Source of the DNA: Niastella koreensis GR20-10
GTDB lineage: Bacteria > Bacteroidota > Bacteroidia > Chitinophagales > Chitinophagaceae
Length of the DNA: 64,000 bases
Direction of reading: 5' to 3'
Assembly: GCF_000246855.1 (NCBI RefSeq)
Contig: NC_016609.1
Span: 2,666,001-2,730,000, forward strand
Below the pieces are notes generated by a model. That model searched no databases, was not told the origin of the DNA, and was given only the letters and a program-made list of their open reading frames with translations. This document shows, piece by piece, positions 1 through 64,000 of this stretch; position 1 is the first letter of the stretch, and every line of letters begins with the position of its first letter. Position numbers and translations under genes: made by a program.

Positions 1-1576
1 CGTTTCTTAATACCCTTGCCAGTCGTTGTTCTGCATCGGAAGTTCCGTCTGCTACGATCACCATCCCCGCATGAATACTATACCCCATTCCCACTCCGCC
101 GCCATGATGCAAACTTACCCAGCTGGCGCCGCCGGCAGTATTCACCAGTGCATTCAGAATGGGCCAGTCAGCCACGGCATCGCTGCCATCGAGCATGGAT
201 TCTGTTTCGCGATTGGGCGATGCCACGGATCCGGTGTCCAGGTGATCGCGGCCAATAACAATAGGCGCTTTTACTTTTCCGGTTCTTACTAACTCATTAA
301 ATGCCAATCCTGCTTTTTCTCTTTCACCCTGGCCCAGCCAGCAAATACGCGCCGGCAATCCCTGGAAGGCGATCTTTTCTTTGGCCAGCTTCAGCCAGCG
401 TTGCAGTGATTTATTTTCAGGGAACAAATTGCTAATAACTTCGTCGGTGACGGAAATGTCGTTTGGGTCGCCGCTCAAAGCTGCCCAGCGGAAAGGACCT
501 TTGCCCTCACAAAACAGTGGACGGATATAAGCCGGCACAAAACCCGGAAAATCAAAGGCATTCTGCAATCCTTTCTCCTGTGCGCAGGCGCGGATGTTAT
601 TGCCATAATCGAAAGTGATGGCACCTTTTTGTTGCAGGGCCAACATCAACTCCACATGGCGGCACATGCTGTTGTAGGCGTAATAAATATATTGCTCGGG
701 GTTTTGCGCTCGTAAAACCTTTGCCTGCTCATAGGAAATTTCATGCGGCCAGTATCCTATCAACGGATCATGGGCCGAGGTTTGATCTGTAAGTGTATCA
801 GGCACAATATTTCTTTCAACCAGGCGTTCTAATAATTCAACAGCGTTGCATAACACCCCGATTGATAGTATTTCTCCTTTTTCTTTTGCCTGCAGCGCGC
901 GATCGATTGCCGCATCAATACTTGTCATTTTTACATCGAGGTACTTTGTTTCGATGCGTTTATCTATTCGCCATTCTTCCACTTCTGCAATCAATGCTAC
1001 TCCTTCATTCATGGTAATTGCTAAAGGTTGAGCACCACCCATGCCACCCAGTCCGGCTGTTACATTCAACGTTCCTTTTAAAGTACCGCCGAAATGTTTA
1101 TCGGCTGCTGCCGAATAGGTTTCATACGTTCCCTGTACAATGCCCTGGCTGCCGATGTAGATCCATGAACCGGCAGTCATTTGTCCGTACATCATCAACC
1201 CTTTTCTTTCCAGTTCGTCAAAATGCTGCCAGGTGGCCCATTTAGGCACCAGTTGCGAGTTGGAGATCAACACGCGGGGTGCATTCACATGTGTTTGTAA
1301 AATGCCCACCGGTTTGCCACTTTGTATCAGTAAGGTCTCATTGTCATTCAGGTCTTTTAACGACCGGATGATGAGATCGAGCGCCTCAAAATTGCGGGCT
1401 GCTTTTCCACGACCGCCATAAACGATCAGGTCATCGGGGCGTTCGGCCACTGCGGGGTCAAGGTTGTTTAACAACATGCGCAAGGCGGCTTCCTGGATCC
1501 AGCCTTTGCAGGTAAGTTGTGAACCCGTTGGGGTTTTATATTTTATGGCATCATAGTGTTTTGTAGCAGGTGTCAT
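1..1576 (-). CDS. hutU: Urocanate hydratase (partial, C-terminus beyond window)
   Basis: Second step of histidine degradation: NAD-dependent hydration of urocanate to imidazolone propionate in the cytoplasm. About 525 codons are open from the ATG at 1576 to the left edge without a stop; the last few dozen residues lie outside. The family signature [10 protein letters not shown], containing the active-site Cys, is present, as are [10 protein letters not shown] (dinucleotide-binding part) and [18 protein letters not shown]. It lies 42 bp downstream of hutH on the same strand, so both are probably one transcript under the MarR-type gene further upstream. No disruption is visible. Confidence 0.96.
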
Positions 1577-1618
1577 CGTTTGAGTAGTTTTTGTTACCAA
1601 TGTAGTTTTTGTGTGGGG

Positions 1619-3181
1619 TTACAACCCGAAGGCCTCGTATCCTGTATTTAAATGTACCTTTTTCTTTGTGGCGAAAGCGTTACAATGCTCCACAAACGAA
1701 AAGTTACTGATGAGTTGTTTTATCTGGTCGATGTCATCGGCAAAAATGCGGTCCTCCTCGGCAAAGCCTACAAACTGCCGTACATAATCATGGGCCGATT
1801 CCAGGATCTCGCTGCTTTTTAATGGCCGCCTGAATTCAATGGCCTGGCAGGCGCTTAATAATTCAATGGCCAGAATGAATTCAAGATTGTCCAGCACCTG
1901 GTTCAGCTTGCGGCCGCTGATGCTGCCCATGCTCACATGGTCTTCCTGGCCCAGCGAGGTGGGAATGCTGTCGGCGCTGGCAGGAAAACAAAGGGTTTTA
2001 TTTTCTGTTACCAGTGCGGCCGTAGTGTATTGCGGGATCATGAACCCACTGTTCAAACCCACATTTTTCATCAGCAACATGGGCAGTCCCCATTTGCCTT
2101 CCAGCAACAGGTAACACCGGCGGTCGGAGATGTTGCCTGCCTCTGCAGCGGCTATACAGGCATAGTCGAGTGGCAATGCCAGTGGCTGGCCATGAAAATT
2201 ACCGCCGCTGATGGTATCGTCGGCGCTTAAGATGATGGGATTATCTGTTACCGAGTTCAATTCAATTTCGGTGAGTTCTTTCAGGTGCAACCAGGCATTG
2301 CGGCTGGCGCCATGTACCTGCGGCATACAACGCAAACTGTACGGGTCCTGTACGCGGCCACAATCAACATGGCTTTGCATGATGTCGCTTTGGTGCAATA
2401 ACAAACGCAGCCGTTGGGCTACCAATGTATTGCCGGCAAATGGGCGCAGCCGGTGCAGGCGTTCATCAAACGGTGCCTTGGTGCCGGTGAGTGCTTCCAG
2501 GCTCATAGCGCCAATGATGTCTGCAGCTTCCAGGCAGTAATGCATGCGCTGTACTGCTTTTACTGCAAACGATAAAATGAACTGGGTGCCGTTTATCAGG
2601 GCCAATCCTTCCTTGGGCCCCAGTTGTATGGGCGCCAGGCCAAATTGTTTTAAAATATCCTGCGACCGGTGTCTTGCTCCTTTATAAAAAACTTCTCCCA
2701 GTCCGATCAATGGCAGGAACAAATGCGCCAGCGGGGCCAGATCGCCGGAAGCGCCCACGCTTCCTTTTTCCGGTACTACGGGAATAACATCCTGTTCAAT
2801 ATGCCAGATGATGCGTTGCAGCGTGACTAACTGGGCGCCTGAATACCCACGCGCCAGTGCGTGCACTTTGGTAATGAGCATTAGTTTGGCTACTTCAACC
2901 GGAATGGGTGCTCCTACCCCTACGCTGTGGCTTTGTAAGATCTTATGTTGTAAAATACGGGTATCCTCTTCCGAAACAGGTTTGTTGGCCAGCACGCCAA
3001 AACCTGTATTAACGCCATACACGGTTCGGTTGGTTGCTACTATTTCCTGTACGTGCTGCTGGCTTTTTTGAATATTGGCAATGGCAGTTTTATTCAGCAC
3101 GCCATTGGTTTTACCACCGGCAATGGCCAGCGCACTGCCAATTGTTAATTGATCGATCCCGTAAAAAAACTCCTGTTGCAT
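1619..3181 (-). CDS. hutH: Histidine ammonia-lyase
   Basis: Removes ammonia from L-histidine to give urocanate, the first step of the hut pathway. The protein is 520 aa, normal for the family. The Ala-Ser-Gly triad that cyclises into the MIO electrophile sits at about residues 144-146 within GSVGASGDLAPLAH. The N-terminal YGVNTGFG segment (about 55-62) and the LINGTQ motif are conserved. It starts 5 bp after the MarR-type gene and is followed 42 bp later by hutU, giving the order regulator-hutH-hutU. Its transcription should follow the palindrome-covered promoter at 3695-3724. Confidence 0.97.
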   Translation of the reverse strand: MQQEFFYGIDQLTIGSALAIAGGKTNGVLNKTAIANIQKSQQHVQEIVATNRTVYGVNTGFGVLANKPVSEEDTRILQHKILQSHSVGVGAPIPVEVAKLMLITKVHALARGYSGAQLVTLQRIIWHIEQDVIPVVPEKGSVGASGDLAPLAHLFLPLIGLGEVFYKGARHRSQDILKQFGLAPIQLGPKEGLALINGTQFILSFAVKAVQRMHYCLEAADIIGAMSLEALTGTKAPFDERLHRLRPFAGNTLVAQRLRLLLHQSDIMQSHVDCGRVQDPYSLRCMPQVHGASRNAWLHLKELTEIELNSVTDNPIILSADDTISGGNFHGQPLALPLDYACIAAAEAGNISDRRCYLLLEGKWGLPMLLMKNVGLNSGFMIPQYTTAALVTENKTLCFPASADSIPTSLGQEDHVSMGSISGRKLNQVLDNLEFILAIELLSACQAIEFRRPLKSSEILESAHDYVRQFVGFAEEDRIFADDIDQIKQLISNFSFVEHCNAFATKKKVHLNTGYEAFGL

Positions 3182-3186
3182 AATAG

Positions 3187-3675
3187 TTACTTATGGGGCA
3201 ACATAGATTGCACCCGGTTAAAAACTGATTCGTTTTGCAAGCCCTGTTCTATTTCACTAATAGCCGTCAATATGGTTTTGCTGTGTTTTCCTTCCTGCAC
3301 CAATGCTTCCATGGCCTGTTGCAGCGCATCCCATACCGGCTGTACCTGCTGTTGTAATTTTTTTCCTTTGGTGGTGAAGGCCACTACTTTTTTGCGCGCA
3401 TCATCATCGGCTGTAGCGGTTTTAATAAGGCCTTTCTGTTGCAGACTGCTTACCAACTGGCTTACTGCCGAATGGGAAATGCCCAGCTCGTCAGAAATGT
3501 CCCTGATGGACACCGTTTCCTGTCTCGATAAAATATAAAAGACCGGAAACCAGGCGGCGTCGAAAGAGAGATCGTGCGAGGCATAGATCTTGTTCACATC
3601 GGCCAGAAATGCTTCACTCAGCCTGCGCAACCGGCTGCCAAAAACCAGAAATCCCAGTGATTCGTAAAAGCTCAT
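3187..3675 (-). CDS. MarR-family transcriptional regulator of the hut operon
   Basis: 162-aa winged-helix regulator. The helix-turn-helix lies around SIRDISDELGISHSAVSQLVSSL and the wing around ATADDDARKKVVAFTTKGKK, both typical of MarR. A longer reading with an ATG at 3723 is possible, but that codon lies upstream of a good promoter (-33 TTTG at 3721-3724, -7 TACATTTG at 3695-3702), so the ATG at 3675 is preferred; the leader would then be about 15 nt. A perfect 20-bp palindrome sits in the last 22 bases before the ATG. hutH follows after 5 bp. Inferred role: autorepressor and regulator of histidine use; the ligand is unknown. Confidence 0.88.
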   Translation of the reverse strand: MSFYESLGFLVFGSRLRRLSEAFLADVNKIYASHDLSFDAAWFPVFYILSRQETVSIRDISDELGISHSAVSQLVSSLQQKGLIKTATADDDARKKVVAFTTKGKKLQQQVQPVWDALQQAMEALVQEGKHSKTILTAISEIEQGLQNESVFNRVQSMLPHK

Positions 3676-3677
3676 AA

Positions 3678-3697
3678 TTGTATAAGTACTTATACAA
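3678..3697. promoter_or_regulatory. Perfect 20-bp palindromic operator
   Basis: TTGTATAAGTACTTATACAA is fully self-complementary. It overlaps the -7 box of the minus-strand promoter and would cover the expected transcription start of the MarR-type gene. Size and position fit a MarR dimer site, so autorepression is the simplest reading. Confidence 0.8.
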
Positions 3698-3724
3698 ATG
3701 TACAATAAGTAACAATAATCCAAA
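3695..3724 (-). promoter_or_regulatory. Bacteroidota -33/-7 promoter for marR-hutH-hutU
   Basis: On the minus strand TTTG (3721-3724) is followed after 18 nt by TACATTTG (3695-3702), an exact match to TAnnTTTG. It predicts a start near 3688-3690, inside the palindrome. Confidence 0.75.
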
Positions 3725-3796
3725 ATATAAATCAGTAAAAGGCGCTAATACAATTTTGTTGTAATTTCCGCACGTATTCTTTATAAATGCATATAT

Positions 3797-5029
3797 ATGA
3801 AAACCAAGGTCGGAGTTCTGTTGTGTTTAATGATGTTCCTGGAATATTTTATCTGGAGTGCCTGGTATGTATCAATGAGCACCTATATGAAAGTGCACCT
3901 TGGCGCCACCGATGACGCCATTGGTTTAACATATGGCGCGTTGGCGCTCGCCACCATGATCTCACCGTTCTTTATTGGATTGATTGCTGACCGTTTTTTT
4001 GCTGCTCAAAAAGTAATGGGCCTGTTACACCTGCTGGGCGCTGCGATGTTATTGCTCGCTACCAAAATTTCAGACAGCTCGGTTTTCTATTGGGTAATAC
4101 TGGTGTATTCGCTGTTGTATATGCCCACCATTGCCCTATCCAACAGTATTGCATTCCATCAAATGACTGACCCGGGTAAACAGTTTCCCTGGATACGGGT
4201 TTTTGGAACCGGGGGCTGGATCATTGCCGGGTTATTGGTTGCCCGGCTGCATATTGCAGAAACACCTTCCACTTTTATTATGGCTGCCGTGGTTTCGGCT
4301 GCATTGGGAATAATAAGCTTTGTTTTACCTAATACCCCGCCTAAAGGAAGGGCTGCAGATGCTTCAGCATCCAGGGCCCTGGGTGTGGAGGCATTCGTAT
4401 TATTTAAAGACAAGCCCTATCTGATCTTCTTTATTGCGGCTGTACTGGTTTGTATTCCGCTGTCATTTTATTATGGCTTTGCCAACCTTTTCCTAACAGA
4501 ATCGGGTATGCAGGAATCTACCGGCAAAATGATCCTGGGTCAGGTTTCAGAAGCGCTGTTTATTATAGCCATTCCGTTTTTGTTTAATACCATTGGGGTA
4601 AAGAAAATGTTGTTGCTGGGCATCATTGCCTGGATCTTGCGTTATGCAGCATTTGCCTTTGGTAACATCGATACCAATCTATGGTTGTTATATGCCGGAA
4701 TTATCCTGCATGGAGTTTGTTACGATTTCTTTTTTGTAACGGGCTATATGTATACAGAAAAGAAGGCAGGCGAAAAGATCAAGAATGCGGCACAGGGCTT
4801 ATTTACATTTGCCACGTATGGTCTTGGTATGGTGATTGGCACCTGGTTTTCAGGTAAAGTTGCCGGTGCGTATACCCTGTCAACCACCAATGCGTTCACC
4901 GGAAAAGCAGGTCATAACTGGCTTAACATCTGGCTGATGCCTGCTTATATTGCCATCGCTGTGCTGGTATACTTTATATTGTTTTTCAGGGAGAAGAAAC
5001 AGCTGCATGTTGCGGGGGAAGTTTCTTAA
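3797..5029 (+). CDS. MFS transporter, nucleoside:H+ symporter-like
   Basis: 410-aa inner-membrane carrier with about 12 hydrophobic segments. The opening FLEYFIWSAWYVSMSTYM and the segment WIRVFGTGGWIIAGLL are typical of the NupG/XapB-like branch (Nuc_H_symport), which in Bacteroidota often stands beside sugar oxidoreductases. The Gfo/Idh/MocA gene follows 47 bp downstream on the same strand, so the two are probably co-transcribed and the substrate may be a sugar or polyol derivative rather than a nucleoside. The ATG at 3797 is the natural start. The substrate cannot be assigned from sequence. Confidence 0.85.
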   Translation: MKTKVGVLLCLMMFLEYFIWSAWYVSMSTYMKVHLGATDDAIGLTYGALALATMISPFFIGLIADRFFAAQKVMGLLHLLGAAMLLLATKISDSSVFYWVILVYSLLYMPTIALSNSIAFHQMTDPGKQFPWIRVFGTGGWIIAGLLVARLHIAETPSTFIMAAVVSAALGIISFVLPNTPPKGRAADASASRALGVEAFVLFKDKPYLIFFIAAVLVCIPLSFYYGFANLFLTESGMQESTGKMILGQVSEALFIIAIPFLFNTIGVKKMLLLGIIAWILRYAAFAFGNIDTNLWLLYAGIILHGVCYDFFFVTGYMYTEKKAGEKIKNAAQGLFTFATYGLGMVIGTWFSGKVAGAYTLSTTNAFTGKAGHNWLNIWLMPAYIAIAVLVYFILFFREKKQLHVAGEVS

Positions 5030-5076
5030 ATAGTATTACCATAAACTAAAACAATAATCTTTATAAACAAACGAAT

Positions 5077-6270
5077 ATGGCACGTATAGCAATGCTCGGT
5101 TCAGGCTTTATTGGCCGGTTTTATGCCGACTCTTTACAAGGGTACAGAAGCCGCGATAAAATTGTAAGTATCTATTCGCGCCGTACCGAAAGCGCTAAAC
5201 GGTTTGCTGAAGATTACAACGTAGCGCACCATACCACCAATATGGAGGAAGCCATTGCGCATCCCGATGTTGACATTGTATGTATTGCCCTGCCCAATAA
5301 CCTGCACGAAGCAGCCGTAATGCTTTGCTGTCTGCACCGCAAAGCAGTGATGACCACCAAGCCGCTTGGCCGCAATGGCGATGAGGCAAAGCGTATGTTG
5401 CAGGCCGTTGAACAGGCAGGTATTTTCAATGGCTACCTCGAAGACCTTGTGTATACTCCCAAATTCATAAAAGCGCTGGAGAGTGTGAAAGAAGGCGCCC
5501 TGGGCCGCATTTTATGGGCCAAGTCAAGAGAAACGCACCCTGGCCCCCATAGCGACTGGTTCTGGGATCTGGAACAGGCGGGCGGCGGTTGCATCCTCGA
5601 CCTTGGCTGCCATTGCGTGGAGATTACCCGCAGTTATATTGGAAAAGATATAAGACCGGTGGAGGTAATGTGCTGGGCCGATACCCAGGTAAAACCCATC
5701 GATGCGGAAGACCACGCCATTGGTCTGGTAAAATACGAGAACGGCGCCATCGGCCAGTTTGAAGTAAGCTGGACCTTCCGCGGCGGGCTCGACCTGCGCG
5801 ATGAAGTAATGGGTTCCGAAGGCACCATCTGGATAAACAGCTTTCTGCGTACCGGTTTCGATATGTTCACCAGCGGCAAAGGCGCCAATTACGTAGCCGA
5901 AAAAGCCGAAAGCAACACCGGTTGGTTATTTCCGGTAGGCGACGAGCTGAATGAACTGGGGTACAACCATATGTTCATGGACATGTTCAATGCTATGGAA
6001 GCCGATCAGGATCCTAAAGAAACTTTTTACGATGGTTATGTGGTGAATTGCATCCTGGATGCAGCCTACCGCTCGGCAAAAAGCAAATTGTGGGAGCCGG
6101 TACAGCTCGACATCTGGCGGGGAAAAACCGGGGTTACCAAAGACAGCCACCTTACCGAGTACGATGCCGAGCATTACCTGGTAAAAGAAGAAATAACCCA
6201 TTATGGTGCAAAAAAGGTTATTCTGAAAAATAAACAAACCGGAAAAATCGTTGAAAGGGTGATGGAATAA
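5077..6270 (+). CDS. Gfo/Idh/MocA family oxidoreductase
   Basis: 397-aa NAD(P)-dependent dehydrogenase. The N-terminal Rossmann motif is AMLGSGFIGRFYADSL (about residues 5-20). The usual EKP motif is TKPLGRN here, which keeps the catalytic-region Lys. The C-terminal sheet domain contains GGGCILDLGCHCVE, with the His expected in the active site. It pairs with the upstream MFS carrier, suggesting uptake followed by oxidation of a sugar or inositol-like compound. No signal peptide is present, so it is cytoplasmic. Substrate unknown. Confidence 0.9.
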   Translation: MARIAMLGSGFIGRFYADSLQGYRSRDKIVSIYSRRTESAKRFAEDYNVAHHTTNMEEAIAHPDVDIVCIALPNNLHEAAVMLCCLHRKAVMTTKPLGRNGDEAKRMLQAVEQAGIFNGYLEDLVYTPKFIKALESVKEGALGRILWAKSRETHPGPHSDWFWDLEQAGGGCILDLGCHCVEITRSYIGKDIRPVEVMCWADTQVKPIDAEDHAIGLVKYENGAIGQFEVSWTFRGGLDLRDEVMGSEGTIWINSFLRTGFDMFTSGKGANYVAEKAESNTGWLFPVGDELNELGYNHMFMDMFNAMEADQDPKETFYDGYVVNCILDAAYRSAKSKLWEPVQLDIWRGKTGVTKDSHLTEYDAEHYLVKEEITHYGAKKVILKNKQTGKIVERVME

Positions 6271-6375
6271 TGGGGACTAAATAAAATCCCTAGTGGCTAA
6301 ATAAACTCCCGGTATTTTTTCATGGGAAGTTGCGAATTCCATTATCTTGCGACATAAATAACTCAAACCCCCAAT

Positions 6376-6954
6376 ATGAAGAGGCAATTTGTAGCAATAG
6401 TTGTGATTTTTACCATTGGTTTGCTGGCAAACGCCATCCAGGCAAATGCCCAAAATAAAATAGGATATATCAGCCTGCAGGAACTGGTAGCCAACATGCC
6501 CGAGTACAAAAAAGCACAGGGCGATATGCAGGAATACCAGAAAGCCCTGGTTCAACAGGGAAATGATTACCAACAGGCATTTATAGATAAACAAAAACAA
6601 TATGTAATTGACTCTTTAAAAATGACCGCTCCTGTAAAGGAAGTTAAGCGCAAAGAGTTGAATGACCTGTATGTTAAATGGACCAACTTTGTTCAACAGG
6701 AAGCCCAGCAAATGATGAACCAGCACGAGCAGGAGCTGTTGGCGCCCATCCAGGACAAAGCCGTTCAAACTTCACAGGCGGTGGCAAAAGAAAATGGCTA
6801 CGCTTACATTCTGCCTAAAGAGCAACTGATCGCTTTCCCTTCAGCAGATGATATTTTACCGCTGGTGTACAAGAAACTGAACATTACACCAACGAAAGAT
6901 GCAGCCCCTGCCGATGCACCGGCGCCTGCACCTGCTGCACCAAAAAAGAACTAA
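6376..6954 (+). CDS. OmpH/Skp-family periplasmic chaperone
   Basis: 192 aa with a signal peptide ending near QANAQ (about residue 26), then the family opening KIGYISLQELVANMPEYKKAQ and a long, highly charged coiled coil. The C-terminus is a short Ala/Pro-rich tail (residues about 172-189), which is variable in the family. Skp-like proteins hold unfolded outer-membrane proteins in the periplasm. It is monocistronic and closed by a strong hairpin at 6975-7008. Confidence 0.88.
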   Translation: MKRQFVAIVVIFTIGLLANAIQANAQNKIGYISLQELVANMPEYKKAQGDMQEYQKALVQQGNDYQQAFIDKQKQYVIDSLKMTAPVKEVKRKELNDLYVKWTNFVQQEAQQMMNQHEQELLAPIQDKAVQTSQAVAKENGYAYILPKEQLIAFPSADDILPLVYKKLNITPTKDAAPADAPAPAPAAPKKN

Positions 6955-6974
6955 GAACAACAACTGGTATAAAG

Positions 6975-7008
6975 AAAAAGGAGCTTCGGTAATCGGAGCT
7001 CCTTTTTT
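6975..7008 (+). terminator. Bidirectional intrinsic terminator
   Basis: Perfect 11-bp stem AAAAAGGAGCT / AGCTCCTTTTT with an 11-nt loop, followed by T residues. It lies between the convergent ompH-like gene and the phosphoglucomutase gene and has a T-rich flank on both strands. Confidence 0.9.
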
Positions 7009-7029
7009 ATTTCCGGGATTTCTTTATTG

Positions 7030-8763
7030 TTATTTCAAACCCATATCGCTGATAATACCCTGAATTTTCTTATCAAGGTCGCCCTTTACCTGGATAGAAT
7101 CAAACTCCGCAGCGCTTTTAATGGTGGTATTTACGCTGAAATAGAATTTGATCTTGGGCTCGGTACCGCTGGGGCGGGCAGAGATCTTACTGCCATCGGC
7201 CAGAATAAATTGCAGCACGTTTGAAACAGGCAGGGTAATGGGCCACTCCTCTCCTGTTTGCAGGTTTTTCCCTTTACGCAAATCATAATCGAGCAGTTGT
7301 ACCACGGGAGAACCGTTGATGGTAGATGGCGGGTTGTTCCGGTAACCATCCATCATTTCGGCAATTTCCTTTTGGCCATTCATGCCCTTCTTGGTGATGG
7401 AGATCAAATGCTCTTTATAATAACCGTATTGTACGTACAGGTCAATCAGTTTTTCAAACAGGCTTCTGCCTTTGTCTTTTTCGTAGGCAGCCATTTCGCA
7501 TAGCAGGGCCACGGCAGATACCGCGTCTTTATCGCGTAACTGGCTTCCGATCATTAAGCCGTAGCTTTCTTCCCCGCCTATGGTGTAATGTTCGCTGGCC
7601 TCTTTTTCCTTGATCAGTTCGGCGATCCATTTAAACCCGGTCAATACATTGTAGCATTTTACATTATTTTCAGCCGCAATGCGGTCGATCATGTCCGTGG
7701 TCACAATGGTTTTGCACACAAAGTCGTTTTGCTGGGCAATGCCTTTGGCCTTACGGGCTTCAATGATATAATTGAAGGCCAGCACGGCGGTTTGGTTACC
7801 ATTCATCAACACCCAGTTGCCCTGTTTGTCTTTAATGGCAATACCAACGCGGTCTGCATCGGGATCGGTTCCCAGTAAAATATCGGCATCCAGTTCCTTT
7901 GCTTTTTTCAAACCAATGCTCATAGCCTCGCTTTCCTCAGGATTAGGGTAAACCACTGTAGGGAAATTACCATCGGGTTTAGCCTGCTCTTCTACAATAT
8001 GCACATTGGTAAAACCAAAGCGTTGCAGTACTTCGGGCACCAGCATAATACCGGTACCATGTATGGGTGTATAAACAATTTTCAGGTCGCGCTGACGGGT
8101 GATTACCTCGGGATAAACGCTCAGGCTCTTCACCATGTCTATGTACTGCTTGTCCATATCCTTGCCAATGATGGAAATATTGGCTTCGCCCCCACTCCAT
8201 TTCACCTCATCTACCGAGGCAATGGCTTCCACTTCTTTTATGACGTTTTTGTCGTGCGGCGGCACCAGTTGACCACCGTCGTTCCAGTATGCTTTATAAC
8301 CGTTGTATTCTTTCGGATTATGCGAAGCGGTACATACCACGCCGCCCTGGCAGCCCAGCTGGCGAATGGTAAAACTTAATTCGGGGGTGGGGCGCAAGGC
8401 TTCAAACAAAAATACCTTGATGCCGTTGGCGGCCATTACATTGGCAGTGATCTCTGCAAACTGGCGGCTGTTGTTGCGGCTGTCGTGTGCAATGGCAATG
8501 CGAATAGTGCCACCGGGATAGGTTTTATTCAGGTAGTTGGCAAAGCCCTGGGTGGCGCTTCCAACCGTATATTTGTTAATGCGGTTTGTTCCAATGCCCA
8601 TAATACCACGCAAACCACCTGTACCAAATTCCAGGTTGCGGTAAAAAGCATCGGCCAGTTCTGTGGGATTCTCTTTTTCAAGCCTGGCAATTTCCTGTTT
8701 GGCGGCATCGTCATAATTTCCGTCCTTCCAAACCTGAACGCGCTGCATAATTGCATCATCCAT
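7030..8763 (-). CDS. Phosphoglucomutase / phosphomannomutase (phospho-sugar mutase)
   Basis: 577-aa alpha-D-phosphohexomutase interconverting hexose 1- and 6-phosphates. The phosphoserine loop is TASHNPKEYNGYK (Ser about 147), the Mg-binding loop is DPDADR, the sugar-binding loop GGEESYG and the phosphate-binding loop RPSGTEPKIKFY, in the canonical order. An upstream ATG at 8850 would add 29 residues without similarity to the family, so the ATG at 8763 (MDDAIMQRVQ) was chosen. It supplies precursors for glycogen, cell wall and glycans. It shares the 6975-7008 terminator. Confidence 0.95.
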   Translation of the reverse strand: MDDAIMQRVQVWKDGNYDDAAKQEIARLEKENPTELADAFYRNLEFGTGGLRGIMGIGTNRINKYTVGSATQGFANYLNKTYPGGTIRIAIAHDSRNNSRQFAEITANVMAANGIKVFLFEALRPTPELSFTIRQLGCQGGVVCTASHNPKEYNGYKAYWNDGGQLVPPHDKNVIKEVEAIASVDEVKWSGGEANISIIGKDMDKQYIDMVKSLSVYPEVITRQRDLKIVYTPIHGTGIMLVPEVLQRFGFTNVHIVEEQAKPDGNFPTVVYPNPEESEAMSIGLKKAKELDADILLGTDPDADRVGIAIKDKQGNWVLMNGNQTAVLAFNYIIEARKAKGIAQQNDFVCKTIVTTDMIDRIAAENNVKCYNVLTGFKWIAELIKEKEASEHYTIGGEESYGLMIGSQLRDKDAVSAVALLCEMAAYEKDKGRSLFEKLIDLYVQYGYYKEHLISITKKGMNGQKEIAEMMDGYRNNPPSTINGSPVVQLLDYDLRKGKNLQTGEEWPITLPVSNVLQFILADGSKISARPSGTEPKIKFYFSVNTTIKSAAEFDSIQVKGDLDKKIQGIISDMGLK

Positions 8764-8856
8764 AGTACTCAAATTGAGGTTATTATTGAAATTTGAAGAT
8801 ATATAATTTTCCGATTGGACGCTTGTATCATTCAAAAAGCATACCCCCATAGGAAA

Positions 8857-8942
8857 TAGCCATAAGCTTTAAGCGGTAAGCTGTAAGCAAATACAGGACC
8901 GCCGCGACGGCTTATGGCTTATAGCTTACGGCTTATAGCCTG
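8857..8942. repeat. Degenerate TAAGC-type tandem repeat forming a foldback
   Basis: The left half repeats AAGCttTAAGCggTAAGCtgTAAGC and the right half repeats GCTTAtgGCTTAtaGCTTAcgGCTTA, so the two halves pair imperfectly across a 20-25 nt centre. Member of the intergenic repeat family seen at a dozen places in this window. Confidence 0.8.
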
Positions 8943-8945
8943 CAT

Positions 8946-9443
8946 TTACTCCATATAAGCTCCACTCACAACCTCCCCTTCCACCTCAACAAAAATATGC
9001 TCCTGCAACGTAGTAGCTACCGACAAACCCACATAATCCGTGCTAACAGGATAGGCCTTGTGCGTGCGCTCCACCAGCGCCAGCGTCTGGATCTTTTTAG
9101 GCAGGTACGCCAGAAACGGTTTGATGGCATATAACATGGTGCGGCCGCTGTTGGCCACATCATCCACTACAATGATCACTTTATCGGTAAAATCAGTTTC
9201 CCCGCTCAGTTTTATGTCGTGGGGCGCCTTTTTATCAAGGGCGATCTCGATATTCCAGATCTTGATATTGCTATTTATTGCATGTAACAGTTGCTCTATG
9301 TTGCGGGCAATTACGCTGCCGTTTTCGCGGATGCCGGCAAGAATGATCTCCTTTTCGTCGAGGTTGTTTTCTACGATCTCATAGGCCATCCGTTGTAATT
9401 TCCGGGCTACTGTTTCTTTATCGAGGATATAATTACGCGACAT
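8946..9443 (-). CDS. PyrR-like phosphoribosyltransferase
   Basis: 165-aa type I PRTase. The PRPP-binding motif VIIVVDDVANSGRT is at about residues 88-101, preceded by the flexible-loop region. The size and the opening (NYILDKETVARKLQRMAYEIVENN) fit PyrR, which binds pyr mRNA and may have uracil phosphoribosyltransferase activity. No pyrimidine genes are in the window, so a general PRTase role cannot be excluded. Degenerate repeat blocks flank it on both sides. Confidence 0.85.
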   Translation of the reverse strand: MSRNYILDKETVARKLQRMAYEIVENNLDEKEIILAGIRENGSVIARNIEQLLHAINSNIKIWNIEIALDKKAPHDIKLSGETDFTDKVIIVVDDVANSGRTMLYAIKPFLAYLPKKIQTLALVERTHKAYPVSTDYVGLSVATTLQEHIFVEVEGEVVSGAYME

Positions 9444-9474
9444 GCTTTTTATTTTGCCAAATCTATGGAAAAAA

Positions 9475-9640
9475 CAGCTTCAAGCCACAAGCTGTAAGCT
9501 GTAAGCCGAAAGGGGAAAGTCCAAAGTCCAAAGCCGAAAGCCTAAAGCGAAAATTTGTATTACTTTCAGCTTTAACCTTTAGGCTTTAACCATGTATTTG
9601 CTTACAGCTTACGGCTTAAAGCTAACAGCTGTTTTTTAAT
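9475..9640. repeat. Degenerate AAAGC/TAAGC tandem repeat block with foldback
   Basis: About 165 bp made of units such as AAGCTGT, AAGCCGA, AAAGTCC and AAAGCCT, then the complementary GGCTTTAA and GCTTACAGCTTACGG units. Located between divergent genes, so it cannot be a simple shared terminator. Confidence 0.8.
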
Positions 9641-9665
9641 TCCCAAATTAACTATCTTAGCCGTT

Positions 9666-10982
9666 ATGTCATATATACCACAGATACTATTCATCATCAT
9701 TTCGGCGGTAGCCATTTGGTTTTTTAGTAAAAAGATAATGACTATACGCCGCAACATTCTATTAGGTAAGGATGCCGACTTCAGCGACCGTACCGGCGAC
9801 CGGTGGCGTAATGTGTTGCTGCTGGCGTTCGGACAAAAAAAGATGTTTCGCAATCCCCTGGTGGCTGTGCTGCACTTTTTTGTTTATGCAGGTTTCATTA
9901 TTATTAATATAGAGGTACTGGAGATCGTTATAGATGGCGTATTTGGTACTCACCGTATATTTTCCGGGGCTGGTGTCGTTTATCCATACCTGATCAATGC
10001 ATTTGAATTCCTGGCCCTGACGGTGCTGGTGGGTTGTGCTATTTTTCTTATAAGAAGAAATGTGGTGAAAGTAAAACGCCTTGCCAGTCCCGACCTGGAT
10101 GGCTGGCCGCGCAGCGATGCCAATTATATCCTTATTACCGAGATCGTACTGATGTCGCTTTTCCTAACCATGAACTCGGCCGATACGCTGTTACAGCAAC
10201 GTGGGTACGGACATTACGGGGAACACGTCACCGGTAATTTTATCTTCTCTTCGCTGTTGCATCCCTTGCTGGGCGGCCTTAGCGATAATGCCCTGGTGGG
10301 TATTGAAAGAACCTGCTGGTGGTTACACATTCTGGGCATCTTTGCATTCTTGAATTATCTCCCTTTCAGCAAACATCTGCATATTATCCTGGCGTTTCCC
10401 AATGCATATTTTGCCCGGCTGCAGCCTATGGGTAAAATGAGTAACATGCCCGCCATTCAAAACGAAGTGTTGTATGCCATGCAGCCTGAACTGGCGCCGG
10501 CCAATGCTACGCCGCCCGACAAATTTGGCGCAAAAGATGTTCCGGACCTCAGCTGGCGCAATGTGCTGGATGCTTATTCCTGTACGGAATGTGGCCGCTG
10601 CAGTGCGGCTTGTCCTGCTACCATAACCGGTAAAAAATTATCGCCCCGTAAGATCATGATGGCTACCCGCGACCGGGCTGAAGACATTGGGAAGAACATA
10701 GATCAGAACGGTGAGTTTAAAGATGATGGTAAAACCCTTCTGCACGATTATATTTCAGTAGAAGAATTACGCGCCTGCACTACCTGCAACAGTTGTGTAC
10801 AGGAATGCCCGGTTAGCATCAGTCCGTTGGAAATTATCCTCGAACTGCGCCGTTCACTTATTATGGAAGAAAGCAATGCCCCGCAGGAATGGAACGCCAT
10901 GTTCAGTAACGTGGAAAATAACTTTGCTCCCTGGAAGTTTAGTCCGGACGATAGGGATAAATGGGTAAGCGAAATGGGATAA
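9666..10982 (+). CDS. Membrane-bound (Fe-S) protein, HdrE/NarI-like plus 2x[4Fe-4S]
   Basis: 438 aa. The N-terminal half has about five or six hydrophobic helices, resembling NarI-like quinone/heme subunits. The C-terminal half carries two ferredoxin-type clusters: CTECGRCSAACPA (about residue 305) and CTTCNSCVQECP (about residue 371). In related bacteria this gene normally precedes a CCG-domain (Fe-S) protein; here no such partner follows, since the next gene is on the opposite strand after a terminator. Probable role: electron transfer between quinones and a soluble reductase. The catalytic partner is unidentified. Confidence 0.87.
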   Translation: MSYIPQILFIIISAVAIWFFSKKIMTIRRNILLGKDADFSDRTGDRWRNVLLLAFGQKKMFRNPLVAVLHFFVYAGFIIINIEVLEIVIDGVFGTHRIFSGAGVVYPYLINAFEFLALTVLVGCAIFLIRRNVVKVKRLASPDLDGWPRSDANYILITEIVLMSLFLTMNSADTLLQQRGYGHYGEHVTGNFIFSSLLHPLLGGLSDNALVGIERTCWWLHILGIFAFLNYLPFSKHLHIILAFPNAYFARLQPMGKMSNMPAIQNEVLYAMQPELAPANATPPDKFGAKDVPDLSWRNVLDAYSCTECGRCSAACPATITGKKLSPRKIMMATRDRAEDIGKNIDQNGEFKDDGKTLLHDYISVEELRACTTCNSCVQECPVSISPLEIILELRRSLIMEESNAPQEWNAMFSNVENNFAPWKFSPDDRDKWVSEMG

Positions 10983-11035
10983 TTAGCTAATTATCACATT
11001 GGATACTTAATATTACAAAGCTGCTTCGATAACAA

Positions 11036-11061
11036 AAAGCCTCCCAATTACGGGAGGCTTT
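11036..11061. terminator. Bidirectional intrinsic terminator
   Basis: Perfect 10-bp stem AAAGCCTCCC / GGGAGGCTTT with loop AATTAC, between the convergent Fe-S protein gene and the lipoprotein gene. The minus-strand T tract (TTTTTGTT) is the stronger of the two. Confidence 0.9.
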
Positions 11062-11105
11062 CGGTTTAACAAACACTATTATTGAGGGACTAAGAAGCGT
11101 ATTGC

Positions 11106-11960
11106 TTAGAATAATTTGATATTATAAGACAAACCGAGTACTGAAACGGAAGCATCGGCATCGCAGCCAGTGCTGCCATAATCGAGCGTCCAGGTAGTGC
11201 CGCCGGTTGGTGTCAGTTCAATTTTACCGCTTTCAATCCAGTAGCAGCTCATTTTACGGATCAGTGGTTGTGTAATGTTGATGGTATACGAAGTACCAAG
11301 AACAGTAGTACCATTGGCAGAACCGGTAATTGAATACGCATCATCCAATGGGTTCATCGGTGTGCTGGCGCCGGCAGTCCATTCGCGGTAACGGGTAGAG
11401 TTCCAGGTAATGGTTCCGCCAACTGATTTTACAATAGAACCGCTTACTTCGATCTTATACACCAGGTTGCCGGCAGTATTCAGACCCTGATTAGTGGTCT
11501 TGTGCGTACCCATGATCTGGTTGTTGTTCACAAAGTAGTTGTCGAAGCCGATGGTGATTACCGTTCCCTGATCGCGGTACCTGGTGCCTGCCCAGGTAGC
11601 AATGATCTTACCTCTGCGTTTCTTGGTATCGGGACAAACGCAATCGGTAGTGCCGAAGTCGATGGTAATTTTACGGGTTGCGCTCACAGTATCAATTGTT
11701 ACTGTAGCACAGCTGCCCAATACATCTTCAATACGGGCAACGTTTGCGCCGGTCTCTGTTCTGAAGGAAAAGCTGGTGCCGAGTGCGGCAGAAGCGTCTA
11801 CCATGTTGATGGCATCGTTGTAATTGCTCTCGGCCATGCTGTTATCATTTGCTGCAGTGATATCGGTGGCTGCATCTTTGGCCGCTTTTTTACAGGCTAC
11901 AAATGAAGTAACTAAACAACAGGCTACCAGGCCGAGGAAAATGGATTTTCTTTTTTGCAT
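11106..11960 (-). CDS. Lipoprotein of unknown function
   Basis: 284 aa. The lipobox is SFVAC near residue 22, so the mature protein is lipid-anchored. The rest is Thr/Gly-rich and beta-strand-like without a recognised domain; two Cys pairs (CATVTID..., TDCVCPDTKKRRGK) could form disulfides or bind metal. It is a single gene ended by the terminator at 11036-11061. I do not recognise a family; an envelope or surface structural role is only a guess. Confidence 0.75.
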   Translation of the reverse strand: MQKRKSIFLGLVACCLVTSFVACKKAAKDAATDITAANDNSMAESNYNDAINMVDASAALGTSFSFRTETGANVARIEDVLGSCATVTIDTVSATRKITIDFGTTDCVCPDTKKRRGKIIATWAGTRYRDQGTVITIGFDNYFVNNNQIMGTHKTTNQGLNTAGNLVYKIEVSGSIVKSVGGTITWNSTRYREWTAGASTPMNPLDDAYSITGSANGTTVLGTSYTINITQPLIRKMSCYWIESGKIELTPTGGTTWTLDYGSTGCDADASVSVLGLSYNIKLF

Positions 11961-12135
11961 GGGGTATGTTTTAAAGGTCCCGTGTCAGACTCGTAACCGG
12001 GCGCGAGGTTTAAAACGCATGGAGCTTTTTTTTGGTGTGTGGGTTGTAGGAAAAATCTTCTTTAAATATAATCTGTTGATTGTGAGTGGGAGTTCTGTGT
12101 TTTAAGGGTCAGTTATTAGGTTCGTAGGTTATTAA

Positions 12136-12172
12136 GTTAGTTTGTTAGTTAGTTAGTTAGTTAGTTGGTTTG
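12136..12172. repeat. (GTTA)n microsatellite
   Basis: About seven consecutive GTTA units, slightly broken at the edges, immediately beyond the 3' end of the LysE-family gene. Such tetranucleotide tracts are slippage-prone, but this one lies outside coding sequence. Confidence 0.8.
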
Positions 12173-12861
12173 CCGCGACGCGCGTTGTATTTTACTGTTT
12201 GCCGTTTGCCAATTTTTTCTGCCTCTTCCCCTTTGCCCTTTGCCTTATAAAGGATCTTCCACGTCATGATAAGGGCCGTTAACGCAAACACGCCTCCAAT
12301 TATCCAGCTGATCATACCCTGTTTCGCGTTTAAACGGGTTACAATGAGTTGTCCGCCGAAAATAAATACAGCATTGCCCAGAAAGGTACCCAGGCCAATA
12401 CCGGCTATATAGGTGTTGTAGATATCGTTCCGGGGAACCAGGATCTTTTTGGTGTACAGGGCGGTGCTCCAGCCAAACCAGAAAGGGATCTGCGCCGGGT
12501 TAATGGCGCTCATGGCCATCCCTAACCAAAAGCGCGGAATGGTACGTGATAGAATTACGTTCTTTTTAACGTGCGGACTGGCAGCCGCCATAAAATTCGT
12601 TACGGCCAGGGCCACTATTATCAATACGGTAAACCATTGCAGCCAGCGGAACAGTCGTTCCTGTTTTTGCACCCAGTCCATAGCCACCAGCGAAATGCGC
12701 ACATAAATGATCTCCACCAGCAGGGCGCCCACAGAGAATAGCAGGGCCGGCTGAATGCCATCACTTACAGAGATCTGCATGGCCGCTACATTTAACGTTC
12801 CCAGCGGTAAGGTACCCAGGAAACTAATAAACATGCCTGTGAAGAATATACGTAAATACAA
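12157..12861 (-). CDS. LysE-family transporter
   Basis: 234-aa inner-membrane protein with six predicted helices. The LysE/RhtB fingerprint is visible in GTLPLGTLNVAAMQISVSDG at the N-terminus and in NPAQIPFWFGWS in the middle. The reading frame starts with TTG at 12861; no in-frame ATG exists upstream, and the next ATG (codon 10) would remove part of helix 1. The last 20 or so residues are basic and are encoded by the edge of an intergenic repeat (TTTGCC units), so the tail is probably not functional. Substrate unknown; family members export amino acids. Confidence 0.82.
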   Translation of the reverse strand: MYLRIFFTGMFISFLGTLPLGTLNVAAMQISVSDGIQPALLFSVGALLVEIIYVRISLVAMDWVQKQERLFRWLQWFTVLIIVALAVTNFMAAASPHVKKNVILSRTIPRFWLGMAMSAINPAQIPFWFGWSTALYTKKILVPRNDIYNTYIAGIGLGTFLGNAVFIFGGQLIVTRLNAKQGMISWIIGGVFALTALIMTWKILYKAKGKGEEAEKIGKRQTVKYNARRGKPTN

Positions 12862-12905
12862 TTTCTTATGATGCTTATTGGTTGAAAATACAAATGTGAT
12901 AATTC

Positions 12906-13024
12906 GATAATGTGCTAATTTGCTAATGAAATACAGAGCTGTCTGCTTTTGTAAAAAAATAGCTCACGCGAAGCATAAAATAATGCTGTATTCCATTATC
13001 ACATTAGCAAATTAGCACATTATC
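12906..13024. repeat. Perfect 23-bp inverted repeat with AT-rich quasi-repeats
   Basis: Arm 12906-12928 (beginning GATAATGTGCTAATTTGC) is exactly complementary to arm 13002-13024, 73 nt apart. Each arm is itself a quasi-repeat of GCTAATTT units. It fills the gap between the LysE-family gene and the ATP-grasp gene. Confidence 0.9.
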
Positions 13025-13040
13025 AAATTAGCTAATTATG

Positions 13041-14105
13041 CTACTCCGTCATCGCATTCAGCTTCTTTGCAAAAATATTAGCTTCTCTAAACATAGCAAT
13101 TCCTTCCCGAAAACTAAGATACCGGTGTCCTTTTTTATGATTGATGCGGCTGATGCGATAAAGCAGTACCCAATGCCTGATGATCTCCTTCCAGGCAAAG
13201 AATAAAGAATGACGCGGATCATAAATATGGGTGGGTTCCGAACCAGCCCCATTTACTTCAATGATGGAGAAATTCCTGCCTGCTTTCAATGCTTCCCAGC
13301 TTTCAAACCGGATGTCGAGGCGGCCAAAATAAAAACCAGGGATCTGTTTACAAATGTCATCGATTACCCGGGTAAGCGCTTCATCGGCCAGGTGGCTGGC
13401 ATCGGTGAACCTGGAACCGCGGGCATGGTTGCCAAATGGTGATACGATCTGTTTTTCGCCCGCCGGCAATACCTGGTTCAACCGGTCGCCATGGATCTTT
13501 TTCAAACTGCACAAATACATCAGCGCGCGTTTATCTTTTTGTAACAATTGCAGCATGGAATGTTTGCCATCTCCTGTTACCGATAAAAACTCTTTGTATA
13601 CAATGCCCGTGATGGCGCCGCTGGCCTGGTTGGGATTGCGTACATAAAAGATCCCTGCTTCGCATTTCCAGGAAACAAATTCCTGGATATGAAAATCGAG
13701 ATAAGCGGTATGGCAGTAGGCTAACACCTCCTGTTCATTACGCAACACTTTTATGCCCCGGCCGCGGGCGCCGATATTGGGCTTGCCAATAAGCGGGTAT
13801 TGTAAACCGGCCCGTTGCAGTTCGCGCACCACGATGCTGCCATTGGTGGGGATGGAAAAGAAAACAGTTGGCGGATGGTGTTGCGCGGGAATAATGGGAA
13901 TGATGTCTTTTTTACTTTCGCATAAAAAGCCGCCATTCTTAATGGTGGGGTTACTGGCGGCAAAGAAGAAGAACGACCGGGCGCGCAGGCACAACAACAC
14001 CCATACCGGGTAAATGCAAAAATATACACTGGCAAAGCTCCAGTATTCCCAGTTAAATAACTTTATAAAAAACGGTCGGTGCAGGATGCGTTGTATGCTG
14101 TTCAT
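13041..14105 (-). CDS. ATP-grasp family protein
   Basis: 354 aa. The ATP-grasp core runs from the glycine-rich loop GKPNIGARGRGIKVL (about residue 107) to the metal-binding strand FSIIEVNGAGSEPTHIYDP (about 276-294), with LDIRFE before it. This places it among ATP-dependent carboxylate-amine or -thiol ligases. A hydrophobic N-terminal stretch with several aromatic residues suggests membrane attachment. Its start overlaps the stop of the NRDE gene by 4 bp (ATGA), so translation is probably coupled. The ligated substrate cannot be inferred. Confidence 0.82.
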   Translation of the reverse strand: MNSIQRILHRPFFIKLFNWEYWSFASVYFCIYPVWVLLCLRARSFFFFAASNPTIKNGGFLCESKKDIIPIIPAQHHPPTVFFSIPTNGSIVVRELQRAGLQYPLIGKPNIGARGRGIKVLRNEQEVLAYCHTAYLDFHIQEFVSWKCEAGIFYVRNPNQASGAITGIVYKEFLSVTGDGKHSMLQLLQKDKRALMYLCSLKKIHGDRLNQVLPAGEKQIVSPFGNHARGSRFTDASHLADEALTRVIDDICKQIPGFYFGRLDIRFESWEALKAGRNFSIIEVNGAGSEPTHIYDPRHSLFFAWKEIIRHWVLLYRISRINHKKGHRYLSFREGIAMFREANIFAKKLNAMTE

Positions 14106-14833
14106 TCCCGGCTTGCCATTGATTTTTCTACTGTTAATTGTTGCGTGAAGGTTTTGTTTTGCTGCAGATCAAGGTAATGCATGTGGGTGTGTTCACCGGT
14201 TAACACCAGTTGCGTAACACTTACGGTGAACACGTAGCCATTGCGATTCATCAGCAGGTCATTGTTTGCATCGCCATCGCCGGTAAACTGGTGAAAATGC
14301 AGCAGGTCGCCGGGTGCAGGCGCTGCGTGTTGCTGCAGCCATTCTCTGAACCAGCTTTTTCTTTTCGCCACCACAGTTTCATCGTACAGCGTGGCCGACG
14401 ACCAGATGTGCGGTTCCGAATCATTCAGTTCGGTCACATGCCTCCTGATGCCATCCCACCGGCATTCAAACAACTGCCCCCTGTTCCAGATCACGGCGGT
14501 AAAGGGCTCTATCTGTTGTAAATTCCACAGGCCGAAACTCAATACCGGGTTAACGGAATCCAGCAGGTCCAGCAATACCAGTCCGCGGCTTTTGCGATAC
14601 GGCGGCGTTGGCTGGTGACAAACAAAACCTCCATTCAAAAAAACGATGGCATTGCCATTTTCATGGGCTGCTATCCAGGTTCCACCGGCGTCGCCATCCT
14701 TCGGAAATAATAAAGTGCCCGATTGAAAGGGATACAACGCCGGCGGCATTGCACTGGAACGCCAATGCTTTTCATCGCGGTTGGATGTTATATAGATCTT
14801 ATCCGCCGAACGGATAAATGTTACTGTGCACAT
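14102..14833 (-). CDS. NRDE (TANGO2-like) family protein
   Basis: 243 aa opening with MCTVTFI and containing the defining Asn-Arg-Asp-Glu (residues about 18-21), followed by GGTWIAAHENGN. Cys2 would become the N-terminal residue after Met removal, as in N-terminal-nucleophile folds. The eukaryotic relative TANGO2 is linked to heme and lipid handling, but bacterial function is unsettled. Middle gene of an overlapping trio: its start overlaps the DinB-like gene by 13 bp and its stop overlaps the ATP-grasp gene by 4 bp. Confidence 0.88.
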   Translation of the reverse strand: MCTVTFIRSADKIYITSNRDEKHWRSSAMPPALYPFQSGTLLFPKDGDAGGTWIAAHENGNAIVFLNGGFVCHQPTPPYRKSRGLVLLDLLDSVNPVLSFGLWNLQQIEPFTAVIWNRGQLFECRWDGIRRHVTELNDSEPHIWSSATLYDETVVAKRKSWFREWLQQHAAPAPGDLLHFHQFTGDGDANNDLLMNRNGYVFTVSVTQLVLTGEHTHMHYLDLQQNKTFTQQLTVEKSMASRE

Positions 14834-15321
14834 TGTTTACGGTACTTAATGGTAGAGGATGCTACCCCAAATTCGTCTGGTAGCTGAATATTGGTAATCT
14901 CTGTAATACCTACACGTATCAGGGCCATGTGATGGATCGTGTGCTCGAGGTTATAAGCTATTTCGCGGTAATAATTAGTTTCAAGGGCAATGGAATCGGG
15001 GTCGTGTTCGTCGTAACTGGCTTCCAGGGTGAGGGTTTTATTGGGTTTATTCAATCCCCGGTGAATATCCAGCAACAGGCGGCCGGCCAGTTCCTTATCG
15101 GTTTCTATCTCCTCATCGCGTTTACGTTTTTCATAATTGACAGTACCTGATTCGTATCCATTCTCCAAACATTGGAACAACTCAATGATGTGTCGCACGT
15201 GCTGGCCAATCGTATTGTTGAACAGGGTTGCACACGACTGGCTGTATTGCGGTGGCGACAATTGGCCGAGCGAGTCGGCCAGTTGAACAAAGATCGTATT
15301 TACAGCTTGTTGTAATTGCAT
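14821..15321 (-). CDS. DinB-like four-helix protein
   Basis: 166 aa, mostly helical. Conserved His positions in NNTIGQHVRHIIELF (about residue 38) and NLEHTIHHMALIRVG (about 130) match the metal-binding triad of the DinB/YfiT superfamily. In this family metal-dependent thiol transferases and uncharacterised stress proteins are known. First gene of the trio with the NRDE and ATP-grasp genes. Confidence 0.8.
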   Translation of the reverse strand: MQLQQAVNTIFVQLADSLGQLSPPQYSQSCATLFNNTIGQHVRHIIELFQCLENGYESGTVNYEKRKRDEEIETDKELAGRLLLDIHRGLNKPNKTLTLEASYDEHDPDSIALETNYYREIAYNLEHTIHHMALIRVGITEITNIQLPDEFGVASSTIKYRKQCAQ

Positions 15322-15358
15322 TGGTCGGTTTTGTTCCTGAATATAAAATAATTATACC

Positions 15359-15898
15359 CTATACTTTCCGCGCAACCACCTTTAAGTTAACTGTTAAATT
15401 ATCACTTACCGTGCTTCCCCCGCCTACCTTGAAATCGCGGCGGTTTATTTTGAATTCACCGTTAAATAAATACCCGTCCTTAATGGGCTGTGCCGTAAAA
15501 GGAAACGAAATGTCCTTTGTTGTTCCCTTGATGGTTAGCTTACCGGTCACAGAAAATGTTCCTTTCTTTTGTGAGCCGGTCACTTTTTCAGACACAAACC
15601 TGATCTGCGGGTGATTTTTTACATCAAAATAATCGCTGCCGCGCAAATGATCATCGCGCATTTCAACGCCGGTATTTACCGTATTCGCATCAATATGTAC
15701 ATCAAAATTGCAGCCATCGGGGTGGTCGGGGTTGAAGTTGATGGTGCCCCCCAGCCCGCTGAACGAACCGCCTGTATTGAATCCGAGGTTCTTTATTTTG
15801 AAGGTAACTGCCGAGGCGCTGTCTATCGGCGTCAATGACTGTGAAAACAGCGAAAATGTAAGGAACAGGGCAAGAATAAGTACAATTGTTTTCCTCAT
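15359..15898 (-). CDS. YceI-family periplasmic protein
   Basis: 179 aa with an N-terminal signal sequence (to about residue 20). The lipocalin-like YceI body is recognisable in SAVTFKIKNLGFNTGGSFSG, then VDIHIDANTVNTG-type and FDVKNHPQIRFVSE segments. YceI proteins bind polyisoprenoid or amphiphilic molecules in the periplasm. Single gene, 37 bp beyond the start of the DinB-like gene on the same strand. Confidence 0.92.
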   Translation of the reverse strand: MRKTIVLILALFLTFSLFSQSLTPIDSASAVTFKIKNLGFNTGGSFSGLGGTINFNPDHPDGCNFDVHIDANTVNTGVEMRDDHLRGSDYFDVKNHPQIRFVSEKVTGSQKKGTFSVTGKLTIKGTTKDISFPFTAQPIKDGYLFNGEFKINRRDFKVGGGSTVSDNLTVNLKVVARKV

Positions 15899-15987
15899 AT
15901 AAAAAACCGTTTAATGTAAAGTAATACCTCACGGGGAAAATATATGTTAAATATTTTAACAAAAAGCGGGGAAAAGGTTCCTCAAAA

Positions 15988-16112
15988 GACAATAGGCAAT
16001 TAACAATAAGCAGTAGGCAATTTCACAAACCATATGCCTGTTGATATTACGTATTGTTAATGTTATCCGTTGCTCCTGTTTGCCAGTTGCCTATTGATTA
16101 TTGACTATAGTT
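15988..16112. repeat. Degenerate foldback repeat (ACAATAGGCAATTAACAATA type)
   Basis: The left part carries CAATAGGCAATT and CAGTAGGCAA units and the right part the complementary TTGCCAGTTGCCTATTGATTATTG, about 65 nt apart. Imperfect but extended pairing. Confidence 0.75.
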
Positions 16113-16221
16113 TATTGAATCGGTTATACCACCGGGTGGTGGTTTTGTAATTTTTTAACATTGGGGAAACAGATCTCCTGCCGGTTGTAAGTGAGTTACC
16201 GGCGAAAAGCCCAATGCTAAA

Positions 16222-16259
16222 AGCAAAAAGCTGAAAGGCATGTATTCCTTTCAGCTTTT
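16222..16259 (-). terminator. Terminator of the desaturase gene
   Basis: Perfect 13-bp stem AAAAGCTGAAAGG / CCTTTCAGCTTTT with an 8-nt loop, followed on the minus strand by TTGCTTTT. It is built from the same AAAGCtgAAAGG units as the intergenic repeat family. Confidence 0.8.
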
Positions 16260-16293
16260 ACCTTTAGGCTTTAAGCCTGTATTGTAAATACGA

Positions 16294-17376
16294 TTAATCC
16301 GGTTTCTTTCCTAATTCCTTAATTATCCGGTAGTGCGAAGCAATGGCCTGCTGCATGGTAGGAAACTCATTGTAAGCAATATTGAATTGCGCACAGGTTT
16401 GTTTTACAATGCGGTTGATAGCCGGGTAATGAATGTGGCTGATCTTTGGGAACAGGTGGTGTTCTACCTGGTAGTTCAATCCACCCACGTACCAGGAAAT
16501 AAATTTATTACGGGGAGCAAAGTTTGCGGTGGTGCGTACCTGGTGAATAGCCCATTCGTTCTCGATTTTCATGGGTTCCACCTGATCGGCATGTACGAAA
16601 TCGGTATGTTCAACCACGTGTGCCAGCTGAAACACTACTGCCAGGGTTAAGCCCAGGGTCAGGTTCAGGGCTATAAAGCCAAGTATCCAGGGTAACCAGC
16701 CTAATTGGATGATAGGAAGGACCACAAAGAAGGCGGCGTACAAAATTTTACTTATCCAGAAGATCACATGCTCCCTGGTATCCATTTTGGTCATGGGAGT
16801 AGTATGTACTTTCTGGTTGAAATATTTGGTAAAGTCCATCACAAAGAACCAGGCCAGTGAGGTAAATGCATATAAAACGAAACCGTAATAATGCTGAAAC
16901 CGGTGTGGCGGAAGCCATTTTTGGGTTTCACACTGACGCATCAGGGGGCTCAGGGCAATGTCATCGTCAACCCCGTCGATGTTGGTATAGGTGTGGTGAA
17001 CGATATTGTGTTTGAATTTCCAGATGTAGGTATTACCGCCCAGCAGGTTCGAGCTGAGGGCCATGGTTTCATTCACCCAGCCTTTGCTTGAATAACTGCC
17101 GTGACAGGCATCGTGCATTACGTTAAAACCAATGCTGGCCAGCACAAAACCCAGGAAACAGCAAAGCGCAATTGACAAAATAACAGGCATGGATGGTGAC
17201 AGGAACAGCAGCAATGCGTAGATCAGGATCGCCAGCGGCGCCAGAATAGCTGTTTTTGAATACAGGGCCCAGTTACCCGTTTTCTTGATATTATGCGTAG
17301 CAAAATACTGATCAACGGATGACTTTAGCGTATTGAAAAAAGATTTGTCTTTATTATTAAAGGTTACTTTAGGCAT
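16294..17376 (-). CDS. Membrane fatty-acid desaturase (front-end type)
   Basis: 360 aa with four hydrophobic helices and the three diiron His boxes: HDACH (about residue 108), HNIVHH (about 143) and QVEHH (about 310). A Gln in the third box is typical of front-end and acyl-lipid delta-6-like desaturases. No cytochrome b5 domain is fused. It introduces a double bond in membrane fatty acids, using oxygen and a separate ferredoxin-type donor. The -7 box TACCTTTG at 17405-17412 lies about 30 bp upstream. Confidence 0.93.
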   Translation of the reverse strand: MPKVTFNNKDKSFFNTLKSSVDQYFATHNIKKTGNWALYSKTAILAPLAILIYALLLFLSPSMPVILSIALCCFLGFVLASIGFNVMHDACHGSYSSKGWVNETMALSSNLLGGNTYIWKFKHNIVHHTYTNIDGVDDDIALSPLMRQCETQKWLPPHRFQHYYGFVLYAFTSLAWFFVMDFTKYFNQKVHTTPMTKMDTREHVIFWISKILYAAFFVVLPIIQLGWLPWILGFIALNLTLGLTLAVVFQLAHVVEHTDFVHADQVEPMKIENEWAIHQVRTTANFAPRNKFISWYVGGLNYQVEHHLFPKISHIHYPAINRIVKQTCAQFNIAYNEFPTMQQAIASHYRIIKELGKKPD

Positions 17377-17404
17377 GTAAATACTTCTGGTTTTTTTCGC
17401 GTTG

Positions 17405-17412
17405 CAAAGGTA
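17405..17412 (-). promoter_or_regulatory. -7 box of the desaturase promoter
   Basis: TACCTTTG on the minus strand, an exact TAnnTTTG, 29 bp upstream of the ATG. No clear -33 TTTG was found. Confidence 0.55.
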
Positions 17413-17699
17413 AAGAAAGAAATGTTAAAGAAGCCCCATTTAATACAATGATTTCAAATTGATAATTGTCATCTCACAACATGAGAAAAGTCATACGAAC
17501 GTAGGTAAGCGACGGGCTAAAAAATAGTAGTAACCGGGATAAAAATTCATGTGAAATCGGTTTTTACAGCAGTTAATCAGCGTCTACCCTGTTGAGCAAA
17601 CACTATGCCATGACGGATATTGGATGTTAACTAAAAATGAACGCTAAATTAAACGAAATTTCTGCGCTTAAATTGTAATTCGTTGATAAGTAATGGGGG

Positions 17700-17826
17700 C
17701 AGGTTGACGAGTTAACAAGTTGACGCGTTGACAGGTTGACTTGTTAAACTGTTTTCCTTCTGCCTGCTGTCTACAGCCTTTCATGTCTGCCTGCCTGTCC
17801 CGACTTGTCGGGATTTTCCGTCTGCC
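17700..17826. repeat. GTTGAC / CTGCC degenerate tandem repeats
   Basis: Successive 8-9 bp units such as GGTTGACGA, GTTAACAA, GTTGACGC, GTTGACAG and GTTGACTT, then CTGCCTGCTGTC and CTGCCTGCCTGTC. CCCGACttgtCGGG is a short embedded hairpin. Confidence 0.75.
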
Positions 17827-17845
17827 AATTCCATAGTGCCTGGTG

Positions 17846-18241
17846 CTATAAAACCAACTGCTGGTGCAACCGCACCAACGCCTCCTGCGGGTTTTTGCAA
17901 AAGCCCGGATGCACGCGCGACGTTTGCAATATGGTGCTGCGCTGGGCTGTTAACCAGCGGAACCGGGATGGCATATCCAACTGGGCAATGGGCCCGCCTT
18001 CTTTGGCGCCCTGGCAAATTTTTTCAAATGCGTGCAGGTAAGCAAGAATTTCAGGAATGTCGGCTTTTTCATCCAGTGCTTTTACTTTGGCTTCATTCAC
18101 CGTGTGCATGGCCTGCAAAAACTTTTGCTCCTTGCTGAATAAAATAATGCCCACATTGCAAAACTCTTCCCGCTCTACCCTGGGCACCATACGAATAACT
18201 GCGTACTCAAATAAGTATTTTTCCTGCATGTTGGGCTTCAT
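17846..18241 (-). CDS. DUF3037 family protein
   Basis: 131 aa from the ATG at 18241 (or 127 aa from 18229). An earlier TTG in frame at 18265 is less likely. The body YEYAVIRMVPRVEREEFCNVGIILFS-like segment is characteristic of DUF3037, whose biochemical function is unknown. It overlaps the upstream HipA-like kinase gene by 35 bp (23 bp with the later start), so the two are translationally linked, a pairing repeated in many bacteria. Confidence 0.85.
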   Translation of the reverse strand: MKPNMQEKYLFEYAVIRMVPRVEREEFCNVGIILFSKEQKFLQAMHTVNEAKVKALDEKADIPEILAYLHAFEKICQGAKEGGPIAQLDMPSRFRWLTAQRSTILQTSRVHPGFCKNPQEALVRLHQQLVL

Positions 18242-19001
18242 TAACAAAAATGTGTGACGAGGCAATCCGGGTTATTAAAAATTCGGCGTACACCTGGCGG
18301 CGTTCTGCAGCGGATGCTTCCTGCAGGTCGGTTGTCAGCCATTCTTCGGGCACCAGGTCAACAATGGCGCGAATGCGTTCGGGTGAAAGTACCGCCCTGA
18401 AGGCGGCATCCACTTCAGTGAGTTGCGAAGCCTGTGGCAACAATACATGGTCTTTTACCTGCGCAAATGGTTTTAGTGCCTGTTCTTTCCAGTTTGGCCA
18501 GTTATGGTGGAAATATAAAGTAGCGCCATGATCAATAAGCCAGAGTTCTTTATGCCAGATGAGCATATTGGTATTGCGGGGCGTACGGTCAACGTTCATG
18601 AGCAAACAATCGAGCCATACGATCTGCGAGGCCAGCCGCGCATCGATCTTTACAACAGCCGGGTCATAGGTGATGGCGCCCGATAAATAATGCAGCGCCA
18701 GGTTAAGCCCCACACTTGCTTTTAACAGGTCCTGGATCTCCTCATCGGGCTCGGTACGGCCAAAGGCAGTGTCTAAATTGGCCAGTACCAGTTCAGGCAC
18801 TTTCATGCCCAATGCACGGGCCACTTCTCCGCCTATCAGTTCGGCTATCAGGGCTTTTATCCCCTGCCCGGCGCCTCTGAATTTAAGCACATACATAAAG
18901 CCATCATCAGCTTCTGCAATGGCAGGCAGTGAACCCCCCTCGCGCAGCGGGGTAACGTAGCGGGTAACGTTCACTGTTCTTATTTCAGGTTGTTGTGACA
19001 T
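18207..19001 (-). CDS. HipA-family kinase
   Basis: 264 aa. The HipA/PI3K-like kinase core is seen in the catalytic loop LLMNVDRTPRNTNML (about residue 130) and the metal-binding LWLIDHGATLYF (about 150). The N-terminal HipA_N domain and a HipB-type helix-turn-helix partner are absent, so it is not a classic hipBA toxin-antitoxin module. The DUF3037 gene overlaps its 3' end. It may phosphorylate a protein target or, as in distant members, a small molecule. Confidence 0.82.
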   Translation of the reverse strand: MSQQPEIRTVNVTRYVTPLREGGSLPAIAEADDGFMYVLKFRGAGQGIKALIAELIGGEVARALGMKVPELVLANLDTAFGRTEPDEEIQDLLKASVGLNLALHYLSGAITYDPAVVKIDARLASQIVWLDCLLMNVDRTPRNTNMLIWHKELWLIDHGATLYFHHNWPNWKEQALKPFAQVKDHVLLPQASQLTEVDAAFRAVLSPERIRAIVDLVPEEWLTTDLQEASAAERRQVYAEFLITRIASSHIFVNEAQHAGKILI

Positions 19002-19040
19002 AAAAATGGGGCTAAAAGTAACCTAAATTCTGTAAATAGA

Positions 19041-19079
19041 AACGTCCCTCCCCGACAAGTCAGGAAGGGACGTTTTTTT
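19041..19079. terminator. Intrinsic terminator hairpin
   Basis: AACGTCCCTCCC pairs with GGAAGGGACGTT (one mismatch) around a 10-nt loop. The long T tract (TTTTTTT) is on the plus strand, although both neighbouring genes are on the minus strand; the minus side has only TTTCTATTT. Confidence 0.7.
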
Positions 19080-19091
19080 ATACCTGGTTAA

Positions 19092-19499
19092 TTATTTATT
19101 GAAGACGTCAGTGTATTCATACCACTCGTCTGCAGTATATGGATCTTTATACCAGATCTTTAACTCAGAACCAGTGACTGATTTTACAGTCACGGTGTCG
19201 GAATTATTCGTGTACTTAAAAATCAGGCTTGAACCGTCTACTTTAAAAGTAGAATTATCGGATTGGTTATTGAAGATCTGAATGCAGGAATCATTGCTCT
19301 TGAATTCGATTGTGGCGTAGCCGGCAGGAACTTTTGTGGTATCGAAGTGATCTTTACCAGAATAATGGTGATTTTCTATTTCGGAAGTAAAATTCCATTT
19401 TCCCAGTAACTGATCTCTGGTTGATTTCTTGTCATCATCTTTTTTACATGAAAACACTAATGCTGATAAAGCCAGTACTGATAATACAATTTTTTTCAT
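19092..19499 (-). CDS. Small lipoprotein, lipocalin-like
   Basis: 135 aa. The signal peptide ends in a lipobox (ALVFSC, Cys about 18), followed by a Lys/Asp linker and a small beta-rich domain with RDQLLGKWNFTSE, an opening typical of lipocalin-like lipoproteins of Bacteroidota. Function unknown; likely a surface or periplasmic-face lipoprotein. Confidence 0.8.
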   Translation of the reverse strand: MKKIVLSVLALSALVFSCKKDDDKKSTRDQLLGKWNFTSEIENHHYSGKDHFDTTKVPAGYATIEFKSNDSCIQIFNNQSDNSTFKVDGSSLIFKYTNNSDTVTVKSVTGSELKIWYKDPYTADEWYEYTDVFNK

Positions 19500-19843
19500 T
19501 GTTGATCGGTTTGTTTACGATTTATAGAATTTGCTAGTACAAAAGGGTTTTATATATCTGCCCATAAGGAGATATAGCATATTGATCCCATTAAGGACCG
19601 TATAATGAATTGGTGATTTTCTATATGTTTGGCTGGAACCGCTGTGAGAACAATCGTAGATAACAGGACATGATATGCGAACAGGGGGCTGCGGACGTTT
19701 TCATGGATATCAGGTATATGATTCAGACGCTAAAATATAACATTCCCGGGGTACTTGCAAGTGGTTGGTGAAAATAAAAAAAGCTACAGGCGTTGCCGGT
19801 AGCTTCGTATTTCTTGAGCCTGTATCTTGTGTCCTGTGCCTAA
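19500..19843. other. Gene-free stretch
   Basis: About 340 bp between two minus-strand lipoprotein genes. It holds the terminator at 19774-19805 and presumably the promoter of the 19092-19499 gene; no convincing TAnnTTTG box and no coding frame was seen. Confidence 0.6.
19774..19805 (-). terminator. Intrinsic terminator
   Basis: Stem AAGCTAC / GTAGCTT continues as GGC/GCC around a GTT loop after one mismatch; on the minus strand it is followed by seven T. It ends the 19844-20395 gene. Confidence 0.85.
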
Positions 19844-20395
19844 TTATTTCTCGCTTAATGCAACACTTACAGATACACGCGTATCGTCGTAAAACAGGTT
19901 CAGGGCTGTAGGTTTAGCGCCCGCAGGAATTTCATACGTCCAGCTTTCTTCTTTGCCGGTAGCTTCAGGTTGTGCGCGTATGTAATCGGTACCGGTTTTG
20001 CACACCAGGTTAGTGCCGTTGTCTAATGTAAGGCGGCTGTCAGCATAAGAAACCGAAAAGCTGGAGCCATCCTTAATAGTTTGTTTATTGGTAGCCTGAA
20101 GTTTTACTACCAGTTCAATGCCATTGTCTTTACCATCGGGATCGGTCATTGCTACTGCAGTAGCACCGGTGATCTTAACAAAGGCTTCTTTCTTTTTACC
20201 TAAAATAGCTGAATCGGGGGTGAATACCACTTTGTATTCTTTGGGCTGGTTGGCAGCTGGTTTGCTTTCAGCAGGTGTTGAAGATGGAGTTGAAGCAGCA
20301 GCGTTTTCGCTGGCGCCTTCTTTCTTGTCACCGCCTTTACAAGCCGATAAAACCAGAACAGAAGCAATAGTACCGAGGAGAATTACTCTTTTCAT
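19844..20395 (-). CDS. Lipoprotein of unknown function
   Basis: 183 aa with lipobox VLSAC (Cys about 19), an Ala/Ser/Pro-rich linker (about residues 25-50) and a beta-rich domain. I do not recognise the domain. It is monocistronic with its own terminator. Confidence 0.75.
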   Translation of the reverse strand: MKRVILLGTIASVLVLSACKGGDKKEGASENAAASTPSSTPAESKPAANQPKEYKVVFTPDSAILGKKKEAFVKITGATAVAMTDPDGKDNGIELVVKLQATNKQTIKDGSSFSVSYADSRLTLDNGTNLVCKTGTDYIRAQPEATGKEESWTYEIPAGAKPTALNLFYDDTRVSVSVALSEK

Positions 20396-20975
20396 AATTA
20401 AATTAAAGGTTTAAGTAAGCCGAATTGAAAAAGCATGCAAATAAAACACATTTGAAAGGAAAGCCATATTATCTGTACAATAAATACCTACTTACCTTAG
20501 TTTTTGTAGCTGATCATATCGTTTTTTATTCACCTGGGTTATTGGTATCGGGTTTGGCATATTTGTTACAGGGGAGCTTGTTTTTTTTTGAAAGACAGTA
20601 ATTATGTTGTTGCTATTAAGCATTGTTGTTTCTGTAATTGAGTATATCGAGAAGTATTTTTTGCAATAACGTATGCCAGAATGATCAAAGCGTTTAACCG
20701 GAACACTACCATCGAAGACCTTGTGAAGTCTCGTATTATTCTCACAGGCATTGGGGTTACTTTCTTTCAACTCATAATAATCTGGAACAAAATGCTTTGG
20801 ATGGTATACATTTATAGTTCTCCTTCACATGCTGCAAATGCTCAAAACCGCGAACCGGGTAATTGGTAACCGGTAACTCCCTCCTCACCTTTTATTTACC
20901 CTGTTTTTCTGCTTATTGGCTGGCCCGGGGCTATACCGGGGCGGTACCGTCTCCGTGACGGCTCCTGAAAAGTCC

Positions 20976-21030
20976 CGTACTTGTGCCGTATATGTTTCGT
21001 ACATGTCTCGTATATGACCCGTTCCTTTAA
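20976..21030. repeat. 11-bp tandem repeat, five units
   Basis: Units CGTACTTGTGC, CGTATATGTTT, CGTACATGTCT and CGTATATGACC follow each other exactly every 11 bp, then a fifth diverged unit CGTTCCTTTAA. The period is close to one helical turn, so the same face of the helix is presented each time. Confidence 0.85.
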
Positions 21031-21037
21031 AGGAACG
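21020..21037. promoter_or_regulatory. Perfect 18-bp palindrome
   Basis: CGTTCCTTTAAAGGAACG, completely self-complementary and directly abutting the 11-bp tandem repeats. It may be a protein-binding site. It lies 345 bp upstream of the next gene. Confidence 0.65.
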
Positions 21038-21289
21038 AAATATCTACGGATTATTATCTAAATATTTGTGTATCAACATGGTAACGTTGGTTGAACCGGC
21101 ATAGTACAGGTATGGACCCGGGATACTGCCGGGGTAGCTAAAAAGGGAGCGATAAGTGATGGTTGAAAGAAGGCTGAAATATGCCTGCAAACAGTGAAAA
21201 ATGACGAAGATCAATTAATGGAATGTATAACCTTTACGTCAATGCGAAGATACATATTTTTCGTAAATTACATATGAAGCGCAAAACAC

Positions 21290-21362
21290 TCAAGGCTGAG
21301 CGCAGCACCTGCTATCCGGGTTTTCGCGTTCAGCATTCAGCGTTCGGCGTTAAGCATTCTTT
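21290..21362. repeat. Degenerate GCGTTCAGCATT repeat block
   Basis: GCGTTCAGCATTCAGCGTTCGGCGTTAAGCATT lies at the right and AAGGCTGAGCGCAGC at the left. The same wording recurs at 56262-56345. It lies inside a longer in-frame reading of the next gene, which argues for the later start at 21382. Confidence 0.7.
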
Positions 21363-21381
21363 AACCATTAAACTATCTCTC

Positions 21382-22200
21382 ATGGCACGAATGAAACAAC
21401 CATTTGACGTTACCGGAACAATCGGTAAGATCTCCATTTATAAAGTCAGGGGCTCTGATGAGCCGGTTGTGCGCACCAAGGGCGGCCCAACAAAAAGGAT
21501 GGTGAAGACCAGGAAATCTTTTGCCGCTACCCGTAGAAACAATAGCGAATTTGGCGGCAGGGCCCGCATGACAAGTCAGGTAATGGAAATTCTCCGGTCC
21601 ATGAAATACCTGGGCGATTACAATTTAGCCGGCCCGTTGAATTCCTTATTTATCCCCATACAGGCAATGGATATCGAAAGCGAGCATGGGCAACGCAATA
21701 TAGAACTCACCAAAAATCCCGGCTTACTGGAAGGGTTCAACCTCAACCGCCGCACGCCTTTCAGTACGATAATTACGAACTCACCGGAATATACGTTGTC
21801 AAAAGAAACATTAACAGCCACTGTTACTTTTCCGGCACTGATACCAGGCGTAAACTTCTTTCCGGCAGGCAATTTCTCCTCATACAAGTTAATGGCCATA
21901 TTGGGAGTTATTGAAAATGTGTTTTATCATCCCGGGGGATATGGGAATGCGGCGGGTAATCAGCACCTGGATGGCGATTATGTATTTAAATCAAGTGATT
22001 GGATCACTATAACTCCTCAAAGCCAGCCTATTGAATTGGAATGCAATTTCAGGCTGTCCCGCGAAGAATTACTAGAACAGAAAGGCAAGAACAACTACAG
22101 CTGTTTACTGGCTATTGGCATTGCCTTTGGTGCTATGGACCGCGGACAGGTAGAAATGGTTAAGTATGTTGGAGGTGGTAAAATATTGGCAATGGGTTGA
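21382..22200 (+). CDS. Lineage-specific hypothetical protein
   Basis: 272 aa from the ATG at 21382; an in-frame ATG at 21223 would translate through an intergenic repeat block and is rejected. The N-terminus reads GTIGKISIYKVRGSDEPVVR then KGGPTKRMVKTRKSFAATR, a basic region; the rest looks beta-rich. There is no signal peptide, membrane segment or recognised domain. The opening is loosely like other short Bacteroidota proteins that begin GxxGxxxxYKxxG and occur in many copies, but I cannot assign a function. The upstream region with tandem repeats and a palindrome is unusual for a housekeeping gene. Confidence 0.72.
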   Translation: MARMKQPFDVTGTIGKISIYKVRGSDEPVVRTKGGPTKRMVKTRKSFAATRRNNSEFGGRARMTSQVMEILRSMKYLGDYNLAGPLNSLFIPIQAMDIESEHGQRNIELTKNPGLLEGFNLNRRTPFSTIITNSPEYTLSKETLTATVTFPALIPGVNFFPAGNFSSYKLMAILGVIENVFYHPGGYGNAAGNQHLDGDYVFKSSDWITITPQSQPIELECNFRLSREELLEQKGKNNYSCLLAIGIAFGAMDRGQVEMVKYVGGGKILAMG

Positions 22201-22240
22201 ACACAGAAATCACACTATAAACTTAATACATTCAATTATA

Positions 22241-23593
22241 CTATGATTGTTCAATAACAATAATCGTATCCGGCCCCGTAATAGAAAGTTCTTCCGTAGA
22301 AACAGCTACGCCATTTTTCATTTTAGTGTATTTAACGGGCGTGTTGGCGCCCAGGAGTTTTACCTGTTTTACTTTCATTTTGGCATCGGGCAGAATAATC
22401 ACATTGGCATCGGGCGCCTTGAATACATGCAGATAAATGAACTTACCTTTTTGGGTGGTTACGCCCCAGTCCTGCGGTTTAAGGGGGCCGCCGCGCGTGC
22501 CATAAATGCTTTCGCCATATTGTTGCAACCACTTCCCTGCCCCGGCCAGCGTATCGGTAAACTCAGCCTGGATTAACCCGGTAGGCATAGGCCCTACATT
22601 CAGCAGCAGGTTGGCATCGCGGCCAGCAGCGCCTACGAGCAGGCGTACTACCTGTTCTTCAGTCTTATACCGGCGGTCGGTGATGTTATAACCCCAGGCG
22701 CCATTGGTGGTTTCGCAGGTCTCCAATGGTAAAGCATCGGATGGTTTCTGAAAACTCAGGCCTGATCTGTTCTCACCGGGCAGGTCGCGTTCAAACATTT
22801 GAAAATCTTCGCCCGCAAATGGCGTCATATGGTGGTTATTGCCGATCATACATTGCGGTTGTAATTTATGAATCAGCTCATAGATCTCGTTGTACTTCCA
22901 GTCGATGCGCGAAGAACGATCGCTTTGGCCTTCGGGATTGGTTTGGTCCCAATGGCCATCGAACCAGATGCACATGATATCGCCATAATTCGTCAGCAGT
23001 TCTGTTAACTGGTTCTTCATGAACTGAAGGTAGGAGGCATAATCGCCTTTACCGGTTCTACCTGTACCCTGGCCCGTGCGACCGGTTTCCCAGGGATAAT
23101 CGGAACGCGTCCAGTCGAGCAGGGAATAATACAGGCCCAATTTGATGCCCTGTTTGCGGCATTCCTCCGACAGCATTTTCAGCACATCCTTACCGTAGGG
23201 TGTATTGGTTATTTTCCAGTCGGAATATTTGGTATCCCAGTTGGAGAACCCATCGTGGTGACGGGTGATGAAAACAATGTATTTCATGCCGGCGTTTTTG
23301 GCGGTAGCCACCCATTGCGCGGCATTGAAATCAACGGGGTTGAAGGCCCGTAACAGGCGCGTATAATCAACTACTTTAATATTCCGGTTATTCATTACCC
23401 ATTCGCCATCGGCCAGCATGCTTGATAAACCCCAGTGAATAAACATGCCAAATTTATCTGCCTGGTACTGCTGCCGCGCCTGCAGGTTTTGCGGCGTGGG
23501 CGTATATGTACCGGTACTGTTGTTGGCAGATTGGGAAAATACGCAGGTTGAAATAAGCAGTAAGCTGGCAATCGTGGTAGTCAGGTATTTCAT
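22241..23593 (-). CDS. Alpha-L-fucosidase, GH29
   Basis: 450-aa secreted glycoside hydrolase with a signal peptide (to about residue 20). GH29 landmarks are FGMFIHWGLSS (about 48), ITRHHDGFSNW (about 110) and the nucleophile region DIMCIWFDGHWDQ (Asp about 212). A C-terminal beta-sandwich follows. It removes terminal alpha-linked fucose from glycans in the periplasm or outside the cell. It stands alone rather than in a polysaccharide locus. The flexible ETGRTGQGTGRTGKGD insert is common in Bacteroidota GH29 enzymes. Confidence 0.93.
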   Translation of the reverse strand: MKYLTTTIASLLLISTCVFSQSANNSTGTYTPTPQNLQARQQYQADKFGMFIHWGLSSMLADGEWVMNNRNIKVVDYTRLLRAFNPVDFNAAQWVATAKNAGMKYIVFITRHHDGFSNWDTKYSDWKITNTPYGKDVLKMLSEECRKQGIKLGLYYSLLDWTRSDYPWETGRTGQGTGRTGKGDYASYLQFMKNQLTELLTNYGDIMCIWFDGHWDQTNPEGQSDRSSRIDWKYNEIYELIHKLQPQCMIGNNHHMTPFAGEDFQMFERDLPGENRSGLSFQKPSDALPLETCETTNGAWGYNITDRRYKTEEQVVRLLVGAAGRDANLLLNVGPMPTGLIQAEFTDTLAGAGKWLQQYGESIYGTRGGPLKPQDWGVTTQKGKFIYLHVFKAPDANVIILPDAKMKVKQVKLLGANTPVKYTKMKNGVAVSTEELSITGPDTIIVIEQS

Positions 23594-23640
23594 GCCATGA
23601 AAATACGGGAAATCTGGTCACTTCCCTTGGGTATAGTTGG

Positions 23641-23669
23641 TTTGTCTGAACTAAATTGACATACTTTTG
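23641..23669 (+). promoter_or_regulatory. -33/-7 promoter of the LLM oxidoreductase gene
   Basis: TTTG (23641-23644), 17 nt, TACTTTTG (23662-23669), an exact TAnnTTTG. Start predicted near 23675, about 60 nt before the ATG. Confidence 0.7.
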
Positions 23670-23736
23670 GTTTTTAAGATAGTTTATCGCTTAAAGCCGA
23701 AGTTCGCGAGTTTAAAAATAGAGGAATAATCACAAT

Positions 23737-24771
23737 ATGGAAATAGGAGTTAGCACATTTGTTGAATTAACGCCCGATGCCGCTACGGGCAAAAGTATTT
23801 CGCAACATCAGCGCATGAAGGACCTGATGGAAGAAGTGGAATTAATGGAACAGGTAGGACTGGATGTTTTTGCGGTTGGTGAACACCACCGGCCCGATTT
23901 CATTGCTTCCTCGCCTGCTGTTATCCTGGCTGCAGCGGCAGCCAAAACAAAGAAGATAAAATTGAGCAGTGCAGTAACTGTATTAAGCTCTGATGACCCT
24001 GTGAGGGTGTTCCAGGACTTTGCTACGGTTGACCTGTTGAGCGATGGCCGAGCCGAGGTAATGGCAGGACGGGGATCTTTTATTGAATCGTTCCCTTTGT
24101 TTGGTTACAACCTGAACGATTATGACGACCTGTTTGCCGAAAAGCTCGATCTGCTGGTAGAGTTGAATAAAAGCGAGAAAGTAAGCTGGAAAGGAAAATT
24201 CCGTCCGGCAATCAATAACCTGGGTATTTATCCCCGGCCCTATCAACCCGAATTGCCCATATGGGTAGCCGTGGGAGGAACGCCGCAGTCGGTAATGCGT
24301 GCCGCTTCGTATGGTTTGCCCCTGGCCATGGCCATCATTGGCGGCAGTCCCGATAATTTTACAGGACTGGCGCAGTTGTACCGGAACACGTATAAGAAGT
24401 CTGGCCATGATGAACAGAAGCTGCAGCTGGCGGTACATTCACATGGGTATATTGCCGAAACTTCACAACAGGCGGCGGATGAGTTTTATCCCTCTTACAA
24501 TTATGTAATGACGCAGCTGGGGAAAGAACGTGGCTGGCAGCCCATGACCCGGCAGGCATTTGACCATATGCGCAGCAAAAAGGGAGCCTTGCTGGTAGGC
24601 AGTCCGCAGGAGGTTACTGAAAAGATCCTGTATGAACAGGAATTACTGGGTTTAACGCGGTTCCTGATGCATATCAGTGTAGGCACCATGCCGCATGATA
24701 AAGTTATGAAAGCGATTGAGCTATTGGGTACTAAAGTGGCCCCTGAAGTTCGTAAGTATACTAAGAAGTAA
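23737..24771 (+). CDS. LLM-class flavin-dependent oxidoreductase
   Basis: 344-aa bacterial-luciferase-like protein using FMN or F420. Typical segments are VGLDVFAVGEHHRPDFIASSP (about residues 40-60), VLSSDDPVRVFQDFATVDLLS and GRAEVMAGRGSF. Members of this subgroup oxidise small organic substrates with reduced flavin supplied by a partner; no flavin reductase is adjacent. Cytoplasmic. The gene ends in a terminator whose T tract doubles as the -33 box of the next promoter. Confidence 0.9.
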   Translation: MEIGVSTFVELTPDAATGKSISQHQRMKDLMEEVELMEQVGLDVFAVGEHHRPDFIASSPAVILAAAAAKTKKIKLSSAVTVLSSDDPVRVFQDFATVDLLSDGRAEVMAGRGSFIESFPLFGYNLNDYDDLFAEKLDLLVELNKSEKVSWKGKFRPAINNLGIYPRPYQPELPIWVAVGGTPQSVMRAASYGLPLAMAIIGGSPDNFTGLAQLYRNTYKKSGHDEQKLQLAVHSHGYIAETSQQAADEFYPSYNYVMTQLGKERGWQPMTRQAFDHMRSKKGALLVGSPQEVTEKILYEQELLGLTRFLMHISVGTMPHDKVMKAIELLGTKVAPEVRKYTKK

Positions 24772-24802
24772 GTTTTTAGATTAAAGTTTTGGTTTAAAGT
24801 TC

Positions 24803-24840
24803 AAAGGTGGGTCTTTTAAAGACCTGCCTTTTGTTTTATT
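24803..24840 (+). terminator. Terminator of the LLM gene
   Basis: AAAGG-TG-GGTCTTT / AAAGACC-TG-CCTTT hairpin around a single-T loop position, followed by TTGTTTTATT. The internal TG/TG mismatch is symmetric. Confidence 0.75.
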
Positions 24841-24859
24841 AAAGCTTATTATATCTTTG
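24829..24859 (+). promoter_or_regulatory. -33/-7 promoter, probably giving a leaderless mRNA
   Basis: TTTTG (24829-24833), 18 nt, TATCTTTG (24852-24859). The expected start is about 5-7 nt further, at or one to two bases from the ATG at 24867. Confidence 0.7.
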
Positions 24860-24866
24860 GATTAAT

Positions 24867-26285
24867 ATGAAACTACTCGCCTGCACCGGATTATTGATAG
24901 CTGCTTTTTGTACCGAAGCCTGTGCCAATAATCCTACTACAGCTACAGAACAACGCGTTCCGGTGAAAGATTCAGTGGTGGCGGCGCCTGCTGCGCGGCC
25001 CGATACTTTTGCGACTGGAAAGGTGATAGACGCTGTTGCCTGTGCCGCAGATGCGGGGCAAACCTATGCGGCTTATATTCCTTCAACCGGAAATAAAAAG
25101 GCCCTGCCGGTGATCTACTTTTTCGATTCCCATGGCAGCGGATCGCTGCCGCTGAATAAGTACAGGGCGCTGGCTGATAAATATGGCTTTTTATTAATTG
25201 GCAGCAATAATTCAAAGAACGGGAACGACTGGCAGGTCACTGAAGCCATCTGGCAGATCCTTGCTGACGATACAAAGAAACGTTTCAAAATTGATGCCCA
25301 ACGGATATATACAGCCGGATTTTCCGGCGGCGCCAAAGTAGCCAGTTTTGAAGCATTGAACCATCCTGAAATAAAAGGTGTCATTGCCAATGGGGCTGGC
25401 CTTCCTGATGGTGCGGCTGTTGGTAACTATGCATTCAGCTTTACTGCCATTACCGGTGAAGGTGATATGAATATGACTGAACTGGTAGCCGTTTCAAAAG
25501 AATTTGATAAAACCAATACACGTCACCGCCTCCTGATCTTCAATGGCAAACATGAATGGGCGCCGGAAAAAACAATGGATGTGGCTTTTGCCGGTTTTCA
25601 ATTTGATGCCATGCGTAATAAACTGTTGCCTGTTAACGCGGCATTCGTAAACTCCTTTGTTACGAACGGCAGGAAAACGGTTGATGCCTATACTAAAGAA
25701 AACAACCTGCTGAAAGCTGTGCAGCAATGTGTATTAGCCGGCGACCTGGTCAATGGCCTCAGTGCCGATGCTGCCTGGTTTACCAGTAAAGCAACGGCTT
25801 TATCTAACCAGGCTGCTTATAAAAAACAGGACCAGGAGCGGCAACAATTGCTGGAGAAAGAACAAAATATAAAAGCCCAGTACGCACAACAGCTTAACAA
25901 TGGCGATATGGAGTACTGGAAAAAAGAGATCGCCGATCTGCAAGCAAAAGCAAAGGCCGCTACTGCCGAAGGCGCCATGTATCAACGGTTGCTGGCGTTT
26001 TTGTCGCTGGCGTTTTATTCATACAGCAACCAGTTGGTGGGCAATCACCGCGATGTGGGTGCCGAATATTATGTGAACCTGTATAAAATGGTTGATCCTG
26101 CCAATAGCGAAGCCTGGTATTTTTCTGCTATCCTGCATGCCCGGTCAAATGATATGGCTGCCGTTGAAACTGATTTGCTGAAAGCGGTGGAGTGTGGATT
26201 TAATGATAAGGCGAGAATGCATGGCCAGAATGATTTTGTGAACAGGGGGATTGATTTTGGTAAGATTGAGCGTGGGATGAAGTGA
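24867..26285 (+). CDS. Lipoprotein alpha/beta hydrolase with C-terminal helical repeats
   Basis: 472 aa. The signal sequence ends with a lipobox-like CTEAC (Cys about 19). Residues about 55-260 form an alpha/beta hydrolase resembling dienelactone hydrolase / PHB-depolymerase types, with nucleophile elbow GFSGG (about 152) and a late His in NGKHEWAP (about 228). Residues about 290-470 are helical, with a charged coiled coil (QERQQLLEKEQNIKAQ) and TPR-like helices. Likely an envelope-anchored esterase; substrate unknown. Confidence 0.8.
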   Translation: MKLLACTGLLIAAFCTEACANNPTTATEQRVPVKDSVVAAPAARPDTFATGKVIDAVACAADAGQTYAAYIPSTGNKKALPVIYFFDSHGSGSLPLNKYRALADKYGFLLIGSNNSKNGNDWQVTEAIWQILADDTKKRFKIDAQRIYTAGFSGGAKVASFEALNHPEIKGVIANGAGLPDGAAVGNYAFSFTAITGEGDMNMTELVAVSKEFDKTNTRHRLLIFNGKHEWAPEKTMDVAFAGFQFDAMRNKLLPVNAAFVNSFVTNGRKTVDAYTKENNLLKAVQQCVLAGDLVNGLSADAAWFTSKATALSNQAAYKKQDQERQQLLEKEQNIKAQYAQQLNNGDMEYWKKEIADLQAKAKAATAEGAMYQRLLAFLSLAFYSYSNQLVGNHRDVGAEYYVNLYKMVDPANSEAWYFSAILHARSNDMAAVETDLLKAVECGFNDKARMHGQNDFVNRGIDFGKIERGMK

Positions 26286-26359
26286 GGGAAGGGATTTTCA
26301 ACATTCGATATTCGACGTTTGTAGGGGTTTCGATGATGATGTTCATAGTAATAGGTTTA

Positions 26360-26468
26360 ATGGCAAAGGGCAAAAGGCAGAGGGCAGAAAAATAATGAAT
26401 GAGAAATGGAAAACCCTGTCAACTTTTTCAACTCTATCAACCCATCTCTGCCGTCTGCCGTTTGCCGT
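26360..26468. repeat. GGCAAA/CTGCC and GTTGAC-type foldback repeat
   Basis: GGCAAAGGGCAAAAGGCAGAGGGCAG at the left is matched by CTGCCGTCTGCCGTTTGCCG at the right; the centre holds CTGTCAACtttttCAACtctatCAAC, the reverse of the GTTGAC family. It lies between convergent genes and could serve as a terminator. Confidence 0.78.
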
Positions 26469-26472
26469 TGTA

Positions 26473-27102
26473 TTAAACAACCCAAATCTTCTTATCCCAG
26501 TTATACGCCCCTTCATGCTCGGCTTCTACATTGATGTAGTTTTCGGCAATGTCGGTGAGGATCTGGTCGGTGTCTTCTTCTTCGGCCAGTGTTTTGTCCA
26601 GCAGATCTGCTGCCCGTTCCAGGCCCAGCGTAACCGCCAGCGCCACCAGTCCGCCGTAGGAAGCTATTTCATAATGTTCTATTTTTTGTGAAGCAATAAT
26701 CAGGGCCGCATCGCGGGTCATAGTGTGCTCTTCTGTTTCCCTGATAATATTCCTGCATTCGCGCAGCAATCCATCCATGGCTTCACATTTCTTGCCTTCG
26801 GGTTTTTGCCCTATCATATGAAATACCTTTTCGAGCCGTTTTACATGCCGTTCGGTTTGTTTCATATGGCTTTCTACTGCATCTTCCAGTTCCTCGGTAG
26901 TTGCCGCATTTTTTACTTCGGGCAATGCCTTCAGTAATTCCTGTTCGGCATAGTACATATCTTTCAACTGGTCAATAAAAAATTTCTGCAGAAAGGAGGG
27001 TTCTTCATTACCTTGTTGCAGGCTGCCCTTCTTTTTTGTATTGGGATCGGCTGTTTCCGGTGTCAACCCGTTTTTCTTTCCTGTATCTGTTGCGGTAGCC
27101 AT
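26473..27102 (-). CDS. DUF892 (YciE/YciF-like) ferritin-like stress protein
   Basis: 209 aa. After a charged, disordered N-terminus (about 35 residues) the four-helix ferritin-like domain begins at QKFFIDQLKDMYYAEQELLKALPEV (about 40). Glu and His residues that may ligate iron appear in YYAEQELL, SHMKQTERHVKRL and QKIEHYEIASYGGL. Family members are induced by osmotic and general stress. The KGG-containing low-complexity gene is directly upstream on the same strand, parallel to yciG next to yciF/yciE in enterobacteria. Confidence 0.9.
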   Translation of the reverse strand: MATATDTGKKNGLTPETADPNTKKKGSLQQGNEEPSFLQKFFIDQLKDMYYAEQELLKALPEVKNAATTEELEDAVESHMKQTERHVKRLEKVFHMIGQKPEGKKCEAMDGLLRECRNIIRETEEHTMTRDAALIIASQKIEHYEIASYGGLVALAVTLGLERAADLLDKTLAEEEDTDQILTDIAENYINVEAEHEGAYNWDKKIWVV

Positions 27103-27141
27103 AGCTCACCAATTTTTTTTGTTATGGAATAATCGTTAAAG

Positions 27142-27168
27142 AGGATAGAGTGATAGGCACTCTATCCT
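27142..27168. terminator. Perfect hairpin between the KGG and DUF892 genes
   Basis: AGGATAGAGT / ACTCTATCCT with loop GATAGGC. The minus-strand T tract is weak (CTCTTTAA), so it may be a partial terminator or mRNA-stability element. Confidence 0.65.
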
Positions 27169-27196
27169 ATGAATAACCCTATCTTTTAAACTGTTT

Positions 27197-28366
27197 TTAC
27201 CTGGAGCTGCTTTTGCTGCGGCTTGAGCTGGAACGGTTCTTTCTTCCACTTGAGCCTGATCCGCTTTGTGAGCGGCTGCCGGAAGAAGAACGGTTGCTTT
27301 GGCTCCTGCCCTGGTTTTTATGTGAAGCTTCACCGCCCATACGTCCAATGCGGCTTACATCTTCTTTAGGCATGCTGGCGAAGCCACGGCGTGAGGTACC
27401 TGACCCGGAACTGCTTCTGCCCATGCCCCGGTTTCCCTGAGACCCTTGCGATCCCTGTGACCAGCCACCGCCATATTCATTTTCCTGCTGGTAGTTTTGC
27501 CGGCCACGGTTATAATTCTGTTCTGGATCATAATCGTGTTCATGTTCCTGTTCGTATTGGTTGCCCATGCCATACATGCGGCGATCCTGGTCGTGTTGCA
27601 TACTGCCAAAACCACGGCGGGAATGTTCCTGCTGGTGTTGCCAGTCATTATAGCCTTCTTCGTCTTCATCAAAACCTTCCTCATCTCCTTCTTCACCATA
27701 ACGCCCCTGACTTTGCATGCCGTAGTCATCTTCGTCTTCTTCTTCACGGCGATAATCTTCATCTATATCCTCATCGTCACCACCGCGATAACGTCCCTGC
27801 ATGCGTCCATAGTTATTATAGTCATCATCATTTTCATCACCCTGTCCGTACCGGTTGCCATATTGGTTTCCCTGCTGGCCATAACCTCCTTGCTGGCCCC
27901 AGCCACCCTGCTGACCATATCCACCCTGCATGCCGCTGTGACCACCCTGGCTGCCACCCCAGCCGCCCTGATTGCCGTATCCTCCGTAACCACCTTGCTG
28001 ATTGCCATACCTGCCCTGCTGACCATATTGTCCTTCATTGCCATAGCCACCGAAGCCGCCCTGCATGCCTCCAAATCCTTCATGCTGGCCCCAGTTGCCG
28101 CGTTGCTGATTACCATAATTGCCGCGCTGTCCGTAATTGCCCTGGTCATAATTGCCATATCCTCTTTGCTGACCATAATCACCTTTATATCTGTTCCTGT
28201 CATTTTGTTCGCGGTATCCATAATGGGTTTGCTGCCCACCCTGCCTACCGTAATTCTGATCCTGTCCATAACCTTCATATCCTCCTTGTGAACCATAACG
28301 TCCACGGTTTCCTTCATTTTGCCGGCGGCTAAAATCCTGCCGGCCCTGCCGTTCTCTTCTTTGCAT
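27197..28366 (-). CDS. Prion-like G/Q/Y/R-rich protein with KGG motif
   Basis: 389 aa of low complexity. Residues about 22-175 are GGYGNQ-type repeats with RG/RGG dipeptides. Residues about 176-245 are acidic (DDED/EEDE runs). A degenerate KGG-like unit (SRRGFGSMQHDQDRRM) is at 249-264 and a good one (SRRGFASMPKEDVSRIGRMG) at 325-344, followed by a Ser/Arg tail. The KGG motif is known from stress-induced YciG-like proteins; the repeat part resembles RNA-binding, phase-separating proteins of eukaryotes. No signal peptide. Long antisense frames over this gene are by-products of its codon pattern. Role inferred only: stress-related, possibly nucleic-acid binding. Confidence 0.82.
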   Translation of the reverse strand: MQRRERQGRQDFSRRQNEGNRGRYGSQGGYEGYGQDQNYGRQGGQQTHYGYREQNDRNRYKGDYGQQRGYGNYDQGNYGQRGNYGNQQRGNWGQHEGFGGMQGGFGGYGNEGQYGQQGRYGNQQGGYGGYGNQGGWGGSQGGHSGMQGGYGQQGGWGQQGGYGQQGNQYGNRYGQGDENDDDYNNYGRMQGRYRGGDDEDIDEDYRREEEDEDDYGMQSQGRYGEEGDEEGFDEDEEGYNDWQHQQEHSRRGFGSMQHDQDRRMYGMGNQYEQEHEHDYDPEQNYNRGRQNYQQENEYGGGWSQGSQGSQGNRGMGRSSSGSGTSRRGFASMPKEDVSRIGRMGGEASHKNQGRSQSNRSSSGSRSQSGSGSSGRKNRSSSSRSKSSSR

Positions 28367-28744
28367 AACAAAAGTGTTTAAACGTTAGATAATAGGTATT
28401 CTTATACCTGCAATTTTAGTGCTCACTCTGTGCGAGTGTTGCTGTTTTCTTTGTGTATCGTTTACGTAAATGCGTTATGCATCCAGTTGTGATCAGGTAA
28501 TCCAAAAATGTTGACTATTAACAAGTGAATTATTAGAAACGCAGCAGTGTATAAACAAACGGTGTGAAGCAGTTTTATTACCGTTAGTAAAATAAAGCTA
28601 TGTACATCAGATTGAATAAAAAAAATAAACCCCACAATTTTTATCCGGGATTTTCATGCAGAACTATTTCCTCAATATGACACCCCGCTTGTTGCTTTAT
28701 TGCTGAAATTCCGGTGGCACGTGTTTTTTAGCAATAATGCAACT
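28367..28744. other. Intergenic stretch upstream of the TPP riboswitch
   Basis: Holds the promoter region of the KGG gene, a small inverted repeat AGGTATtcttATACCT (28394-28409) and CACTCtgtgcGAGTG (28424-28438). No exact TAnnTTTG box was found on the plus strand before the riboswitch, and no gene. Confidence 0.6.
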
Positions 28745-28872
28745 GTTTCTCAAAGGGGGTGGTTTTGTAAAACAAAGTTTGCTCCTGCATAAGGTAAGTA
28801 AACAGAAAAATGAAACCTGAGAACATACTCCGATAACCTGATCTGGATAATGCCAGCGAAGGGACGGGAAAC
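28745..28872 (+). ncRNA. TPP (thiamin pyrophosphate) riboswitch aptamer without a downstream gene
   Basis: All invariant parts are present in order: P1 GTTTCTC (28745-28751) pairing with GGGAAAC (28866-28872); AAAGGGGGTG (28752-28761); P3 GGTTT/AAACC; CTGAGA (28817-28822), the pyrimidine-binding loop; then ACCTGATCTGG / ATAATGCCAGCGAAGGGA (28836-28864), the thi-box core. The P3 extension is long (about 45 nt). A terminator follows at 28879. The next plus-strand gene starts only at 32260; the sequence beyond the terminator is the 3' end of a minus-strand glycosyltransferase gene. The element is therefore an orphan. Confidence 0.93.
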
Positions 28873-28878
28873 TACAGG

Positions 28879-28907
28879 GACTCCGGTAAAACCGGAGTCT
28901 TTTTTTA
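28879..28907 (+). terminator. Intrinsic terminator of the riboswitch RNA
   Basis: GACTCCGGT-aaa-ACCGGAGTC, a perfect 9-bp stem, then eight T with the last bases overlapping the stop codon of the convergent GT9 gene. It sits 6 nt after P1, the usual place for a TPP expression platform. Confidence 0.93.
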
Positions 28908-29960
28908 TTCAATGATGAAACCTTGTTCTCCCACCTGCATCCTGCTGAACTTTGAAAGGCCATATGCCTCCCTTTCTTTCTGGTCAAGCCATTCAATCAG
29001 TTTATGATGTACTTCAGTAAATGATCTCTTCTTTGTCCAGTCAAATACATGGTGTAATTGTTTATTTAAAGGTTCCCAGCGATGTGGTTCGCCATCCATG
29101 CTAATGATGAGGCTGGGTGTTTTAGTGGCGGCCGCAATATGTGATACGCCGGTACAATTGGCGATCAAGAGCCGGGCATGTTCTATTAAAGCAGCTACAA
29201 CGCCTACACTCGTTTTACCTGCCAGGTTGGTAACCGGCTGGTCCATCAGCGCTTCCAGATATTCAGTTATATACGTTTCTTCGGGCGTGCCGGTTATTAC
29301 CACCCTGTATCCATTTTTGGCGCAATGATCGGCGAGTGTTGCAAAATAAAATGGCGACCACCGGCGGTCGCTGCCTCTTGATCCCGGATGCACAACAATG
29401 TATTTTTCGCGGTGTACAAACGGAGCTACCTGTAACAAACCGGTTTCTTCCTGTTCTGTTATTGGAAACTCCAGCTGGGTGCCATAACCCTGAATTCCGA
29501 GGTGTTGCATCAATAACAAATGCCGGTTTATTTCATGTTCTTTTTCCGGGTATTCAATAAATGTTTCATCATTCATTCTGCAATCGAAACGGTGAAACCC
29601 TGCGAGTTGCCTGGGTTGTAACTGTTGCAGCATTTCATTTACAATTGTACCATTGCCCTGCATTTGAATAATGCAATCAAACTCCTCCTGCTGCATACGC
29701 GTAACAAACCCATCCCAGGCTTGTTGTGAAAAAGGCTGTTCGGGCAAACCGGGGTAACCGGGAAATACAATATGCCGGTCGATGTACTTATTAAATCGTT
29801 TTACAAAAGATTCCGCCCAGGGTAATCCTATCAAGGTGATCTCCGCCGTGGGAAATGCATGACGCAATGCGCGGAAGGCAGGCACGGCGCACAACATATC
29901 GCCCAGTTGCAGGGCCCTGAATAAAGCTATTTTTGGTTGTTCCTCATTAAATTGAATCAT
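28905..29960 (-). CDS. Glycosyltransferase family 9 (heptosyltransferase-like)
   Basis: 351-aa GT-B enzyme. N-terminal ALFRALQLGDMLCAVPAFRAL and C-terminal YIVVHPGSRGSDRRWSP, then LLIANCTGVSHIAAA, are the landmarks of ADP-heptose-dependent transferases. It is the last gene of the minus arm; its ATG overlaps by 4 bp (ATGA) the stop of the shifted tail of the GT2 gene upstream. Its stop overlaps the terminator of the convergent TPP riboswitch. Confidence 0.9.
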   Translation of the reverse strand: MIQFNEEQPKIALFRALQLGDMLCAVPAFRALRHAFPTAEITLIGLPWAESFVKRFNKYIDRHIVFPGYPGLPEQPFSQQAWDGFVTRMQQEEFDCIIQMQGNGTIVNEMLQQLQPRQLAGFHRFDCRMNDETFIEYPEKEHEINRHLLLMQHLGIQGYGTQLEFPITEQEETGLLQVAPFVHREKYIVVHPGSRGSDRRWSPFYFATLADHCAKNGYRVVITGTPEETYITEYLEALMDQPVTNLAGKTSVGVVAALIEHARLLIANCTGVSHIAAATKTPSLIISMDGEPHRWEPLNKQLHHVFDWTKKRSFTEVHHKLIEWLDQKEREAYGLSKFSRMQVGEQGFIIE

Positions 29961-30935
29961 AGATATAGTGTCTTAAATTTTATAGCGCCGTAAAGGTTCC
30001 AGTAAATGGATAATACCGGGATGATGGCCGATGTACAGATCATCTCCAACACATGGTTAAAACTGCGGGGAGGTATTTCGTAGCCGTTTAAAGGCAAACC
30101 AACCGGTTAATACCGCCCAAATTGCCAAACAAAGCCACGTGAGCTGTACATTGCGGAATGCAAATACAAAGGCCAGTAACAACATACAGGCTATTAAATA
30201 ATAATGCCGGGGTGTGCGGCCGATTTTGACCTTATCGTATAAGGTTGTATGCTTCTTATATAATAAGGCATTGAACATACTCTTTTTTTGTTCCCTGATG
30301 CTTACGCCCCAGGTGGCTGTGCGCACCGGGTGTTGAATGATGGCGCCGGGAACTTTTATTATAGGCACGTCTTTTTCACTCAGGTCAAATTCAAGTGCCG
30401 TGTCCTCCCGCCAGGCCATAGTAAATTCTTCATCGAGCCCGTTGGTGAGCAACAGGGCCTGGCGGCTGCAGGCGCAATTGGCGGTTACAAAACTTGCACG
30501 CTCCAATTGGGAAATATTCATTTCATAATCGGTGGGCATGCCCGACAAGGGTACCTGCACACAACCCGAAAAGGCAACAGGCGTATTTCTGTATGGTGTG
30601 TAGGCCAGCCAGTATTGTGCCAGGCATGCGGGTTGTGGCACACAATCGTCATCGGTAAAAACAATAAGCTCCCCCCGGGATTTTCGCCAGCCGGCATTGC
30701 GTGCGGCGGCCGGGCCTTTTTTTACGGGTAACGACAAACACGTCACGGTCACCCTGCCAAGGTAACTGTTGAGCCATCGTTTCATGAATTTAATGGTTTC
30801 TCTGTCGGGGCCATCGGTAACAATGATGATCTCGTAACTGGTTTCAATGGTTTGGTTGAGCAGGGCATTGAGGCAACGCTCCAGTAAAGTGGTGCGTTGC
30901 CAGGTTGCTATCACAACAGAAAGAGATGGTTTCAT
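29957..30935 (-). pseudogene. Glycosyltransferase family 2, frameshifted near its 3' end
   Basis: The open frame from 30935 encodes 292 aa of a GT2 enzyme (VVIATWQRTTLLERCLNALL; DDDCVPQP metal site; two C-terminal helices) and stops at 30057 just after NTSPQF. In the next frame the sequence continues with NHVLEMICTSAIIPVLSIYW and ends LYGAIKFKTLYL, a standard GT2 membrane tail, with a TGA at 29957-29959 overlapping the next gene's ATG. Removing one T from the TTTT run (plus-strand AAAA, 30059-30062) joins QF to NHV smoothly. So the tail is separated by a single-base insertion: a true mutation, a sequencing error or transcript slippage. The catalytic domain is intact. Confidence 0.85.
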
Positions 30936-32043
30936 GCAGCGGCATTTTTTTCCAGTAAGAATGAGTTAATAACAAGCGCATCAAAGGGCGATGTGTAAAA
31001 ACAGGCAATGGCATCCCTGGGCGTACACACAATGGGCTCGCCTCTTGTGTTAAACGACGTGTTGATGAGTACCGGCACACCGGTTAGTTTGTTAAACTCA
31101 TGCAACAGATCATAATATAGTAAGTGTTGCTGCCGGTTTACGGTTTGAATGCGGGCGGTGCCATCCACATGCCGGACGGCTGGTATTTTGTCGGCCTTCT
31201 GCGGATTGATGTTGTACACAAACAACATACATCGAAGAAACGTTGTTCAAACGTGGCTCCTTTTTTGCGTGCAGGACCAAAGGCGTCTTCCGGTGAAAAA
31301 TCGTCGATGGTATAACAACCGTTTTCACCCGGGTGAATGAAGGACCGGAATTTTTCCAGATATACCGGTTTACCATAGGAAGCCAGCGCCATTACCTTGT
31401 ACTCGTCTGACGAATGCAGGAAGCCCAGATAAGTTGTCATTTTTTCGTACAACATACCTAATGAATGGGGCATACATACTTCACCAATTTTCTCAAGGCT
31501 GTTGCCATTGCCAACAAAATAGCTTGTGCTGGCCAGTTCGCCCCGGCCATCTAGTGTTAATACCGCCGCTTCTTTAAACGGGGATGGATAGAAAGCACTC
31601 GCTGCATGCGCGATATGATGTTCTACAAAATGCCATTTTCCGGGTTTTATAACCAGGCCGGCAAGCCGCTTTTGCAGGTGATGCGGATACCCATCGCGTA
31701 AATGCTGTGGAGCTTGTTGCATATATGAAAGGAACAGATCGTTCAGATTATTGGAAAATACGCCTGTTATTTTATTGTTATCACCTGATGAATCCTGTTG
31801 CTTTTGCAAGGCAGGATCGAATGAGTAAGCGATATGATCAACATCCTGCAGGGTAATACCTGCTTCCTGTAAACAATAATCTATTGCGTGAAAAGGTAAT
31901 TCGTAAGCTGAAAACGGTATTGGCCGCTTTCCATGCTTGATGTGAGTGAACCGTTCGTCTTCTGCGGCGGCTATTAGCACTCCGTCTTTAATGAGTGCGG
32001 CCGCAGAGTCGTGAAAGGCTGCGTTAATTCCCAGCGTATACAT
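30932..32043 (-). pseudogene. Carbamoyltransferase (NodU/CmcH type) with internal deletion
   Basis: The N-terminal piece (from ATG 32043; MYTLGINAAFHDSAAALI, VEHHIAHAASAFYPSPF, TLDGRGELASTS) ends in FGPARKKGATFEQRFFD near 31235. The C-terminal piece resumes in another frame at MLFVYNINPQKADKIPAV (31228) and runs to 30932 (HVDGTARIQTV, NTSFNTRGEPIVCTP). The roughly 200 residues that normally lie between, including the GGVALN and QGRMEFGPRALG segments needed for nucleotide and carbamate handling, are missing. The product would be inactive. It was the first gene of the minus arm; its stop overlaps the GT2 start by 4 bp. Confidence 0.88.
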
Positions 32044-32259
32044 GGTACCAGTATTTATTAGTTGAAATAATAAGAGTGATGAAAAGCGAATGCATCAAAT
32101 ATCTTACCCCGTTGACTAATCGGGATTGTTCACTCAATGTGTAGACTTAATGGTATATGATAAAATTGAAACGAACGAAGCGTTTCTCTTATTCCCCAGG
32201 ATCATGCGGCACTCTTTTTATGCAAATGCTACTGTTCTGTATTAAAAGAGATTTAAATT

Positions 32260-33240
32260 ATGACTTCAGTTCTAACTCAGCCGGAAAGATTAAAGATCTT
32301 TACCTGGCACATTCACGGCAGCTACCTGTATTATCTTTCTCAATGCAATTTTGATATTTACATTCCGGTAAACGATAGAAAGAACGAGGGCTATTATGGC
32401 CGCGGCAAAACATTCCTGTTTGGCGATAATGTAATAGAGGTTCCGGTTGGGCAGGTAAGAAACATGGAATTTGATTGTATCCTGTTTCAGTCGGAAAAGA
32501 ATTTTCGCATCGATCAGTATGAAGTATTGTCAGCCGAGCAACGAAAATTGCCGGCTGTTTATCTGGAGCATAATGCTCCGGCTCCCTATGCAGTAGATTC
32601 CTCCCACCCTTTATATGATCCCCGGGTGGTGCTAGTGCATGTTACGCATTACAATAAATTGATGTGGAAGAACAATGTGCCGATGATCAAAGTAATTCAA
32701 CATGGCATAACCGAGCCCTCCCACTCTTATACGGGCGAATTAAAGAAAGGGATCGTGGTGATCAATCATATCAAGGAGCGGGGCCGCATCACCGGCTGGG
32801 ATATTTTTGAGCGGGTGCGGAATGAAGTGCCCATTGACCTGGCGGGCATGGGCACCGAACATTATGGAGGGCTGGGCGAAGTGCTGTTTCCCCGGTTAAC
32901 TGCATTTACCACACGCTACCGGTTTTTATTTAATCCCATCCGGCATACCAGTTTTGGCTTATCGGTATGCGAGGCCATGATGGCGGGTATACCAGTGGTT
33001 TCACTGGCTACTACAGAATATGCCAACCTGCTGCATAATGGCGAATCGGCATTCATCAATACCAATGTGGATGCGCTGATTGCCGGGATGAAATTATTGT
33101 TAAGCGATCACTACCTGGCAGCAACGGTTGGCCAACATGGCCGGGCTGTTGCGCAGGAGCAATTTAATATGGCCCGGTTTGTTAAGGAATGGAACGAGGT
33201 GTTCCATTTTGCTATCAATGAAAAAATGATGACTGTATGA
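32260..33240 (+). CDS. Glycosyltransferase (GT-B, GT4-like)
   Basis: 326 aa. The C-terminal half shows FNPIRHTSFGLSVCEAMMAG (about residue 225) with the Glu that follows the donor-binding strand in GT4-type enzymes, then IPVVSL and a nucleotide-sugar site. The N-terminal acceptor domain is short and not recognised. First gene of the plus arm; its stop overlaps the next start by 4 bp (ATGA). Cytoplasmic; donor and acceptor unknown. Confidence 0.82.
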   Translation: MTSVLTQPERLKIFTWHIHGSYLYYLSQCNFDIYIPVNDRKNEGYYGRGKTFLFGDNVIEVPVGQVRNMEFDCILFQSEKNFRIDQYEVLSAEQRKLPAVYLEHNAPAPYAVDSSHPLYDPRVVLVHVTHYNKLMWKNNVPMIKVIQHGITEPSHSYTGELKKGIVVINHIKERGRITGWDIFERVRNEVPIDLAGMGTEHYGGLGEVLFPRLTAFTTRYRFLFNPIRHTSFGLSVCEAMMAGIPVVSLATTEYANLLHNGESAFINTNVDALIAGMKLLLSDHYLAATVGQHGRAVAQEQFNMARFVKEWNEVFHFAINEKMMTV

Positions 33241-34571
33241 AGAACATAGCATTTATCAGTGAGCATGCTTCGCCCCTGGCGTTGCCGGGTGGTATAGACA
33301 ATGGCGGACAAAATGTATATGTAGCCGAACTAAGCATGCAGCTGGCCCGTAAGGGATACCGCATAGATATTTTTACCAGAAGGGATAATATGGAAGTGCC
33401 GGACATTGTAGAATGGAAGCCGGGCGTTCGGGTGATCCATGTAACGGCGGGCCCACCCTGTTACCTGCCGAAAGAGCAATTGTTAAAATATATGCAGGAA
33501 TTCACTTTTCATATGCTGTTCTTTATGAGTACGCAGGAACTGTATTATGAAATGATCCATGCACATTTTTTTATGTCGGCCCTGGTTGCGTCCAATATAA
33601 AAAAGGCAACCGGCATTCCGTATGTGGTCACTTTTCATGCATTGGGACTGGTGCGTCAGCTGCACCAGAAACAGCAGGATGGATTTCCACCCGAAAGAAC
33701 GATGATTGAAAAACATATTGTGGCCGATGCGAATCTGGTGATAGCGGAATGTCCGCAGGATAAAGAAGACCTGATTGAACATTACGATGCCGACCCGGCA
33801 CGTATTACTATTGTGCCCTGTGGGTTCAACCCACGGGAGTTTTACCCGATTGATAAATCGGTGGCAAGGGATTTTTTGCGGTTGCCGCAACACGATAAAA
33901 TAGTTCTTCAGTTAGGGAGGATGGTGCCCAGGAAAGGGGTAGATAATGTGATAAGAGCAATAGGCATTGCTAAAAATTATACCCGTTGCAATGTAAAGTT
34001 ACTGGTGGTGGGTGGTGAAAGTGATGTGCCTGATCCGGGGTTAACACCGGAGATCGGCCGGTTGCAACAGGTGGCTATTGAAAGCGGTGTGTATGACCTG
34101 GTTACTTTCACCGGCCGCAAGCCCCGCTCCATCCTGAAATATTATTATGCCGCAGCCGATGTGTTTATTTCCACTCCCTGGTATGAACCCTTTGGTATTA
34201 CGCCCCTGGAAGCTATGGCCTGTGGCACCCCGGTTATTGGCAGCAATGTGGGTGGTATAAAATACAGTGTGGTACACGAGCATACGGGTTTCCTGGTGCC
34301 ACCACACGAACCCGACCTGCTGGCAGATAAAATATGCGAGTTGTTGAATGATGCGCCACTGCATATTACTATGTGTAAGAATTCCATTAAACATGTACGC
34401 CGTGCATTCACCTGGCATAAAGTAGCAGGCGATGTGCACCAGGTATACAATAAAGCATTGAGCGATGTTCAAAAACAAACAAAGGTCCCATTTACAAAAA
34501 AGATCACCGATCAGGCGGCCCTGCTTCACATTATGAACCTGCTTCCGGTTTTTAAAAGCTCGGTAATATGA
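33237..34571 (+). CDS. Glycosyltransferase family 4, sucrose-phosphate-synthase-like
   Basis: 444 aa. N-terminal ISEHASPLALPGGIDNGGQNVYVAEL is the sugar-binding loop seen in sucrose-phosphate-synthase-like GT4 enzymes; the C-terminal half has LQLGRMVPRKGVDNVIRA and STPWYEPFGITPLEAMACG, the E(x7)E-type donor site. Overlaps both neighbours by 4 bp, so it is tightly coupled within the operon. The acceptor is unknown. Confidence 0.9.
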   Translation: MKNIAFISEHASPLALPGGIDNGGQNVYVAELSMQLARKGYRIDIFTRRDNMEVPDIVEWKPGVRVIHVTAGPPCYLPKEQLLKYMQEFTFHMLFFMSTQELYYEMIHAHFFMSALVASNIKKATGIPYVVTFHALGLVRQLHQKQQDGFPPERTMIEKHIVADANLVIAECPQDKEDLIEHYDADPARITIVPCGFNPREFYPIDKSVARDFLRLPQHDKIVLQLGRMVPRKGVDNVIRAIGIAKNYTRCNVKLLVVGGESDVPDPGLTPEIGRLQQVAIESGVYDLVTFTGRKPRSILKYYYAAADVFISTPWYEPFGITPLEAMACGTPVIGSNVGGIKYSVVHEHTGFLVPPHEPDLLADKICELLNDAPLHITMCKNSIKHVRRAFTWHKVAGDVHQVYNKALSDVQKQTKVPFTKKITDQAALLHIMNLLPVFKSSVI

Positions 34572-35152
34572 AAAAGGCTGTGTTTATTGATAAAGACGGT
34601 ACGCTGATAAAAAATATTCCCTATAATATAAATACCAGGCTGATCACTTTTGAAGAACAGGTAATACCTGCGTTGCGGCTGTTACAGTCGAATGGGTACC
34701 AGTTGATCCTGGTAAGCAATCAATCCGGGATAGCCTTCGGTTATTTTACAGAGGAAGAGGTGAACCGGGTTTTCGGGTTTCTTACTACCCAATTGCTGTT
34801 GGAGGGCATACAGTTGAATGGTTTCTATTATTGCCCACATCATACAGAAGGAGTAAACCGTACTTATGCAAAAGCCTGTTATTGCCGCAAACCTTTACCG
34901 GGCCTGTTGTTGAATGCAGCCATGGAACTGGATATAGACCTGGAAAGTTCCTGGATGATCGGGGATATCCTGGACGATTGTGAGGCGGGTAACCGGGCGG
35001 GCTGCGCTACTATTTTATTAAATGTGGGCAATGAAACAGAATGGGTGTTGAATAATAACAGGCGCCCCAATTATGTATGCAGTAGCTGGAGTGAGGCTGC
35101 CGGCATTATAATTCAATATGCAAATGCAAAAGCCAGTGTGGAACACCTGTAA
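34568..35152 (+). CDS. HAD-IIIA phosphatase, GmhB-like
   Basis: 194 aa. HAD motif I is FIDKDGTLIKN (nucleophile Asp about 8), motif II SNQSG, and motif IV GDILDDCEAG. Cys/His residues CPHHTEG...CYCRKP build the zinc site of D-glycero-D-manno-heptose-1,7-bisphosphate phosphatases. With the GT9 enzymes it points to heptose chemistry; the isomerase (gmhA), kinase/adenylyltransferase (hldE) and epimerase (hldD) are not in the window. Some GmhB-like enzymes act on histidinol phosphate or other sugars. Confidence 0.87.
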   Translation: MKKAVFIDKDGTLIKNIPYNINTRLITFEEQVIPALRLLQSNGYQLILVSNQSGIAFGYFTEEEVNRVFGFLTTQLLLEGIQLNGFYYCPHHTEGVNRTYAKACYCRKPLPGLLLNAAMELDIDLESSWMIGDILDDCEAGNRAGCATILLNVGNETEWVLNNNRRPNYVCSSWSEAAGIIIQYANAKASVEHL

Positions 35153-36242
35153 GAAGATCCTGTGTATACGAGCTGATAATATGGGTGACCTCATTATGAC
35201 TACGCCGGCATTAAAGGCATTGAAAGAAACCTTTCATTGCCATATTACGGTGTTAACTTCTACCATGGCCCAAAGCATTACAGGCTATATCCCGGTAATT
35301 GATGAAGTGATTGTCCGTGACCTGCCCTGGATAAAATCAAATACGGCCACTGCCGGTACAGACCTGATTGAACTGGCGGCGCTGTTGCGCAGCTATCAGT
35401 TTGATGCCGCGATCATATTTACTGTATATAGTCAAAGTGCATTACCGGCGGCCCTGTTTACCATGATGGCCGGTATTCCGTTACGATTGGCCTACAGCCG
35501 CGAGAACCCTTACGACCTGCTTACGCACTGGCTGCCCGATAAAGAACCTTATAGTTTTGTGCAGCACCAGGTAAAACGCGATCTGGCGCTGGTGGCAGTT
35601 ACCGGTGCATTTACCAATGACGACCGCCTGCTGCTTGTTGTTAGCGTGGAAGACAGGCAACGCATGCAAAACAAATTACAGCAGGCCTCCATCGATACTT
35701 CAACGGGCTACCTTCTTTTTCATCCCGGAGTAAGTGAAGAAAAAAGAAAATATCCGCTGCAACACTGGATCACGCTGGGACAACTGGTGCATGATACTGG
35801 TTTGCCCATTTTGCTAACCGGCACCACTAAAGAAAAGGAATTGACAAGCGCCATTGCTGCGGGTATTGGTGACAATGCGACAGATGTGGCCGGGCAGTTT
35901 ACTACGGGAGAATTTATTGCCCTTACAGCCGGTGCAGCCGGTGTTGTGTCAGTGAATACGGCCACCATACATATTGCAGCAGCCTGTGAAACTCCGGTAG
36001 TGGTGTTGTATGCCCTTACCAATCCGCAACATACACCCTGGAAGGTAAGCGGCCAGGTATTCCCTTATGATGTACCGGAAAGTTTACAAAGTAAAAATGA
36101 AGTGATCGGCTATGTACGTGATAACCGGATGATGAAGCAACCGGCGCTCCCCCGGCCTGCTGTTATTGCGCAGGCGCTGGAATCATTATTGCAGCAAGAG
36201 AAGGGTGATGCATACATAGCACCTGATACCCTGATACTGTAA
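35118..36242 (+). CDS. Glycosyltransferase family 9 (second copy)
   Basis: 374 aa with KILCIRADNMGDLIMTTPAL at the N-terminus (about residue 12) and FHPGVSEEKRKYP plus VVSVNTATIHIAAACETPVV in the donor domain, as in heptosyltransferases. It begins inside the 3' end of the GmhB-like gene (35-bp overlap). It differs clearly from the other GT9 at 28905, so they probably act on different acceptors. Confidence 0.88.
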   Translation: MQMQKPVWNTCKKILCIRADNMGDLIMTTPALKALKETFHCHITVLTSTMAQSITGYIPVIDEVIVRDLPWIKSNTATAGTDLIELAALLRSYQFDAAIIFTVYSQSALPAALFTMMAGIPLRLAYSRENPYDLLTHWLPDKEPYSFVQHQVKRDLALVAVTGAFTNDDRLLLVVSVEDRQRMQNKLQQASIDTSTGYLLFHPGVSEEKRKYPLQHWITLGQLVHDTGLPILLTGTTKEKELTSAIAAGIGDNATDVAGQFTTGEFIALTAGAAGVVSVNTATIHIAAACETPVVVLYALTNPQHTPWKVSGQVFPYDVPESLQSKNEVIGYVRDNRMMKQPALPRPAVIAQALESLLQQEKGDAYIAPDTLIL

Positions 36243-36269
36243 TTACTAACAGTTTGAAAATTGTATGAT

Positions 36270-37748
36270 ATGGTATGGCGGCCTGAAGCTACATTAACGG
36301 AGAAACAAATACAACGGGGCATGAACCTCGTAATTGGCGATGGACTGGCTTCTGAAGCCATGACCACCTTTACGAGCGGCACCTTCCTTACGGCCATGGT
36401 GCTTTTACTGAATGCCAATAATTTTCAGATTGGATTGCTGGCCGGGTTGCCTACTATTACCAACGTATTTCAGTTGTTGAGTGTATGGCTGGTGCGCCGG
36501 TTTAACAACAGGCGCGCTGTTACGGTGATCTGTTCTTTTCTGGCAAGAACCCCGTTGTTGATAATTGGGTTGCTGATCCTTATATCTAAAACCATTCCGG
36601 TTGAATCGGTGATCTTTATCCTGTTCTTTCATTATTTTTTTGGGTCGGTGGCTGGTCCCTGCTGGAATGCCTGGATGAAGGACCTGGTGCCTGAGCGGTC
36701 ACTGGGCGATTATTTTTCGCGCCGTACCAGTTATACCCAGGGGTTGAATATTGTATTGGGATTGCTGACCGCCTTTATTGTTGATTATACCAAACACCAC
36801 CGGGTTACGGAAGAGTTGAATGTGTATGCGGGTTTGTTTATTGCCGGCGGCATTGCAGGCATGATCAGCGCTGCCTGTTTATCGGCCACGCCCGAACCAT
36901 TGGGCATAAGAACGCAGGGCAATATTGTAAACATCCTGCAACGTCCGTTACGCGACCAGAACTTCCGGCACCTGCTGCTCTTTAATTCGGCCTGGGTATT
37001 TGCCACCAATATAGCTACACCCTTCTTTGTTGTATTTATGATGAAGCGGATGGGGCTTTCCATTACGTATATTATCGGGTTCAACATCATCAGCCAGCTT
37101 TGCAGTATTTTAACCGTTCGCATGTGGGGACGGTTTGCAGATACCTACAGCAATAAAACCATTATCGCCCTTGCGGCGCCTTTGTATATCCTTACGCTGG
37201 TGGGCTGGTGTTATGTGGGCATCTATACCCGCGAATACATGAACCTGTTATTGTTGCTGGTATTGCATGCAGGCATGGGCATAGCCAATGCCGGTATTAA
37301 CCTTTCGCTCACCAACATCAGTTTAAAACTTTCCCCTTCGGAAGAATCTGTTGTTTATCTCTCCACCAAAAATATCATCACGGCGCTTTTCTCCTTTATT
37401 GCCCCGTTGGTAGGCGGTTACCTGGCCGATTATTTCAGCAACCGTTCGGTTTTGATAGATGCGCAGTACCATAGCCCGCATTTTCAAAAAGTAATTCATT
37501 TGTTCGAGTTGCATGAGTTTAAATTCCTGTTCCTGATAGCTGCTGGTTTGTCCTTTATTGCCGTTGAGTTGCTGGTACAGGTAAAAGAAACCGGCGAAGT
37601 GGAAAAAGACCTGGTGAAGAAAATGATCCGCAGTAATATTAAAAGCAATCTTAAGGAATACTTTGTGATCGGCCAGCTGATAGATCTGCACGATGCGTTC
37701 AGGAATTTGATTCGCAAGAGGCTGCCTGGGAAAAGACAGCGTTCGTAG
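36270..37748 (+). CDS. MFS transporter at the end of the glycan operon
   Basis: 492 aa from the ATG at 36270 (a TTG three codons earlier is the alternative). About 12 membrane helices; FGSVAGPCWNAWMKDLVPE and GDYFSRRTSYTQGL resemble MFS proteins of unknown substrate found beside glycosyltransferases. It starts 27 bp after the GT9 stop, so it is the last gene of the plus arm. Export of a small heptose-containing or carbamoylated glycoside would explain an MFS carrier here in place of a Wzx/ABC polysaccharide exporter. This is inference. Confidence 0.82.
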   Translation: MVWRPEATLTEKQIQRGMNLVIGDGLASEAMTTFTSGTFLTAMVLLLNANNFQIGLLAGLPTITNVFQLLSVWLVRRFNNRRAVTVICSFLARTPLLIIGLLILISKTIPVESVIFILFFHYFFGSVAGPCWNAWMKDLVPERSLGDYFSRRTSYTQGLNIVLGLLTAFIVDYTKHHRVTEELNVYAGLFIAGGIAGMISAACLSATPEPLGIRTQGNIVNILQRPLRDQNFRHLLLFNSAWVFATNIATPFFVVFMMKRMGLSITYIIGFNIISQLCSILTVRMWGRFADTYSNKTIIALAAPLYILTLVGWCYVGIYTREYMNLLLLLVLHAGMGIANAGINLSLTNISLKLSPSEESVVYLSTKNIITALFSFIAPLVGGYLADYFSNRSVLIDAQYHSPHFQKVIHLFELHEFKFLFLIAAGLSFIAVELLVQVKETGEVEKDLVKKMIRSNIKSNLKEYFVIGQLIDLHDAFRNLIRKRLPGKRQRS

Positions 37749-37772
37749 TTTTAAGTTATCAGGCATTCCTGG

Positions 37773-38687
37773 TTATTCGGCTACTTCAACAAAACGGTAC
37801 TCATCGTCGTCTTCTTCCCGTTTGTCGTCCAGGTTAATTGACATATTCAATGCCTTTAACCGGGACATCATGTCTTCGCTCATAAAATGATGACGCAGGT
37901 TCAGGTGTTGCAGGTTGCGAATGGCTGTACTGTCGCACAATGCTTCGCCGCCTTTATCGGTTAATACTCCTTTGGAAAGGTCCAGTACTTTCAACTGGTT
38001 TACAACGGGCGCCTGTGCCGCTGCGAGGGCAAGTTCATCCTGCAGCTCACTGTCCATGAGGCCGAGGTGCGTTAATTGCGGGAATTGTTTGCCTGATAAA
38101 ATGGGTGTAAAATCTTCTATTTTGGAAGCAAAGCCATAGTTGTTTGAACCGAGCCACAGTTCCAGCTTTTGCAGTTTGGGCAAACGGGCTGCATTCACTT
38201 CCTGAACTACATTGGGCGGCAAGCCGCCGGTTTCTATAATAAGGGTGGTGAGATTGTCGTGTTGCAGATCGCTGAATGATAATCCTTCGCCGCCCCTGAG
38301 CTGCAAATGTTCCAGCTCCGGATAGGCTTTTAACACAGGGGTGATATCGGTTTGCCTGATCCAGGAAATTTCGCATTCTTCATAGGTCATTTCACCGATG
38401 AATAAGGCTTTCAAACTTTTCAGATCGTGTTTTAGGGAAACGAGTTTATCAACTACTTCAAAACTCGATTCCGATACATCGCTATCGAACTGGCCAATGA
38501 TCAGTTCTTTTATATTGGCGGCCTGCGGGTCGCGCACCAATGCTTCCAGCAGGTCGCTGATGGTTACCCCTTCATCGTCGTAATGTACGCTCAGTCTGTA
38601 AACGTATTTTTCCGGCTCAATCACCGTGGGCGGCAGAAAATCCTGTACAGGTTTATTAAGAAAGGTTTGTAAATGTGCGCTCACCAT
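37773..38687 (-). CDS. Leucine-rich-repeat protein, STM4015-like
   Basis: 304 aa. Regular LRR units run from about residue 95 to 290 (LEHLQLRGGEG, LQKLELWLGSNN, LTHLGLMDSEL, LKVLDLSKGVLTD, LQHLNLRHHFMSED). The N-terminal part resembles Salmonella STM4015-family proteins. The C-terminal end is strongly acidic (DDKREEDDDEYR). No signal peptide, so probably cytoplasmic and protein-binding. Partner genes of the STM4011-4018 type are not present nearby. Confidence 0.8.
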   Translation of the reverse strand: MVSAHLQTFLNKPVQDFLPPTVIEPEKYVYRLSVHYDDEGVTISDLLEALVRDPQAANIKELIIGQFDSDVSESSFEVVDKLVSLKHDLKSLKALFIGEMTYEECEISWIRQTDITPVLKAYPELEHLQLRGGEGLSFSDLQHDNLTTLIIETGGLPPNVVQEVNAARLPKLQKLELWLGSNNYGFASKIEDFTPILSGKQFPQLTHLGLMDSELQDELALAAAQAPVVNQLKVLDLSKGVLTDKGGEALCDSTAIRNLQHLNLRHHFMSEDMMSRLKALNMSINLDDKREEDDDEYRFVEVAE

Positions 38688-38776
38688 AAGGATATGTTTC
38701 CGTAAAAATAAGCGATTTGGTGATTGAGCCGGAGTATACGTTATTGTGCAATGACAATAATATTTGATGCCCCACC

Positions 38777-38992
38777 CTAGCCTATTTTTTCTGCTTTATA
38801 ACCTGCCTGCTGCAGTTTTTGGATCACTTCATTTTCTTTTGCTGCATCACTGGTTTTTACCGTCAGGATCTTATTGGGATCCTGCGTATCAACCTGCCAG
38901 TTGTTTTCGCCTACTGCTTCATTTAAATAAGGCGTTACGGTGGCCACGCAGCCACTGCATTTGATCGTTGTTTTGAATTTTACTGTTTCCAT
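38777..38992 (-). CDS. CopZ-like heavy-metal-associated (HMA) protein
   Basis: 71-aa single HMA domain with CSGC (about residues 13-16) in place of the usual MxCxxC, and the C-terminal AGYKAEKIG. Copper chaperone delivering Cu(I) to the P-type ATPase whose gene ends 11 bp upstream. Confidence 0.9.
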   Translation of the reverse strand: METVKFKTTIKCSGCVATVTPYLNEAVGENNWQVDTQDPNKILTVKTSDAAKENEVIQKLQQAGYKAEKIG

Positions 38993-39002
38993 GCTGTTGT
39001 AT

Positions 39003-41219
39003 TTATATTTTACTTGTTTTTAATCGCAAACTGTTTGTTACTACCGATACGGAGCTTAAAGCCATTGCCGCGCCGGCGATCATGGGGTTTAACAGGAACC
39101 CGTTGACCGCATACAATACCCCGGCTGCCAATGGAATGCCGATGAGGTTATAAATAAATGCCCAGAACAGGTTCTGCCTGATGGTGCGCACCGTTTTGCG
39201 GGAAAGCAACAAGGCTTTGGGGATCGATTGCAGATCGGAAGAAATAAGCGTCATGGTGGCTACATCCATGGCAATATCCGATCCCCTGCCCATGGCAATG
39301 CTTACATCGGCCTGGGCCAATGCCTGCGAGTCATTGATACCATCACCTACCATGGCCACTACCCTGTTTTGCGCCTGTAAGTTTTTCACAAAGTCTGCTT
39401 TATCCGTTGGCAGCACACCGGCTTTGAAATTTTTAATACCTGCTTCTGCAGCAATGGCTGCGGCTGTTTGTTCATTGTCGCCCGTGAGCATGTATACATT
39501 GATCCCTCTTGCCTGCAATTGCTGAACAGCCTTAGCGGAAGTGGATTTTATTTTATCGGCAATGGCAATGATGGCCAGTACCTTTTGAGCATCGGCAAAA
39601 TAAATGACGGTACGGGCCTGTTGTTGCAGGCGGTCTGCCTGTTGCAGTAAGGTTTTATCGATGGTGAGGCGGTGCTCATCGATCAGTTGTTTGTTGCCCA
39701 CGTAATACCGGTTGCTGCTCACTATACCGGTTACTCCCCGTGCGGTAATACTTTCAAAACCGGTAATGGCGCCTGCCTGTACGCCTTCCTGTTTTAAGGT
39801 ATGCAGCACCGCTTCGGCCAGGGGATGTTCTGATTGTACTTCCAGGCTATACAGCGCTTGTTTTAAGATGGCATTGTTTTCTTTACCGGCCAGCCAGTTC
39901 ATTTGTGTTACTACTGGTTTACCTTCAGTGATAGTGCCGGTTTTATCCAGGATCACCGTATCAACTTTATAAGCCAGTTCCAGGCTTTCGGCATCTTTAA
40001 TAAGAATGTTGTTCTCGGCGCCTTTGCCAATACCTACCATAACGGCGGTGGGTGTGGCCAGGCCCAACGCACAGGGACAGGCAATTACCAGCACGGTTAC
40101 GGAAGTTAACAAGGCATTGGTGAAGGCATTATCGCCACCGGCTATCATCCATACAATGAAGGTGAGTACCGAAATACCTATTACCACCGGTACAAAAATG
40201 CCGGCAATTTTATCTACCAGTTTTTGAACCGGCGCTTTACTGCCCTGCGCTTCCTGTACCATTTTAATTATATGAGCCAGCAGTGTATCGTTCCCTACCT
40301 TTTGCGCCAGAAACTGAAAGCTGCCTTTCTGGTTCACGGTGCCCGCAAATACCTTGCTGTCTTTTTCTTTCTGAACCGGTACAGGTTCGCCGGTGATCAT
40401 GCTTTCATCAACAAAGGAGGAACCGGTGCTTACCAATCCATCCACCGGTATTTTTTCACCGGGACGAACCAATATAAGGTGGCCGGGCAATACATCGGCA
40501 GCAGGCAGCTCCTGTTCTTTGCCGTCTATTAATACACGCACTGTTTTGGGCTGTAAACCCATCAGTTTTTTAATGGCGGTAGCCGTATTGTGTTTGGCTC
40601 TTTCTTCCAGTAATTTACCCAGGGAAATAAAGGCAATGATCACAGCCGCCGCTTCATAATATACATGCGGGTGAATGCCCCTTGCATGCCAGAAACCGGG
40701 CGCCAGTGTATTAAAGGCGCTGAATAAAAAAGCAATCCCGGTGCTTAGCGCCACCAGCGTATCCATATTGGCCTTGCCATGGCGGGCCTGTTTCCAGGCA
40801 TTTATAAAGAACGAACGGCCAAACCAGCCTATAACCGGCAGCGTTAGGGCCATGGAAATGTAATTGCCATAGGGCATATTCATAAAGAACATGCCAATGA
40901 TAACCACGGGCAATGATAATACCGATGCCCAGATGGTGCGTTGTTTTAATTCATTGTAATGGTCCTGCTGCGCGGCTTCCTGGATCTGCTGGCTGTTTGC
41001 TTCATCGATAACCAGGTCGTAGCCAATGGAACGGACGGTTTGTTGTAGTGTGGCGGGCGTAGCAATGGCCGGGTCGTACTGCACCCAGGCGCTTTGATTG
41101 GCGAAATTCACCCCTGCATCTGTTACCCCGGCCGCCGATTTCAGCATCGATTCAACGCTTACTGCACACGCGGCGCAGGTCATTTCCAGCACGGGGAAGG
41201 TTTTCTTTATGGTACTCAT
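39003..41219 (-). CDS. copA: Copper-translocating P-type ATPase
   Basis: 738 aa. One N-terminal HMA domain (MTCAAC, residues 14-18), the membrane ion site CPCALG, the phosphorylation motif DKTGTIT, the SEHPLAEA motif, TGDNEQTA and [16 protein letters not shown] in canonical order. It exports Cu(I)/Ag(I) from the cytoplasm. Upstream are a perfect palindrome at 41229-41240 and, beyond a repeat block, a copper-sensor-like AraC regulator; downstream is the CopZ-like chaperone. Confidence 0.95.
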
Positions 41220-41228
41220 ATGGGAGTT

Positions 41229-41240
41229 CTTTGTACAAAG
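41229..41240. promoter_or_regulatory. 12-bp palindrome before copA
   Basis: CTTTGTACAAAG, fully self-complementary, 10 bp upstream of the copA ATG. It could be an operator, or coincide with a poor -7 element (ACCTTTG). Confidence 0.5.
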
Positions 41241-41297
41241 GTCCCACTAAGTAATTAGGGCATTGTTATAACATTATGCTGGAGGTTTATATAATTT

Positions 41298-41525
41298 GAA
41301 GTTGACCAGTTGACGAGTTAACCAGTTGATCAGGAAGAAGCAGGTTGACAGAGTTGATAGAGTTGAAATAGTTGATAGAGGTTGAAACGTTGACAGGTTA
41401 ACAAGTTGACAGGTTGACTAGTTAATAGGTTGAATTTTTATCGCAAGGCTCGATTGCCGTTTTCACCACTGCCTACTGCCCACTGCCTTTCGTGTTTGCC
41501 TTCTGCCGTTTGCCAATTCTCAATT
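41298..41525. repeat. Large GTTGAC/GTTGATAGA and CTGCC repeat block
   Basis: About fifteen GTTGAC, GTTAAC, GTTGATAGA or similar units at 8-12 bp spacing, then ACTGCCTACTGCCCACTGCC and TTTGCCttcTGCCGTTTGCC. The same two unit types occur together at 17700-17826 and 26360-26468. Confidence 0.8.
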
Positions 41526-41533
41526 CATTAAGG

Positions 41534-42094
41534 CTATACCTTATCAAGGGGCTTCCGGGTATTATCCTTCAGCTCCCTGAACTGCGACGGCGTCATGCCC
41601 GTTTCTTTCTTGAACTGCTGGGAAAGGTGTTGAACGCTGCTGTATTCCATTTGGTCGGCGATCTCGCTCAGGCTTAGTTCATTATAGGTAAGCAATTCCT
41701 TTACGCGTTCTATGCGTTGGCGGATGGTGTATTTCTCAATGGTAATGCCTTCGGTGGAAGAAAACAGGTTGGATAAATAATGATAATCCAGTTGCAATTT
41801 TTCTTCCAACAAAGCGGAGAGTTTTTTGTTATTGCCTTCTTCGTTGCGATGAACAAGGGCAATTATGATATTCTTAACTTTCTCTACCAGCTTTTCTTTT
41901 TTATCGTCGAGCAGTTCAAACCCAATGGCCGTTAAGCTGGTGTTTAATTGATCGAGTTGAGCGGATGTGGGTTCATTTTCCAGTTCCACTTCTCCTAAAT
42001 TCACCCGGGTATAGGGGATGCCGGCCTTTTGCAATTGTTCCTTTATTACCAGGATACAGCGGTCGCATACCATATTTTTTATATAGAGTTGCAT
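41534..42094 (-). CDS. AraC-family regulator with N-terminal metal-binding domain
   Basis: 186 aa. Residues 1-70 look like an HMA-type ferredoxin fold with NMVCDRC (Cys 10 and 13); residues about 95-180 are an AraC double helix-turn-helix (LSEIADQMEYSSVQHLSQQF, then KKETGMTPSQFR). It is directly upstream of copA and the chaperone gene, which suggests a copper-sensing activator. A -7 box lies only 4 nt before the ATG, implying a leaderless or near-leaderless mRNA. Confidence 0.87.
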   Translation of the reverse strand: MQLYIKNMVCDRCILVIKEQLQKAGIPYTRVNLGEVELENEPTSAQLDQLNTSLTAIGFELLDDKKEKLVEKVKNIIIALVHRNEEGNNKKLSALLEEKLQLDYHYLSNLFSSTEGITIEKYTIRQRIERVKELLTYNELSLSEIADQMEYSSVQHLSQQFKKETGMTPSQFRELKDNTRKPLDKV

Positions 42095-42098
42095 CCTG

Positions 42099-42106
42099 CA
42101 AAGATA
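42099..42106 (-). promoter_or_regulatory. -7 box directly before the HMA-AraC start codon
   Basis: TATCTTTG on the minus strand; 4 nt separate it from the ATG, so transcription should begin at or next to the A of the start codon. Confidence 0.6.
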
Positions 42107-42150
42107 CGCTTCCTTTTTTTCAATAATTTAGAGTTACACAATTGTATGGT

Positions 42151-43464
42151 ATGAATGATGAAAGACGGAATGCCTTTATAAACGCGGCTACCTTTTATGG
42201 TTCGCCGGATGAAGCTGAACAAATGCTGGCTGCCCATCCCGAAATCGCTACCAGTGACATACATACGGCTGCCATTACCGGAAATGTGGAACTGGTGCGT
42301 GAGTGGCTGGCGGAAAACCCGGCAAATGCTACCGCGGTTTCGGAACCATATGGCGGTACGGCGCTGGTGTATCTGTGTCTTTCCAAATACCTGCGATTGC
42401 ATAAAGAAAAAAGCGATGATTTTATCAGGACTGCTACGGCCTTACTCGATGCCGGTGCGGATGCCAATGCGGGGTTTATGACGGCTGCACCCTATGTTGA
42501 ATATATAACGCCTTTATATGGCGCCGCCGGGCTGGCGCACCATACTGCATTGACCAAACTGTTGCTCGACCGTGGCGCCGAGCCTAACGATATTGAAGCT
42601 GTTTATCATTCGCCCGAAACCTGGGACAACGGGGCCATGGCATTACTGGTAGAAACCGGTAAGCTTACCAGGGAGAACCTGTCGATGATGCTGATAAGGA
42701 AAATTGACTGGCACGATGAGCAGGGCCTGGTATACCTTTTAACTCATGGCGCGGATGCCAATGGGGAAAGAAAGCGCGGCTGGCATGCGCTGCATCATGC
42801 CTTAAAGCGCGCCAATGGATTGCCGGTATTTGAACATTTACTCAATGCTGGCGCCGATCCGAATTTATCGAGCAATGGAATTACGGCCATTACCATGGCC
42901 GGTTGCGAAGGCCGGGGGGATGTATTGAAGTTATTTGCGCAACGCGGAATAAGTACCACGCAGCAAGGCGTTTTTCAATTGATAGCCGCCTGCGCGCTGG
43001 ACGATGGCGATGCGGTAGAAAAACTGGCCGCACAGTCGCCGGCAATTGTTGCGCAAATAAAAGACATGGGTGGTGAACTGCTGGCCCGCTTTAGTGTTTG
43101 CGGTAATGCTGCGGGGATAAAGCATCTGTTGAGCCTGGGCATTCCCGCCAATGAACCTTACCGCAACGGCGATGGGTATTATGAAATACCAACCGGAAGC
43201 CTGGCCATTCATGTAGCTGCCTATCGTGGTTATCCGGCTGTAGTTAAAACCCTCATCGCTGCAGGTTCACCCGTTGATGTGGCCGATAAAAACGGACGAA
43301 CACCGCTGGCCCTGGCCATCAAAGCCTGTGTGGATTCTTACTGGATGGTACGGCGTTCGCCCGATTCGGTTAAAGCATTACTGGATGCAGGAGCTTCTGT
43401 TAATAATATTCCTTTTCCTTGTGGATATAGTGAAGTAGATGTTTTGATTGCTGCTAAACGTTAA
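42151..43464 (+). CDS. Ankyrin-repeat protein
   Basis: 437 aa from the ATG at 42151 (a TTG three codons earlier is the alternative). Ankyrin units of about 33 residues are seen, e.g. DIHTAAITGNVELVREWLAE, GAAGLAHHTALTKLLLDRG, GWHALHHALKRANGLPVFEH, SLAIHVAAYRGYPAVVKTLI and RTPLALAIKA. No signal peptide or catalytic domain. A protein-binding role is likely, target unknown. It is divergent from the copper regulator, with only 56 bp between them. Confidence 0.88.
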   Translation: MNDERRNAFINAATFYGSPDEAEQMLAAHPEIATSDIHTAAITGNVELVREWLAENPANATAVSEPYGGTALVYLCLSKYLRLHKEKSDDFIRTATALLDAGADANAGFMTAAPYVEYITPLYGAAGLAHHTALTKLLLDRGAEPNDIEAVYHSPETWDNGAMALLVETGKLTRENLSMMLIRKIDWHDEQGLVYLLTHGADANGERKRGWHALHHALKRANGLPVFEHLLNAGADPNLSSNGITAITMAGCEGRGDVLKLFAQRGISTTQQGVFQLIAACALDDGDAVEKLAAQSPAIVAQIKDMGGELLARFSVCGNAAGIKHLLSLGIPANEPYRNGDGYYEIPTGSLAIHVAAYRGYPAVVKTLIAAGSPVDVADKNGRTPLALAIKACVDSYWMVRRSPDSVKALLDAGASVNNIPFPCGYSEVDVLIAAKR

Positions 43465-43472
43465 AAACAATA

Positions 43473-43560
43473 AGGTAAAAGCCTAAAGGCCAAAGCTAAA
43501 AGCGAATACAGCTGTTTGTTTTGCTTTCAGCTTCAGGCCTTCAGCTTTCAGCCAGCACAA
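43473..43560. repeat. AAAGCCTAAAGG-type foldback repeat
   Basis: AAAGCCTAAAGGCCAAAGCTAAAAGCG at the left and CTTTCAGCTTCAGGCCTTCAGCTTTCAGC at the right pair imperfectly. It lies after the ankyrin gene and may end its transcript. Confidence 0.75.
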
Positions 43561-43577
43561 GACTAAAATTATTTTCC

Positions 43578-43585
43578 TATCTTTG
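43578..43585 (+). promoter_or_regulatory. -7 box of the ABC-F gene
   Basis: TATCTTTG, exact TAnnTTTG. Predicted start near 43590 gives a leader of about 110 nt. Confidence 0.6.
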
Positions 43586-43620
43586 TACTCTTCTTCATTT
43601 ATCCAGATTTAATGTAGTAG

Positions 43621-43703
43621 ATAATTTCTTTCAGGATTGACATAGTAACAGCTGCCGCAACGGGCACTGTTTTATTTGTTTAACTATTGAAGAAAGAAAT
43701 TAT
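43621..43703 (+). promoter_or_regulatory. Start-codon-sequestering leader of the ABC-F gene
   Basis: ATAATTTCTTTC (43621-43632) is perfectly complementary to GAAAGAAATTAT (43692-43703), which contains the purine-rich ribosome-binding region and the first two bases of the ATG. Between them AACAG(C)TGCC / GGCACTGTT forms a second, 9-bp hairpin with a one-base bulge. The layout fits translational attenuation, as in other inducible resistance ABC-F genes. Confidence 0.65.
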
Positions 43704-45288
43704 GCTATTTCTGCAGGATCTCTCCTATTTACATCCCAACAAAGAACTGTTGTTTGAAAACATTTACCTCACTGTCAACAGCAGAGACAAGATCGCGTTG
43801 ATCGGTAACAACGGCAGTGGTAAATCAACATTATTAAGGCTTATTACCGGTGAATTACAGCCGCATAAAGGGCAGATCATATTGGATACGGTTCCCTATT
43901 ATATTCCGCAATTATTTGGTCAGTATAATCACCTGACGATTGCACAGGCATTGCGCATAGAAGGCAAATTACTGGCGCTGCAGGAGATCCTGGCCGGGCA
44001 TGTAACTGAGCACAATCTTAACCAGCTGAATGATGACTGGACGATAGAAGAAAGATGCCAGGAAGCTTTACAATACTGGCAGTTGAATGAGTTGTCACTC
44101 TCCCAGCCTATGGCTACCCTGAGCGGCGGGCAAAAAACAAAAGTGTTCCTGGCCGGCATCCACATTCATCAACCACAATTGGTGTTACTGGATGAACCAA
44201 GCAATCACCTGGATATTGCGGGCAGGGAATTGTTGTACGGGTTTATTGCTACCACTACCTGTGCGTTGATCGTTGTAAGCCATGACAGAAAACTGCTGAA
44301 CGGCCTGCCGGCGATTGCTGAATTGAGCAAACGTGGTTTAACGCAATATGGCGGTAATTATGATTTTTATGTTGAACAGAAAGCAATCGCCAACAACGCC
44401 CTGGGCCAGGACATTCAAAGCAGGGAAAAAGCTTTGCGTAAGGCAAAGGAAAAAGAACGGGAAACCATGGAGCGGCAACAAAAGCTGGACGCCCGCGGCA
44501 AACGCAAACAGGAAAAGGCAGGCGTTGCCCGGATCATGATGAACACCCTGCGCAACAGTGCAGAAAACAGTACGGCGAAGATAAAAGGCGCGCATGGTGA
44601 AAAGATCGACGGTATTGCTGATGAATTACAGGCCCTGCGTAATGAACTGCCCGATATAGACAAGATGCAGCTGGGTTTTGACAATACTTCCTTACACCGG
44701 GGAAAGGTGCTTTTTACCGCCACCGGCATTAACCACGAGTATGGCGCACAACGCCTGTGGAAGGAGAACCTCGACTGGCAGATAAACAGCGGTGAACGGA
44801 TCGCGATCAAAGGGTTGAATGGCTCGGGGAAAACCACCCTTATCAAAATCATCCTGGGCGAACTGGAGCCAACCATTGGCACCGTGTACCGTGCTGACAA
44901 TAAAACTGTTTATATTGACCAGGACTACTCCCTTATAAATAATCAGCAAACTGTATATGAACAGGCCCAACAATACAACAGAACGGGTTTACAGGAGCAT
45001 GAAATCAAGATAAGGCTCAACCGCTTCCTGTTTTCAAAAGATGATTGGGATAAACCAGGGAGCGCATTAAGCGGAGGAGAACGCATGCGGCTGCTTTTGT
45101 GTTGTCTTACCATTGGCAACCAGGCGCCCGATATTATTATGCTGGATGAGCCAACTAATAACCTGGATATTCAAAATATTGAAATATTGACCGCTGCTGT
45201 CAATGCTTATGCGGGTACTTTGTTGGTAGTGTCACACGATTTACACTTCCTGGAGCAGGTAAATGTTGAAAATACATTTAACGTTTAA
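43702..45288 (+). CDS. ABC-F family ATPase (ribosome-protection type)
   Basis: 528 aa from the ATG at 43702 (a TTG five codons earlier is less likely). Two ATPase halves: Walker A GNNGSGKSTLL and GLNGSGKTTLI, signatures LSGGQKTKVFLAG and LSGGERMRLLLC, Walker B LVLLDEPSNHLD and IIMLDEPTNNLD. A charged linker of about 80 residues (REKALRKAKEKERETMERQQ) joins them. No membrane segments, so it acts on ribosomes, not in transport. The upstream leader suggests an inducible, antibiotic-related member, but the drug class cannot be told. Confidence 0.92.
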   Translation: MLFLQDLSYLHPNKELLFENIYLTVNSRDKIALIGNNGSGKSTLLRLITGELQPHKGQIILDTVPYYIPQLFGQYNHLTIAQALRIEGKLLALQEILAGHVTEHNLNQLNDDWTIEERCQEALQYWQLNELSLSQPMATLSGGQKTKVFLAGIHIHQPQLVLLDEPSNHLDIAGRELLYGFIATTTCALIVVSHDRKLLNGLPAIAELSKRGLTQYGGNYDFYVEQKAIANNALGQDIQSREKALRKAKEKERETMERQQKLDARGKRKQEKAGVARIMMNTLRNSAENSTAKIKGAHGEKIDGIADELQALRNELPDIDKMQLGFDNTSLHRGKVLFTATGINHEYGAQRLWKENLDWQINSGERIAIKGLNGSGKTTLIKIILGELEPTIGTVYRADNKTVYIDQDYSLINNQQTVYEQAQQYNRTGLQEHEIKIRLNRFLFSKDDWDKPGSALSGGERMRLLLCCLTIGNQAPDIIMLDEPTNNLDIQNIEILTAAVNAYAGTLLVVSHDLHFLEQVNVENTFNV

Positions 45289-45540
45289 TGACATATCAGC
45301 CCTGATGAGCACTGCTAAAGGAGGCTAAACAGGGTTTAAAAATCTTGATCCGGATCACTTTTAAACAAAATTGCATTTAATCAATTGTTACAAAAACAAT
45401 TAAAGTAGTTTACTTATTGAATTTATAAATAACTTCAAACAAACCCTTCGAATCTCTTTCTTTTATTTCAATTACTTATTATATTTGATAACACTCCTGG
45501 TGCGCAACCAGACAGTCACTAAGATGGCCCCGTTTTGTCC

Positions 45541-45600
45541 GATATCTTATGAGTCAATCTGATATCTTATGAGTTAGTCCAATGTCCTGATGAGTCCTAG
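45541..45600. repeat. 20-bp tandem repeat, three units
   Basis: GATATCTTATGAGTCAATCT, GATATCTTATGAGTTAGTCC and the diverged AATGTCCTGATGAGTCCTAG, exactly 20 bp each (two helical turns). AGTCcaat words continue for another 20 bp. Confidence 0.85.
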
Positions 45601-45666
45601 TCTATTAGTCCAATCCGATCCCATGAAAGAGCTAACACACTCTTTTTAGTGCAAATTATTAAACCC

Positions 45667-45695
45667 AAAAACCCCATTCGATGGGGTTTTTCTTT
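45667..45695. terminator. Bidirectional intrinsic terminator
   Basis: AAAAACCCCAT-tcg-ATGGGGTTTTT, an 11-bp perfect stem with T tracts on both strands, between the ABC-F gene and the end of the SusCD operon. Confidence 0.92.
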
Positions 45696-45768
45696 TGGTA
45701 TGATCTGCCAGAGCTCTTAACTGGCAGCTTGCATTTCTTCCTCCATATCTGCCCGTATAAAGGATCTC

Positions 45769-47211
45769 TTACTTCAGGCTTTTAAATGTTATTTCGTTGA
45801 TCTTATTAAAACCGCTGAATACTTTACTGTAGGTATCATTGGTGAAATTGCCGGTTGCTGCAATGGGGAAATAGTATATTTTACCCTGGCCGTTTTCATA
45901 AGTAGCCACAGCTATCAGTTTGTTGTTATTGGGATCGGTGGAGGTTTTCAGGTTGCGGTACATTTTCATGGCCCTTATTTCGGTACCACCGGGGAATGTG
46001 TATATGGGCACGGCGGTCTTTGCTTCAATGTCCAGTTTGTAAATGCTGTTGCCGGATGCATAATACAGGTGTGGCAGTGTACGGGACCCCACGAATAAAC
46101 GCGCATTTATCATCCCGGGTGCTGTAAGTCCGTCGTATCTTTTTACTGCCGGGTCGGTCAGGGTGGGATTATAGGTAAAGGCAAATAACGAGTCGTCGTT
46201 GTTGTTTTTGAAAAATGCCAAACACTGGCTGGCCGTATTAACCTCGGTATACAGCAGCTTTTTACCAATGTTATTCATATAGAAAAGCGGCGTGCCTGTT
46301 GGTTTTGAAAACGGCGTTAAGGTAACCGACCCGATGTTCAGCTTCATGAATTGCTGCGAAATGGTATCGTACACTACATACCCTACTGTAGAATAAATTT
46401 CATAGGGCGCCATATAGTAAACGCCGTCTGGCGGCAGGTTTAACTTAATGGTACCGGCGGGGGCATTCAGGGTGCGGCAATAGATCTTCCCGTTGTTCAG
46501 CATCATTTCATCGTAGCTGTTTACAAAGTATTCCTGTGGCTTTACGTCGGTGGGCGCCTGCCAGAAGAAATCGGGATAGCTCATGAGTTTTACAAAATCA
46601 GAATAGTTGGCCTGCACCATATCGGCAGGTGAAAGGATAAAAACTTTCTGATCGCCATTGTAGGTTCTTATTTCAGGAATGCGGCGGGTGCCAGCAGGCA
46701 GTTTTTGCCCTTTGTTGGCAAGGGAATAGATGTTGCGGAAAACCGTATCAACCGGACTGATCATGGAGATGTCGCAGGCATTGTTGTTTTCTTCTACCAC
46801 CAGCCAGCCTTCGCTGAAGGAGGAGAGCACCGAAACAAATATCCGCTTCTGGTATTCCACTTTTGTTTTGCGGTCTTTTGCATATACCATCAGGTAATAA
46901 GAGCCGGGCAACTCAGTGATCTTCGCCCGCAGGTTCTGGGTGGTATCCAGCGTACGGCGGGTCAGCGGCGTACCGCCTGCGAGGTACATTACCCATTCAA
47001 AACTGAATCCTGCATCACTGGGTGCAGTCTGATCGAGGGTGAGGTCTACTTTTAATGAATCGGGCAACACCACGCTCACCGTATCGCGGTTGGTTTTTAA
47101 TACTACTTTGTTGATGTTGGTATAATCGTAGTTGCCTTTGTCTTTATAACAGCTGCCAAGCACCATGGCCGTTGCCAGAAAAACGAGACAGTAGATATAT
47201 TGTTTTGTCAT
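45769..47211 (-). CDS. PKD-like family lipoprotein
   Basis: 480 aa from the ATG at 47211 (a TTG two codons earlier is possible). Lipobox VLGSC (Cys about 21), then a PKD-like beta-sandwich (about residues 40-130) and a beta-rich region that may be a propeller (SFSEGWLVVEENN...). Last gene of the susC-susD-DUF4843 operon; such a PKD-like lipoprotein is usual in this locus type and is thought to be surface-exposed. Ligand unknown. Confidence 0.85.
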   Translation of the reverse strand: MTKQYIYCLVFLATAMVLGSCYKDKGNYDYTNINKVVLKTNRDTVSVVLPDSLKVDLTLDQTAPSDAGFSFEWVMYLAGGTPLTRRTLDTTQNLRAKITELPGSYYLMVYAKDRKTKVEYQKRIFVSVLSSFSEGWLVVEENNNACDISMISPVDTVFRNIYSLANKGQKLPAGTRRIPEIRTYNGDQKVFILSPADMVQANYSDFVKLMSYPDFFWQAPTDVKPQEYFVNSYDEMMLNNGKIYCRTLNAPAGTIKLNLPPDGVYYMAPYEIYSTVGYVVYDTISQQFMKLNIGSVTLTPFSKPTGTPLFYMNNIGKKLLYTEVNTASQCLAFFKNNNDDSLFAFTYNPTLTDPAVKRYDGLTAPGMINARLFVGSRTLPHLYYASGNSIYKLDIEAKTAVPIYTFPGGTEIRAMKMYRNLKTSTDPNNNKLIAVATYENGQGKIYYFPIAATGNFTNDTYSKVFSGFNKINEITFKSLK

Positions 47212-47227
47212 GTACAATTCGCTTTTA

Positions 47228-47992
47228 TCAGTTGGGGAATGTTATCTCAGTACCGGTTTCATCTTTGAGTTTGGTACCGCTGGCGGTATTCAGATCGGCC
47301 AGGTAATTGCGGCATTTAATTTTAAAGTAAGTCATCTGGGACGTGGTGACGGCATCGTCGCCCGAGATCAGGAATTGGGTGCGGCCGAGGACATCTATCA
47401 CCAGTTTATACTTTACCTGGCTGTAAGTGCCAAAGTAAGCAGCAATGAAACTGTCCCAGTTGGAAGGTTTGGTAAGAAAGTCGTTGATGCGTACGGGAAA
47501 CCTTACCGAGCCGCCGCCTCTGGAGGCGCTGGCAGTTGAATTGTAAACCCCGGGTAAAAAATCATCGGAATTACCAATTTCAAGTAAAACCCGTACGTCA
47601 CTTGTTTTTAATGCGGGCGCTCTTTTTACCAGCAACGGCACATTGGCCGTATACGCACCTGCTTTTACAATGACAGGCAGCACTGTGTATTGTTCGGCCA
47701 GGGCGGTTGAACTGTCTGCTACTATCTGAATGTTTACGCTTCTGTCGCGGGAAACGGCAACACCCATTATACGCAGGGGGATCTTTACCGTATCAACCGT
47801 AAGCGCATCGGGTTTTATGGCGAATGAATATACGATACTGTCCCTGTCGGTATTATAATAATCTTTATAGAAGTAGATCATATCGGGCTGGGTATAGCTG
47901 GTGAGCTCGCTTTTTTTGCAGGCGATGAGCTGGCAGCCAAACAGCGCCGGGATGAGTAGATATAAGATGTTTTTTGCCATTGTCGTATTCAT
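47228..47992 (-). CDS. DUF4843 lipoprotein
   Basis: 254 aa; signal peptide with lipobox QLIAC (Cys about 25). The body (MIYFYKDYYNTDRDSIVYSF; VKIPLRIMG; RVLLEIGNS) matches DUF4843, which accompanies a certain class of SusCD systems together with PKD-like lipoproteins. The start could also be the ATG at codon 5. Function unknown; probably part of the surface receptor complex. Confidence 0.87.
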   Translation of the reverse strand: MNTTMAKNILYLLIPALFGCQLIACKKSELTSYTQPDMIYFYKDYYNTDRDSIVYSFAIKPDALTVDTVKIPLRIMGVAVSRDRSVNIQIVADSSTALAEQYTVLPVIVKAGAYTANVPLLVKRAPALKTSDVRVLLEIGNSDDFLPGVYNSTASASRGGGSVRFPVRINDFLTKPSNWDSFIAAYFGTYSQVKYKLVIDVLGRTQFLISGDDAVTTSQMTYFKIKCRNYLADLNTASGTKLKDETGTEITFPN

Positions 47993-48001
47993 TGGAAGTA
48001 A

Positions 48002-49438
48002 TTAAAACCGGTTTGCAAATTCCACTTCATCGTCAGGTTGCGGTAATATCCAGGTGGCATCGTTCATGTTAATGGTACTGCCATCTACCCTGGTTGTATT
48101 CTTTCGCTTGAAGTAGTAGAATAATTGCCCTTCGGCATACATTTCCTTTTTGTATTCCTTCAAAATCTCCGATTCGAGGGTAGCTGCTGAAATATTGGCT
48201 GGCAGGGTTGATAACCCCCGGTTACTGCGAACGGTATTCAGATAGCCTACTCCTTCGGTTGTAGTAGCTGTGCATTCAGCGGCGATATAATACATTTCCG
48301 ACAACCTGATAACCGGGATAATTCCTCTTAAGTAATCATAATTGGAATTGTTTTTCACGATATCATCCTGCCAGTATTTGGTGGATGAATAACCTGAGGT
48401 ATAAGAAGCAAACAGGTTTACATACCGGAGATCTGAACTGCCGCCGCTGGCCGTTTCGTAAAGAGTAGCCATATTGGAATTGGTAGTGTATAAAACAGGC
48501 GTTCCATTGGCGGAAGTGGTTTTAAAATATTCATCTGCATAATCCGAGATCTTATAGGCATACAGGCAGAACAGTTGTTCTGTGGTATAAGACCGGTCGC
48601 GGTTACTGCTGGCTGCTGCTGCGCTGCTGGTTACAAAGGGGAAACTGGTTGCGCCGTCGGTTATTACTTCCCGCGCCGCGGTAAGAGCTGCGGTTTTGTC
48701 GCCTTTGTACAGGTTGATCCTGGCCTGCAATCCCTTTACCGCCCAATAGTTCATGTGGTTGCGGGTGTACGATAAAAACGGATCGTCGTTGTATTGTACA
48801 CGAATGGATTTGTCGGTACCCAGCAATTCCGCCGCTGCGCTCAGATCGGTTAAACAAGCTCCTATAACCTCGTTTACGGCTATTAAGGGATAGGTTTTAT
48901 TACCAAATGTGGTTACATACGGGATCGACGGGCGGTTGCCGTCTACTACCGGCGCCGCGCCAAACAACCGCAGCAGGTCAAAGTGCAACAGGGCGCGCAA
49001 GGCAAGCGCTTCGCCTTTTACCAGGTTGTAATTGTTGCCGGTGAAACTGTTCTTTTTATCGTCTATCTGAACAAGGATATTATTTACGTTGGCGATGGCT
49101 TTGTACAGCGTGCCCCAAACGCTGCTGATGTATGATTTTACCCCGCTATTTGTGTAATCGTAGCGGGCGGTGCCGTAAAATGGATGCGTGGTTGAAGTGG
49201 TAGCATAGCGCTGGCCAAGGCCATCCACAAATCCCATGGTAAGGTTTTCGCCATAGGCCGGTTTGGTGGCCAGCAGCTGATAAGTGCCTATCAGCGCATC
49301 CTTAAAACCCGATTCATCGGTGAACAGTTCTTTTTCCCTGATGTCAGACTGGGGTTGTACATCCAGCCATTTTTTACAACCCGTGCCTGCTGCAAAGCAG
49401 GTGCACAACAACAGGTAAATGAGATATTTTGATTGCAT
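48002..49438 (-). CDS. RagB/SusD-family outer-membrane lipoprotein
   Basis: 478 aa with lipobox FAAGTGC (Cys about 21), the SusD opening KKWLDVQPQSDIREKELFTDESGFKDALIGTY-like region, TPR-type helices and the C-terminal end typical of the family (WILPQPDDEVEFANRF). It is the lid over the SusC-type transporter encoded 15 bp upstream and binds the ligand at the cell surface. Confidence 0.94.
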   Translation of the reverse strand: MQSKYLIYLLLCTCFAAGTGCKKWLDVQPQSDIREKELFTDESGFKDALIGTYQLLATKPAYGENLTMGFVDGLGQRYATTSTTHPFYGTARYDYTNSGVKSYISSVWGTLYKAIANVNNILVQIDDKKNSFTGNNYNLVKGEALALRALLHFDLLRLFGAAPVVDGNRPSIPYVTTFGNKTYPLIAVNEVIGACLTDLSAAAELLGTDKSIRVQYNDDPFLSYTRNHMNYWAVKGLQARINLYKGDKTAALTAAREVITDGATSFPFVTSSAAAASSNRDRSYTTEQLFCLYAYKISDYADEYFKTTSANGTPVLYTTNSNMATLYETASGGSSDLRYVNLFASYTSGYSSTKYWQDDIVKNNSNYDYLRGIIPVIRLSEMYYIAAECTATTTEGVGYLNTVRSNRGLSTLPANISAATLESEILKEYKKEMYAEGQLFYYFKRKNTTRVDGSTINMNDATWILPQPDDEVEFANRF

Positions 49439-49452
49439 GGTTCCTGCTTTTT

Positions 49453-52400
49453 TTACAATGATGTACTTACGTTTAACGTCAGGTTACGGGCAAACGGATA
49501 ATCCAACCCTCTTTCTACCTGGATGCCCGACCAGCGTTTAAGGTCGTTTACAATAAAGGTGAATTTGGTGTTGCTCAGCTTTAACTGCCGGTTTAGTTTG
49601 TCGGGTAACTGATATGAGAGGGAAATGCTTTCGGCATTTACAAAATTGTTCTTTTGTACAAAGCGTGATGTTACATAGGTGGCGGTAGTTACCGGGTTGC
49701 CATAATCGTTTATCAGTCCTTTAAAGTAGGTAACATCGCCAGGTTTTGCCCAGCGGCCCAGCAATACCCTTCTGTCTACATTGTACGTGAAGTCGGTCAC
49801 CTCTACCCTGTCTACCAGGGTTTGGTTATACATATCGCCGCCCAGTTCGTACGAGAAATATACGGCCAGCGAAATGCCTTTCCAGGTTACATTGGTGCCA
49901 AAGCTGCCACGCAGGTCTGGTACTGTATTACCCACCGGCATTTTATCATTGGCATCCCATACATAGGTCTGGGTGCCATCCCGTTTCAGGAATACCTCGC
50001 GGCCGGTACTGGGATCGATGCCTAACGACCGTACTGCCCAGATGGCGTTCACACTCATACCTTCCTGGAAACGGAACTGCGGTTTTGCCTGTTTGTTATA
50101 ATCCGCTGAAGTAGTTGTAGTGGAGTTGGCGTCGTTAAGCTGATTCAGCTTCTTGAGCGAATTGGAGATTGATTTAATATGGTCCTGGTTGTGTAATCCG
50201 TTCCCAAAGATGTTCCAGTAAATTTGTTTCTTTTCGTTCTTGATCACAAATACATTCAGTTTGAATTCATATCCTCTGTTCTCCAGCTCGCCGGCATTTT
50301 CTTTATAACTGCTAAACCCATCTGAAGGCGGCGTATTGATGTCGAGGATCAGCTTGGTGGTGTTTTCCCGGTACACATCGAAGTTGATGAGAATGCGGTC
50401 TTTGAACAGGCCAAGGTCTAACCCTATGTTTCTTTTAAAAGTGTTTTGCCATTGCAGGTTTGAGTTGCCATATCCTTTCAGGATAGAACCAACCAGGCCG
50501 CGATAGTTTTGATCGGTATAATACTGATAGGTGGTGATGCCCATGAACGATTGAAAGCGGCTGTCGCCCGTTGTACCAATACTGCTGCGCAGGCGAAGCA
50601 TATTGATGTATGATTTATCGGCGAGGATCTTTTCCCGGTGCAGGTTCCAGCTTACGCCGGCGCTCCAGAAGGTGCCAAAGCGTTTGTCGGTACCGAATTG
50701 TGATGATCCGTCGCTGCGGATACTAAAGTCGGCGGCATACCGGTTATCGTAACTGTAATTGAAGTTGGTGTAAGCCGATATAAGCCGGGTGGTATTGTTG
50801 GTATAAGTTGGCTTGCTGTTTTCCTGGTAATTATTACCGAAGTTGATCTGGTCCAGGCGTTCATTGGGAAAGCCGGTGGCAGTGACCGTCATGTAGTCGC
50901 TGTTGGTTTGGGAAATGCTGCTGCCGGTTGAATTCAGGATCAAATGCTTACCCAGCCGTTTGCTGTAATCCAGTTGGATGGTTCCATCGTAGGAAAAGAA
51001 ATTACCTTCCCCTTTTGTATAGATCCCTTTGCGGGTTATGCTGGTAACCGTATCGAAGCTGGTGTGGTTGGCGGGTAAAAAATAGTCGCTTTCGTCGTGT
51101 TGTTTGGTGAGCTGTAAGCGGCCGGTCAAGCGCAGGCCTTTGCCCAACAACCATTCTATATTGGTTTGGTTAATAACGTTGGAGTACTGGGCCTGGTCAA
51201 TTGTGTTTAATGAGGCGTTGTATAATGGATTGAAGTAATTGGCGCTGCCTCCGTTCAATGGGTCTTTTACTGCTTCCAGGATGCGTGCCAGATGACCGGT
51301 TGAGTCATATGGATTCCAGTACTGGTTCTGTTTGGTATAATCGGTAAAAGAGCCATAATTACTATTGCGGGATTTATTAAAGGCAACGGACAAAATATTT
51401 TTGAACAGCAGGCCTTTGTGCCGGTAACTGAAGTTCATACCGCCGGTATAATTATCACGGTTGCTGTTTTTCATTACCCCGCTGTTGTTGTTGTACATCA
51501 TGTCTATACCGTAGCGGATGATAGCGTCACCGCCCTCGAGGTAAATCGAATGACGCTGGCCCATTCCCGTTCTAACCGGTTTATTCAGCCAATACGTATT
51601 TACGCCTTTTTGTATAACGGCCATTCTGCTTGCATACCTGGCCCGGAGTACGGCATCGGCATCCGGACGAATACCGGAACTGTAGGCGGAATAAACACCT
51701 GCCAGGCGTTCCACTTCCAGTTTTTCTGCTGCGTTGGTAAGATCGTATACGGTTAAATCGGGCGCTGCCACCTGCACCATACCGCTGTAGTTTACCCGCA
51801 GTTTACCTGGTAAAGGCTGACGCGTTTCAATAACGATCACCCCGTTGGCGGCTTTTGAACCGTACATAGAGGTGGCGGCTGCATCTTTTAAGATGGTAAA
51901 GCTGGCAATGCGGTTGATGTCGAGGTCGTAGATCTTTTGCAGGCTTACTTCAAACCCATCGAGAATGAACAGGGGCTGGTTGGGGTTGTTGGAGTAATTG
52001 GCCATGAAGTCGGCGCCGGATACCGGGGCGGCAGAGCCAGTGGTTTGCTGGGGAAAATTATTGGTGCCCCGCATGGTGATGATGGGTAAGCGGTTGGGGT
52101 CGCTGCCAAACTGAACGTTATCGGGAATGCGAATGGAGGGGTCGAATACTTTCAGGGCATCCAGTACGCTTACATTGTTCACCTTGCGCAGGTCATCGCC
52201 CGAAACTGTGACTGCGGCGCCGGTAAAATTTTCTTTTGGTCTTTTATACAAACCCGTACTTACGACCACCTGTTCCAACTGGTCTTTCCGGGGTGAGAGC
52301 CTGATCGTCATCAGGTTTTTATTATCAGGCGAAATGTCCTGCGGCAAATAACTCACATGCGCCACCGTTATACTGCGGGTGGCTCCCGGAATACGCAGGG

Positions 52401-52983
52401 TAAAATATCCCTCCACATCGCTGGTTGTACCCAGTTTCATATTACGCACCAAGATGGAAGCGCCGGGGATGGGGCCTTCGCCATTGGCGCTTATTATACG
52501 GCCCCTGATGGTTTTGCCCGTTACGGAAGTATCGATGGGTTGCTGACTGGCTGCAAGCGGTTTTATAATGGTGTCTGAAGACACTGCCGCTGTAGTATTG
52601 GTAGTTTCTGCAGCATCGGTGGTGGCGCCGGCCGCATTCCTGACCCGCTTTACCGTTGTAATGGTAAAGTTCTTATCATTCAATTTCGAGGCTTTTAATC
52701 CCAGCGGTGTCAGCAGTTCCTGTAATACTTTTTGTACCGGGTTCTGGCCGGGAACGAACAGGTAGGCTGAATATCTTCCTTTTACCAGGCGGTCTTCATA
52801 TACCAGGTTTACCTTGTAGTGTGCGGCAATGGCATCGAGGATCGATTTTACCGGGGTTGCCTGTTGCCAGTGGTTGTAATGGCTTATGCCGGCGCCGGCT
52901 GCTGTATTTTCCCATGTTGAAATGCACAGGCTTGCGGTAATGGCAATAGCCATCACCTTGCTATGCAATAGCAGTTTGTTCAT
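49453..52983 (-). CDS. SusC/RagA TonB-dependent receptor with N-terminal STN domain
   Basis: 1176 aa. After the signal peptide comes an STN (secretin/TonB short N-terminal) domain (about residues 45-115), then a carboxypeptidase-like beta domain (TIRGRIISANGEGPIPGASI, about 155-240), the plug (VVVSTGLYKRPKENFTGAAV; ILKDAAATSMYGSKAANGVI) and a 22-strand barrel. The STN domain signals to the FecR anti-sigma factor encoded just upstream, so the locus should be induced by its own substrate. Substrate class is not evident from sequence. Confidence 0.95.
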   Translation of the reverse strand: MNKLLLHSKVMAIAITASLCISTWENTAAGAGISHYNHWQQATPVKSILDAIAAHYKVNLVYEDRLVKGRYSAYLFVPGQNPVQKVLQELLTPLGLKASKLNDKNFTITTVKRVRNAAGATTDAAETTNTTAAVSSDTIIKPLAASQQPIDTSVTGKTIRGRIISANGEGPIPGASILVRNMKLGTTSDVEGYFTLRIPGATRSITVAHVSYLPQDISPDNKNLMTIRLSPRKDQLEQVVVSTGLYKRPKENFTGAAVTVSGDDLRKVNNVSVLDALKVFDPSIRIPDNVQFGSDPNRLPIITMRGTNNFPQQTTGSAAPVSGADFMANYSNNPNQPLFILDGFEVSLQKIYDLDINRIASFTILKDAAATSMYGSKAANGVIVIETRQPLPGKLRVNYSGMVQVAAPDLTVYDLTNAAEKLEVERLAGVYSAYSSGIRPDADAVLRARYASRMAVIQKGVNTYWLNKPVRTGMGQRHSIYLEGGDAIIRYGIDMMYNNNSGVMKNSNRDNYTGGMNFSYRHKGLLFKNILSVAFNKSRNSNYGSFTDYTKQNQYWNPYDSTGHLARILEAVKDPLNGGSANYFNPLYNASLNTIDQAQYSNVINQTNIEWLLGKGLRLTGRLQLTKQHDESDYFLPANHTSFDTVTSITRKGIYTKGEGNFFSYDGTIQLDYSKRLGKHLILNSTGSSISQTNSDYMTVTATGFPNERLDQINFGNNYQENSKPTYTNNTTRLISAYTNFNYSYDNRYAADFSIRSDGSSQFGTDKRFGTFWSAGVSWNLHREKILADKSYINMLRLRSSIGTTGDSRFQSFMGITTYQYYTDQNYRGLVGSILKGYGNSNLQWQNTFKRNIGLDLGLFKDRILINFDVYRENTTKLILDINTPPSDGFSSYKENAGELENRGYEFKLNVFVIKNEKKQIYWNIFGNGLHNQDHIKSISNSLKKLNQLNDANSTTTTSADYNKQAKPQFRFQEGMSVNAIWAVRSLGIDPSTGREVFLKRDGTQTYVWDANDKMPVGNTVPDLRGSFGTNVTWKGISLAVYFSYELGGDMYNQTLVDRVEVTDFTYNVDRRVLLGRWAKPGDVTYFKGLINDYGNPVTTATYVTSRFVQKNNFVNAESISLSYQLPDKLNRQLKLSNTKFTFIVNDLKRWSGIQVERGLDYPFARNLTLNVSTSL

Positions 52984-53012
52984 TCGTACTGTTTCAGTTT
53001 AAAGTTTGGTTA

Positions 53013-54026
53013 TTACTTACTGATCGTAACTGTTTTGTTGTTGACTGTAATTTTTACATCCAACATATTTTCCAGGGCCCTGAATAAGATCTGTTCACTT
53101 TCTGAGGAAAGGGTACCACCGAGGGTGCGCTCTAAGATTGTGCTGTCGGTTATTGCTACTTTGTAACCATAATCGTCTTCTATCAGTTGTATTACCTCAC
53201 GCAACGGTGTGTTGTCAAATTTCAACCTGTTCTCTTTCCATAAGGCGCAATCGGCAGGATTGGTGGTGGCTTTTGATAGTACTTTACTGTCTTTATTATA
53301 ATTCACCAGGTCGCCTGGTTTTAAAAATACCGGTGATGATTTTGATGGCACATTTACTTTTACGCTTCCGGTTTGCAGTACTACCTGCTCCCGGTTGCGC
53401 CGGGTATTGATGGTAAAGGTGGTGCCCAGCACTTCCACATTCATCGTGGGTAAGTGCACAATGAATCGCTCTGCTGCCTGTACAGGTGTGCCGGTTTTAT
53501 TAAGATGCACCACATTGAACCAGGCTTCGCCATTGATCCAAACTTCACGCGGTGCATGCCGGCGGGGCCGGGGTTTATATTTCAGTTGCGAATTGGCATT
53601 CAGTACTACCTGGCTTCCATCGGGCAACGTGATGGCGCGCTTTTGCCCATACGCAGTTTTTATCACGGCTTCATTGGCGCCCAGGTATTTAAACAACGCT
53701 ACACTTCCTATAATAAGTACAACCGCTGCTGCAGCCATCCAGGTAATAGCGCGTTTTATGGTAACCATTTTACTCCGCGAATTGGAAACTGCATTCCAGA
53801 TCCTGTTTTTGGTGGCTTCACTGGCTGTTTCTTTTTGAACTGTAAGCGCTGCTGCCAGTGTACGGGCATCGCCAATGGTTGCCTGCTGTTGCGGATATGC
53901 CAGTGCCAGTCCATTCCAAAACATATCCTTAGCGGCATCCGGTTGTTTTATCCACAACAGGAAGTCCTCATCCAGCATAAAATCTGAAAGGGTGTATTGC
54001 TCGTATTTCGCATATTGGTCTGGCAT
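53013..54026 (-). CDS. FecR-family anti-sigma factor
   Basis: 337 aa. Cytoplasmic N-terminal segment of about 85 residues, one membrane helix (WMAAAAVVLIIGSVALFKYL, about 95-114), and a periplasmic FecR domain (TLPDGSQVVLNANSQLKY; GEAWFNVV; FIVHLPTMNVEVLGTTF). A C-terminal STN-like segment (LREVIQLIEDDYGYKVAI) closes it. It relays the SusC signal to the ECF sigma factor upstream. Confidence 0.93.
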   Translation of the reverse strand: MPDQYAKYEQYTLSDFMLDEDFLLWIKQPDAAKDMFWNGLALAYPQQQATIGDARTLAAALTVQKETASEATKNRIWNAVSNSRSKMVTIKRAITWMAAAAVVLIIGSVALFKYLGANEAVIKTAYGQKRAITLPDGSQVVLNANSQLKYKPRPRRHAPREVWINGEAWFNVVHLNKTGTPVQAAERFIVHLPTMNVEVLGTTFTINTRRNREQVVLQTGSVKVNVPSKSSPVFLKPGDLVNYNKDSKVLSKATTNPADCALWKENRLKFDNTPLREVIQLIEDDYGYKVAITDSTILERTLGGTLSSESEQILFRALENMLDVKITVNNKTVTISK

Positions 54027-54100
54027 AAATAAAATAGTCGGATAAGTAATAATGGTAACTGGTATCTATCTAAAACGAGGGTGGTTTACTTTTTACCCCA

Positions 54101-54727
54101 TCATTTTAAAATATTTTTTAGCAGGGGTATTAACAGGCTCACCGGCATTACATATTGCCAGGCGGTTCCTTTTAATTGTTCTTTCAACGCATCAATGGCG
54201 CGGGCCATTAATTTATAAGTGCCTTTGGTGGTAAGGGCCATCATAGCGGCTACCTGTTCGTAGGAAAAACCTTCTGTATAGCGTAAAAAAATGGCTTCCC
54301 GCTGGCGGGGTGTAAGGGTGTCCAGCGCGGCCGACAGGCGTTTTTGCAAAGACGTATGCTCTTCCTGCTGGATCATGCTTTTTTCGGGCGACAGGTCGAA
54401 TACAAATAGATTTTTACCCGCTTCGTCGAGGTAGGCGGTTTTGTTTTTGCCTTTTAGTTTGTCCAGCACCATGGAGCGAAAGGCTCTGAAGAGATAATAT
54501 TTGATGGAAGTGGTGGCGGAGAGGTTTTTCCGGGTGCGCAGCAGTTTTACAAAGAGGTCCTGGATGGAATCTTCTGTTAATGAAATGTCGTTAAGCCATT
54601 TAATACCATAATTGTAGAGCTCGTCAAAATAGCGCCGGTAAATGATCTCCAGGCTTTTGTCATCTCCTGCCAAAAAGGTGTCCCATAGCTTTTGTTCCGT
54701 TGTATATTCGTTTTGGTTGCTGTGCAT
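54101..54727 (-). CDS. ECF RNA polymerase sigma factor
   Basis: 208 aa with region 2 (IIYRRYFDELYNYGIKWL; EDSIQDLFVKLLR) and region 4 (LDTLTPRQREAIFLRYTEGF, then SYEQVAAMM). Typical FecI/RpoE-type factor of Bacteroidota SusCD systems. It is followed 74 bp later by its FecR partner. A short hydrophobic C-terminal tail (VMPVSLLIPLLKNILK) is unusual for a soluble sigma factor and may aid membrane attachment. Confidence 0.92.
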   Translation of the reverse strand: MHSNQNEYTTEQKLWDTFLAGDDKSLEIIYRRYFDELYNYGIKWLNDISLTEDSIQDLFVKLLRTRKNLSATTSIKYYLFRAFRSMVLDKLKGKNKTAYLDEAGKNLFVFDLSPEKSMIQQEEHTSLQKRLSAALDTLTPRQREAIFLRYTEGFSYEQVAAMMALTTKGTYKLMARAIDALKEQLKGTAWQYVMPVSLLIPLLKNILK

Positions 54728-54810
54728 GTAGCCGAAAAAAGTGCCCCAATATTAGAATAAAATTACACGCTGCATAAATTTTTTGTTTAATAATACCCTT
54801 TCCGCTGTGG

Positions 54811-54829
54811 GGTAAATTTTTTATTTACC
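54811..54829. promoter_or_regulatory. Inverted repeat between sigma and TlpA genes
   Basis: GGTAAAT-ttttt-ATTTACC, in the 170-bp divergent gap. It could be a regulatory site shared by the ECF sigma gene and the TlpA-like gene. Confidence 0.45.
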
Positions 54830-54897
54830 TCGTTTGTACCCATAACCGCAAGGTAGATCTTAAGTTTTCATTACCCCATTTTTAAAATAACTATTAA

Positions 54898-56268
54898 ATG
54901 AGAATCAGGGTTTTGTTTAGTGTTTTGTATTGTTTTGCCACGGTATCGGTGACTGCACAGGGCAAACTCACCCTTATACAGGGTACGGTAAAAGATGAGC
55001 GAACACAAACCATTGTATTGTTTGATGTACAGAATGGCGAGAAGCTGGAACTGGCTACTGCCCGCCTCAACAGCCAGCAACAATTTGCATTTGCGTTGCC
55101 CAATATTCACCCCGGCTTTTACTATGTAAGCAACCAGGGCCGCCGGAAGTTTGTCCGCATTTATTTAAAAGCAGGTGATAAGTGTCAGTTAGCCCTTACC
55201 GACACCGGGTATGAATTAGTGCAACCCACCCCGGAGAATAAGTTATTAAAAGAGTGGACTGATCTTTCGTACCCGGTTACAAAAATGAGTGTGTTCCCAC
55301 GCAATGATACGGTTACCTATGCGAGCTTCTTCCCCACCCTGACTGCTTTTCTGCCGAAGGCAGATGCGTTCAGGAAAAAGGTTAATACGCCCAATGCCGC
55401 CTTTAATGAGTTGATGAAAAAGAGTATAGGCCTGGAGATAGAACATGCGGCGTTGAAATTTATGTACACACCCAATACAAAACATCCTGCGAAAGACGAG
55501 ATTATTCCTTACTACGCCACCATCTATCAGCCTAACAAATTTGCCAATGCTGCGGTGCTGCATTCAGGCGATGGAGTTGATCTTATCAGGCTGTACACTA
55601 CGTATATGTATACCATGGTGAAAAAGCCCGGTGCGCAAAGGAAACTGACGCTGCCCGAGATCCTCCTATTCTTTGGCAACGATACCATAAAAGGTGTTTT
55701 TGTAGAAAACCAGCTGGCAGGTTACCGGTCACTGGAAACCTTTAACGAAGAAATTGAGCCGGTAAAAAAATACCTGGTAACCGATACCATGCAGGCCAGG
55801 TATGCGCGGGCTTTGAAGCGGTTAAGCACTTACAGAAAAGGTGATAAAGCATTTAATTTCTCTTATCCCGATTCAAATGGGAATGCGGTTAGTTTAGCCA
55901 GTTTGAAGGGTAAAGTGGTGCTGGTGGATGTGTGGGCTACCTGGTGTGGCCCCTGTAAAGCAGAGTTGCCGCATTTGAAAAAGCTGGAAGAGGAATTGCA
56001 TGACAAGAACATTGCCTTTGTATCCATTTCGGTTGATGAGGAGAAAGACAAAGAGAAATGGAAAAAGTTTGTTGCGGATCAACAACTGGGTGGCATTCAA
56101 TTGTATGCTAAAGGCTGGAGTGAATTCACCAAATACTACGACATTCATGGCATTCCACGATTCCTGGTGTTTGACCAGGATGGTAAAATTGTAACGGTTG
56201 ATTCGCCCCGGCCATCTACTCCGGAATTGAAAGAATTATTACTAAATACGCTAAACGCACAACATTAA
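54898..56268 (+). CDS. TlpA-family thioredoxin-like protein with DUF4369-like N-terminus
   Basis: 456 aa with a signal peptide (to about residue 21). The N-terminal beta domain (about 25-115) is DUF4369-like; a helical linker follows; the thioredoxin domain (about 320-450) has the active site WCGPCK (about 346-351) and the cis-Pro loop IHGIPRF. It acts as a periplasmic disulfide reductase/oxidase. It is divergent from the sigma-FecR-SusCD operon, and TlpA-like genes commonly accompany PKD/DUF4843-type loci. Confidence 0.9.
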   Translation: MRIRVLFSVLYCFATVSVTAQGKLTLIQGTVKDERTQTIVLFDVQNGEKLELATARLNSQQQFAFALPNIHPGFYYVSNQGRRKFVRIYLKAGDKCQLALTDTGYELVQPTPENKLLKEWTDLSYPVTKMSVFPRNDTVTYASFFPTLTAFLPKADAFRKKVNTPNAAFNELMKKSIGLEIEHAALKFMYTPNTKHPAKDEIIPYYATIYQPNKFANAAVLHSGDGVDLIRLYTTYMYTMVKKPGAQRKLTLPEILLFFGNDTIKGVFVENQLAGYRSLETFNEEIEPVKKYLVTDTMQARYARALKRLSTYRKGDKAFNFSYPDSNGNAVSLASLKGKVVLVDVWATWCGPCKAELPHLKKLEEELHDKNIAFVSISVDEEKDKEKWKKFVADQQLGGIQLYAKGWSEFTKYYDIHGIPRFLVFDQDGKIVTVDSPRPSTPELKELLLNTLNAQH

Positions 56269-56345
56269 ACGCTAAATGCTGAACGCCGAAGGCTGAAGGC
56301 TCTTTTTATTCGGTTTTAGCGTCAAGCCTTAAGCGTTCAGCGTTA
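56262..56345. repeat. AACGCTAAATGC-type foldback repeat
   Basis: AACGCTAAATGCTGAACGCCGAAGGCTGAAGGCT at the left pairs with AAGCCTTAAGCGTTCAGCGTTAAGCC at the right over a 20-nt centre. It lies between convergent genes and overlaps both 3' ends slightly. It can serve as a bidirectional terminator. Confidence 0.82.
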
Positions 56346-59300
56346 AGCCTTCTTCGGTTTTCCTAAACCTACTTTGTAATTATCCGGAGTGCCGGTAATG
56401 GTAAGGTTCATAAAGCGGATGCGTTTATCCTTGTCGCGGTATTCAATGGCATCCACCTGGTCGGGGTCTACTTCTTCTTTTTTCTTATGAAACAGCATAT
56501 TGAAGCCAACCGAGGTTACCATTTTCAGCGGAACACGCACATAGTAGGCCATGTTCATATCGAGCGACTGGGTGCCTGAGAACTCCAGGAAGCCCAGTGA
56601 AGAGTTGATGTTCATGGTTGGAATATTCAAGGTATTGTTTTTAAACGTAAGTACATTACGCAGCGTGTCAAACCGCACCTTGCTCATGTTCTTATCCTTG
56701 AAGTAAGAAGCCATTGCCGCCATAGGTGCGAAATTAGTGAGCTCACCATTGAAGATGTTTATATCCAGTTGTGCTTCCGACTGGTCCATCATAGGTGTAA
56801 GATCGGGATGTACCCGCATATACCCATTTATTTGGCCGGTAATACGTCCTTTTATATTTTTATTGATCACATAATCCTGGCCCAGGTAATCGAGCTTTAA
56901 CAGCATTTTCTCCAGGTCTACATCATTTACGTTAATGCGTGTTCCCAAGTAGATCTTATCGGACGTGCTGCCGTTGAAATGCGCGCTGGCGTCTATCTTT
57001 CCGCCAGCCATTTCCATGTGCAGGGTATCCAGGTACAGGTGATGGGTCTCCAGCATGCGCATATTGGTGGCGATGTTCTTGATCCACAATCTGCGGTACT
57101 TCACCTTGCCGATATTTATGGAGGCGTTGAAATTAATAAAGGGTACTTCGAATATATTGAATGCTTTGGCGTGTACTGAAGTGGATGCTGTACCTACCTG
57201 ACCTGTTGAGGCGGCTGTTGAATCAGCTTCAGCAATTTCTTCCTCAGCAACAAACGTGTAATTGGTCAATTGGTCAACATCGAGGAAGCGGGAATTGAAT
57301 TTAAGGTAATTCTCCTTCATCTTCCGGGCGCTGTCGTTGCCGGTATACAATCGCATATTGATATTGAAATCGCTGTGGCCAATCTTTCCCGTGAGGGTGT
57401 CGATCTTTATAAAGTTATTGGTGTTGAACATCACGTTGCCTTTAATGCTATCCAGTTCAAAGTCATGCCCGGTTAACTGGCCTGAGATATTGGCAATTTT
57501 AATATTGGCGAATTTGAAAACCGAGTCGTAGCGCAGCTGGCTTTTGGAACGCAGCCACAGGTTGGTGGCCACTTCATTGTGCCAGTCGTCAGGTACCAGT
57601 TTTTTGGTTCTGCGGCTCAACAGGTCGCGCATGGCCAGTCGTTGAGATTTCAGGTCGAACGCAATTTCAGTTCTGCCCTTTTTCACTTTCTCAAACCAGA
57701 GTGCATAGTTATTTACCCGGCCGCTGAACTGGATATCTGAACTATCTATGTGACCGGCAAAATTCTTTAACCGCAGCATGGTATCGGCAATGGTGAGCTC
57801 TGCGCCAAAGTCCTTGAACTCGTGCGGGAATCTTTTAAATCCGGCATGAAGGTTTTCAATCTTCACAACGCCTTTAGGCAACGGATTGGGATGCAACAGT
57901 TCGTTCACCGAAGTTTCAAGCGATACGCCAATGTTGAATCCGTAGATCTCTTCTTTTCCTTTATGGGTTTTGGCGGTATCGATATTAAAAAGCTCGCGCA
58001 GGATCATTTGGTTGCTGTGCGCCTGCAGCGAAGCCAGTACGGGTTTGCTTTGTGCATGGAAAATGGAAGGCAGATCGCTGAGCGAACCGGATAAGTGAAA
58101 ATCAGAATGCCCGATGTTGCATACCAGTGAATCCAGTGTTACAAAGCCGTTTTTCATGTTGGTATGCAGGTTCAGGTGTTCTACATTATATGGGTAATTG
58201 GGAATACGGAAGGTGAGGTTGCGTACGGCCAGTTCACTTTGAATGCCTTCGGTGAGTTTGCCTATCGATTGCTCGGGCGCGCTCATATCCATCAGGTCTT
58301 TAAAGTTCATCTTTAAGCTGATCTGCCCTGTAATGCGTTGCAGGTCTTTTATCCCCAGGAAGGCTCCAATAAATTCCAGCTCAAGATTGGAATTTAACTG
58401 CATGAGAATTTTGGGATGCTCAAAATCGCGCATGATGAAATTACCGTCAAAAACGCCGGTGCCCGGTTTGGCGTGCATACCCAGTAAACGCAGTTCCGAC
58501 GTTTTTGAATTCCTGTCATCGCCATTGGTGTAATAACCTTTAAAGGCCAGGGAATCCAGCTTTTTATTGGTTTGTGTATTGTGCAGCCATGCTTCGTTAC
58601 AGCCGAAGTTCAGGTCTATCCGCGGCATTTGTCCATGGGCCAGACTGCCTTTTACGGTGCCATCAAAGTTCACATGGCCATCGTATTTGAAATGTTTTAT
58701 CTCCTTCCTGGCCAATTCAGGCATAAAGGAAAATAACTGTTGCAGATCGGGCCGGTCGCCGGCGAATTTGATATCGATGGCATTGTTGTTTTTCTGCAGA
58801 CTATATGTGCCTGCTAGATTGAACACCGCTTGTTCCAGTTTCAGCTTCCCGGTATCGATGCTGAGCAATTCATTGCTTTTTGCATACGAGACCACAAAAT
58901 CAGTTTCCACATGTTTATTGCGGAATAGTTTGGGATACGCCGGGCTGGTATAATCGACGACGAATTTGCCGTTGAGGCCTGCATTTATCTTCAGACTATC
59001 ATCCTGGATCGATGAAGTGATCTTTTCAATCTTCGAGATGATGGTTTGATTATTTTGTTTGTCGATGAAAGAGATCGTCATGCCTTTCAGAACGATCTTT
59101 TTGATATCTAACTTTAGCGGTGATTCAGCGGTGTCAGTTGACCTGGTGGTATCCGGGGCCATGCGGCTTGCTTCCACAATGTTCAGCTGGCCGTCTTTTT
59201 CTTCAACCAGGTCAAGATGGCCGTTCTTGGTTCCTATCACTTTTACCTTGTAATTCTGATTCAGGATATCTGTGAGGCTGAAACCTGCAAAAACCCGTTC

Positions 59301-59579
59301 CGCAGCAAATAAAGGCTTGTCGGTAGTGCGTTTGGTGGCATAAAAGCGCACCTGGTTTAACCGGATGGAGATGTAGGGAAAATTATCTATAAAGGAGATT
59401 TCGCTTTTCTCAACGGAGATGGTGCCGGGCAGTTTTTTGTTCAGCTCTTTTAAAGCCATCTTCACCAGCCGGGTTTGCTGCGTGGTAAGAATAACAAATG
59501 CAGTTCCTAACAACAACAGGATCACAAGAACCGGTATTAACAGAAACCGGATGAGCCTTTTACGCGTCTTGCTTTTCAT
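56343..59579 (-). CDS. AsmA-like (AsmA/YhdP/TamB superfamily) envelope protein
   Basis: 1078 aa with one N-terminal membrane helix (about residues 9-30) and a very long periplasmic region of repeated beta strands. The C-terminal block (LDINIFNGELTNFAPMAAMA; LGFLEFSGTQSLDMNMAYYV) is the AsmA C-terminal domain. Such bridge-like proteins carry phospholipid or lipid between inner and outer membranes. The length is typical of Bacteroidota members. A hairpin with a T tract lies in its presumed 5' leader. Confidence 0.88.
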   Translation of the reverse strand: MKSKTRKRLIRFLLIPVLVILLLLGTAFVILTTQQTRLVKMALKELNKKLPGTISVEKSEISFIDNFPYISIRLNQVRFYATKRTTDKPLFAAERVFAGFSLTDILNQNYKVKVIGTKNGHLDLVEEKDGQLNIVEASRMAPDTTRSTDTAESPLKLDIKKIVLKGMTISFIDKQNNQTIISKIEKITSSIQDDSLKINAGLNGKFVVDYTSPAYPKLFRNKHVETDFVVSYAKSNELLSIDTGKLKLEQAVFNLAGTYSLQKNNNAIDIKFAGDRPDLQQLFSFMPELARKEIKHFKYDGHVNFDGTVKGSLAHGQMPRIDLNFGCNEAWLHNTQTNKKLDSLAFKGYYTNGDDRNSKTSELRLLGMHAKPGTGVFDGNFIMRDFEHPKILMQLNSNLELEFIGAFLGIKDLQRITGQISLKMNFKDLMDMSAPEQSIGKLTEGIQSELAVRNLTFRIPNYPYNVEHLNLHTNMKNGFVTLDSLVCNIGHSDFHLSGSLSDLPSIFHAQSKPVLASLQAHSNQMILRELFNIDTAKTHKGKEEIYGFNIGVSLETSVNELLHPNPLPKGVVKIENLHAGFKRFPHEFKDFGAELTIADTMLRLKNFAGHIDSSDIQFSGRVNNYALWFEKVKKGRTEIAFDLKSQRLAMRDLLSRRTKKLVPDDWHNEVATNLWLRSKSQLRYDSVFKFANIKIANISGQLTGHDFELDSIKGNVMFNTNNFIKIDTLTGKIGHSDFNINMRLYTGNDSARKMKENYLKFNSRFLDVDQLTNYTFVAEEEIAEADSTAASTGQVGTASTSVHAKAFNIFEVPFINFNASINIGKVKYRRLWIKNIATNMRMLETHHLYLDTLHMEMAGGKIDASAHFNGSTSDKIYLGTRINVNDVDLEKMLLKLDYLGQDYVINKNIKGRITGQINGYMRVHPDLTPMMDQSEAQLDINIFNGELTNFAPMAAMASYFKDKNMSKVRFDTLRNVLTFKNNTLNIPTMNINSSLGFLEFSGTQSLDMNMAYYVRVPLKMVTSVGFNMLFHKKKEEVDPDQVDAIEYRDKDKRIRFMNLTITGTPDNYKVGLGKPKKA

Positions 59580-59647
59580 GGACGAATTGGTTTGGGGTTC
59601 TGATTGCGGTCAAGCAAAGCCGGTGCAAAAATAACTCCTGAATGCTT

Positions 59648-59700
59648 AAAAAAATACAAAGCTTTACAGGGAAACTTCGGGTTTCTCCGTAAAGCTTTGT
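59648..59700 (-). terminator. Strong hairpin and T7 tract upstream of the AsmA-like gene
   Basis: ACAAAGCTTTAC / GTAAAGCTTTGT (12 bp) continues inward as GGGAAAC / GTTTCTCC around TTCG; on the minus strand it is followed by TATTTTTTT. It stands about 70 nt before the start codon of the AsmA-like gene, in the direction of that gene. Confidence 0.75.
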
Positions 59701-59827
59701 TGTTAACGAAATATTGGGTAAAAAAGTATGTGCTTATAAGAGTCATTTTAGCTACAACATATACCATTTCGGCAACATGTCTGCCACGCTGGCCTGCTAG
59801 TTTTGCATGAATCAAAACAGCAGGAAC

Positions 59828-60634
59828 ATGAAAACGATCTTTATTACCGGTGCAGGCGCCGGGTTAGGTAAAGCCACCGCGAAATTATTTCAATCAAAAG
59901 GCTGGCAGGTGATTGCCACTATGCGTAACCCTGAAAGAGAAACAGAACTCCAGTTGTTAGAAAATGTAACCGTACTGCAACTGGATGTTACAGATGCTTC
60001 ACAAATAGATAATACGGTTAAGCAGGTAATTGAAAAGTATGGTGTAGATGTAGTGTTGAACAATGCAGGCTATGGGTTAATAGGACCACTGGAGGCGTTC
60101 AGTGATGTGCAGATCACCCGGCAAATTGATACCAACCTGTTGGGAGTTATCAGGGTAATGAAAGCGTTCACGCCATATTTGCGCAGCAAAGGTGAAGGTG
60201 TTTTTATTACTATTTCCTCTATGTTTGGATTAGCAGGCTTTCCCACCTGTTCGCTGTATTCGGCCACCAAATGGGCGCTGGAAGGGTTTTGTGAATGCAT
60301 GGCCTATGATTTGGCTACCTTTGGCGTACGGGTAAAGACAATTGCACCCGGTGGCATTCAGACAGATTTTGCCGGCCGCTCGCTGGATGGCGCAGGGCAT
60401 AATGCGTACATGCCATTGATGGCAAAAGTGAGTGAAGGATATAATGAAGAAGCATTAAGCAAATATTCAACGGCCCAACAGATCGCCGATGTAATTTATG
60501 AAGCGGCTACCGATAACAACAATCAATTGCGTTACCTGGCAGGGCCGGATGCTGTAGCTTTATATAAGGAACGGCTGGAGCTGGGGCCCGAAGCACATTT
60601 CCAGAAAACAAGGCAGTGGGTAGTTGGTAGATGA
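59828..60634 (+). CDS. SDR-family oxidoreductase
   Basis: 268 aa from the ATG at 59828 (an ATG seven codons earlier at 59807 is possible). NAD(P)-binding TGAGAGLGKA (about residues 7-16), NNAGYG (about 83), catalytic Ser in TISSM and YxxxK in YSATKWALEG (about 148-152), then APGGIQTDF. Classical short-chain dehydrogenase; substrate unknown. It is followed 19 bp later by an AraC regulator, probably in one transcript. Confidence 0.92.
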   Translation: MKTIFITGAGAGLGKATAKLFQSKGWQVIATMRNPERETELQLLENVTVLQLDVTDASQIDNTVKQVIEKYGVDVVLNNAGYGLIGPLEAFSDVQITRQIDTNLLGVIRVMKAFTPYLRSKGEGVFITISSMFGLAGFPTCSLYSATKWALEGFCECMAYDLATFGVRVKTIAPGGIQTDFAGRSLDGAGHNAYMPLMAKVSEGYNEEALSKYSTAQQIADVIYEAATDNNNQLRYLAGPDAVALYKERLELGPEAHFQKTRQWVVGR

Positions 60635-60653
60635 TTTTCAGATAATTCAATGT

Positions 60654-61565
60654 ATGAAAAAAGAGACTCCGCATATATTTAATTCAATTTCTGAATTGCA
60701 CAGGGCCCTGGGTTTACCCGGGCCCCTGCATCCATTGATAAGCCTGGTTGACTATAAAGATATTATTGCTGATACCAGCGACATCTCAAAGGGAATGGTG
60801 CTTAATTTTTATAAGATCTCCTTCAAAATAAACTTTAAAGGAAAGCTCAGATACGGACAACATTATTACGATTTTGATGAAGGCGGATTGTCGTTTATTT
60901 CGCCGAACCAGGTAATTGGTGAAACCAGCGAAGAGGCGGATTATAGCGGGTACACCTTGCTGATTCATCCCGATTTTATCAGGAGCCATTCCCTGGGTAA
61001 GAAGATGAATAATTACGGGTTCTTTTCTTATGCGGTCAATGAAGCCCTCTACCCTTCTGCCAAAGAAAAGGAAATTATAATTGGCGTATTTAAAAACATC
61101 GAATATGAATTGAACCAGCACATCGACCATTTTAGTCAGGATGTGCTGATTTCGCATATTGAAGTATTACTTAACTACAGCAAACGGTTCTATAACCGGC
61201 AGTTTGTTACCCGCAACCAGGGAAATAATCAACAACTGGCAACATTTGAAGCGTTGCTGAACGATTATTTTAACAACGCTACAGCCCTCATGACCGGTTT
61301 GCCTTCGGTGGCTTACTTTGCTGAACAATTGCATTGCTCACCCCGCTATTTAAGCGATATGCTGCGTTCTATAACCGGGCAAAACACGCAACAGCATATT
61401 CATGCCAAATTAATTGATAAGGCAAAGGAATTGCTCAGTACTACCAATCTGTCGATTGGCGAAATAGCACACCAGCTGGGTTTTGAACATTCCCAGTCGT
61501 TTAATAAATTGTTTAAGCAAAAGACAGACTCCTCCCCTGTTGAGTTCAGGAATTCGTTTAGCTAG
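60654..61565 (+). CDS. AraC-family transcriptional regulator
   Basis: 303 aa from the ATG at 60654 (a TTG ten codons earlier also fits the frame). The C-terminal AraC domain has YFAEQLHCSPRYLSDMLRSI and LSIGEIAHQLGFEHSQSFNK, the two helix-turn-helix motifs; the N-terminal part is a cupin-like ligand domain. It likely controls the SDR gene upstream and possibly the alpha/beta hydrolase gene downstream. Confidence 0.92.
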   Translation: MKKETPHIFNSISELHRALGLPGPLHPLISLVDYKDIIADTSDISKGMVLNFYKISFKINFKGKLRYGQHYYDFDEGGLSFISPNQVIGETSEEADYSGYTLLIHPDFIRSHSLGKKMNNYGFFSYAVNEALYPSAKEKEIIIGVFKNIEYELNQHIDHFSQDVLISHIEVLLNYSKRFYNRQFVTRNQGNNQQLATFEALLNDYFNNATALMTGLPSVAYFAEQLHCSPRYLSDMLRSITGQNTQQHIHAKLIDKAKELLSTTNLSIGEIAHQLGFEHSQSFNKLFKQKTDSSPVEFRNSFS

Positions 61566-61687
61566 TTTATAATGATACGTACAAAATAGTGTTGCTGTAA
61601 AATTGAAATATTCGGTATATTTCTATATGGCAATGTTATTGGAAGCTGACTGCCGTCAGTATTTTTTTAAACGATAAAAACCAATGT

Positions 61688-62548
61688 ATGCAATCAGTTA
61701 TACTTGCCGATCCGCCCGCTAATTTCAAACATCAGACAGCCAACGTTAATGGCATAAATATGCATTATGTAATTGGAGGTACAGGTGATCCATTAGTACT
61801 GGTGCATGGTTTTGGACAGAACTGGTATATGTGGAACCGGTTGTTGCCTGAATTGTCAAAACACTTTACTGTTATTGCACCAGATCTGAGAGGTATTGGG
61901 GAGACAGATAAACCTGCTGATGGTTATGATAAAAAAACAATGGCGGTAGATATACATGAGCTGGTAAAATCCTTAGGTTATAAATCGATCAACCTGGTTG
62001 GCCATGATATCGGGTTAATGGTGGCGTATGCCTACGCCGCCCAATTGGGAGATGAAGTAAAAAAAATAGCTTTGCTCGATGCGCTGTTGCCAGGTGTTGA
62101 ACCGGTATGGAGTGATCTTTCGGGGAAATTATGGTGGTTTGGCTTTTTCTCGCGGCCGGTTTCGGGACAGGTAGTAGAAGGTCATATGCGGTTATTCCTT
62201 ACCGATTTCTGGTCGATCATCCAAAACGTTAAAGACGCCTTTACCAAAGAAGAAACAGATGAATTTATCCGGGCTTATTCCGTTCCGGGCGCAGCTACCG
62301 GCAGCTTTCACTGGTTTGGCGCTTTTCCACAGGATGCCAAAGACAACCTGCAGTTTATGAAAAAGAAATTGACTATGCCTTTGCTGGCAATGGGGGCTGA
62401 ATTTCAGGCGGCGCCTTTTCTGGCCGATCATTGCAGACTGGTAGCCGGGGATGTAAAAGAAGTGCAGATCACCGGCTCAGGTCATTGGATTGTACAGGAG
62501 CAAACTGCCCAGGTTCAAAAAGGACTACTTGAATTTTTTATGACTTAG
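61688..62548 (+). CDS. Alpha/beta hydrolase, epoxide-hydrolase/dehalogenase-like
   Basis: 286 aa. Oxyanion HGFG (LVHGFGQNWYMW, about residue 40), DLRGIGETDKP, and nucleophile elbow NLVGHDIG with Asp as nucleophile (about 104), which points to the epoxide hydrolase or haloacetate dehalogenase branch. The closing His is in GSGHWIVQEQ (about 265). No signal peptide; cytoplasmic. Grouped with the SDR and AraC genes. Confidence 0.9.
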   Translation: MQSVILADPPANFKHQTANVNGINMHYVIGGTGDPLVLVHGFGQNWYMWNRLLPELSKHFTVIAPDLRGIGETDKPADGYDKKTMAVDIHELVKSLGYKSINLVGHDIGLMVAYAYAAQLGDEVKKIALLDALLPGVEPVWSDLSGKLWWFGFFSRPVSGQVVEGHMRLFLTDFWSIIQNVKDAFTKEETDEFIRAYSVPGAATGSFHWFGAFPQDAKDNLQFMKKKLTMPLLAMGAEFQAAPFLADHCRLVAGDVKEVQITGSGHWIVQEQTAQVQKGLLEFFMT

Positions 62549-62603
62549 TATAGCTCAAAACGCAGCCATTAGGATATTGCGCGCTTTTACATAATTTGGC
62601 GCC

Positions 62604-62705
62604 ATGAATCTTACCTCCTTTGAAATGCTCGATCATCAAATAAAGAATTGTGGCGGAGAACCTACAGTGGGCCCGAACGGTTATTTGCAGCCAGTAGCCG
62701 GATAA
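62604..62705 (+). CDS. Possible 33-aa small protein
   Basis: ATG at 62604 to TAA at 62703. The product begins MNLTSFEMLDHQIKNCGG and ends in GPNGYLQPVAG. It has one Cys and a Gly-Gly, and no membrane segment. TTTACATAATTTG upstream resembles a -7 box but is one base short. It may be chance. Confidence 0.25.
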   Translation: MNLTSFEMLDHQIKNCGGEPTVGPNGYLQPVAG

Positions 62706-62792
62706 AAGGTGGAAACTGGAGATAGAAGCGGTGGCGGCCAAATAATTTTTATCATTTTACAGCCTATTTTTCAGGAAATCAATTTTTTAAGC

Positions 62793-62800
62793 TAGATTTG
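62793..62800 (+). promoter_or_regulatory. -7 box of the tRNA-Pro gene
   Basis: TAGATTTG, exact TAnnTTTG, giving a start near 62806 and a 5' leader of about 45 nt before the tRNA. Confidence 0.65.
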
Positions 62801-62851
62801 CACCCCCAAAGCAGATTATCAGGTGGTAAAAAGTCTGAGAAATGCTGAGTT

Positions 62852-62928
62852 CGGGTGGTGGCGCAGCCCGGTAGCGCACTTGTATGGGGTGCAAGGGGTC
62901 GCTGGTTCGAATCCAGTCCACCCGACCA
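62852..62928 (+). tRNA. tRNA-Pro (anticodon GGG)
   Basis: 77 nt with encoded CCA. Acceptor CGGGTGG pairs with CCACCCG; D arm GCGC...GCGC; anticodon arm CTTGT-ATGGGGT-GCAAG with GGG at positions 34-36; T arm GCTGG-TTCGAAT-CCAGT. It resembles proL-type tRNA-Pro(GGG) of other bacteria. Confidence 0.96.
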
Positions 62929-62934
62929 GATTGG

Positions 62935-62975
62935 ACAAGGCATCCGCTAGCTAGTGGATGCCTTGTTTATTTTTA
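62935..62975 (+). terminator. Terminator of tRNA-Pro
   Basis: ACAAGGCATCC / GGATGCCTTGT, 11-bp perfect stem, 10-nt loop, then TTATTTTTAT. It overlaps the last codons of the convergent recombinase fragment. Confidence 0.9.
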
Positions 62976-63406
62976 TCACTTTCTGAAATGCAGTTCAGGC
63001 GCGGGATTGGCTGAAATACTTCGTTCACTTCGTCAGTTAGAAATATCCCATTTTTGTGGTAGTAGCTAATTCCTTTGGGAAATACCATTTTTTGTAAGTT
63101 TTCTTTTACCCCTACTCTGCCGGAATCCCATAGCAGCGGGAGTTCCAGCGAAATATTGATGGCCCACTCGAAGGTATCTTTTAAGTTAGAACTCTCCATA
63201 TTGCTACCGGCCAGGTTGTCCAGGATCTGCTTTTTCTCTTTGGCGAGTTTTATCATTAGTCTGTCATAGGTTTCAGCAGGCACCTTTTTATCAACGTAAT
63301 AGTTTTCTTCTAATTCCTCAATCTTTGCATCCACTATAGCCAGGTTGCTTTGCAGGGTGTCCCTTAACTTAAAGGAAGTGACTCGTCCTGGAATAAGACT
63401 CGGCAA
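62951..63406 (-). pseudogene. C-terminal fragment of a serine recombinase
   Basis: About 150 residues remain. The coiled-coil segment (IVDAKIEELEENYYVDKKV), the basic helix, and the terminal KMVFPKGISYYHKNGIFLTD followed by EVNEVF are typical of the C-terminal part of large serine recombinases of Bacteroidota. The catalytic Ser domain and zinc ribbon are missing; an in-frame TAA stands directly before the fragment. It converges on tRNA-Pro, and its stop lies in the tRNA terminator. Probably what is left of an excised or decayed mobile element. Confidence 0.8.
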
Positions 63407-63444
63407 TTATGAGTTATGAAGGAGAAGGTAAGTCGTTGTAATGT

Positions 63445-63478
63445 GGACTTTCCAGAACATTAAATTTGGACTTTTCAG
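63445..63478. repeat. Direct repeat GGACTTTYCAG
   Basis: GGACTTTCCAG (63445-63455) and GGACTTTTCAG (63468-63478), 23 bp apart start to start, flanking the -7 box of the following SDR gene. Possible operator half-sites. Confidence 0.55.
63461..63468 (+). promoter_or_regulatory. -7 box of the right-edge SDR gene
   Basis: TAAATTTG, exact TAnnTTTG. TTG at 63436-63438 is a possible but distant (22 nt) -33 element. Confidence 0.55.
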
Positions 63479-63531
63479 GAAAACGGGCTAAAAATTTATG
63501 GTCGAAATTGCCTTCATAAATGTAAACACAG

Positions 63532-64000
63532 ATGGAAAATAAAAAAGCATACATCATTACCGGGCCAACATCAGGTATTGGTTACGCTACAGCATTGGAG
63601 TTAGCTAAATATGGTACAGTCATTTTGGTTGGCAGAAATCAGGAAAAACTCAAAAAGGTAAAAAAGGATATTGAAAAAGTGGGACAACAGGCAATATCCA
63701 TTATATGCGATATTTCGGATATTAAAAGTGTAAGGCATGCTGCTCTGCAAATTATCGATTGTCAACTTCCAATTGGCGGACTAATCAACAATGCCGGTAT
63801 TATGCAGCCTAAAGTAAAAAAAAACGCTCAGGGGTGGGATATGACATTCGCTACGAATCACTTGGGGGCATTTGCCTTGACCGAAACGCTTGTATCGCAC
63901 CTTCCGGATGGAGCGAACGTGGTTTTTATCGCCTCTGCTATAGAAGATCCCGAGCGCAAGCCTGCTAAAATTATGGGTATGAAAGGAGGTCGTTACATTT
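63532..64000 (+). CDS. SDR-family oxidoreductase (partial, runs off the right edge)
   Basis: 156 codons are visible from the ATG at 63532. NAD(P)-binding ITGPTSGIGYATALEL (about residues 9-24), VGRNQEKLKK, NNAGIMQPK (about 88) and the TNHLGAFALTETL helix are typical of classical SDRs; the catalytic Tyr-x-x-x-Lys lies beyond the edge. The Pro in TGPTSGIG replaces the usual Ala/Gly and is seen in SDRs of the retinol-dehydrogenase-like group. Substrate unknown. Confidence 0.9.
   Translation, partial: MENKKAYIITGPTSGIGYATALELAKYGTVILVGRNQEKLKKVKKDIEKVGQQAISIICDISDIKSVRHAALQIIDCQLPIGGLINNAGIMQPKVKKNAQGWDMTFATNHLGAFALTETLVSHLPDGANVVFIASAIEDPERKPAKIMGMKGGRYI

Follow-up and report, generated by a model that had tools for sequence, protein, structure and literature searches.

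The TPP aptamer and intrinsic terminator at positions 28745-28906 of the stretch of Niastella koreensis GR20-10 DNA analysed here (64,000 nucleotides, hereafter the window) probably belong to a free-standing small RNA gene and not to a leader that controls a downstream gene. Comparison between genomes shows a promoter-like box, the aptamer and the terminator conserved as an apparent unit, independently of the gene that follows. The leader reading is disfavoured because this unit is kept whatever gene stands behind it, because the box is absent from canonical riboswitches and because no antiterminator was detected, and the small RNA gene reading is favoured by covariation in P1 and the terminator and by the intact element in three genomes of the genus (G000, G005 and G006) in which the next gene is convergent. 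More tentatively, and with somewhat less than even confidence, we propose that the family Chitinophagaceae holds a class of free-standing TPP-sensing small RNAs with sigma54-like promoters, belonging to a stress and DNA-repair regulon, by which the TPP level would be read by the stress response without control of a neighbouring gene.

The features of the locus are collected in Table 1. An earlier note on this DNA had described a complete thi-box aptamer followed after 6 nt by a perfect 9-bp terminator, and both are found in the sequence with that 6-nt linker. The terminator stem, GACTCCGGT-AAA-ACCGGAGTC (28879-28899), is followed by seven T residues (28900-28906), which overlap the stop codon (28905-28907) of the convergent glycosyltransferase (GT9) gene, as the note had stated; in our judgement, this gene is unrelated to the function of the RNA. 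Its description as an orphan, with no plus-strand gene for more than 3 kb, also agrees with the open frames as called by length and start, the next plus-strand gene after the terminator starting at 32260, 3.35 kb on. The check with RF00059 proposed in the same note gave a divided result, since all 105 positions of the model were aligned, with E-values of 1.8e-8 in 1 kb and 3.8e-8 genome-wide, but the score of 49.5 bits lies below the gathering score of 54.3, and a scan of the window at the gathering score missed the element. The low score is probably due to the long P3 arm, which holds a 44-nt inserted stretch in the RF00059 alignment. The predicted fold of the element is better than that of 199 of 200 shuffles (z -3.5). 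Two other TPP elements, scoring 77 and 66 bits, are present in the genome (source contig, 9.03 Mb), where they precede ThiC and a TonB receptor.

Table 1. Features of the window at and around the predicted TPP-aptamer RNA
Feature	Position	Strand	Basis or remark
DUF892 gene	26473..27102	-	PF05974 on the window's copy; upstream of the element; presumably YciF-like
KGG-motif (stress-induced repeat) protein gene	27197..28366	-	PF10685 on the window's copy; divergent neighbour throughout the genus
Box TTCCWCAATATG, candidate activator site	28668..28679	+	10/10 genus genomes, 71-75 nt before the model start
Promoter-like box TGGCAC-N5-TTTTA	28715..28730	+	In sigma54 -24/-12 register; the -12 element lacks its GC
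Predicted transcription start (purine)	28742	+	26 nt downstream of the first G in GGCA
Predicted free-standing TPP-aptamer small RNA, ~165 nt	28742..28906	+	Unit conserved in 10/10 genus genomes
TPP aptamer	28745..28872	+	RF00059, 49.5 bits, E 1.8e-8
Aptamer P1, GTTTCTC paired with GGGAAAC	28745-28751 with 28866-28872	+	Sequence
Aptamer P2, GGGGT/ACTCC; P3 arm extended		+	Sequence/fold
CTGAGA of the aptamer	28817-28822	+	Sequence
Pyrophosphate-sensor arm of the aptamer	28836-28864	+	
ACCTGATCTGG, then ATAATGCCAGCG, within the aptamer	28836-28846, then 28847-28858	+	Sequence
GGGA of the aptamer	28861-28864	+	Sequence
Intrinsic terminator	28879..28906	+	Perfect 9-bp stem (12 pairs if extended) and T7
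GT9 gene	28905..29960	-	PF01075; convergent to the RNA

The element is present at the same place in all ten genomes of the genus, whatever lies downstream. The ten copies score between 44.8 and 60.2 bits with RF00059, six above the gathering score and four, including that of the window, below it, and identity to the window's element is 75-83% over the aligned stretch in eight of the nine relatives and 86% over a shorter stretch in G004. Conservation across the genus stops at the T tract, and aptamer and terminator are kept as one unit in 10/10 genomes. The genes behind this unit vary: GT9 is directly convergent with it in G000, G005 and G006, receiver genes follow in G001, G003, G004 and G008, while G002 and G007 have a CheB-CheR-histidine-kinase gene there and G009 has a same-strand glycosyltransferase-like gene (names assigned with Pfam for the GT9 of the window, the kinase of G002 and the receiver of G003, and by similarity for the other downstream genes). 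GT9 lies somewhere downstream in eight of the ten genomes, G002 and G009 having none within the stretch read; in five of these eight, response-regulator or CheB-CheR-kinase genes separate it from the element, and what is missing from G000, G005 and G006 is therefore two-component genes. At locus L045 of G004, just downstream of the RNA, a short frame of 108 aa on the plus strand is possibly what is left of the CheB-CheR-kinase gene found in G002 and G007.

These junctions bear on the proposal of the earlier note that an incoming glycan locus had severed the element from a thiamin gene. Such a displacement would account for a TPP aptamer, recognizable by sequence and fold, that has no gene behind it, but none of the nine relatives was seen to have a thi or TonB gene at the junction (frames read by eye over ~8 kb downstream, 0.5 kb in G006). 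In addition, GT9 stands downstream in most of the genus and behind two-component genes in five genomes, and the other two TPP elements of the genome already precede ThiC and a TonB receptor, so that we abandon this explanation as having hardly any chance of being correct.

In G000, G005 and G006, the 29-nt aptamer core ACCTGATCTGGATAATGCCAGCGAAGGGA and eight terminator stem pairs are unchanged, while fourfold sites of the neighbouring genes are 46-55% identical in the five comparisons made among these genomes. The simplest reading is that the RNA would be kept by selection though no gene stands behind it. Since same-strand two-component genes, at distances of ~100-683 nt, stand behind the element in 6/10 genomes of the genus, the element of the window may once have been a leader.

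A covariance model was built from the ten genus copies, including aptamer and terminator and leaving out the promoter, and was used to search 394 family genomes with a cut of 55 bits, which gave 58 places outside the genus (hand count). Fifty-six of these were fetched (all except those of G359 and G361) and 54 were kept, two being set aside as canonical, namely the place in G090, before a TonB receptor, and the second place in G145, before ThiC. Six places below the cut were also fetched, of which those of G400 and G330 are class-like and are counted outside the 54, and those of G205, G399, G022 and G018 are canonical by eye. The 54 elements with aptamer and terminator are distributed over 26 other genera of Chitinophagaceae, and the RF00059 gathering score was exceeded by three of seven class elements (six loci tested). 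Among the named isolates carrying the class are Chitinophaga ginsengisegetis, C. polysaccharea, C. oryziterrae, C. eiseniae and C. hostae.

An alignment of 60 sequences (the ten genus copies, 47 of the 54 with seven left out, and three named Chitinophaga), which is fitted to the model, contains two-sided pair changes in 8/8 pairs of P1 and 11/11 pairs of the terminator, and in 29/35 pairs overall against 14-19 in slid controls. CTGAGA is kept in 66/66 elements, a motif that the finding model itself favours, and few columns are conserved outside the aptamer core.

Three elements of the class or resembling it (loci L075, L111 and L112 in G137, G400 and G330, the first belonging to the 54 and the other two standing outside them) lie 1-19 nt past a DUF4142 stop codon, with aptamer and terminator in the arrangement of a bacterial 3' UTR, and in all three the DUF4142 gene ahead of the aptamer carries the promoter-like box itself. 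At four other loci (L129, L130 and L135 in three Chitinophaga genomes and L061 in G207) the terminator of the RNA and the end of a convergent gene touch each other, a geometry like that at GT9; the gene touched is a universal stress protein at L130 and L061, the two that were tested.

Outside the family, 14 matches at the level of the order (E 1e-10 or better) all precede same-strand genes, which are ThiS/ThiC- or TonB-like by eye (the one tested being ThiC), and none of them has the box. These matches look canonical and were rejected as members of the class. Three matches in Neomarinimicrobiota have no terminator by eye, and six E. coli plasmid records were discarded, as they match only 54 nt of the aptamer core. 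Elements with the box were also seen in a Flavobacteriaceae MAG (L131) and a Sphingobacteriales MAG (L132), the latter with a terminator and a convergent next gene as well; either the class may reach beyond the family sampled or the MAG labels may differ.

Upstream of the class aptamers, outside the reach of the covariance model, a shared box of the form YTGGCAY..TTTTTT was found. The pattern GGCAY-N5-TT occurs within 60 nt upstream of 40/54 class elements (23 of the 26 genera) and of 10/10 genus copies, compared with 0/39 canonical TPP riboswitches and a background of 94 in 2182 windows upstream of genes; GGCAY alone occurs within the same distance in 48/54, 10/10 and 2/39, respectively. The exact box is missing in 14 of the 54, and the RNA of G083 is low-scoring for it. 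A purine is present at the fixed spacing of 26 nt in 54 of 57 elements, these 57 being the ones, out of 66, whose box, core and P2 were found by the script patterns, and the median distance between the predicted start and the beginning of P1 is 1 nt (quartiles -1 and 4, with the helix search beginning 3 nt before that point).

The box contains the sigma54 -24 element TGGCAY (28715-28720), and the sigma54 consensus is TGGCAC-N5-7-TTGCT (PMC12316311). The -12 element lacks its GC, with G in 18% and C in 33% of 61 anchored sites at that place, and for this reason we do not assign the box to sigma54. The canonical sigma54 pattern TGGCAYNNNNTTTGCW is not enriched in the genome itself (one match, one in the control), and the T6 form of the pattern has five matches against none in the control, at least one of them apparently within a long open frame. 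The sole TGGCAYNNNNTTTGCW match of the 9-Mb genome happens to lie in the window, at 17595-17610 on the minus strand (L144). RpoN is encoded in 383 of the 394 family genomes, so that a comparison of its presence with that of the element cannot discriminate and was dropped; in favour of a sigma54-like promoter, genes for NtrC-type sigma54 activators stand within ~4.5 kb of five loci in four genera, the genus of the window not being among them.

The candidate activator site TTCCWCAATATG lies further upstream in the genus, and its relaxed form was found upstream of none of the 62 elements fetched outside the genus (six of them canonical). A scoring matrix trained on the promoters of the RNAs and chosen post hoc from class loci had 37 matches among 95,091 upstream positions, compared with 88 among 1,407,279 other positions, and the genes preceded by matches include those for CinA, DUF892, DUF4142, Ku, MscS and SDR proteins.

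The position of the next gene also separates the class from canonical TPP riboswitches. With gene calls around class elements made by a home-made codon-model finder in place of a standard annotator, 34/54 class elements are followed by a same-strand gene, versus 39/39 canonical ones (Fisher 4e-6), the controls not being independent, since two loci of a single genus account for 19 of the 39. The 39 comprise four places below the cut, the two set aside, the 14 order-level matches and 19 genus elements, with L004 left out because it failed a pattern. A same-strand next gene lies within 300 nt of 26/54 class elements and 20/54 are followed by an opposite-strand gene; by genus, 12 have all elements followed by same-strand genes, nine have all followed by opposite-strand genes and five are mixed. 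Most of the recurring neighbour families stand both upstream and downstream of elements and on either strand. The same-strand gene has a promoter-like box of its own past the terminator of the RNA in G011, G255, G328 and G083, which makes four of the 26 near same-strand genes, and the other 22 have none. Some members of the class may thus control the following gene in cis.

Thermodynamic prediction, made without a known switch as positive control, gave no sign of an antiterminator, as the 5' arm of the terminator pairs upstream with a value of 0.22 compared with 0.23 for shuffled arms (65 of 66 elements, the script having found no terminator in one); 23 of the 65 are above their own null for upstream pairing, and the predicted probability of terminator formation is 0.93. 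Transcription attenuation was discarded as a mechanism on this ground, upstream pairing of the arm not going beyond that of shuffles. The element of the window has neither a same-strand gene directly downstream nor a predicted alternative fold that would exclude the terminator. Pairing of the RNA with neighbouring translation starts was likewise rejected, as no such pairing was found over 47 sites (mean z -0.16, with z < -2 in two of the 47).

The main alternative for the window is that the element is a relic or a live cis-attenuator, from which read-through would enter two-component genes (CheB-CheR-kinase or receiver) that the lineage of G000, G005 and G006 has lost. Receiver and kinase genes do follow on the same strand in six genomes of the genus and occur near elements of other genera too, and there is an excess of same-strand next genes in the class. 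On the other hand, there is the missing antiterminator, the unchanged core and terminator stem in three genomes that have no such genes, where fourfold sites have diverged as described, the sizeable share of opposite-strand next genes, and the distances of ~100-683 nt; we consider this alternative unlikely, with perhaps one chance in several.

The second function suggested by the earlier note, that the RNA acts on the convergent GT9 gene as TPP-dependent antisense when the terminator opens, fares worse. The overlap of the T tract with the GT9 stop codon speaks for it, as do the elements of the three Chitinophaga genomes and of G207 that likewise touch a convergent gene. Nevertheless, only 3/10 genus genomes have GT9 as direct convergent neighbour, the convergent gene elsewhere is a different one, and an antiterminator that would open the terminator was not detected, which makes antisense control of GT9 very improbable. 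The small RNA gene remains the preferred reading of the element.

The neighbours of the class elements suggest in which physiological context such RNAs would operate. Families recurring within ~4.5 kb, named by Pfam on representatives and carried to the others by BLAST clusters, include DUF892 (own genus counted), DUF4142 and receiver proteins in seven genera each, SDR in six, PAS-kinase in five, pyrophosphatase, DUF6496, NtrC-type activators, LigD polymerase and Methyltransf_28 in four each, topoisomerase IB and DUF2383 in three, and Ku, CinA, DUF763, DUF72, MscS and Hsp20 in two. Receiver and kinase genes are thus found near class elements of other genera and not only in the genus of the window. 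Sixteen stress and repair families, picked post hoc after the loci had been viewed, are represented in 12 of 20 element windows and in none of 40 control windows placed at hand-picked positions in the same genomes; with the own seed of each element window left out the former count is 8/20, and with the receiver, PAS-kinase and SDR families added the contrast becomes 13/20 against 6/40.

The predicted small RNA gene would consist of its own promoter, a TPP aptamer near the 5' end of the RNA and a constitutive terminator. The box would be transcribed by an alternative, sigma54-like form of the polymerase within the stress response, and the transcript would end at the terminator with or without bound TPP. 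With low confidence, we suggest that TPP might close P1 at the 5' end and so set the lifetime of the RNA, by protection, or its shape, and, equally guardedly, that the RNA might act in trans on targets elsewhere, by which thiamin status would be reported to the stress response. An RNA acting in trans was among the readings offered by the earlier note and is the one left standing, the trans action itself being what we infer. It is also conceivable that the TPP fold serves mainly as a stable 5' cap or end-structure of the RNA, or as a store of TPP, with no role in signalling. The predicted RNA is indeed almost wholly aptamer and terminator, it shows no pairing with the starts of its neighbours, and few of its columns are conserved outside the aptamer core; nonetheless, the invariance of CTGAGA, even in a set found with a model that favours it, goes beyond the needs of stability alone, and the association with stress genes also argues for something more, so that we regard a purely structural or storage role as quite unlikely.

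TPP riboswitches are usually treated as leaders of thiamin genes. The element shares with canonical TPP riboswitches (RF00059), such as those before thiC and the TonB receptor in this genome, the same CTGAGA, the pyrophosphate-sensor arm and the P1-P5 architecture, whereas it differs in having no gene directly behind it, a promoter-like box of its own at fixed spacing, and a terminator directly after P1 with no antiterminator detected. No report of free-standing TPP aptamer RNAs was found in the literature searched, a scope that excluded subscription papers and preprints.

TPP aptamers away from 5' leaders are known from the 3' UTRs of plant genes. Diatom TPP aptamers, too, are placed in 3' UTRs (PMC9544697), and the elements right behind the DUF4142 gene in G137, G330 and G400 resemble them in position. 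These three differ from the eukaryotic examples in being bacterial, in being followed by an intrinsic terminator and in standing behind a gene unrelated to thiamin.

Rli55 and EutX carry a protein-binding part besides the aptamer, whereas in the element nothing is seen beyond aptamer and terminator. Both are described as B12-riboswitch small RNAs released from riboswitches, Rli55 sequestering the regulator EutV (PMC8383071), and the likeness to the element would be that of a metabolite aptamer within a regulatory small RNA. The Listeria SAM riboswitches SreA and SreB, described as also acting in trans (PMC8383071), are similar as terminated riboswitch RNAs that serve as small RNAs, a trans action that the element may share; SreA arises by termination from a leader that in addition switches the gene behind it, whereas the element appears not to depend on the gene that follows. 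In Sinorhizobium, the terminated small RNA RZ of the metZ SAM-II riboswitch (PMC9373788) is another terminated riboswitch named as a small RNA, and differs in lying upstream of a biosynthesis gene of its own ligand pathway.

If the proposal is true, a vitamin level would be sensed by an independent RNA for use outside the metabolism of that vitamin, and a share of the 'TPP riboswitches' of the family would control nothing downstream. Across the family, this sensor has the appearance of an independent gene, one that shares a promoter-like box and has neighbours of the stress type, and the prediction is exact: an RNA that starts near 28742, ends near 28906, binds TPP and depends on one alternative sigma factor.

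Further along the window, at 30932-32043 on the minus strand, one gene, presumably carbamoyltransferase-like, is split into two overlapping frames of 301 and 98 aa, and G001 and G003 have a single frame of 567 aa at the matching place.
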